DNA from: Candidatus Woesebacteria bacterium RIFCSPHIGHO2_01_FULL_38_10
Lineage (GTDB): Bacteria; Patescibacteriota; Microgenomatia; UBA8517
Length of the DNA stretch: 36,669 bases
Assembly (NCBI GenBank): GCA_001792215.1
Contig: MGGC01000027.1
Coordinates: 270 to 36,938, forward strand
Direction of reading: 5' to 3'
Below the pieces are notes generated by a model. That model ran no database searches and was not told the DNA's origin. It worked only from the letters and a program-made list of their open reading frames with translations. The position numbers and the translations under genes were made by a program. Within the stretch, counting starts at the first letter, position 1, and every line of letters starts with the position of its first letter. Positions 1 through 36,669 of the stretch are shown piece after piece.

Positions 1-150
1 GGGTTTAAGACGATAAAGAAAAAATAGATAGCCCGCCATTACTAATAGTATAACCCTGATATCCTGTTTCAATTCCGTTTTAATGCTGCCGACAAATAAA
101 GAGATTAAAAAAACAACAATTAAAATTATCTTAAAGAGTTTCTTAGACAT
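1..150 (-). CDS. N-terminus of a membrane protein, runs off left edge (MSKKLFKIILIVVFLISLFVGSIKTELKQ...)
   Basis: Open minus-strand frame from ATG at 148-150 to the window edge; hydrophobic N-terminus; abuts the next gene's stop. Confidence 0.6.
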   Translation of the reverse strand, partial: MSKKLFKIILIVVFLISLFVGSIKTELKQDIRVILLVMAGYLFFLYRLKP

Positions 151-151
151 G

Positions 152-3100
152 CTATATCTGTCGTTTTCTCAGATGCAAATATAATCCAATAACCACTATC
201 AGTCCAACAATACTTAAAATAGCTCCTTTGTAATAACTGTTTTGCAATTTGAATTCTATCAAAAATGTCTGTTTATCAATATCTGTCTCTCCGCTATTAT
301 CCACTATCCAAGCATTTGAGTAACCATTGGCTTGCAATTTTTCAAAGCTAACATCCTGCGAAATACTCTTAAAAATCAAATCAGACAAAACATGTTTATC
401 TTGCGCTTTATACTCTCTTACTCTCCCGCCTAGAAACTGTCTGTATTCACCGGAAAAGTATTTGCCGGAATTTTGACTGTCAACTTGACGGATTACCCAG
501 TTTGGGTCATTTCTCAGATTGATGTTGAGTAAAAACTTTTCAGCGGGATTTTTTACTCTCACCAAATATTTAGTTTGATTTAAACGCAAAAATTCTAAAT
601 ATGCAGATCTTTCAGAAGGAACAATTTTATCGCTCTGAAAAAAGACCAATGGTTGCTTTGGCTCCTCAGACACGACAATATTGGTTACTTTAGCTTTTAC
701 TTCCCCACCATCTGGTGTATTTAAGCAATAATTAAGTGAGGTTTTCTTTAAATAACCCCCAGGCAGGTACGAGGACTTATAAGACATCTTTCCACCATCT
801 GAGATTCCGACGGGAGACATCAATTCTATGGATTTAAGTTTCTCATCTAAAGACAACTCTTCAGCAACTAATTTTAAAGTTGCGTCCTTACTCATTTCAA
901 AATCATAATTGATTTGATATTTACTATCAGGATTAAGGTCTTCAATATCCATTTTCCGACAAACCTCTTCATCTGAAGAGATAATATCAATTTGCTCAAC
1001 CTTCACAAGTGGAATCAGTGAAATATATTTATTTTCCAACTCGATATCGATCTTACCCGAATTAAGAGTCAACGCCTCGCTTTCAAACCATCCCTTTCTT
1101 TGCGGAGACACTCTCTCAAAGTCTTTATTAACCAATAAAGACCTTGAGTCAATTGATTTTTTAGACACTGAGTCAAAAAATAAGACATATATTTTGTAAT
1201 TGCCTGTTTCAGGAATCTCTATATAGTAAGTACTATGCTCGCTTTTAGCTGATAGGTCAGCTATGCTAACTTTTGAGATAGAAACGTTTAACTTGTTAAT
1301 AAGCGCTTTTACTTTACTAGTAAAAACCTCGTCTTTCGAGTTAGAAATAGGTCCCAATCTACCCGAGAAGAAAGTGAAGTAATAATTTATCTTTTCACTA
1401 TACTCTCTTTTCAAACTCCATCTGTCTAATTGCCCAAATAAGTCCTCAATCAAGTTAATTTTGTATTCCCAATCACCAATTTCCCTCTCTATTAAGGCTG
1501 AATTACTATCCGACTTTTCACTTATTAATTTTATAGTTTGGGTGTCTTTTAGCATGGAATTAAAAATAAAATCGATCTGGTCGGAAGCTTGATGAATTCT
1601 CAAAAGACGAAGAGATTCTAACTTATCCGAAAGATAGTTGACTACCCTATTATTTATTTTCTTAACAGGTGGCTCTGAAATCGACAAGTTCTTGCCACTC
1701 ACACAATCTATACACCAAGCCTGCAAAAGATTGCTATTGTAGCCGAAGTTATAATCCTTTCTATCAACCAAATCATTATCTTCTAAAACAAAAAGCTCAC
1801 CCATATTAAAGCTTGGAGGAAAGCTGCCTTTGTAAAATTCATCCGGATTAGCTCTCACTAGGCTTTTCGAAGATGGTATGTAAACCAAAGGATAAGTCTC
1901 ACCCGAAATGTCATAAAATGACCACTCGCCAAAAAATGCAGTCTTTTTTAACTCGCCACTTTTCTCTATTGAATCAACTATCCCTGTATAAGAATATTGG
2001 CTGTCTTGCCCTGCACTATAATCGCCTCTAACAACTATAGAATCCACACTTAAATATTTAAGAAGCTCTAAATTTCCTCTATTCTCTATATCTTTATAAA
2101 CAGCATCTATAATATGTCTTTCGTTGGGCTTGATGATCGCGTCGTTAACGACAACGGACTGACGAGTAAGTTTGTTAAATACATTTGCAAGACTAAAATA
2201 ACCCCAGTTGTAAATATCATAATAAGTTCTCTCATCAAGTGGTGGGGTTACCAAATATCTGGTAGTAAAATATTTTGTGTCAATGTACTTTTTGGCCTCC
2301 AACAAATAATCCGGGACTTTAACCATGGTTGAATAACTTTCAGACCACTTAAAAAGAATTCCTGTAAAAAAAGGAAAATTATAGATAAATACGACGATCG
2401 TAAGAAACAGAAAAAAGAAAAAATTTAAAGATTTAGACCACATATTTGCAACCCTTTTAACACCTAGGCCAATTAAATACGAGTAAGAAAACCATAGGGC
2501 ATAGCCGAACTTGTAATACGAAGACCGCAACAAAGTAAATCCTGGAAAATGTCTTATTAAAAATTCGTAGATAAAACCAAAAGGCGCATGCAATCCTGCT
2601 ATAAAAGGCAAGGATATAAAAATAGTCAATAACATTCCCCGCTTTAAAACAATTTCATCATTACTGTCTTTTTTTAGTTTTAAAGCACCTATAAAACCTA
2701 ATATGGGAAAAAGAACACTTAAAAAAACAAATACCGGCTTAGTTAAAAAGACAGACGAATATGGATGTTCCGGATTACCATACCAATCTGGTATTCCCTG
2801 CATTCTAAATATGTTTGTAAAACTTGCGTTTCTACTGATTTCCCTAGCCCAATCCACAGCTGTTGAAGTCATGCCGACAGACGTAGCCTTCTCACCAATA
2901 GTAATCCTGAAAGCTAATAAATTAGGATATATCCAATAAAAATTCAAAATAAGTGAAGATAAAATAAAAACCAGTCCAAATACCGTTATATTTCTTAACT
3001 TGCCTTTAAATTTTTTTCCAGCGGGCGCTAAAAATACAAGGATAAAGCTAAAAGCTGTTACAAATGTTCCTGCCCATACAGGTAATGCTATCCCTCCGTT

Positions 3101-3676
3101 TAAAATAAATATTATCAAGCTTAAAATCAGTGCATTTTTATATGGAGATTCATTATCCAAGAATAACTTTTTAAGAATAAGAATTATTAAAGGTAAAGCT
3201 GCCACGATTGAAAATTTTGTTCTTTCAGCAATAAACCACCCCTGAAGCAAAAAGTGATTCATCATATAAAAGATAGATCCCATTAAACGTGTGGAGTAAT
3301 TACGCTTGTCAGGATTAAATGACTTAAGCATCAAATACATAGTAATTCCCGGTAATGTAAACCAAAATATGAATATAATTTTTTGCGTATCAATCAACCC
3401 AAACCCTAAAAAACTGATAAAAGCCTCAAGGGCATAAATAAATACACTGGAAAGAGTTATTGTTTGGACTGATCCAAAAGAAGAAGTTCTATTCGACCAA
3501 GTATAAAAGTTATCTTTAAAGTTGGCTCTGGGGTCTAAGTAATAACCAACGTCGTGCCCAAATACTAAAAAACCTTGTCTATACCACAAAAGTGGAATTA
3601 GCCCGAGTATAAATATCACTGCTAATTCGATCAAAAAAAGATGCTTTACTGTAAGTTTTTTCACTTTTTTAACCAC
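152..3676 (-). CDS. Giant (~1174 aa) multi-TM GT-C-type protein, AftD-like/arabinofuranosyltransferase-like
   Basis: Long ORF; N-terminal multi-TM part with GHDVGYYLDP motif, large extracytoplasmic C-terminal part, final TM anchor. Family assignment by overall look only. Confidence 0.6.
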   Translation of the reverse strand: MVKKVKKLTVKHLFLIELAVIFILGLIPLLWYRQGFLVFGHDVGYYLDPRANFKDNFYTWSNRTSSFGSVQTITLSSVFIYALEAFISFLGFGLIDTQKIIFIFWFTLPGITMYLMLKSFNPDKRNYSTRLMGSIFYMMNHFLLQGWFIAERTKFSIVAALPLIILILKKLFLDNESPYKNALILSLIIFILNGGIALPVWAGTFVTAFSFILVFLAPAGKKFKGKLRNITVFGLVFILSSLILNFYWIYPNLLAFRITIGEKATSVGMTSTAVDWAREISRNASFTNIFRMQGIPDWYGNPEHPYSSVFLTKPVFVFLSVLFPILGFIGALKLKKDSNDEIVLKRGMLLTIFISLPFIAGLHAPFGFIYEFLIRHFPGFTLLRSSYYKFGYALWFSYSYLIGLGVKRVANMWSKSLNFFFFLFLTIVVFIYNFPFFTGILFKWSESYSTMVKVPDYLLEAKKYIDTKYFTTRYLVTPPLDERTYYDIYNWGYFSLANVFNKLTRQSVVVNDAIIKPNERHIIDAVYKDIENRGNLELLKYLSVDSIVVRGDYSAGQDSQYSYTGIVDSIEKSGELKKTAFFGEWSFYDISGETYPLVYIPSSKSLVRANPDEFYKGSFPPSFNMGELFVLEDNDLVDRKDYNFGYNSNLLQAWCIDCVSGKNLSISEPPVKKINNRVVNYLSDKLESLRLLRIHQASDQIDFIFNSMLKDTQTIKLISEKSDSNSALIEREIGDWEYKINLIEDLFGQLDRWSLKREYSEKINYYFTFFSGRLGPISNSKDEVFTSKVKALINKLNVSISKVSIADLSAKSEHSTYYIEIPETGNYKIYVLFFDSVSKKSIDSRSLLVNKDFERVSPQRKGWFESEALTLNSGKIDIELENKYISLIPLVKVEQIDIISSDEEVCRKMDIEDLNPDSKYQINYDFEMSKDATLKLVAEELSLDEKLKSIELMSPVGISDGGKMSYKSSYLPGGYLKKTSLNYCLNTPDGGEVKAKVTNIVVSEEPKQPLVFFQSDKIVPSERSAYLEFLRLNQTKYLVRVKNPAEKFLLNINLRNDPNWVIRQVDSQNSGKYFSGEYRQFLGGRVREYKAQDKHVLSDLIFKSISQDVSFEKLQANGYSNAWIVDNSGETDIDKQTFLIEFKLQNSYYKGAILSIVGLIVVIGLYLHLRKRQI

Positions 3677-5545
3677 TTACACTTGTAATATTTTCGAGTA
3701 CGACCTTAAGTAATTGTCCGCAGTATTACTAATCGTCATTTGCGATACCGCTTTTTGTGCCTCTATTCCAACCTTACTTCTCAAACTATTATTCTTTATT
3801 AGCTTACTTATAATTATCTCCAATTTTTTTCTTTCGTCTTTGTTATAGGTATAGCCATTTACCCCGTCTTTTAATATGTCTGTTATCCCTTCAGTGTTCG
3901 TTCCAATAACACAACATCCAGCAGCCATCGCTTCAATTATTGTTACAGGAGGCATCATTGTTCCATGCGGACTTTGTTGAGGAACAACTACTATATCTGA
4001 AGATTTATAAACATCGCTTATATCAAATATTCCTTCCTTAAATTTAATGTTATTTTTACCAGAAATAATGTCGAGTATCTTTTTTCTTCTGGAGATATAA
4101 TCCTTACTATCACGCTCTCTTGAAGAAATAAACAAAAATTGTACTTTTTTATGTTTTCTCGCAAGTTCTTCAACCGCCTGCGCATACTGATAAGCCCCCT
4201 TATCCTCATTAATAGGACCCGTGTATAAAACGACAAGACCTTTCGTAAATAGCCCAAGGTTTTCTCTTGCTTTATTTTTATTTTTTTTCCTAAACTGATT
4301 TACATCGATCCCAAAGGGAATTTTTAAAACCTCTCTTTTGCTAAAATGGTGCTTTAATGTTTCTTTTCTTAACGACTCAGTTGGAACAACCAATAAATCC
4401 GACTTAATTAAACTTAGTATTTTCAGGCTTCCCAATTTTCCACTGTAATATGTTGAAATTGTAACAACGTGCTTTGCGCCATTAACCCAGGAAAAAATAC
4501 GACTTCTTATTGTAAGAAACGGTACTGATACAAATTCGTGGACAATATCATATTTTTTAGTAAACGCCAAAGAAAATAATTTCAAAATAATTTGGAGCTG
4601 TGCAACATAATGGTATAGTGTAAAATTTCTTTTTATCCACTCCGGCGCATCAACGTGGTGAAAACTTATGCCATAAATCTTATCCTCATTTTTTGCCCAC
4701 GAATACCAATCTTTCCCTGAGTAGAAATAAACCGGTGTGATTATTTCTACTTTAGCGCCTTGAATAGAAATCTTTTTAATCAACTCATAAATTGCCGTTA
4801 CTCCACCCGCATTGTATGGTCCGATACCAGAAACGATGTAGAGGATTTTTTTAGTATTTATTACCCGCAATACTTTTCTTTTCAGTTCTACTATTCGTTC
4901 TTGCGCATCCAGAGTAATCACATTATGCTGAAACTTAAAGTATCGGTTATACAAATCGGTCTGTGTTTTGTAATATCCCAGCGGAAAATCATCCTTCGAT
5001 CTTAACTTAGCATCAACGGGTTTGATTCTTAGATAAATATAAAGGTCAGCTCCTGGTATTATGCTTGCATATATTTTTCTCAGGTTCGGATGCACCAATC
5101 CTTGGTAACACGAATTGATAAACATATCAAAAAAGTATCGGTCGCAAATAACATAGTCATATTTCGCCTTCTTTGGGAGAATAACAAAAAGATAATATAA
5201 CCAGTGATCAATAAGCGCAAAGAAAAACCATATATGTTGAAAGATTTTATTCGCTCGAGAATACCTCGCGGCTTGCCGTGAGGATAAATGAGCGGACGAA
5301 CTTACCGAAGGATACTTCGCAACTCTGCTGCGAAGTAGTTCATTCCGCAGCTTAGTATTACCCGTTTTTCTTTTAATTAGCAAAGTGTTTTTTGCTAATT
5401 GGTTGATTCTGGAATAAATTAAATAAGAAAACACTCTTGTTTTAAATATCTTAAAATTTTTATTTATCAAATAATCCCCAAGGTAATTAACCTGTGTAGT
5501 TTTACCACTACCATCCACACCCGAAAATGATATCACTTTCCCCAT
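3677..5545 (-). CDS. Fusion protein: thymidylate-kinase-like P-loop domain + GT4 glycosyltransferase
   Basis: MGKVISFSGVDGSGKTTQ (Walker A of dTMP kinase family) and CDRYFFD motif in the N-half; GPYNAGGVTAIYELIKKI and EAMAAGCCVIGT GT4 signatures in the C-half. ORF track starts at 5641, but the natural start is the ATG at 5545 because upstream codons lie in a hairpin repeat. Confidence 0.85.
   Translation of the reverse strand: MGKVISFSGVDGSGKTTQVNYLGDYLINKNFKIFKTRVFSYLIYSRINQLAKNTLLIKRKTGNTKLRNELLRSRVAKYPSVSSSAHLSSRQAARYSRANKIFQHIWFFFALIDHWLYYLFVILPKKAKYDYVICDRYFFDMFINSCYQGLVHPNLRKIYASIIPGADLYIYLRIKPVDAKLRSKDDFPLGYYKTQTDLYNRYFKFQHNVITLDAQERIVELKRKVLRVINTKKILYIVSGIGPYNAGGVTAIYELIKKISIQGAKVEIITPVYFYSGKDWYSWAKNEDKIYGISFHHVDAPEWIKRNFTLYHYVAQLQIILKLFSLAFTKKYDIVHEFVSVPFLTIRSRIFSWVNGAKHVVTISTYYSGKLGSLKILSLIKSDLLVVPTESLRKETLKHHFSKREVLKIPFGIDVNQFRKKNKNKARENLGLFTKGLVVLYTGPINEDKGAYQYAQAVEELARKHKKVQFLFISSRERDSKDYISRRKKILDIISGKNNIKFKEGIFDISDVYKSSDIVVVPQQSPHGTMMPPVTIIEAMAAGCCVIGTNTEGITDILKDGVNGYTYNKDERKKLEIIISKLIKNNSLRSKVGIEAQKAVSQMTISNTADNYLRSYSKILQV
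5245..5344. repeat. 100-bp two-hairpin palindromic element, copy A, in frame inside the kinase-GT4 fusion gene
   Basis: Near-identical to 10103-10202; encodes NELLRSRVAKYPSVSSSAHLSSRQAARYSRANK on the minus strand; hairpins at 5252-5294 and 5314-5336. Confidence 0.9.
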
Positions 5546-5557
5546 TTTTATTTTTCT

Positions 5558-5599
5558 GTTCGAGAATACCATGGGCGTAAGCCCGTGGATGAATCGAAC
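5558..5599. repeat. Stem-loop GTTCGAGAATACC-ATGGGC/GCCCGT-GGATGAATCGAAC just upstream of the natural start codon
   Basis: Outer stem GTTCG/CGAAC, inner stem, constant GAGAATACC / GGATGAAT strands shared with the 100-bp and MITE-like elements. Confidence 0.8.
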
Positions 5600-5630
5600 G
5601 AAAACAAACTCGCACGATGCGATAGTCTTC

Positions 5631-5656
5631 GAATACCACATCCATAAGGGCGTGGT
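5631..5656. repeat. Second hairpin (GAATACCAC...GTGGTA) in the same intergenic gap
   Basis: TACCAC/GTGGTA inverted repeat preceded by GAATACC. Confidence 0.5.
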
Positions 5657-5659
5657 AGT

Positions 5660-6637
5660 TTATCTTTTTAGCAAGAGTTGAGTTTTTCTGTTTAAAAGAA
5701 AAGCAGATAAAATCGTATCTGTAACTAGTAAATTGACAAAGGGTTCATATAAACCTGCCCAATCTTTGTGCCTAAAAGATTTATAAATACCAACAATTAA
5801 AGAGGGTATGAAACTATTCGCATAAATAATCCAGAGCATGATTTTTACCAAGTCATATTTTTTCTTTAAGTCAAACCACACATATAGTTTTTTCTCAAAC
5901 GTTTTTAAATAGACGTTCTGAACATTATATTTTCTTTTCCTTAAAAGGGTTCTCAGGTTGGGTGCGTGGTGATGATAAAGACCAGCCGAAGGAACATACG
6001 CAAATTTATTTAAACCTTTTTTCGTTAAGAGAACTAAAAAGTCTAATTCCAAAAACATGTCATAATTTTTGACTGCCTCAAGGAGCTTCTTTTTTCTATA
6101 TAAACACCTTCCTGCAGGTGGAATCTTTCCTTCCCTGTACTCTAATAGGCAGTAGCCATCTTTCTCTTCCTTTAAAACAGAGTCTAGACTTGGAGAAAAT
6201 AGCTGATATATTGTATCCCTTTGTAAAGGATCGAATGCATAATATCTTTCTAAGGGAGGGTCTGTTTTTTTTGCATATTTTCGAGTAAAACTTCCAACTA
6301 TTTCCTCATCTTCAAGAAGGGGTTTTAACATTTTTTGTATCCAACTCCTACCGACAAGTTCGACATCAGCATCAAGATAAATCGTATATTCACCTCTCGC
6401 TTTCCTAAACCCAATCATCTTGCTTACCTCAGCATGTTTAATCCTATTCATTAAAATTTTGACAGGAAATTTTTTAGCAATATCAAGAGTCCCGTCAGTT
6501 GAATAATTATCAACAATTATTATCTCAAATTTTTTTTTCGGGTAGTTTTGCTTAACAATAGATTTGAGACAACGCCTGATGTTTTTTTTCTCGTTCAGGG
6601 TGGGAATAACAATTGAAACAAGCGGTATCTTTTTCAT
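5660..6637 (-). CDS. GT2 family glycosyltransferase with C-terminal membrane segments
   Basis: KKIPLVSIVIPTLNEKKNIRRCLKSI, DADVE motif. Likely ATG start at 6637; the ORF track's GTG start at 6655 lies inside a repeat terminus. Confidence 0.85.
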   Translation of the reverse strand: MKKIPLVSIVIPTLNEKKNIRRCLKSIVKQNYPKKKFEIIIVDNYSTDGTLDIAKKFPVKILMNRIKHAEVSKMIGFRKARGEYTIYLDADVELVGRSWIQKMLKPLLEDEEIVGSFTRKYAKKTDPPLERYYAFDPLQRDTIYQLFSPSLDSVLKEEKDGYCLLEYREGKIPPAGRCLYRKKKLLEAVKNYDMFLELDFLVLLTKKGLNKFAYVPSAGLYHHHAPNLRTLLRKRKYNVQNVYLKTFEKKLYVWFDLKKKYDLVKIMLWIIYANSFIPSLIVGIYKSFRHKDWAGLYEPFVNLLVTDTILSAFLLNRKTQLLLKR

Positions 6638-6643
6638 TGTTCT

Positions 6644-6842
6644 TACAAGTTTCACACTTCCCTTAATAACATCTTCCTCGAAACTTGTTGCAAGGTATTA
6701 TCTCTAAAGAAAGATGTTATCTTTTCTTCGATTCATCCCCAATACTTGTATCGGAGAATTCTTGAAATCGCGAATAGCAACCTCAGACGGTAACCCGAAG
6801 GGACTCCTCCGAGGTGATTTAAGCCTGTTTGCAAAACTCGTG
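6644..6842 (+). mobile_element. MITE-like structured element, copy 1
   Basis: TACAAGTTTCACACTTC... to ...AAAACTCGTG; flanked by GTTCT (6639-6643) and GTTCT (6843-6847); ~85-90% alignable to copies at 10963 and 18589. Confidence 0.85.
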
Positions 6843-6869
6843 GTTCTAATACCTTTATACTAAAGGTTC

Positions 6870-7865
6870 CTATTTTATCGAAAAATAATATGGATAAAAA
6901 TTACCTTTCTTCAAATACATTTTAAGATACATATAACAAACATATATTACAGCAACCAAGCTAATTCCATAACCCGAAAACAGGCGGTTAAGAAATATCC
7001 TTATTGAGTATGAAAAACGAACGATAATGGGAAAGGATATGTCTGAATCAACCTTAAAGACTCTACTTACAATCTCTGGCTTATCTTTTCTCTCAATATC
7101 CGTAATTGCTGTCATCAAATCGTTAAACAGGTTTCCCCATTTGTACTTTTCTGTAATCCTAGTTACTTCACCTACCTTAGAAAATGCGATTAGTTTTTTC
7201 AAATATAGATAGTCAAGTAAAGTTAAATGGAATTTTTCAAACAATACATTAGCTGCTACCTGTATGAGTTCGACTTCTTTACTTGGAATCGGCTGAGTCG
7301 TCCCAAAAAACTTTTGATGCCCGGGATTTGACCAGTAGTCGGTGAACGAAAGATATTCTGATCCCATCCAGGATATATTCTTGTGTATGTCTATCAAAAG
7401 CTGATTATCCTTTTTTGCGGTTATTTGCCAATTAGCTTTTATCCCATTAATTGTTCCGTGTTTTCCAATTCTATATCCATCTAACCCAAACACCTCAACG
7501 GTTCTTTCAAAATCTTTCTCCTTAACTACAATATCGATATCATGAGTAACGTAGGGAATTGTTCTTGCAGTTTTAGATATAAGATATTCAATTTTTCGCT
7601 GACTTAATATCTTTTTAATATCCTTAAGTGTATTTTTCTGTCTTACTAAATTTTTATTGATCTTACCTTCCAAAATTTTTAGTTCGGACCATCCTATATC
7701 CTTCCTTGTTACAATTCTTAACAAATATTCAAGCACTGGTATTAAAGTCTTATTGTATTTTGATTTCTCTAGAAGTTCAATTATTTGGGTTTTACTTAAA
7801 GATACTTTAACTTTCTTTCTTGAAAGAATAGAAAGGTTATACTGATCAAGTCTAGAGATGCTCAT
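6870..7865 (-). CDS. Nucleotidyltransferase-family protein
   Basis: YVTHDIDIVVKEKDFERTVEVF resembles nucleotidyltransferase-fold proteins; family call tentative. Confidence 0.6.
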   Translation of the reverse strand: MSISRLDQYNLSILSRKKVKVSLSKTQIIELLEKSKYNKTLIPVLEYLLRIVTRKDIGWSELKILEGKINKNLVRQKNTLKDIKKILSQRKIEYLISKTARTIPYVTHDIDIVVKEKDFERTVEVFGLDGYRIGKHGTINGIKANWQITAKKDNQLLIDIHKNISWMGSEYLSFTDYWSNPGHQKFFGTTQPIPSKEVELIQVAANVLFEKFHLTLLDYLYLKKLIAFSKVGEVTRITEKYKWGNLFNDLMTAITDIERKDKPEIVSRVFKVDSDISFPIIVRFSYSIRIFLNRLFSGYGISLVAVIYVCYMYLKMYLKKGNFYPYYFSIK

Positions 7866-7876
7866 AATTACATTAG

Positions 7877-8905
7877 TTACCGCAGCAGCTCTTTTTGATA
7901 AAGCCCTTTAACAAAGCCGACACCATAAGTTATATGAGAAAGAATAACTCCGATCCCACCCATGAGAGAAATCTTAAGATCTTTACCTCTTTTGGCAATA
8001 GAGTAAGATCCCAAAAGCCAAAAGAAAACAAACAAGAGAGTTGTCGGCAAAATGAAATAGTGCGGTTTATAAAGTGAAAGGCTGATTGACCCAAATAATC
8101 CGATTGTTAAGGTAATTGGCAAAAAGTATATCCATCTTTTGGAAGTTTGAGGATATTTCTTGACAAAAAAACCTCTATGAACACCTGTATTCCAGATCTG
8201 TTTTAAATGATGTTTGGGAAAAGCGCGTCTGTGATGATATACCAAAACCTCATGGTCGTAAAGTATTTTTCCGTATTTGACCAGCTCTATGCAAACTCTT
8301 GTGTCTTCACCATAATAAAAAGTAGAGTTAAACCCGCCTACTTTCCTCAAAACATCGGTTCTTATAAATAAGTTGTATGCTGGGTAATCATCAACAGTTA
8401 TCCATTTAGGTACTTGATAATAACGATACAAAAGTTTACCACTGCAAAAATATGATTCCAAAATTGCTCCACCCAACTTTTCCCAATAACCATCGGATGG
8501 TGGAGTAACACCGGGCCCGCCTACCGCAACAATCATCAGGTGAGAAAAGTGTCTAATGGCCTTTGTCAACCAATCAGGCGCCGGATATGCATCATCATCG
8601 ATAAATACACTAATCTCGCCTTTCACTTTAGGAAGTGCGAAATCTCGCTTTTCTGCAGGTGAGGTTGCGTGATTTGCTCGGGTTACCAGATACTTAATTT
8701 TTTTTGATTTAAATGGTATTTTTACTTGTTTATCGCTAACTAAAATTATTTCATATTTTTTATAATCCAGTTTCAAAAATCGATTGAAGTCTTTTAGAAA
8801 TCTGTTATTGTTTTCAGGCAACAGCCCCCAATGAAAAGGGATAATAATAGAGATAAACGGATTTTTGGGAAGTGGCTTTAGTTCTTTAATTTTATAATTT
8901 TCCAT
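7877..8905 (-). CDS. GT2 family glycosyltransferase
   Basis: FISIIIPFHWG, FIDDDAYPAPDWL, C-terminal TM segments. Confidence 0.85.
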   Translation of the reverse strand: MENYKIKELKPLPKNPFISIIIPFHWGLLPENNNRFLKDFNRFLKLDYKKYEIILVSDKQVKIPFKSKKIKYLVTRANHATSPAEKRDFALPKVKGEISVFIDDDAYPAPDWLTKAIRHFSHLMIVAVGGPGVTPPSDGYWEKLGGAILESYFCSGKLLYRYYQVPKWITVDDYPAYNLFIRTDVLRKVGGFNSTFYYGEDTRVCIELVKYGKILYDHEVLVYHHRRAFPKHHLKQIWNTGVHRGFFVKKYPQTSKRWIYFLPITLTIGLFGSISLSLYKPHYFILPTTLLFVFFWLLGSYSIAKRGKDLKISLMGGIGVILSHITYGVGFVKGLYQKELLR

Positions 8906-8955
8906 TGACTTTAGTCGGGATTATAACATCTAATCATTTTAAGTGTTATGTTCAT

Positions 8956-10008
8956 TTACCACGCTTCTGGTAATTTATAACGAATTTCGATATTTTCAAA
9001 ATCTATTGATTTTCGGGCTCCATGCTCTTTAACCCACTTAACCATCCTGTTAACACCGTCCACTAAATCAACCGTCTTTGGAACATCCATGAATTTAGAG
9101 ATTTTGTCGTGAAGCGCAAAAGCATGTTTTACTTCCTTTCTTGCTTTTAAGTACTTAATTTTTGCCTTTACCCCCATAGCTTTTGAGACAATCTCGGCCA
9201 GTTCCTTTATTGTATACTCTTTATCGCCACCGATATTAAACACCTCACCATAAGTCTTTTTATAGTGGATAGATCTTGCAATAATCGGTGCCACATCATC
9301 AATATGTGTAAATGCCCGGGTTTGTCCTCCGTCGCCAAATATTGTCAGAGATTTACCATTTAAAATACTATTCATAAAGATACCCACCACGTTTCTGTAT
9401 TTATCACCGATATTTTGACGCTCGCCATAAACATTGTGAGGGCGAAAAATTATGTAGTTCAAACCGAAAAGTTTTTTGGCAGCCTGCAAATCAAGTTCCA
9501 CTGCATATTTTGATATACCATAAGGATCCTCGGGCGTGGGAATCATTTCTTCGGTCATGGGAACTTGATTTTCTCCATAAACGGCAATTGAAGAAGTAAA
9601 TACAAAACACTTAATGTTATGTAACACACTAAGATTAATAAGATTTACCGATCCTATTAGATTACTGTTGTAATTGAAACGCCTAATGAAATGGCTCAAG
9701 CCCTCAGCGGCATAGGCAGCTAAATGGAACACATAGTCAAACTTGTATTTTTCAAATACATTTATGAGTAGTTGATAGTCAGTAACACTCCCCCTTACAA
9801 ACTTTGCACCATTCGGAATATTATTTTTGAACCCCCCGCTTAAATCATCAAGAATAACTACTTCCGACCCATCCTCAAGAAGCCATTCGGCAATATGGGA
9901 ACCGATAAAACCGGCTCCACCCGTAACGAGCGAGCTTATTTTGTGAAGACTTACCTTCTTAAAAGGATAGTTGCGAATTATTTCTGCTGATGATCTCGCG
10001 TTTTTCAT
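8956..10008 (-). CDS. NAD-dependent epimerase/dehydratase (extended SDR, UDP-glucose 4-epimerase-like)
   Basis: VTGGAGFIGSHIAEWLLEDG, SSIAVYG, YGISKYAVE, HNVYGERQ. Confidence 0.9.
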   Translation of the reverse strand: MKNARSSAEIIRNYPFKKVSLHKISSLVTGGAGFIGSHIAEWLLEDGSEVVILDDLSGGFKNNIPNGAKFVRGSVTDYQLLINVFEKYKFDYVFHLAAYAAEGLSHFIRRFNYNSNLIGSVNLINLSVLHNIKCFVFTSSIAVYGENQVPMTEEMIPTPEDPYGISKYAVELDLQAAKKLFGLNYIIFRPHNVYGERQNIGDKYRNVVGIFMNSILNGKSLTIFGDGGQTRAFTHIDDVAPIIARSIHYKKTYGEVFNIGGDKEYTIKELAEIVSKAMGVKAKIKYLKARKEVKHAFALHDKISKFMDVPKTVDLVDGVNRMVKWVKEHGARKSIDFENIEIRYKLPEAW

Positions 10009-10886
10009 AAAACCTTTTCAGCTTTGACAATTAATCCGTACGAATAATTACAGTGGAAAATTTTCCCATCAATATTTAAAATCTTTCTCAAGAATGAAAT
10101 ATTTTTATTCGCTCGAGAATACCTCGCGGCTTGCCGTGAGGATGAATGAGCGGACGAACTTGGCGAAGGATATTTCGTAGCAAAGCTACGAAATAATTCA
10201 TTAAATAGGATATTAATTATCTGCATGAATATAATAATGAAAGGTGCAAAGAAAGAATATAAACAATATTGTTTGATCTCAAATTCATCTCTAAGAAGCT
10301 CTTTTATATTTTTTAAATTGTAGTGTTTGTGATACGAATTATCAGTTATCGTAACATCCCCATACATATTTTTTTCATTCACAAAATGTTTTAAGTAGTT
10401 TTCTTTACCGTAAAATCTCGAGTACAAAAATTTATGGAGTTTTGGAAAATTAAACTTAAGGTTTCCTCGATCTAAAAAATCAAAAATACCCTTATTAGGT
10501 ACCGTAATAATTAGTACTCCGCCATTCTTAAGAATCCTGTACAACTCTCGAATAACTCTTTTTTCATCACCAACGTGTTCAATTACCTCTATTGCTGTTA
10601 CCACATCAAAAAAACAATCTGGATAAGGTAAGGGTTCGTGCGGATTTATCTTCTCAAATTTTACATCTTCAAAATTCACAGATTTTTTTTCAAATGGCTC
10701 TCCATACGGATCACATCCATACAATCCTTCCACCTTGTTTTTTAGTTTTCCAAGAAAGTATCCGTTTCCACAGCCAAAATCCAGTAACCTACCTATTTTA
10801 CCGTCAGAGAGCATATTGTATACCTGCCACATTCTAAATGGGTCTTTATATCTAAAAGGATTGTTAGAAGTTGATTTGCTCAACAT
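10005..10886 (-). CDS. Class I SAM-dependent methyltransferase
   Basis: GRLLDFGCGNGYFLGKL, AIEVIEHVGDE, LKNGGVLIITVPN; contains an in-frame palindromic insertion near the C-terminus. Confidence 0.85.
   Translation of the reverse strand: MLSKSTSNNPFRYKDPFRMWQVYNMLSDGKIGRLLDFGCGNGYFLGKLKNKVEGLYGCDPYGEPFEKKSVNFEDVKFEKINPHEPLPYPDCFFDVVTAIEVIEHVGDEKRVIRELYRILKNGGVLIITVPNKGIFDFLDRGNLKFNFPKLHKFLYSRFYGKENYLKHFVNEKNMYGDVTITDNSYHKHYNLKNIKELLRDEFEIKQYCLYSFFAPFIIIFMQIINILFNELFRSFATKYPSPSSSAHSSSRQAARYSRANKNISFLRKILNIDGKIFHCNYSYGLIVKAEKVL
10103..10202. repeat. 100-bp two-hairpin palindromic element, copy B, in frame inside the methyltransferase gene
   Basis: Encodes NELFRSFATKYPSPSSSAHSSSRQAARYSRANK; hairpins 10110-10152 and 10172-10194. 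Confidence 0.9.
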
Positions 10887-10962
10887 AATAAACTACCATC
10901 ATAACTTACATCAATTTGGTAACACCTAGAATAATCTCTTTTAGAAAAAAATTTATATTAGT

Positions 10963-11170
10963 TACAAGTTTCACACTTCGCTTAATAACATCTTCCTCGA
11001 AACTTGTTGCAAGGTATTATCTAGATGTTATCTTTGCTTCGATTCATCCCCAATACTTGTATCGGAGAATTCTCGAAGTCGCGAATAGCAACCTCGGACG
11101 ATGGCCCGAAGGGAATCTTCGGAGGTGATTTAGTCTACCTGCGAAGGCAGACCTGTTTGTGAAACTTGTG
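10963..11170 (+). mobile_element. MITE-like structured element, copy 2
   Basis: TACAAGTTTCACACTTCG...GTGAAACTTGTG; TIR TACAAGTTTCAC/GTGAAACTTGTG (11 of 12 complementary); flanked by TTAGT (10958-10962) and TTAGT (11171-11175). Confidence 0.88.
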
Positions 11171-11187
11171 TTAGTAATCATCCATCT

Positions 11188-12291
11188 TTACACCGTTTCC
11201 TTTTTAATAATACCAAGAGCAACTGTTGCGCTATCGTCCCAATTCATAGATCTTGCGTATCTTTTTGCCGACGAAGAAAACATTTGGTAAAGTTTTTTGT
11301 TCTTTAAAATCCTCAAGGATTCCTTTGCCAGATCGGCAGGTGTGTTTCTTTTTACAATAATCCCGTTTACACCATTTTTGGTTACATCCCTCAATCCCGG
11401 CACATTATAAACTATGGCCGGAGTTCCAACTATATTTGCTTCCGGCACAATAAGTCCCCAACCCTCGCGAACCGAGGGAACAAGAATTAGGTGAGCTTTT
11501 ACTAATAAATCAAACTTTTTCTTCTGGCTAACAAACCCCTTGAAATCAATATCTTTATCAAGACGCAGTTTTCTAACCAGATTTCTTAATCTTCTTTCAT
11601 AACTTTCTTCTCCCCTACCAACTATCCACATCTTCGCATTATTAATTTTACTTTTAATAATACTAAAAGCCTTAATCGCGTCTTCAATTCCCTTCGACTG
11701 TGCAAGCCTGCCCAAAAAGATAACAGTTGGAAGGCTAGATTTCTCGGGAATATCCTTAGGCAAAGAGTAAGTAAATCCCATTGGAATAACAGTAATATTC
11801 TTATCAGCAATTCCATTTACAACCAGGTCTTTTTTCGTCGACTCAGAAATTGTTAGAAAAGTCACTCTCCTGTATAAAAGTAAGTACAATCTTTCAACAA
11901 TCTTACCTATTAAATTTATCGGGAAGGGATACATCTGATCCCAAACTTCTTTTGCTACTTCGCAAGCAAGACAGACTACCGGTTTTTTTGAATAAAGCGC
12001 TGAGAAGAACGGATACCCGTGAACCTCATCCACAATTACATCAAAATCTTTAAAATCACCCCTGAGGTAATTAAGAAATGCCAAAATGTGCACGTTATAC
12101 CAGGTCCCCCGCCTAAGATAGGTAACGCCATCGATAACCTCGTTTTCTTTTGCATCAGGAAAACAGGCGCTAAAGTGAGTAACACTATGCCCGGATTTTA
12201 CCCACCTCTTTGCCATTTCGTGGCTTAAAAGCTCGGCTCCACCACCGTAGGGGTGTTTAATGTCACGCCAAGAAAAAATTAATATTTTCAT
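11188..12291 (-). CDS. GT4 family glycosyltransferase
   Basis: PYGGGAELLSHEMAKRW, VIFLGRLAQSKGIEDAI, VPSVREGWGLIVPEAN. Confidence 0.9.
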   Translation of the reverse strand: MKILIFSWRDIKHPYGGGAELLSHEMAKRWVKSGHSVTHFSACFPDAKENEVIDGVTYLRRGTWYNVHILAFLNYLRGDFKDFDVIVDEVHGYPFFSALYSKKPVVCLACEVAKEVWDQMYPFPINLIGKIVERLYLLLYRRVTFLTISESTKKDLVVNGIADKNITVIPMGFTYSLPKDIPEKSSLPTVIFLGRLAQSKGIEDAIKAFSIIKSKINNAKMWIVGRGEESYERRLRNLVRKLRLDKDIDFKGFVSQKKKFDLLVKAHLILVPSVREGWGLIVPEANIVGTPAIVYNVPGLRDVTKNGVNGIIVKRNTPADLAKESLRILKNKKLYQMFSSSAKRYARSMNWDDSATVALGIIKKETV

Positions 12292-13301
12292 TTCAGGCGA
12301 GCAATATTGGCATCAACCAGCATAGCAACTAGATCAGAAAATTTAGTTTTTGGTTGCCAACCAAGACTTCTTTTTGCTTTCGAATAGTCTGCAACTAAAG
12401 GCCCCGTTTCTGTCGGTCTTATGAACCTTTTATCAACCTCAATGTAATTCTTCCAATCCAAACCAACATAACTAAAAGCTTTTTTACAAAGATCCTTAAT
12501 TGTATGAGTTTCTCCTGTACCAATTACATAATCATCCGGAATTCTTTGCTGAAGCATCAGCCACATGCTCTTCACATAGTCTCCTGCAAATCCCCAGTCA
12601 CGCTTTGCATCCAAATTCCCAAGAGCAACCTTTCCGTTCTTCATAATCAGATCGCCTTCCTCATTCAAGTGCTCAGAGTTTTTTATTCCCAATTTGGCAC
12701 AGGCTACTGCATAAGTAACTTTCTGAGTTACAAAACCTAAACCCCGTCTAGGAGATTCGTGATTAAAAAGAATTCCGCAGGAAATATGCATCCCATAACT
12801 TTTACGGTAAATTCTGGCTATGTTATGAGCATAAAGTTTGGCCGCAGCATAAGGATTAGCAGGATTAAAAGGCGTATCCTCATTCTGAGGAATTTCCTTA
12901 ACCCAACCAAACATTTCGCTACTTGAGGCTTGATAAAACCGCGCTTTAGGGTGAATGTCCCGCACCGTTTCCATAACTCTTTGTGCACCAATACCGGTAA
13001 TTTCTGCAGTATGAACAGGTTGCCTGAAAGATTCAGCCGGGGAAGACTGTGAAGCCAGATTATAAACTTCCCCAAGACCTTTAATCAAAGTAAGAGCCGA
13101 GGCAAGGGAAACCGGGTCAAGTAAATCCGCTTGAATAATATTTAAGCGATGTTGAATGTGGGCGATGTTTGCATATAAAAAATGACTTGTTTTTCTAACA
13201 ATTCCGTAAACGTCATATCCCTTGCTGAGTAAAAATTCGGCCAGATAACTACCATCCTGACCGGTAATTCCTGTTATTAAAGCTACTCTTTTTCTGGCCA
13301 T
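12288..13301 (-). CDS. gmd: GDP-mannose 4,6-dehydratase
   Basis: ALITGITGQDGSYLAEFLLSKGYDVYGIVRKTS, NLASQSSPAESF, FNPANPYAAAKLYAH, NHESPRRG: hallmark GMD motifs. Confidence 0.95.
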   Translation of the reverse strand: MARKRVALITGITGQDGSYLAEFLLSKGYDVYGIVRKTSHFLYANIAHIQHRLNIIQADLLDPVSLASALTLIKGLGEVYNLASQSSPAESFRQPVHTAEITGIGAQRVMETVRDIHPKARFYQASSSEMFGWVKEIPQNEDTPFNPANPYAAAKLYAHNIARIYRKSYGMHISCGILFNHESPRRGLGFVTQKVTYAVACAKLGIKNSEHLNEEGDLIMKNGKVALGNLDAKRDWGFAGDYVKSMWLMLQQRIPDDYVIGTGETHTIKDLCKKAFSYVGLDWKNYIEVDKRFIRPTETGPLVADYSKAKRSLGWQPKTKFSDLVAMLVDANIARLK

Positions 13302-13350
13302 AATTTTTTGTATCTTACCCTCAATAACGTCTCAAATGCAACCCGTCTGG

Positions 13351-13806
13351 CTAGCGTAAAAATCCGTGCTCGTCGATAAAAGCCCGATGGATAATTGAGT
13401 AAAACCACAAATCAGACTGAACAAATGTATCTAAGACCAGATGGGGAATCATCCCTAAAATCAACGCCGTCGCAAAAGATTTCCAACCCCGCTTTAGCGA
13501 AACTAACCTTAGTAAAAAAATCCATTCCCATGCATGAAGGGGAACAATCGCTCTTTGTGAAATCTCAAAATATCTCATATCGACAAACTCAAACAGATTA
13601 AAGTGAAATCCGTAAAATAAAAAATAGTCGATCAAATGATCAAGGTCAAGAACATAAGTGACGATCACAACCACAAAAGCAAGTGCTACCTTTCCTGTTT
13701 TTTTCCAATAAAGTAGTGCAAAAGGGATTGCCAGCAACCCATGCATAACCTCGTGGAAAAAAAGATTTTTAGTGATCAAATTATGTACAAAATCTAAGTA
13801 ACTCAT
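13351..13806 (-). CDS. Membrane-embedded metal-dependent-hydrolase-like (DUF457/YdjM-type) protein
   Basis: HEVMHGLLAIPFALLYW, DLDHLIDYF, HLVLDTF histidine/aspartate pattern in a TM protein. Confidence 0.5.
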   Translation of the reverse strand: MSYLDFVHNLITKNLFFHEVMHGLLAIPFALLYWKKTGKVALAFVVVIVTYVLDLDHLIDYFLFYGFHFNLFEFVDMRYFEISQRAIVPLHAWEWIFLLRLVSLKRGWKSFATALILGMIPHLVLDTFVQSDLWFYSIIHRAFIDEHGFLR

Positions 13807-13981
13807 AATTAAAAAACAAGTAAATTAGATTCTTTCAGGTCAGAGACTAAAATGCAAATATTTAATGCTCACGTGTTTGAAACCTATTAGCCTTGACATT
13901 TTTTACAAGCGTAAGAAGTTTTAGACTGGACATAGAATCTTTTAAAAACGCCTAAGTGCTAAAAATAAGTGAAGTCATTTT

Positions 13982-14824
13982 TTACTGCTTGCTATTTAAT
14001 GTAAGATACTTTGGCGTAATCCAGTTTTTGCGGTTTTTGCTATCGTAATAATGGAGTATTTTCAACCTGTAAAAAACTGCGGCAGTGTCCCACAACATTT
14101 TAAAAACGGTATTTGCAAAACCCTTACTGATAATCGTCGAGCCGGAAAAATCTATTTTTATCTCAACCGGCGCTTCAAAGATTTTCTTATACCCCAAATA
14201 ATGCGAGACAGACAAAAGCTCAATATCAAAAGCAAATTCCTTCACCAAAACCCGGGGTAAAACTTGCTCTAAAACTTCCCTTCTGAAAAACTTCAATCCA
14301 ACCTGTGTGTCTTTTACCCTCACACCAAAGAAAAATCTAACCATAAGCTGATAAACAATCGAGACTACCCTTCTTTGCCAGGAATATTCAACTTTCGAGG
14401 CTGGATGTCTTTTAGATCCCACAGTTATATCAGCATCGTACCACTCGAAATGCTCAAGAAGCATTGAAATTCCATTTGGATTAATATCTACTCCCGCATC
14501 GATAAACCCGACAATATCACCCCTGGCTTTTGCCATGCCGAATCTCACCGCGTGCCCCTTACCCAAGTTGGTCAAATAACCGGTAACTTTGACTTTGTCA
14601 GGATATTTTTTTGCATACTTCTTGGCATTCTCGTAAGTCTTATCTACCTTTCCATCGACAACACAAATAACTTCATAAGGATATCGTATTTTATCAAGAA
14701 CCGAAACGATAGACCTTAAATTTTTCTCAATGAACTTTTCAGCTTTATATGCGGGGATTACCAGTGTTACAAAACGTTCAAAATACTGATCTTTTTTGGA
14801 TACCATAAAGAAAGTATATCGCAA
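13982..14824 (-). CDS. GT2 family, dolichyl-phosphate mannosyl/glucosyltransferase-like
   Basis: VTLVIPAYKAEKFIEKNL, GKGHAVRFGMAKARGDIVGFIDAGVDINP, KDTQVGLKFFRREV. Confidence 0.88.
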   Translation of the reverse strand: MRYTFFMVSKKDQYFERFVTLVIPAYKAEKFIEKNLRSIVSVLDKIRYPYEVICVVDGKVDKTYENAKKYAKKYPDKVKVTGYLTNLGKGHAVRFGMAKARGDIVGFIDAGVDINPNGISMLLEHFEWYDADITVGSKRHPASKVEYSWQRRVVSIVYQLMVRFFFGVRVKDTQVGLKFFRREVLEQVLPRVLVKEFAFDIELLSVSHYLGYKKIFEAPVEIKIDFSGSTIISKGFANTVFKMLWDTAAVFYRLKILHYYDSKNRKNWITPKYLTLNSKQ

Positions 14825-16070
14825 GGGCCAAAAACATAAAAGAAGCCGCGACTATCGATACGTTAATCACCTGGTTTATCGTCGAGTGAAAAAACCAAAT
14901 TCCAACCACTTGAACCAGTGCCGTTATAACCGAAACAATAGAAACCTTTGACTTTTCCAGGGATAGATAGAAATTCAAGATTAGCGATGCCAGAACAAAA
15001 ATGCTCATGAAAATCCCAAATTGAAATAGATATTTCGAGCCCTCCAAATACCTAGCACCGAATAAAAGTCTAATTGCTGCTTCAGGAAACAGCAAATAGA
15101 TAATTAAGATTGAAAGACACATTAGAAAAACCATAAAAAAACTTAAAAAAAAGATCTTTCTATAAGCATTCCCTCTGGAAAACCTTTTTGATACAAGAGG
15201 AAACATCACACTTGCTATCGGCGATGTTCCGAAAAAAATAACCCTCCCTAGGGTGGAAATCGAAGCATAAATTCCGGCGTCGTATGACGAGAAAAAGTGC
15301 TTTACCAAAACCAAATCCGACGAAAAAATCGAGTTTGTCGCAATCGACCCCAACAATATTGCTACGGAGTATCTTAGTACTTTCTTTCCGTCTTTAAAAC
15401 CGGAAAGTAAAATTTTCAGCCTAAGTTTGCTTAAGAAATACTTTAACAACAAAAAACTTATGGTGGTCGATATTACAATAGCAAATACCGCGCCAAAAAC
15501 TTCAAATCCCAGAAAAACAAATAAAACTCCCAAAAGAAGCCTTCCTGAAACTTCGACAGCAGACGACACAACCACTTGGTTGAATTTAAGCAACCCTTGC
15601 AATAATGCTCGATATACTACGCTTATCGACGAGACAAAGAGGATTGGAGCCAGTAAAATTAATATTTTTTTATCGATATACAAAAAATTATTTAAAAATG
15701 GGATAGAAACTAGTAATAGTAGGCTTGCAAAAACAGCAATTTTTAAAGAAATTCTCAAAAACCACCCAAACAAACCACCCAGCTCACCCTCGTCGCTAGC
15801 CGATACAAACTTAACAACCACCAGCGATAAAAAACCAAACGAAGTAAAAAAAAGTCCCATTATTGAAATAATAGTAGCAAGCTCGCCATATGTAGCCGGG
15901 CCGAGCATTCTCCCGATTATTAAATGGTAAAGATAGGCGATAAAATTTGTTATGTTTGTACCCAATATCATCACAGCACTGCCTGAGAATAATGGGTGCT
16001 TAACAATTTCCCTCGGTGAAATTGAAAAGTTCAAGACTGAAAACTGGTAGCCAAGAATTTTTTCTCTCAT
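14778..16070 (-). CDS. Oligosaccharide/polysaccharide flippase (Wzx/MATE-like)
   Basis: ~12 TM protein, ITNFIAYLYHLIIGRMLGPATYGELATIISI typical of PST flippases; overlaps the next gene. Confidence 0.85.
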   Translation of the reverse strand: MREKILGYQFSVLNFSISPREIVKHPLFSGSAVMILGTNITNFIAYLYHLIIGRMLGPATYGELATIISIMGLFFTSFGFLSLVVVKFVSASDEGELGGLFGWFLRISLKIAVFASLLLLVSIPFLNNFLYIDKKILILLAPILFVSSISVVYRALLQGLLKFNQVVVSSAVEVSGRLLLGVLFVFLGFEVFGAVFAIVISTTISFLLLKYFLSKLRLKILLSGFKDGKKVLRYSVAILLGSIATNSIFSSDLVLVKHFFSSYDAGIYASISTLGRVIFFGTSPIASVMFPLVSKRFSRGNAYRKIFFLSFFMVFLMCLSILIIYLLFPEAAIRLLFGARYLEGSKYLFQFGIFMSIFVLASLILNFYLSLEKSKVSIVSVITALVQVVGIWFFHSTINQVINVSIVAASFMFLALAIYFLYGIQKRSVF

Positions 16071-17272
16071 GAAACCCAGTAACCTCGCGTAAAAAGCGAG
16101 GTTACTATAAACAGACTTATAATAAGTAAAAAAAATATAAGATTTGCCGCAATCTTGGGAACTCTGGAAAGAAACATTGCCATTATAATATACGCCGGAA
16201 ATAAAACCAAAACATATCTCGGCATTGAAGAGAAACTTCCGGATAAAGTCGGTATTAAATAACCAATAACAAGGTAAGTAACATAACTTAATCTAATTTT
16301 TGGTATCCTTATTCTCCTCATCGACCCTGAGTGTAGTCGAAGAACAAACCCTCCCAATATCCCCAATAATCCCAGCCCACCGAATGAGACCGCCGTGATC
16401 GTCTCCATCCAGGTCGTAAAAACAACCGGAAAATAGCTATAATCAATATTTGGCAACACCTTAAAAACATACCTGTAAAAAACTTGAGGAAGCAGGACGA
16501 AACCAGGCACTCTTTGCTCACCAAAAATTGAAACCGAATGAAAAAATTCCAAAGGGTCTCCAGTTTCCCTTTTAAGGTAAAACATATAAAAAGATAACCC
16601 CAAAGGAATCATTAGTAAGTAAAAAGCTGGCAAAAACTTAGAAAGTCTCAATTTTAAAAATCGTCGTGCAGGATCTGAAACAATAAAAAACTCAACTAAT
16701 AAAGCCGGAAAAATTGCTAAACCAATAATCCTTGTCAAACTTGATAATCCTCCCAGAAACCCTGCCCAAAACCATCTCCCCTTTCTTGCAAAATAAAAAG
16801 ACCAAATTACCGAAGCAAAAAAGATTGATTCAGTATAATACGACCCAAAATAAAAAGATGTTGGAAAAAAAAGCAAAATTAAAATAGCAAGCTTAACAAT
16901 CTTCTCCGAGTAGTCCAGTCTTATAAGTTTTGCCAATCCTATTATTCCTATTAAAAAGGATAAATTGGAAATTACCAGTCCGGAAATTGCTAAGTTAACA
17001 AAATCTTGTCCGAAAATATTAGCTAAAAAACGAATTAAAAAAGGATATAAGGGAAAATAAAAAAAGGTAAGCGGTTGATAGCCTTGACGGGCTATTGAAA
17101 GATAGTGCTCACCATCAAAATTAATCCAAGCCCAAAGATAAGGATGCTTTAAATAATTTGATAGCCCGCCTCCCAAAAAGTTCATCTGCAATGGCAAAAT
17201 GCCAATTGCAAAAGAAAGGGTAACAAGAAGAAAAACCCTCCAGCCGATAAAAAGTAAAAATATTTTGCCCAT
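16067..17272 (-). CDS. PIG-V/Gpi18-like GT-C mannosyltransferase
   Basis: WINFDGEHYLSIARQGYQPLTFFYFPLYPFLIR, FPTSFYFGSYYTESIFF. Confidence 0.8.
   Translation of the reverse strand: MGKIFLLFIGWRVFLLVTLSFAIGILPLQMNFLGGGLSNYLKHPYLWAWINFDGEHYLSIARQGYQPLTFFYFPLYPFLIRFLANIFGQDFVNLAISGLVISNLSFLIGIIGLAKLIRLDYSEKIVKLAILILLFFPTSFYFGSYYTESIFFASVIWSFYFARKGRWFWAGFLGGLSSLTRIIGLAIFPALLVEFFIVSDPARRFLKLRLSKFLPAFYLLMIPLGLSFYMFYLKRETGDPLEFFHSVSIFGEQRVPGFVLLPQVFYRYVFKVLPNIDYSYFPVVFTTWMETITAVSFGGLGLLGILGGFVLRLHSGSMRRIRIPKIRLSYVTYLVIGYLIPTLSGSFSSMPRYVLVLFPAYIIMAMFLSRVPKIAANLIFFLLIISLFIVTSLFTRGYWVS
16078..16106. repeat. Perfect 11-bp stem AGTAACCTCGC-gtaaaaa-GCGAGGTTACT at a gene junction
   Basis: Inverted repeat read directly; overlaps the last codons of the PIG-V-like gene, next to the ATGA overlap with the flippase gene. 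Confidence 0.9.
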
Positions 17273-17273
17273 A

Positions 17274-18392
17274 CTAGTTTCTACTAGCTATCCTTATGTA
17301 CACTTTCATCGTTTCTTCTGCTGTTTTTTTCCAAGAAAACTCTTTTGCTCTTTCTTTTCCTCGCCTGATAAGTTGAACCCGAAGGCCGGCATTGGTGGTA
17401 ACTTCCTGAATCTTCTCGACAATATCGTTAGGATCGTCTGGATCAAAATTTAGTCCTGCGCCACCTGCTATCTCCATAAGTGCGTTTGTCTTTGAGATTA
17501 TGACCGGGCACCCAGAGGCCATTGCTTCCAACACAGGTAAACCAAATCCTTCGTAAAAAGAGGGCTGGCAATAAAGAGTGGCTAAATTATAGATTAAAAC
17601 CAAATCGCTGTCTGAAACATACCCAAGCCTAGTTATATAAGGATTGTCTGTAAATTCTTTAAGCAGTTTCTTATAGTGAGTTAGTTCTGGATGTGATCTT
17701 CCCAAGATAAACCTGATCCAATCTTTCGGACCCTGCAAAGAACTAATTTCTATACCTTTTGTTTCAATACCCAAAGCCTGCTTCCCGCAGATAATCAAAG
17801 GAGTTTTGGCGATTTTACAAGCAGATATTAAAGCGGATACGTTTTTATTGTAATTGATATCTCCTACATACAAAACAAATTTGTTGGGTAAACGATATTT
17901 TTTCCTGATAGAGGATAGTAACTTTCTATCATTAATCTTTTTAAAAATACTCTTTGGAGCCAGGTAGATTACCTGAACCAAATTTTCCTCAATACCCAAA
18001 AATCTGACAATGTCTTTTTTTGAAGTTTCTGAGTCGGTAATTATTGCATCAACCCATCTTAGCAAAAACTTGTTAATTAAAAATCGCATCCTACCTTTAA
18101 TTCCGGGTGGATAGTGTTTAGGAAAAATTAAAGGAGTAAGATCATGAATTGTAACGACTATCTTTGGCCTTTTCCGCCAAGGAAGAGTAACGAAAAAGGG
18201 ATTAAAATAGGGATAATGTAAAATATCATACTTTAGCAAATTCTCGCTTCCAAAATCTAAAGAATGAATTTTCAACTTTCTGTCTCTTTTACTTTCCTTT
18301 TTTAATATCTCAATTAGTTCTTTTGTATAAGTTCCAACTCCTCGCACCGCGTGCCCACTCTGCAAAGGACCCGAATCTATAGCAACTCTCAT
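17274..18392 (-). CDS. GT4 family glycosyltransferase
   Basis: VRGVGTYTKELIEIL, VTIHDLTPLIFPKHYP, CQPSFYEGFGLPVLEAMASGCPVI. Confidence 0.92.
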   Translation of the reverse strand: MRVAIDSGPLQSGHAVRGVGTYTKELIEILKKESKRDRKLKIHSLDFGSENLLKYDILHYPYFNPFFVTLPWRKRPKIVVTIHDLTPLIFPKHYPPGIKGRMRFLINKFLLRWVDAIITDSETSKKDIVRFLGIEENLVQVIYLAPKSIFKKINDRKLLSSIRKKYRLPNKFVLYVGDINYNKNVSALISACKIAKTPLIICGKQALGIETKGIEISSLQGPKDWIRFILGRSHPELTHYKKLLKEFTDNPYITRLGYVSDSDLVLIYNLATLYCQPSFYEGFGLPVLEAMASGCPVIISKTNALMEIAGGAGLNFDPDDPNDIVEKIQEVTTNAGLRVQLIRRGKERAKEFSWKKTAEETMKVYIRIASRN

Positions 18393-18588
18393 TAGAAGTA
18401 TTATATCCTCACCAAGCCACTATCACCAACCTCCTAATCCCTGGCCACGCCAGCCTAACAAGCGGTCTACTTAGGGCTAATCCTGTACACAATTTCCGGT
18501 CTTACTTTTCTCCAATTCTTTCTTTAACCACAGGGACCAGTTACCCCGAAAGTTGCTACCAATCTAAAATCAGCACATTTCTCACCTA

Positions 18589-18827
18589 CACAAGGCAGAC
18601 AGGTCTACCTGCGGTAGACAAGGCTTAAATCACCTCTGAGGTACCAACTGACTTCACCTCGGAGGAATCCCTTCGGGTTACCGTCCGAGGTTGCTATTCG
18701 CGATTTCAAGAATTCCCCGATACAAGTATTGGGAATGAATTGAAGAAAAGATAACATCTTTCTTTAGAGAAAATACCTTGCAACAAGTTTCGAGGAAGAT
18801 GTTATTAATGGAGGTACGAAACTTGTA
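18589..18827 (-). mobile_element. MITE-like structured element, copy 3 (inverted relative to copies 1 and 2)
   Basis: Reverse complement TACAAGTTTCGTACC...CCTTGTG; near-duplicate flanks ACCTA (18584-18588) and ATCTA (18828-18832); extra GAGGTGA duplication and extra hairpin versus copy 1. Confidence 0.85.
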
Positions 18828-18829
18828 AT

Positions 18830-19039
18830 CTATTGAAATATTACTTCTACCAAAAAATTTCTTACCGAAGCAAGTTTATAGATTCTAATTTTTGATTTGT
18901 CTTTAAATTCAAAAACCCTGTCTTTAAAGTCGGAGAAATCGTAAGGAGTTTTTAGGTGGGTCTCCAGATCAAGTTCAGGAGGCCACCCCTGCTCCCTTAT
19001 TATTTGTAACGTATCATTTACCTCTATAAAGCTTCCCAT
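18830..19039 (-). CDS. Small protein (69 aa), possibly truncated by the adjacent element
   Basis: MGSFIEVNDTLQIIREQGWPPELDLETHLKTPYDFSDFKD... looks like a real coding start; stop codon coincides with the edge of MITE-like copy 3. Confidence 0.55.
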   Translation of the reverse strand: MGSFIEVNDTLQIIREQGWPPELDLETHLKTPYDFSDFKDRVFEFKDKSKIRIYKLASVRNFLVEVIFQ

Positions 19040-19080
19040 ATTTCCTTAATCTTAGATTTAAACTTATACTTAGACTTTGT

Positions 19081-19827
19081 TTACGTTTTTCCTCTCCTAC
19101 TCTCCTCTAAGTAATGTTTTGGATAAATTGATGTTTCGGGGAAAAGTGTATCATGTTTCAACTTGGTTACAATGTGTTCTGCAAGCCAAACAGGATCCAG
19201 ATATCTTTTACCTTCCTTTTGCTTTTCAATTTTTTCCTCTAAAGATAAGGGGCCAAAAGCGGTCAATACACTACCTAAAGTCAGAATAACAAAACGAATA
19301 TGGGTTTTTCTATACTCCTTAGCCAAAGAAAGCATTAAACCTCGTAGGGCGAATTTACTGGCACAATACGGGCTTCGACCGGGAACCGCCACCTTACCCA
19401 TTCCCGAACCCATACTGATAACATAAGCTTTGTCCGATTTTTCAAGAAGAGGAAGTAGTTTTTGTGAAAGCAAGAAAACCGAATCGACATTGACTACCAT
19501 TTGTCTCTTCCAGTCTTCAAATGTTATATCGGGAAACTTTTTATAAATCCCAATTCCTTGGGCATTAAAAAGAATATCCACACGACCGAATTTTTGCTCG
19601 ATAGACTTTGTCAAACCGGAAACAGATTCCTCATTAGCCAAATCCGCCAAATAAACATTTGCCTTACCGCCTTTCTCTTCAATATCGCGCTTTAATGCCT
19701 CCAAAACTTCTTCTCTGCGGCCGACCAAGAATACATGCGCTCCCTGCTTGGCTAAAGCCCGGGACAATTCACGACCAATCCCACCGCTTGCCCCCGCAAC
19801 AACTGCAATTTTCCCCTGAAGTTCCAT
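19081..19827 (-). CDS. Short-chain dehydrogenase/reductase
   Basis: VVAGASGGIGRELSRALAKQGAHVFLVGRR; SPYCASKFALRG (YxxxK). Confidence 0.92.
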   Translation of the reverse strand: MELQGKIAVVAGASGGIGRELSRALAKQGAHVFLVGRREEVLEALKRDIEEKGGKANVYLADLANEESVSGLTKSIEQKFGRVDILFNAQGIGIYKKFPDITFEDWKRQMVVNVDSVFLLSQKLLPLLEKSDKAYVISMGSGMGKVAVPGRSPYCASKFALRGLMLSLAKEYRKTHIRFVILTLGSVLTAFGPLSLEEKIEKQKEGKRYLDPVWLAEHIVTKLKHDTLFPETSIYPKHYLEESRRGKT

Positions 19828-19874
19828 CAGTGAAATAATAGCACCTAAGAATTAACTTGAGAATTCCCTTTTGA

Positions 19875-19902
19875 ACCTTGCAGGTTCTCTCCTTTAAAGG
19901 TA
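19875..19902 (+). repeat. REP-like 28-mer upstream of the RAYT gene
   Basis: ACCTTGCAG-GTTCTCTCC-TTTAAAGGTA, terminal ACCTT/AAGGT inverted repeat. Confidence 0.75.
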
Positions 19903-19911
19903 AAATTAGAC

Positions 19912-20595
19912 ATGCCCGCAAAAAACGCAATTAAGACTTATGTAGAAGGCGGGTATTATCACATCTATAATAGGGGAGTTGAGAAAAGATCTATATTCAA
20001 AGACCAGCAAGACTACAAAGTCTTTCTAAAATATCTTAAAGAAAGTCTCTCGTATCCACCGAAACCTGAAGATATAAAAACTATATTCACCTTGCAGGGA
20101 GAGAACTTTAAAGGTATACCCAGAAAACCTAAAAATTTTCACAAAGAGATTTCTCTTATGGCATACTGTCTAATACCCAACCACTTTCACCTACTTATCA
20201 AACAAGAACCCAAGGATTCTATAGAAAGATTCCTGAAGTCTTTATTAACAAGATACTCAATGTTCTTTAACAAAAAATACCAAAGAATTGGCGGTCTATT
20301 TCAAGGCCCTTACAAAGCCATTTTAATTACAGACGATAATTACCTCCTACACCTCAGTAGGTACATTCATTTAAATCCTTCAGAATATACTGATAACTTG
20401 ACTGAGACGTATTCGTCTTACGCAGATTATTTAGGTTTAAGAAAAACAAAGTGGGTGAAGCCGGATTTTATACTGAATTTCTTTAATAAAGAAATTGCTC
20501 CTGAATTTAAAAAAGTAAATAGTTACAAAGACTTCGTAGAAAATTACAATAAAGATCCCGTAGAAATCCTTGGTAATCTAACTCTCGAAGATTAA
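19912..20595 (+). CDS. REP-associated tyrosine transposase (RAYT, Y1/HUH family)
   Basis: YVEGGYYHIYNRGVEKRSIFKDQQDYKVFLKYL, AYCLIPNHFHLLIKQ (HUH motif), RYSMFFNKKYQRIGGLFQGPYKAILI, YLLHLSRYIHLNP. Confidence 0.95.
   Translation: MPAKNAIKTYVEGGYYHIYNRGVEKRSIFKDQQDYKVFLKYLKESLSYPPKPEDIKTIFTLQGENFKGIPRKPKNFHKEISLMAYCLIPNHFHLLIKQEPKDSIERFLKSLLTRYSMFFNKKYQRIGGLFQGPYKAILITDDNYLLHLSRYIHLNPSEYTDNLTETYSSYADYLGLRKTKWVKPDFILNFFNKEIAPEFKKVNSYKDFVENYNKDPVEILGNLTLED
20089..20116 (+). repeat. REP-like 28-mer inside the RAYT gene
   Basis: ACCTTGCAG-GGAGAGAAC-TTTAAAGGTA; flanks identical to 19875-19902, centre is the exact reverse complement. Confidence 0.75.
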
Positions 20596-20603
20596 CTATA
20601 TAC

Positions 20604-20628
20604 ACCTTGTAGGGGTTAGCCCTTAAAG
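20604..20628 (+). repeat. Degenerate REP-like copy just downstream of the RAYT gene
   Basis: ACCTTGTAG-GGGTTAGCC-CTTAAAG; contains GTAG tetranucleotide and GGG/CCC hairpin. Confidence 0.65.
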
Positions 20629-20707
20629 CATACTTTAGCGTATACAGTCACAACCAAATCGCATCTTGAAAATTTTATGATTTTTGGAATCATTTCAACT
20701 CACTACA

Positions 20708-21700
20708 TTAATCGGCTTTCCTTCCAAATTTTGATATCACATTTTCTAAGATTTGCATTTGAGATTTATTTCCAATAGCAATCCTTACAAAAGATTTGTT
20801 TAAGCCAATATTGCTGTTCCCATTTCCATAGCTAGATATTATATTATTTGCACAAAGAAAGTTATAAAATTTAGTTCCTTCATTCTCATCTCGAAATCTT
20901 AAAACTACAGCATTGATTTTCGCGGGGAGGAAAGAAAATCGGTTGTTTTTTAAAAAGGTTATAAAACGTTCTCTTCTTTCCACTATACTTTTCCGCATAT
21001 CCCTAAAATATTCTTCATGATCTAAAGCAGCTATCGCCGCACCCACCGATAAATAGGACACATTTGACCATTGAGCTTTGTTCTTCACTGTAGATATTAC
21101 CTCTGGATTCGCAATTATATAACCAATTCTATTTCCTGCCATTGCATACCCTTTTGAAAAACTCCCAAGGACTGCCATTTGGGGAAAATCTTTAACACAA
21201 TTAATTACAGATAAATTTGCAAAGTCACCATAGGCTTCGTCAATAACAACCTTTGCCTGACTATTGTTTCTGACCAAGTCTAAAACTTTTTCTTTTGAGG
21301 TAAAACCAGAAGGATTGTTTGGATTTGCAAGAAAAATTAAGCTAGCATCATTAATCTTAGCTGTAGAAATTAAGAACTCATTTTCTTTAATTGAATAAAC
21401 CTCCGTAAACATTTTTCCAAATTCTTTGGCATCCGAATAAACTACATAGGTCGGTGTAAATGCAAACGTATGTTCCCCATAAGCATGAATAAACATTTGA
21501 ATGGCTTCATCCGCACCGGCTGTAAGATATATCATTTCTTTGGGAAGCTTGTATATAAAAGAGAGTTTTTCTATTAATTCTGAAGGTTGGGGTCTATAAG
21601 TATTCGCTCCTTGCGAAAATGATCTCAAACTCTGATAAATAAAATCTGGTAAGGGATCTTTAACAGTAGTAAACTGAAGATTAATTACTTCGTTTAGCAA
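20708..21700 (-). CDS. Class I/II PLP aminotransferase, histidinol-phosphate aminotransferase-like
   Basis: YLTAGADEAIQMFIHAYG, FLANPNNPSGF, VIDEAYGDF, SFSKGYAMAGNRIGYIIA. Confidence 0.9.
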   Translation of the reverse strand: MLNEVINLQFTTVKDPLPDFIYQSLRSFSQGANTYRPQPSELIEKLSFIYKLPKEMIYLTAGADEAIQMFIHAYGEHTFAFTPTYVVYSDAKEFGKMFTEVYSIKENEFLISTAKINDASLIFLANPNNPSGFTSKEKVLDLVRNNSQAKVVIDEAYGDFANLSVINCVKDFPQMAVLGSFSKGYAMAGNRIGYIIANPEVISTVKNKAQWSNVSYLSVGAAIAALDHEEYFRDMRKSIVERRERFITFLKNNRFSFLPAKINAVVLRFRDENEGTKFYNFLCANNIISSYGNGNSNIGLNKSFVRIAIGNKSQMQILENVISKFGRKAD

Positions 21701-21911
21701 ATTAGTATTTGCATTTTTTTCCTATTCATAACCTATATTATATTCACTCAACGGAAATTTGGAAAATCAAGTATCGATCTTCTAATATCTCTTGCCTTTA
21801 TATTCCACCAAAGTATTTTATATATAATTTCAATTTCACCACTTACACTTTATAATTACAGGTCATCCCAATTCTCTACTACTCTTTTATCTCTTTCAGC
21901 TTCTAACTTTC

Positions 21912-22802
21912 TTATTTCTTTTCTAATTGCCAGTATTTAAAGTAAGCAATTGGTAAACGCAAAGCGGAAAAAAGTGACCAGACAAACCCGCGCATACCAT
22001 CTAGAAAACCCTTATGTCTAAAGTACAAGTTTAAAAAAACAAAAGCGGGTTTAGAAAATGAATAATGAATTAGGAATAACAAGTTTGCCGGAATGTCACT
22101 TTTTTTAAGCTCTTTAGCAATTAAATCGGTATAACGATTTGCACGTTGAAGGTAACGGTAAAAAGTTGGGGAGTCGTGATGCTCCAAATTATTATAAAGC
22201 CAAGTAACCTTTCCATCAACTTCCATCAACTCATGAACACTTTTACAGGGAAACCTAGCTTTCCCTCGTTTAATTAATCGAATTACCCCATCCGGATATG
22301 TCCCAGCATACTTTAAAGGTGTCCCAAGGAAATAATTCAATCTTGGAATAAAGTAAGCCACTACCTCTCCGTTTTTTGTACCTAATTTACCCTCCCTTTT
22401 CACAATTAGTTTCTGATGTTTAGAAAATAACTTATAAAGTTTTGAGAGCTTAGACTTTTGGGTATTTTGATACTTGGTAACTTGACTACCAGATAACTCG
22501 ATAACCTTCTTAATCTCTCCAGCTAATTCTCTCGTCACTTTTTCATCAGCATCAAGCTGAAGTATCCAATCGCCGGTGGCTTTATCTAATGCAATCTGTT
22601 TAGTTTTATGAAAAATTTCATTATGTTTCACAGTGAAAACTTTGGCGCCATATTTTTGTGCAATCTCCCTAGTTTTATCGGTTGATACTTCATCAACCAC
22701 TATAATTTCATCCGCTAACTGGCGGACAGACTCTAAACAAGAGCCAATGTTTTTTTCCTCATTTCGAGTAGCTAAAACCACTGAAAGTTTATTTTTTACC
22801 AT
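21912..22802 (-). CDS. GT2 family, WaaE/KdtX-like glycosyltransferase
   Basis: LSVVLATRNEEKNIGSCLESVRQLADEIIVVDEVSTDKTREIA, DWILQLDADEKVT. Confidence 0.9.
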   Translation of the reverse strand: MVKNKLSVVLATRNEEKNIGSCLESVRQLADEIIVVDEVSTDKTREIAQKYGAKVFTVKHNEIFHKTKQIALDKATGDWILQLDADEKVTRELAGEIKKVIELSGSQVTKYQNTQKSKLSKLYKLFSKHQKLIVKREGKLGTKNGEVVAYFIPRLNYFLGTPLKYAGTYPDGVIRLIKRGKARFPCKSVHELMEVDGKVTWLYNNLEHHDSPTFYRYLQRANRYTDLIAKELKKSDIPANLLFLIHYSFSKPAFVFLNLYFRHKGFLDGMRGFVWSLFSALRLPIAYFKYWQLEKK

Positions 22803-22809
22803 ATAGCTT

Positions 22810-24084
22810 TTATGATTTTAGCACTAAATCAGTAACATTTTCTCCCAATTCCACCGCATAATTCGTTCCTCTATCCCATGGGTACACCTGTTGAATATTG
22901 CAAAGGTATAATCCCTTAACCGGTGTTTTAAATGTGGGTAAGTTTTGGGAATAGTTCAGCGTAACAACCGGCTGAGCAAATGGAGTTTTAAAAAGGTATA
23001 ACTTGTTCACCCACGATTTATCAAATTTAGGATTTATGGTTTTTAAATAAGGAAAAAATTCTCTAAAAATTTCCACAGCATCTTTGCTAAAGTATCTGTG
23101 GCCGTAAGGTAAATAATTGCCAATATAAACCAAGTGTTCATCATTGTAATTTACCTTGTCAATAAAATTTGTGTGTTCAACAATTGCTAAAAACGGGAAA
23201 TGTGCCTCACTGACATTCAACCAGTAAGTATCGTCTGTTAAATACTTCCTATTAAGAGAAACTAATAAAGTTACCGCCCCAATACCTTCTAGGGCCATCA
23301 GAGACTTTATGTAATTACTAGGTAAATCTTTGGCAATTCTGATGAATAATTGGGAACATAACGTACAAATCACCGCATCAAATTCGTAACTTTCCTTCGA
23401 ACTTCCCAAAATTAATTTATCTTTAACCTTCTTAATGCTTTCAATCCTGGTTTTATAGAAAATTCTACCTTTATTGTAATGAATTAGTCTGTCGAGATGT
23501 TTGGCAAAAGAAAGAAAACCACTTTCTGGATAGCCTAACTGTCTACTTCTCACCTTAAGCCTTGCCCAAAACCAGGAAGCTGGAATCTGATCCGCATAAC
23601 AATCAAATTTTTTTTCAAAAAGAGGTTTCCATAAAATCTCCCAAGATTTTTTCCCCATAAATTTGATTAAAAATTCTTTAGAGCTAATTTTCTCAAGTGA
23701 TTTCCAGTCTGAAGTAAACCTTAAATAGGCTAAAATTAAGCCTGTCCGCAAACGATCTGTTATGGTAAGTTTGGGAAAACTCAGTAAAGTTAAAAGGGAA
23801 TCGAGTTGGTAGGAGTTTCCTTTAATGAAAGTTGAGGTTTTAACCTTTCTGAAATCAATTTCTTGGCCTACCTCTTCTGCCAGATTACTTATATGTCGGT
23901 CAGATTTAAACAAGTGATGATAATGTTTTTCAAGAGACCATTTCCACTCCGGCTCTTTAAAACCTTGAGCTAAACCTCCTGGAGTGCCTTCACTTTCAAA
24001 TATATTTACATTGAAACCTGCCTTGGCAAGCCTATAACCAGCTGCCAAGCCTACAAATCCAGCACCAATAATTCCCACTTTCAT
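22810..24084 (-). CDS. FAD/NAD(P)-dependent oxidoreductase (amine oxidase/UGM-like)
   Basis: MKVGIIGAGFVGLAAGYRLAKAGFNVNIFESEGTPGGLA; SD-like AGAGGTG upstream. Confidence 0.88.
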   Translation of the reverse strand: MKVGIIGAGFVGLAAGYRLAKAGFNVNIFESEGTPGGLAQGFKEPEWKWSLEKHYHHLFKSDRHISNLAEEVGQEIDFRKVKTSTFIKGNSYQLDSLLTLLSFPKLTITDRLRTGLILAYLRFTSDWKSLEKISSKEFLIKFMGKKSWEILWKPLFEKKFDCYADQIPASWFWARLKVRSRQLGYPESGFLSFAKHLDRLIHYNKGRIFYKTRIESIKKVKDKLILGSSKESYEFDAVICTLCSQLFIRIAKDLPSNYIKSLMALEGIGAVTLLVSLNRKYLTDDTYWLNVSEAHFPFLAIVEHTNFIDKVNYNDEHLVYIGNYLPYGHRYFSKDAVEIFREFFPYLKTINPKFDKSWVNKLYLFKTPFAQPVVTLNYSQNLPTFKTPVKGLYLCNIQQVYPWDRGTNYAVELGENVTDLVLKS

Positions 24085-24164
24085 TTCTTTAAAACACCTC
24101 TTAAGAATACTTCATACCGCCTAAAATAAACCACCGCTGAAATTTACAACACCAACTTCGTTAG

Positions 24165-25967
24165 TTAGTTCGCCACTACCTCAAAATATAAATATCCATT
24201 AGTTCCATAAATTCCCTTTACAATATTCGCACTGTTTGGAATTTCTTCGTCCGTTCCAATTATTAAACTATTTGGGTTTTGCAAATGATTTTTGGCAAAA
24301 TCTATCGAACGAAACTCATACTTATCAAAGGTTCTTACCGTCGAGAATCCGAACTTATCTCTTGAAGTAAGTTCATGATTGGACTGGAAGTATTTCGGAG
24401 GATAGTTTAGATAAAAAAGAAAAAGAATATAAGGCTGATCGTACTTATCGGTTACAATAATTTTTTCAAAATTATTTTCCCTTTCTTTTAAGTAAGAAAC
24501 AAGTTCTTTTACTCCATATTGAGAAGAAAAAGGGTATTCCTTGGCCATATGAACCCAGTACATATGAATGTATCTTAAAAACCCCCAAAATACCAAAATT
24601 CCAATTATCCCGTAACCCATAACCCGTAACAATTTCAAACCAATAAAGGATATCTTTTCTAAAAAAATAACCAACCCATACGCACTAATTATTTCCAGGG
24701 GAATTACCATATTTTCCGCGCGAAGTGCGTTGGGTGACTGAAAAGTCAAGGCGGATGCTATTGGAGCAATCACCAACCACCAAAAAACCAATTTTGAACT
24801 TTTGGTTTGGTTCCTAACCATCCACCCTAAACCAGTCACCAACAATAATATATCTAAGATATAAAGTTGTCCCGTCTCGGGAACTCTATTTCTTTGGATT
24901 ACATCACCTGATAAAAATAAAAATTCTCCATGAAAATGCTTAGACCAATTTTCTAAAAAGGACAAACTATAATTAATTGCTTTATTGTGTAACACCTTCG
25001 CTGAATAACTAGCGTAGTTTTTATGCTCTCCCCTTTGCTCGTTAATACGAGCTAAAGGGCCTGGATCTGCAAAAAGCCCTACACCACTAGCACGGGCAGA
25101 GACCTCTTTAAATTCCCTAATTAGTGGAAGTATTGCCAGAAAACCAACTAGCCCAATAAACAAAAAATTCTTTAAGTTTCTTTTAAATTCTGTTCTGTAA
25201 ATAATCATTAGTCCAAATATTAAAAGAGGGACAACAATTCTAGCAGCGTGATAAGAATACAAAGAAAGAGAAAAACTTAATACTGAAAGTGTTAAAAAAG
25301 CTAAATTTTTTATTCGCAATTCACGAATACCACGACCTTCAGGCTGTGGACATCCCGCACAAGTCTGTGCGAGACTGATTCTGTACCAAATGGTACGGAG
25401 AAGCGAACGCGAGCAGACTTGTCGATCTGAAGGCGAGAAAGCCTCGGGGCCGAAGTGGTTTATTCCTTTTAAAAAAAGGTAAATAGCCAAAACAATAAAG
25501 AATGTTGCCACATTTACCTCCCAACCGCCTCGGGAAAAATGGATATGCCAAGGAGATATTGCCAGTAACAAACTGGCTAAAGTTCCAAGCTCGAATCGCG
25601 AAGGAGATGAAACATTCCCAGTTCCAATTTTTTTCTCTGGGAAAGCCTCCTTACCCAAAAGGTAAACCAAATACACTGTTACAACTCCAAGAAAGGCGTT
25701 TGGAACTCTTACGGCCCATTCGTTTAACCCCAAAACTTTCACGAATGGAATTACTAGGTAAAAATAAAGTCCTGGTTTATAATCATTAAAGGATTGAAAG
25801 TGAATCGGCCATAAGTTGCCGTGCTCATCTTTCCCTGTTTGTATTAAAGAAAACGCATTGTAACCAATGGCTGCCTCATCCGCATTCAGAGCAGGATAGT
25901 CATTAAGTCGGAAAAAGCGTAAAGAAAAAGCAAGCAAAATAATAAGAATTAATTGAAACCTTCTCAT
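24165..25967 (-). CDS. GT39/ArnT-like GT-C glycosyltransferase, paralog 1
   Basis: NADEAAIGYNAFSLIQTGKDEHGNLWPIHFQSFNDYKPGLYFYL; LAISPWHIHFSRGGWEVN. Confidence 0.88.
   Translation of the reverse strand: MRRFQLILIILLAFSLRFFRLNDYPALNADEAAIGYNAFSLIQTGKDEHGNLWPIHFQSFNDYKPGLYFYLVIPFVKVLGLNEWAVRVPNAFLGVVTVYLVYLLGKEAFPEKKIGTGNVSSPSRFELGTLASLLLAISPWHIHFSRGGWEVNVATFFIVLAIYLFLKGINHFGPEAFSPSDRQVCSRSLLRTIWYRISLAQTCAGCPQPEGRGIRELRIKNLAFLTLSVLSFSLSLYSYHAARIVVPLLIFGLMIIYRTEFKRNLKNFLFIGLVGFLAILPLIREFKEVSARASGVGLFADPGPLARINEQRGEHKNYASYSAKVLHNKAINYSLSFLENWSKHFHGEFLFLSGDVIQRNRVPETGQLYILDILLLVTGLGWMVRNQTKSSKLVFWWLVIAPIASALTFQSPNALRAENMVIPLEIISAYGLVIFLEKISFIGLKLLRVMGYGIIGILVFWGFLRYIHMYWVHMAKEYPFSSQYGVKELVSYLKERENNFEKIIVTDKYDQPYILFLFYLNYPPKYFQSNHELTSRDKFGFSTVRTFDKYEFRSIDFAKNHLQNPNSLIIGTDEEIPNSANIVKGIYGTNGYLYFEVVAN
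25316..25456. repeat. Hairpin-rich in-frame insertion in GT39 paralog 1
   Basis: Hairpins 25330-25349, 25356-25371 (CGCACA-agtc-TGTGCG), 25383-25396 (GTACC-aaat-GGTAC); the ~48 aa it encodes have no counterpart in the neighbouring paralogs. Confidence 0.75.
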
Positions 25968-25973
25968 ATATAT

Positions 25974-27737
25974 TTACCTCACCTCAATTATCCAAAATGC
26001 TCTCTCCCCATTAAGATAATCTATTTTTCTAATCAAATTAAATTCCGACGTATCCTTAATATCTTGGACCGGAGCTTCTACGTAATCCCCCACTATCAAA
26101 GACTCATGATCTTTAAGATCTAAGGGCCAATTAATCGCTGAAAACTCTATATTGTCCAATTTCTCGATATAGCCAACGTCACCTCTGTATTGACTTTCAA
26201 CTAGATTTGCCTGTTTTTGATATTTTGATGGAGAGTATTTTTGATAGAACAAAAAATAAATATATGGTTGTGCAAAAGATTGTTGAACCTTTATCTTTTC
26301 ATACTTTTCTTGAACAGGAGTAAGTGTTTCAACAATCTGCTTGTATCCATAGCTCCAAACTTTTGAATTATGTTTTGACAAGTGTATAAAATATGAGTCC
26401 AAAAAATAGATATAGTTAAGGACATAGATCAAACTCCCGAAAATGAGCAAAGTAACGGGTGCATACCTAATCCATCCTATGGGTGGGTTTTTATTGACAC
26501 CCCTTACCCTGACAATTATTTCTACCACTCCAAAAGCTGTTATTAAAGAAAGCGGAACAACCATATTGAAGGAACGAACTGCATGAACCTGGTCGCGGGA
26601 CAGTGCTGCCGGAAAAGGTGCCAAAACGAACCAGAGCAGTAAAAAAGTTCTAAGTTTTTGTTCTTTGGTCTTTAGCAACCCAATAAAGCCTAAAATTAGT
26701 AAGAATATGTCAGATAAGAGTGTCATTCCGTGATTCGGCGCCGAATGTCTCGGATTGGGCCAATCTCCTTCAAAAAATAAAAATTTTCCTGAAAAATGGT
26801 TAAACCATCTACCCATTATTCCCCTGGCAAAGTTGAGAGTTTCGGGATGGAAAAATAAATAGTTAATATCGCCGACTTTCTCATTGCCCTGATTTAGAAA
26901 ATTCTGTAAATACTCCCTCGGTCTTGGATAGGAAAAAACACTAAAAACATTCAGCCTGCCTGTCTTTCCCTGAAACGTGCTCAAAATGATCGGTAGAGAA
27001 AGTAGAATTCCAATCAGCATCGAGCCCGCAAGGCTTCTCCTTGAAGAAACTGTCAATAATTTAGCTTCCTTCCAGAATGCAACTACAAGTGCAAAAACTA
27101 CAATCAACGTTGCAAGTTTAGCTCCTTGATAAGCTGCTAAAGTTGATGAAAAATATATTGAAGCTAAAATCAAGAATCTGGAATTTTTAAAAGACTTCAA
27201 GAAAAAATATATTCCGGCCAAAGTCAGCGTCAAAGAAACGTTCGCTTCCCAAGCACCACGGGAGAACTGAATATGCCACGGGCTAATTGACAATAATAAT
27301 GCTGATATCGTAGGCAAAAGCCCGTCCGTTTGTATGTTATGTGTTAACACGCTAGGTGCTATTTTTTTTAAACGCGCAGTAGGTAATTCGTAACTCATTA
27401 ACAAATTAACAATCTTATAGATTAAATAAACTGCGATTATCCCAAATATTGCACTAGGCAATCGAACCGTATACTCGTTTAGTCCAAAAAATGCAACAAA
27501 CGGAACTGTCAGATAAACATAAAGCCCCGGCTTATAGTCGCCAAAAGACTTAAAAATGATTGGCAAAAATTCACCATACTCATCTTTTCCTGTTTTTAAA
27601 ATAGAATATGCATTATAACCTAGGGCGGCTTCGTCGGGAGTTAAGTGAGGGGGAATATTATCTAACTTCCACAATCTTAAAACAGCCGCAATTAAAACTA
27701 TTAATATTATCGAATATTTTTTCAGAACACCTCTCAT
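25974..27737 (-). CDS. GT39/ArnT-like GT-C glycosyltransferase, paralog 2
   Basis: TPDEAALGYNAYSILKTGKDEYGEFLPIIFKSFGDYKPGLYVYL; SISPWHIQFSRGAWEAN. Confidence 0.88.
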   Translation of the reverse strand: MRGVLKKYSIILIVLIAAVLRLWKLDNIPPHLTPDEAALGYNAYSILKTGKDEYGEFLPIIFKSFGDYKPGLYVYLTVPFVAFFGLNEYTVRLPSAIFGIIAVYLIYKIVNLLMSYELPTARLKKIAPSVLTHNIQTDGLLPTISALLLSISPWHIQFSRGAWEANVSLTLTLAGIYFFLKSFKNSRFLILASIYFSSTLAAYQGAKLATLIVVFALVVAFWKEAKLLTVSSRRSLAGSMLIGILLSLPIILSTFQGKTGRLNVFSVFSYPRPREYLQNFLNQGNEKVGDINYLFFHPETLNFARGIMGRWFNHFSGKFLFFEGDWPNPRHSAPNHGMTLLSDIFLLILGFIGLLKTKEQKLRTFLLLWFVLAPFPAALSRDQVHAVRSFNMVVPLSLITAFGVVEIIVRVRGVNKNPPIGWIRYAPVTLLIFGSLIYVLNYIYFLDSYFIHLSKHNSKVWSYGYKQIVETLTPVQEKYEKIKVQQSFAQPYIYFLFYQKYSPSKYQKQANLVESQYRGDVGYIEKLDNIEFSAINWPLDLKDHESLIVGDYVEAPVQDIKDTSEFNLIRKIDYLNGERAFWIIEVR

Positions 27738-27773
27738 GTTACTTCTGTGAATTAATTCTTAGATATAAACCTT

Positions 27774-29594
27774 TTAGTTTTCGTAAATTTCAAACGCACG
27801 CTTTCCATCTAGGAAACTTATTAATTTTAATCTAACCCAGCCTTCAGGAAAGTTGTTAGGACTACTAACCAGAAGGCATCTTGCGGAGTGACAGTCGACT
27901 ATTTTTTTACTTTCCAAAATGAATTCTTTACTTCTCTCTCTTTCCTTAACCTGCCAGTCGTTCACAAAATAGAATTTGTCAAACGCATCCACCCACCACC
28001 AGTTTGATTGATTAAAGCGTATTAAGTTAGAATCACTTCTATATTTTTCAGGATCCCAATTCCAATAGAAAAGAAAAAACTCGTGAGGTTCACCATATTT
28101 TTTTGTGATAATGATCTTATCGTACTTATCATAATTTTCCTTGGCATAATTAACCACTTCCTCGTACCCATACTGCCAACTCCATGAATAATTTTTTCTA
28201 TAATCTCCAAGATATTTTGATAAATAATTTGCAAGTGATATCGTTACTACAATGATATATATCATTGTAGTAATAACCTTCGCCTTATATCTGAGTTTAT
28301 TTAACAACCAAAATGCACTCACAGAGGTTAGTATCATTGGAACAGGCAGAAAGGTGACAGAACGAAGAACATGAGGAGCCTCCCGCGTTAAACTTGACGA
28401 TATCGGAGCCAGAAATAACCAAGCTACAATAAGAAAATGTTTTAACCAACTCCCGCCTCTAGATTGTGCATAAAAAGATTTTAGGGCACGCTTCAGAATC
28501 AACACAAATCCCAAATAAAAAAGGGGTAAATTGATCAGGTATAAAAGTCCATGGTTTGGAAGACTAAACTGGTAATGACTTCCTCCGTTAATAAAAAGAA
28601 AATAAGGAGTGAAGTGTGACAGATAATTCTTTGAAAATTGTGTAGTAAAATATACGGGACGGTTGTAGATCAACCTTGCCAAACCTGGATTCAAATCTGA
28701 ACTTTTCCTAGACTCAATAATTTTGCCTATTGCGCCAAGATCTATAATTGATACTTTTCCATACCTCGCTTGACCAGAAGCACTAAAAAGTTGGAAAAAC
28801 ATGGGTATGAAGAAGAAGGCAATAGGTAATAGAAAATAGCAAATAGTCTTTTTATGCGCCTTCGCAGAAAACCACGATCGCAAGCTCGTGGGAGCCCCAT
28901 TGAAATTCTTACACTTTTTTCTAAATATGAAAACTGATACAACTAGAAAAAGCGGAGTAAAAATTCGGTAGGAATTGTATGTCCAAACGGTCAGGCCGAG
29001 GAAAAGTGTGGAAAGTAGAAAGTAGTATGTATTACGGGAAGATGCCTTTAAGAAAAAATAAACACCGGTTACAAAAAAGGTGAGCGCCAAGTTTGCTTCA
29101 AAGGCAGCACGCGAGAGGAATAAACTCCAAGGTTCTACAGCCACAAGAAGCGAGGAAAGAAGTGCGATACCCTCCCCATTTAAATAATATATATTGCGTC
29201 CAGAATTCCTGTTCCGGTTTTTGGAGAACAATTCTTTCGTAAGTAAATATGTAAACAACACTGTCACTATTCCTGATAACAGCGAGAGAAAACGGACAGC
29301 AAAAGTATTTAACCCGAATAAAAATTCGGAGATTGCGGTCAAATAAATATAGACAGGAAGTTTATAATCTCCATAGGCCCTAAAAATTATCGGAAAGTTA
29401 ATCCCCCATTCGTCTTTAGCGGTTTTTAAAATTGAGTAAGCATTATAACCGTGAGAAACTTCATCCCAGTTCAAAGATGGAGGCATTTGGTTAATTACCA
29501 CAAATCTCAATAATGCGGCAATTATAACAATTGAAACTATGGCCCAGTGATTGTTAAAAAACACTCTAATTTGTCTTGGCATATAATTCCCCAA
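27774..29594 (-). CDS. GT39/ArnT-like GT-C glycosyltransferase, paralog 3
   Basis: NWDEVSHGYNAYSILKTAKDEWGINFPIIFRAYGDYKLPVYIYL. Confidence 0.88.
   Translation of the reverse strand: MGNYMPRQIRVFFNNHWAIVSIVIIAALLRFVVINQMPPSLNWDEVSHGYNAYSILKTAKDEWGINFPIIFRAYGDYKLPVYIYLTAISEFLFGLNTFAVRFLSLLSGIVTVLFTYLLTKELFSKNRNRNSGRNIYYLNGEGIALLSSLLVAVEPWSLFLSRAAFEANLALTFFVTGVYFFLKASSRNTYYFLLSTLFLGLTVWTYNSYRIFTPLFLVVSVFIFRKKCKNFNGAPTSLRSWFSAKAHKKTICYFLLPIAFFFIPMFFQLFSASGQARYGKVSIIDLGAIGKIIESRKSSDLNPGLARLIYNRPVYFTTQFSKNYLSHFTPYFLFINGGSHYQFSLPNHGLLYLINLPLFYLGFVLILKRALKSFYAQSRGGSWLKHFLIVAWLFLAPISSSLTREAPHVLRSVTFLPVPMILTSVSAFWLLNKLRYKAKVITTMIYIIVVTISLANYLSKYLGDYRKNYSWSWQYGYEEVVNYAKENYDKYDKIIITKKYGEPHEFFLFYWNWDPEKYRSDSNLIRFNQSNWWWVDAFDKFYFVNDWQVKERERSKEFILESKKIVDCHSARCLLVSSPNNFPEGWVRLKLISFLDGKRAFEIYEN
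28244..28273. repeat. Perfect 30-bp palindrome TTACTACAATGATAT|ATATCATTGTAGTAA
   Basis: Direct reading; no loop; within GT39 paralog 3 TM-helix coding sequence. Confidence 0.95.
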
Positions 29595-31398
29595 ATGGTT
29601 CCACTACTAAAATTGCTGTGTCATTATTTGGATAACTTATTTTATTGACAATGTTCATCCCATCGGGAAACTCTCCCGGCCTCCCAACTAAGAAAGTCGT
29701 AGAATCCAAGTTCAAATCTCGAGGTTCAATTGTCTGAAAAACATATTTCCCCAAAAAATAGCTATCCAGCTGATCCAGAAATGCAAGCTTTTTATCTTTG
29801 TAGCGATTCCAGTCCTTACTGTAATTTTGATAGTCTTTAGGATCCCATTTATTAGCAAAGGCTATATAGATGTGCGGTTCTGAAAGTTTTCGGCTTACAA
29901 TAATTTTGAGTTTATCTTCTGAGTTCTCCCCGAGCCAAGTTGCAACTTCCAAATTCCCATACAACATCCCTTTGGAAGCTACTTGTGGCGATAAAAGAAA
30001 ATATTTTTTCAAAAAAGACCCAAACGATAAAAGAACAATGAAAAAATATAATAAAAGAACAATTCTAGTAAAGTTAGAAGACATTCTCTTATTTAAAATG
30101 TCAATAATTACTGTCACTCCTAACGCCGAAGCGATTTGTATAGCCGGCATCATGATCGCCACCCTGTTTGCGGCATAACCTTTTCCTGTTGTCAGACTGG
30201 CAGGGATCGTCGCCACTAGTATCCAAAAAAGGGTTATCACTCCAATCTTTTCTCTTGGATTTTTCAGAATATAAATTAAAAAACCAATCAAAAAAGGAGT
30301 TTCAAACCAGTAAAGCACCCCTGTTCCGGGAAGCATACCATAAGTTGTCTCCCCTGCACCGTTTTTAAACAGAAATTTTACCGAGAAAAATTGCCTATAA
30401 GTATCTATAAATCTTTTGGCAACAATTTGATATTTATTATGCATAAGCCTAGCCAAGACTGGATTTACCCCCCCTTCTATTGTTATTAACCTTGCAGCGG
30501 CTTGAGCTTCTAATGCCCCTCTAAAAATACTCACGTCTTGTACTCTCCTGCCTGCCCCTTCGGTAAAAGTGTAAACAACAAGAGTAATGAATATGAGACA
30601 GATAATGACGCTAAAAATATAAGCTCGCATAAGTCTGTCTTCGAGGGCGAAAACAAAGCGATCCCGTCTCCGAGATTGATTCGTTACAACTCTCTGCAAC
30701 AACAATTTAAATTCCCTTCTAAACAAAAGTATTAAAAATAAAATCATTAAAGGCGTAACCAACCTTGCCGAATGGTAGGTAAAAAGATTAAGACCGAAAG
30801 TAATAGAAGCTGGAATCAGAAATCTGAAATCTTTAATTCCTTTCAAAAATAAGAAGGTTGAAAGCGGTAAAAAAAAAGTCGTCAAATTTGCCTCAAAAGC
30901 ACCGCGGGAAAGCATGATGTGCCACGGACTAATTGCTAAAAGAAATGCAACGACCAATCCGAGTCGTAAGTTGCCTGTCTGCACAGGCGGGTAAGTTGTA
31001 AGTTGTAAGTATCTCTTGGGCCCTGTAGTTCGAAACCCGAAGTTTAATAACTGCACAACAAGTAAGTAGGTAATATAAACAGCTGCAGATCCTAGGAGAG
31101 CATTCGGAAAGCGAGTCGCAAACTTTGTAAGCCCAAATATTGCAACCGAAGGGATGGTCAAATATGTATAAAGCGGAGCTTTAAAGTCACCGAATGACTC
31201 TAGAGTTAACGGCAAAAAATGTCCCCATTGATCCTGACCCGTTTTCAATAAAGAGTAAGCATCATAACCAAAAGATGCCTCATCCGGAGTAAATCCAACT
31301 GGAATTTTTTGCAAAACAATCACCCTCAACAAAAATCCAAGAATAATTATTCCCCAAAGCCATGAAGACGATTTCCTTAGCGACACGCCTAAATTCAT
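29566..31398 (-). CDS. GT39/ArnT-like GT-C glycosyltransferase, paralog 4
   Basis: TPDEASFGYDAYSLLKTGQDQWGHFLPLTLESFGDFKAPLYTYL; LAISPWHIMLSRGAFEAN; overlaps paralog 3 by ~29 bp. Confidence 0.88.
   Translation of the reverse strand: MNLGVSLRKSSSWLWGIIILGFLLRVIVLQKIPVGFTPDEASFGYDAYSLLKTGQDQWGHFLPLTLESFGDFKAPLYTYLTIPSVAIFGLTKFATRFPNALLGSAAVYITYLLVVQLLNFGFRTTGPKRYLQLTTYPPVQTGNLRLGLVVAFLLAISPWHIMLSRGAFEANLTTFFLPLSTFLFLKGIKDFRFLIPASITFGLNLFTYHSARLVTPLMILFLILLFRREFKLLLQRVVTNQSRRRDRFVFALEDRLMRAYIFSVIICLIFITLVVYTFTEGAGRRVQDVSIFRGALEAQAAARLITIEGGVNPVLARLMHNKYQIVAKRFIDTYRQFFSVKFLFKNGAGETTYGMLPGTGVLYWFETPFLIGFLIYILKNPREKIGVITLFWILVATIPASLTTGKGYAANRVAIMMPAIQIASALGVTVIIDILNKRMSSNFTRIVLLLYFFIVLLSFGSFLKKYFLLSPQVASKGMLYGNLEVATWLGENSEDKLKIIVSRKLSEPHIYIAFANKWDPKDYQNYSKDWNRYKDKKLAFLDQLDSYFLGKYVFQTIEPRDLNLDSTTFLVGRPGEFPDGMNIVNKISYPNNDTAILVVEPFGELYAKTN
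30626..30683. repeat. In-frame insertion in GT39 paralog 4 sharing blocks with the insertion in paralog 1
   Basis: CGCATAAGTCTG...CGAGATTGATTC versus CGCACAAGTCTG...CGAGACTGATTC at 25356-25381. Confidence 0.55.
30973..30988. repeat. In-frame palindrome GCCTGT-ctgc-ACAGGC in GT39 paralog 4, flanked by GTAAGTT repeats
   Basis: Direct reading; resembles the terminal hairpin of MITE-like copies 2 and 3. Confidence 0.6.
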
Positions 31399-31401
31399 AA
31401 A

Positions 31402-32730
31402 TTAAATTATATCCTTTTCGTGTTTTAAAAGTCGAAGAAGAAGTATAAAAACTACGATGTTAATTATGGATAGCGTTTGCGCAAAGACGGGAAATTTATA
31501 AAACCCCTCTAACAAAGGAAAGGGCGGAGCCCAGAACAGGTGATAAAGGTTCAAAAAATGTACTATAGAAAATATTATGTAGGGAATGAGTAATACTGGT
31601 ACAGAACTAAGAAGAAAGGTCGCATAAGGAAAAAACGGATATAGATACCGTTCATGAATCCGTGTCATAAACAAAAAACTTACAAATGTAACAATTAAAA
31701 GCGAAACAAAAATTCGTTCGTTAGTAATCTTTTTTTTAATTAGCCAATAATCTATCCCCACAATCCCCGCCAAAGTTACTAAAAATCCCAAAGCTCTGGC
31801 TGGCAACCCGAGGAACAAAGCGCTATCAAGGGTTTTACTGGAATCGACCAACCACCAGAAATTAAACGCATTCGCAGTCAAATATCCAATTTCTCCCGGA
31901 AGAATTCTTTCTTTGTATAAATTAAAAAGCCAAACAAAAAGATTAAGATGTGGATGAAACCAGAGAGAAATTAAAGTAATAGTTACCAGGCAATAAACAA
32001 AAGCTTTCAACCAATCATTCAATTTATATCTTTTCCAAAAGGCAACAAAACCTAAAACTGGAATAAAAATTCCCAAAGAACCTTTGAATAAAAACGAGAG
32101 CGAGAAAAACAAAACAAATCTCACTAAATTCTTTTCCATTAACGCTAACACTCCCGCTAAGCCCAGCAGGTTAACAACGCTATCAGTTTGTCCCCAAACA
32201 CTGGAGTTGTACCAAATAATCGGATTAGATAACCAAACTACAGTAAGAATTAAAGCTTTCCTTTCATCCTTTGTCTTATTGATAACGTAATGATAGATCA
32301 TTAATCCAATTCCCAAATCAGCGAAAATAGAAGGAAGTTTTACAAGCAAAATCATTCCCTTCAGTTCCCAAAACCAGATAAAACCTGAGGGGAAAATTTT
32401 AATATTATTATTTAAAAACCAAGAAAATCTCTCGACCCACAACCAAACCGTCCTTAACCCGGCAAAAAGCAGGATTGTTAATGGTGGTTGGTTCGGAGCA
32501 GAATATTCCCAGTTCACTTTTTCAAAACTTTCAGAAGGGAAGCCATAAAAACCATTTAGCCCCCTCTCAACCGCCAACTTTCCCCATGAGATGTTGTTGT
32601 TTAAATCCCCGTGGTAAGCAACAAAAATTAAAGAAAGCCTTAGAAACAAAGCCAACGAAAAAATAAGTAGTAGCTTTTTATTTATATTTTTTAACATTAT
32701 CTTTCCCAAAAATCCACAAAAGATAACCAT
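31402..32730 (-). CDS. Gpi18-like mannosyltransferase (GT-C), copy 1
   Basis: WLSNPIIWYNSSVWGQTDSVVNLL; FMTRIHERYLYPFFPYA. Confidence 0.82.
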   Translation of the reverse strand: MVIFCGFLGKIMLKNINKKLLLIFSLALFLRLSLIFVAYHGDLNNNISWGKLAVERGLNGFYGFPSESFEKVNWEYSAPNQPPLTILLFAGLRTVWLWVERFSWFLNNNIKIFPSGFIWFWELKGMILLVKLPSIFADLGIGLMIYHYVINKTKDERKALILTVVWLSNPIIWYNSSVWGQTDSVVNLLGLAGVLALMEKNLVRFVLFFSLSFLFKGSLGIFIPVLGFVAFWKRYKLNDWLKAFVYCLVTITLISLWFHPHLNLFVWLFNLYKERILPGEIGYLTANAFNFWWLVDSSKTLDSALFLGLPARALGFLVTLAGIVGIDYWLIKKKITNERIFVSLLIVTFVSFLFMTRIHERYLYPFFPYATFLLSSVPVLLIPYIIFSIVHFLNLYHLFWAPPFPLLEGFYKFPVFAQTLSIINIVVFILLLRLLKHEKDII

Positions 32731-33949
32731 AAATTATAATATTCAAAACTATTAATGTCCTTTCCACCAATATGTTAGAAAGTAACTCAATAAAAATTTT
32801 GGCTCTTGGCACCCACCAAAAATGATACAAGTTAATTAAGTGAACAAAAGAAACCAGAATAAAAACTTTCCTTACTCTTTTATCTAAACTTGCCAAAAAG
32901 GTAAGCATTAAAAGACTAGGATAAAAATACCTCTCGTGAACCCTCGGAAGAAACATAAAAAAAGTATAAGAAAAAACAACTGATAATAAAGCGAGATTCT
33001 TAAACTCGCCCTTACCCCGTTTTACGTAGATAACTAACAATGACAGATTAATCAAAAAGACAAGAAGACAACCAAGAATATATGATTGTACTCCCAAAAA
33101 AGGAGCTCTTTCTGAAACGTTTGCAAACCCATGCACCAAACCCCAAAAATTAAAGGCATTGGCAACTATATAATCAATTTCCCCAGATAAACTGTCCTTA
33201 TAAAAATTAAATATCCAAGTGATAAGATTAGTTTTCTGAAAAGGCAAATACAACATTAGAACTACGCAAATAAAACTAACAAAACTCCAATAAATATCTT
33301 TCAATCTCACCTTCTTTAACCAAAAAACGAAAAATGGGAGGAAAACAAAAAATGCAGTTGGTTTGGTTAGAAGCGCTAACAAAAATGATAATATTGACAA
33401 AACGTACTTTTTCCTGTAGAGAAGGTAGAAAGATAAGATTAGAGGAAGAGCATAAAGACTGTCTGTTTGACCCCAAAGGCTTGAATTGTAAAAAAACGCC
33501 GGATTAAACGCAAAAAGAGCTGCTGCCAACTTTCCCGCCTTTTCACTCTTTAAATCCTTTAGAAACCGATAAAATATTAAAGAAATCCCCAGATCGGCAA
33601 GTATACCTGGAAGTTTATTGATAAAGTACCATCCCTCATCACTTTCCAACCAAAAAATAAAATTTGATGGGAAAAAAGAAATCTTAAGGTTAATAAACCA
33701 GGAGACATTCCAAATTAGTTTATGAAAATGGGAAGTTAACCAAAAAACGTAAGTCGTGATGGGTGGGTATGTTGGTGGCATCGCATTAACAATTGACCTG
33801 TCATAAAAACCCATTAATCCTCTTTCAAAAAGATCTTTACTCCACCAGTAATAATTAAGAACATCACCATGCTCAGCAAGGGGCGCGATGATAAGCCTAA
33901 GAATTAAAGAAACAATTAATATATGTCCAATTTTGATTTTTTCAAACAT
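32678..33949 (-). CDS. Gpi18-like mannosyltransferase (GT-C), copy 2
   Basis: FNPAFFYNSSLWGQTDSLYALPL; FLPRVHERYFYPSLLML; paralog of the adjacent gene. Confidence 0.82.
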   Translation of the reverse strand: MFEKIKIGHILIVSLILRLIIAPLAEHGDVLNYYWWSKDLFERGLMGFYDRSIVNAMPPTYPPITTYVFWLTSHFHKLIWNVSWFINLKISFFPSNFIFWLESDEGWYFINKLPGILADLGISLIFYRFLKDLKSEKAGKLAAALFAFNPAFFYNSSLWGQTDSLYALPLILSFYLLYRKKYVLSILSFLLALLTKPTAFFVFLPFFVFWLKKVRLKDIYWSFVSFICVVLMLYLPFQKTNLITWIFNFYKDSLSGEIDYIVANAFNFWGLVHGFANVSERAPFLGVQSYILGCLLVFLINLSLLVIYVKRGKGEFKNLALLSVVFSYTFFMFLPRVHERYFYPSLLMLTFLASLDKRVRKVFILVSFVHLINLYHFWWVPRAKIFIELLSNILVERTLIVLNIIIYGYLLWIFGKDNVKKYK

Positions 33950-33973
33950 TAAATCTTCAATTTTTAATATTTG

Positions 33974-35686
33974 CTACTTTCTACAATGAATATTAAGCGG
34001 ATCACTTTCACATTTTGCATCCGGATTTGTTTTATAGCCAACAAAAACTATTTCATCAAGTGGATCTTTAATTTCAAAGCTCTTTGACAAAGAGTGTTCT
34101 TTAGCCTGCGTTTCAGAAAACGTCAGAGAATCACCTACCAGAATCTGTTTTTTATAAATATCCTCTTTCCAGTCTACGTTTCTTGTTTCCAAATTTGCAA
34201 ATTGATAGTGCGAATTAAACTCAGGGTTATTATAATAATTCTCCAAAATGCCAGGGTTCATCTCTTGAGAAATTTCTTGAAACTTATCTGGGGAATACTT
34301 CAAAAAGAAAGCAAGCTGAATATAGATAGGTTTTATTCTTGCTTGGTCTATTACAAAATGTTCATTAGGAGTACTCTCAATTACCTTCGCCAGCTCCTTT
34401 GTTCCATAACCCCAATACTTGGCTTTTTCTTTAGGTAAGAAAACAAAATAACTTCTCCAGAGTAAAAGTAAAGACATAAATATTAGAAGTGTAAAAACGG
34501 GTATAAAAACCTTTTTTGAAAAAATTTCGCCAAACTTAGAAATCCCCAACGCTATCGTTAGGACCATTGGAAACAATAGCGGTAGAGCACGATGAGTTGA
34601 AAAGGGATCCTTAGTCATTGCGGCGGGAATCGGTGCAGTCAAAAGAAGAATCATAACTAATTTAGACCAGTTGCTTTTTCTATCTTTCCAAAGAGCGTAT
34701 AAACCCACAAAATACGGAACAATCATCCAAAAATAAAAAACTGACAATTCCGGGATAGAGCGTTGCATATCAGAGTCAGGTAAAAAAAACAAATTTCTTG
34801 GAGAAAAGTAGGAAAGATACTGCGATAAAAATTCCCTTGCAAAAGACAGCGACAAAGATAGCCAGTGAGGAAAAACTGCATCAAGCTCATTTGCCTGATA
34901 AGCTAAAGCGCCAAAAAAAAGATCACTCTTAGGGAAAAATGCAGGTTTGAAGAGTATAGTTAAATGGGGAATCTCTAAAATAAAGGCGATAGTTAAAAGT
35001 TTGTAAATGTAGTTTCTTACATTGTTCTTAAAAAAAAATTTTCTAAAAACAGACAACGAAGCAATTAGAAAAATCGGGACAAGAAACCGCTCTGTATAGG
35101 CCGCATATGTTGACAAAGAAAAAAACAGTATTGCCAAAACTAAGTAAGAATTTTTCTTAAGACCCAAGAAGAAAAATAACACCCCCAAAGAAAAAAGCAT
35201 TAGTCCCAAACTTACTTCATAACCTATTCGAGAATAAAAAAAACTCCAAGGAGAAATAACTAGAACCAAAACGGCAATTATTGATAATTTTTTAGAGTTT
35301 TTTACTTTGAAGCTTCTACATAGAAAATATACAGGGAAAGCCACAAACAGTCCAAATAAACAAGAAGCAAACCTGACTGCAAAAATATTTAGACCCAAAA
35401 GCCAAATAAAAGGGATCGTTAGATAAGTAAAAAGTGGTGGGTTATATGATCCGTAAAACCTCAGTACAATGGGAAAAAACTTGCCATACTCATCTTTAGC
35501 AGTTTGAAGAAGTGAATACGCATTATATCCAGGCAGAGCTTCATCTATATATAAACCGGATGGAATTTTGTCTAATTTATATGTATACAAAAAAATCGCA
35601 GCTAAAAAAACTACACCAAGAATAATTAGTTCGATGTTCTTTGAGCCTTTAACTTTAGTGACTGGCATATATAAGGATTTGGACAA
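33974..35686 (-). CDS. GT39/ArnT-like GT-C glycosyltransferase, paralog 5
   Basis: YIDEALPGYNAYSLLQTAKDEYGKFFPIVLRFYGSYNPPLFTYL; VISPWSFFYSRIGYEVS. Confidence 0.88.
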   Translation of the reverse strand: MSKSLYMPVTKVKGSKNIELIILGVVFLAAIFLYTYKLDKIPSGLYIDEALPGYNAYSLLQTAKDEYGKFFPIVLRFYGSYNPPLFTYLTIPFIWLLGLNIFAVRFASCLFGLFVAFPVYFLCRSFKVKNSKKLSIIAVLVLVISPWSFFYSRIGYEVSLGLMLFSLGVLFFFLGLKKNSYLVLAILFFSLSTYAAYTERFLVPIFLIASLSVFRKFFFKNNVRNYIYKLLTIAFILEIPHLTILFKPAFFPKSDLFFGALAYQANELDAVFPHWLSLSLSFAREFLSQYLSYFSPRNLFFLPDSDMQRSIPELSVFYFWMIVPYFVGLYALWKDRKSNWSKLVMILLLTAPIPAAMTKDPFSTHRALPLLFPMVLTIALGISKFGEIFSKKVFIPVFTLLIFMSLLLLWRSYFVFLPKEKAKYWGYGTKELAKVIESTPNEHFVIDQARIKPIYIQLAFFLKYSPDKFQEISQEMNPGILENYYNNPEFNSHYQFANLETRNVDWKEDIYKKQILVGDSLTFSETQAKEHSLSKSFEIKDPLDEIVFVGYKTNPDAKCESDPLNIHCRK

Positions 35687-36416
35687 AAACCAACAAATAA
35701 AGAGATAAAAATAAAATGCAAACAGTCCGTTTTTTTATTTTCGAAAGTTTTCCCGCACTTTTATCTAATCTCTCTAAACCAACTGTACTGGCAACTGCGA
35801 AAAAAGGGAAAAGCAAGAAGGGTCCAATCTTACTGTCGTGACCAATCAGTGATAAGAAAAAAACCGGTATAATAAAACTTGTCACTAATAGTTGTTTACT
35901 TTTCTCAATTATCAAAAAATAACCAAGTGCAAAAAAAGGGAAGAGCAAATAGGGAAATTTCTCAAACTCTTGAGTCCCGACTCTCTCACGCGGATGGTTC
36001 GCAAAAAAATACAGATTTGGATCAACTGCTTCTGACAAATTATATAAAATCCGAAAAAAAGAGATTGATTCAGGACGCCCCTCAAACCAATGTGCAAGCG
36101 GAATCCAAACGGGTTTATTAACTAAAGTAAACTTAACCGGAGGGTACTCCTTCAGTCTCATATCGCGTACTCTAATATCATCATTTGAGAGATTAACGAG
36201 CGATTTAACATAAGTAATCCGGTATTGAAAAGTACCAAGAAAAAGTAAAACTACTATAGATATATACTTTTTATACCTACAATCGTTACATCTAAAAGTG
36301 AGGTAGAGGGTAAAAGTAGAAACAACTAAAAGTGCAAAGACAACCAGACTTCTATCAAATATTCTCCAAATCCAAGGATTTAAGAAAGTAACAAGAAAAA
36401 ATATTTTCCATCTCAT
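35655..36416 (-). CDS. Multi-TM membrane protein of unknown function
   Basis: 253-aa hydrophobic ORF in operon with neighbours; start at 36416 follows closely on the stop of the upstream gene. Confidence 0.65.
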   Translation of the reverse strand: MRWKIFFLVTFLNPWIWRIFDRSLVVFALLVVSTFTLYLTFRCNDCRYKKYISIVVLLFLGTFQYRITYVKSLVNLSNDDIRVRDMRLKEYPPVKFTLVNKPVWIPLAHWFEGRPESISFFRILYNLSEAVDPNLYFFANHPRERVGTQEFEKFPYLLFPFFALGYFLIIEKSKQLLVTSFIIPVFFLSLIGHDSKIGPFLLFPFFAVASTVGLERLDKSAGKLSKIKKRTVCILFLSLYLLVFVQILIYASH

Positions 36417-36422
36417 TGTCAG

Positions 36423-36669
36423 TTAAAATTTTGTAACAAGATAAAAAGCTGGTTCGCCAGAAGGGTAGGAAATTGCCTTAACAAGTTTTAAGTCTGACGG
36501 GATTCTTTCTGGCTCTTTTACCAAATTTATATTTATTTCTTTCGCATTTGCCAGATAAAGAGTATCTGGGGTTAAAACTTTGCCCCAATCATAAAAGCTA
36601 CCATCAATTTGAGGGGAACCAAAGTAAAATTTATCTATATGTGATACCTTACCGAATCCGGATAATTCA
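36423..36669 (-). CDS. C-terminus of another GT39/ArnT-like protein, runs off right edge
   Basis: Frame ends ...PDTLYLANAKEININLVKEPERIPSDLKLVKAISYPSGEPAFYLVTKF*, like the C-termini of the other GT39 paralogs. Confidence 0.65.
   Translation of the reverse strand, partial: ELSGFGKVSHIDKFYFGSPQIDGSFYDWGKVLTPDTLYLANAKEININLVKEPERIPSDLKLVKAISYPSGEPAFYLVTKF

Follow-up and report, generated by a model that had tools for sequence, protein, structure and literature searches.

A probable REP copy read in frame inside its own RAYT gene in a CPR bacterium

INTRODUCTION

RAYT (TnpA-REP) transposases and REPtrons, in which a RAYT gene is accompanied by its cognate REPs, are already known (PMC2817692, PMC8266576, PMC6006769). 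REPs of the GTAG/CGTC type also occur within genes in proteobacteria and other bacteria, where they lie in frame, including in DNA repair genes and tRNA synthetases (PMC3733652). Rickettsia palindromic elements (RPEs) are likewise in-frame palindromes in unrelated, often essential proteins (Ogata 2000, 2002, as cited in PMC10969869). Two open questions are touched by the locus described here: how REP tips diversify while remaining matched to the transposase, and by what route RPEs and similar palindromes come to lie in protein genes. In the open-licence papers that were searched, neither a cognate REP inside a RAYT gene, nor gene-by-gene matching of centres that includes an internal copy, nor in-frame REPs in CPR genomes were described.

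RESULTS

The RAYT gene and its REP copies

The window, i.e. the whole stretch of DNA that was analysed, comprises 36,669 nucleotides from Candidatus Woesebacteria bacterium RIFCSPHIGHO2_01_FULL_38_10, a CPR bacterium with a genome of about 1.02 Mb in 41 contigs. The features of the RAYT locus are the following:

19875-19902, forward strand: upstream REP copy, the 27-mer ACCTTGCAGGTTCTCTCCTTTAAAGGT plus A, identified by direct sequence comparison and with further genomic copies
19878-19906, forward strand: putative promoter with -35 TTGCAG (19878-19883), a 17-nt spacer containing the REP centre and -10 TAAAAT (19901-19906); 8/12 consensus positions
19912-20595, forward strand: RAYT (REP-associated Y1/HUH transposase), 227 aa, assigned by Y1_Tnp domain, HUH motif and fold match
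20089-20116, forward strand: internal REP copy whose 9-nt centre is inverted, in frame as codons 60-68 (TLQGENFKG) of the 19912-20595 ORF
20604-20629, forward strand: third, variant REP copy ACCTTGTAGGGGTTAGCCCTTAAAGC with centre GGGGTTAGCCC, 8 nt past the stop codon

The first-pass annotation had named the ORF a RAYT, and this assignment is borne out by a Y1_Tnp domain (PF01797, E = 4.8e-10) and by the predicted structure (pLDDT 89), for which Foldseek ranks 4er8, a complex of a RAYT with its REP hairpin, first (E = 4.6e-7). A PDB sequence search with the RAYT alignment returned no match; the fold search alone gave one. The HUH motif is H91-F-H93, and H91, H93 and Y151 are invariant in 62 sequences, with Y151 as the candidate catalytic tyrosine. 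The protein is related to, yet outside, the curated REP_Tyr_transpos equivalog of NCBIfam (E = 1.5e-9 and 37.9 bits, under the curated cut-off of 80). The gene is present in a single copy, the other family members in the genome are 32-43% identical, and the closest named relative is from Candidatus Woesebacteria (L006, 71% identity). RAYT-like proteins of greater length (about 310-470 aa; L024, L025, L027-L030, L051 and L056-L059) form a separate class: no REP is present 3' of their genes and the upstream palindrome is degenerate, yet a peptide like G.TF.G is kept at the corresponding position.

The upstream and internal 28-mers have identical flanks (ACCTTGCAG...TTTAAAGGTA, 19/19 positions), and their 9-nt centres, GTTCTCTCC and GGAGAGAAC, respectively, are exact reverse complements, as the first-pass annotation had reported. 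Its view that chance identity is unlikely also holds; the flank pattern occurs twice in the window with 0.01 occurrences expected. The flanks are near-palindromic (ACCTT...AAGGT), so the upstream/internal pair doubles as a 21/27 inverted repeat. In homologous loci a third REP copy is normally found 3' of the stop codon; the one in the window does not carry the new centre, and a centre similar to its own flanks the related gene L009. An Rfam search of the RAYT/REP region gave no match.

The internal copy covaries with the REPs of its own gene

Homologs were collected through genome searches at family, order and class level, and at 99 loci the segments upstream of, inside and downstream of the gene were compared. 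The centres were analysed in the 25 loci whose internal nine codons conform to a simple motif. In 21 of these 25 loci an exact match to the internal 9-nt centre occurs in the region upstream of the same gene, compared with 14 of 600 mispaired combinations. That the centre might occur in both orientations relative to the flanks among orthologs, as the first-pass annotation had proposed, was confirmed, with 16 of the 21 exact matches direct and 5 inverted. The summed centre mismatches amount to 8, compared with 65.8 +/- 5.0 after permutation (the lowest value among 10,000 permutations was 44); the permutations ignore relatedness, and near-copies work against the contrast between own and other pairs. 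Across all 99 loci, the values for own versus permuted segments are 1153 versus 780 +/- 19 for upstream and internal, 1074 versus 752 +/- 18 for downstream and internal, and 1603 versus 800 +/- 23 for upstream and downstream, so the internal segment resembles the flanking REPs of its own gene far more than those of other genes. At three loci of other lineages (L078, with the peptide LTGFNPVR, L064 and L099), the REP type is a different one and so is the peptide at this place in the protein.

Because internal centres match their own upstream regions so much more often than mispaired ones, the internal copy is, judged from the sequences, a real REP that is cognate to its transposase and is read in frame as TLQGxxFKG. 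The REP-like character proposed in the first-pass annotation is thus upheld, as is its suspicion that the internal similarity exceeds protein constraint. The covariation demonstrates that the internal copy tracks the REP and not a fixed peptide, and that REP centres change in concert within the copies of one gene, since these copies share a centre that varies widely from gene to gene.

Of the 69 short homologs placed on a tree that was built without this region, 34 possess the internal REP. Its distribution on the tree involves at least 10 changes, four of them forced by strongly supported branches, and in the window's clade it is found in 25 of 27 members. The internal copy is dispensable, as about half of the tree members are without one. 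Its spacing from the upstream copy ranges from 173 to 255 across 34 loci (some centres being alignment-dependent). A model of helical phasing, with two operators some 214 bp apart, finds no support as a rule, as a spacing of 214-216 occurs in only 10 of the 34 loci.

The upstream copy lies in a putative promoter spacer

In the window the promoter match is weak (8/12, under the 9/12 cut of a standard scan), and the same arrangement recurs in homologs. A TTG...-16/18-TA...T promoter is found upstream of 49 of 84 short homologs, compared with 8 of 84 downstream regions and 4.1 in shuffled sequences, with the -35 element mostly 34-36 nt before the ATG and the -10 element mostly ending 5-6 nt before it. 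The REP hairpin is located within the -35/spacer region in 28 of 44 homologs versus 20% in shuffles. The putative -10 element of the window ends 5 nt 5' of the ATG, which makes the gene apparently leaderless. RAYT transcripts are thus probably leaderless and, with the upstream REP in the spacer of such a promoter, this copy is probably absent from the mRNA. Its position in the spacer suggests autorepression, for which the upstream REP would be a plausible operator, and disfavours pairing within the mRNA. Of the autoregulation suggested in the first-pass annotation, the part that remains plausible is therefore the one acting through the promoter-embedded copy rather than through the orientation of the internal copy.

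Dispersed REPs and in-frame copies in other genes

Dispersed REPs were counted by a pattern search for one REP type in 23 genomes. Genomes with a close RAYT mostly contain 5-19 matches per strand (5 and 2 in the window's genome), while a reversed control pattern gave 0-3 matches and most genomes without a close RAYT contain 0-1; one genome (G017) has no RAYT match yet five REP pattern matches. The dispersed centres are within one mismatch of the RAYT REPs of their own genome in 39 of 48 cases; when they are compared with other genomes, this holds for 78 of 288 pairs. Only two upstream-type copies are dispersed in the window's genome. An exact 27-mer is located inside rnhB (G000:C38:98604; L063:505-1263, minus strand), where it is read in frame as TFKGENLQG within a length-variable loop of RNase HII, and a copy with one mismatch is found 3.8 kb away (G000:C38:94820; L062, about 1321). 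The latter sits in a short frame on the minus strand (PVVAAACVFAPFKGENLQG...) similar to an rnhB fragment, at this distance from the intact gene.

Close to half of the examined dispersed sites are in frame within long ORFs. The hosts include FolD, LeuRS (in three genomes), GluRS, ArgRS, LepA, methionyl-tRNA formyltransferase (FMT), RarA/MgsA, a DNA alkylation protein, an M16 peptidase and glycosyltransferases. The in-frame copies interrupt Pfam domains or fall between domains of essential proteins, and Pfam domains extend on both sides of the insert in RNase HII, LeuRS, GluRS, ArgRS, RarA, the DNA alkylation protein and the M16 peptidase. Orthologs without the REP are common; the net difference in length is variable, with a clear extra segment in LepA but little change in GluRS and RarA. 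In GluRS the REP occupies the same site in two genomes, and each centre, one base apart from the other, fits the RAYT of its own genome.

Several further palindromes were noted in these hosts. Among the LeuRS genes L167, L197 and L183 (genomes G006, G008 and G103, respectively), REPs occur at more than one site, and the G008 gene holds two, of different REP types. One ATPase loop of RarA/MgsA (L210, L218, L220, L226, L234 and L254) contains different in-frame palindromes depending on the CPR genome, that of the window's own genome being CACTCCCGGAGTG...CACTCCGGGAGTG, and thus looks like a hotspot at which palindromes from several families are translated. Another type of REP, ACCTTTAAGGGTGCCACCTTTAAAGGT, is located in an apparent folD of the window's genome (G000:C37:20007, L041), and folD of G006 (L165) likewise has an in-frame REP.

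Origin of the inverted centre

The five inverted exact matches are those of the window, L006, L010, L044 and L046. Only in the window and L010 does the difference extend beyond the central base, which makes the window the clearest case of inversion; the flips in L006, L044 and L046 could be single substitutions. In the window's genome, the upstream, rnhB and C38:94820 copies share one phase of flank and centre, and the internal copy is the odd one. The relatives L012, L014 and L009 have different centres and keep the internal outer flanks TTGCAG...TTTAAAGG (TTTCAAGG in L014), so in the internal copy of the window the centre was most likely exchanged rather than the whole element. Its orientation could matter for recognition, as in the TnpA-REP system of Stenotrophomonas maltophilia reverse-complementing the loop severely impairs cleavage and leaves little of the binding (PMC8266576).

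Alternatively, a whole REP may have been inserted in reverse, with selection for the peptide (LQG..FKG) subsequently restoring the outer flanks, which would make the centre-only inversion secondary. This origin is unlikely, although it deserves consideration, as the rnhB copy on the coding strand (TFKGENLQG) is in a whole-REP orientation that gives the same GEN centre and inversion of the whole element already yields 21/27 matches through the near-palindromic flanks. Exact identity with the upstream flanks would, however, require six flank substitutions, and relatives with other centres share the internal flanks, which therefore look ancestral.

In the predicted structure the internal peptide is modelled as a β-hairpin (strands 57-61 and 64-68). 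We also considered whether the internal centre encodes residues of a β-hairpin that itself helps to read the REP tip. If this were true, one change would alter both the DNA target and its protein reader, a self-encoded specificity switch, but we regard the idea as improbable. Slightly harder still to credit is pairing in the mRNA between copies in the 5' UTR and the gene, which would hide the start region, as a form of translational autoregulation, and select the inverted centre for complementarity. The window copies could make a near-continuous 27-nt helix on one strand, but the exact centre matches are predominantly direct and the upstream copy is probably untranscribed, given the position of the -10 element in most homologs.

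An actively invertible 9-bp switch governing self-recognition or expression, as envisaged in the first-pass annotation, is very improbable. Both centre orientations do occur among homologs, but the flipped state is the minority, differing beyond the central base in just the two loci named above, no recombinase and no alternative state were observed, and the known systems of site-specific inversion act, to our knowledge, on segments longer than 9 bp. That conservation of the protein sequence or of codon choice suffices to explain the similarity, for which the partial retention of G..FKG in the long homologs L024 and L056 without a detectable REP might speak, can virtually be dismissed, because the non-coding upstream region tracks the variable codons, as it could only if the DNA itself is the unit. 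Chance as the source of the 28-mer similarity is rejected by the same own-centre matches.

DISCUSSION

We consider it likely that the locus is a CPR REPtron in which tips are copied between REP copies and RAYT represses itself through the promoter copy. The gene is accompanied by three copies of its own REP, one in the putative promoter spacer, a second in frame within the coding sequence and a third after the stop codon, and others are dispersed in the genome. RAYT would recognise single-stranded REP hairpins by their tip and mobilise them. Through the similar palindromic arms, tips may be copied between REP copies by strand exchange or template switching, and copying in either orientation with the outer flanks untouched could produce the flipped centre of the window. 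RAYT bound to the promoter-embedded copy would lower its own transcription, and the internal copy may be mainly a tolerated passenger in an exposed β-hairpin.

One gene-specific centre ties together the candidate transposase, the promoter copy, the internal copy and the in-frame copies in essential genes. Translated REP copies moreover occur in CPR bacteria within tRNA synthetases, LepA and RNase HII. With dozens of natural RAYT/REP pairs that have different tips, tip recognition and concerted change become directly testable.

The locus resembles known RAYT/REPtrons in its Y1/HUH transposase, in the structural match to 4er8 and in the short flanking palindromes that are also dispersed in the genome. 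It differs from them in that a cognate REP is located in frame inside the coding sequence, the upstream REP is within the promoter spacer and the copy number is low (with about 5-19 pattern matches on each strand of a genome). The invariant GTAG that precedes the hairpin in GTAG-tagged REPs is absent, and the upstream copies have TTGCAA/TTGTAA/TTGCAG or TTGACA instead. As in the intragenic GTAG/CGTC REPs, the copies are in frame inside genes, whereas the accessible part of that account contains no REP inside a RAYT, no covariation of centres and no mention of CPR bacteria (PMC3733652). A Y1 transposase and hairpins near both gene ends are shared with IS200/IS605 elements, from which the window's gene differs in being single copy, and neither an empty site nor a target signature could be made out for it. 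Like the Rickettsia palindromic elements, the palindromes described here are read in frame inside intact conserved proteins, although the Rickettsia elements are longer (about 150 bp). We know of no cognate transposase for the latter; here, in contrast, the centres tie each copy to the RAYT of the same genome.
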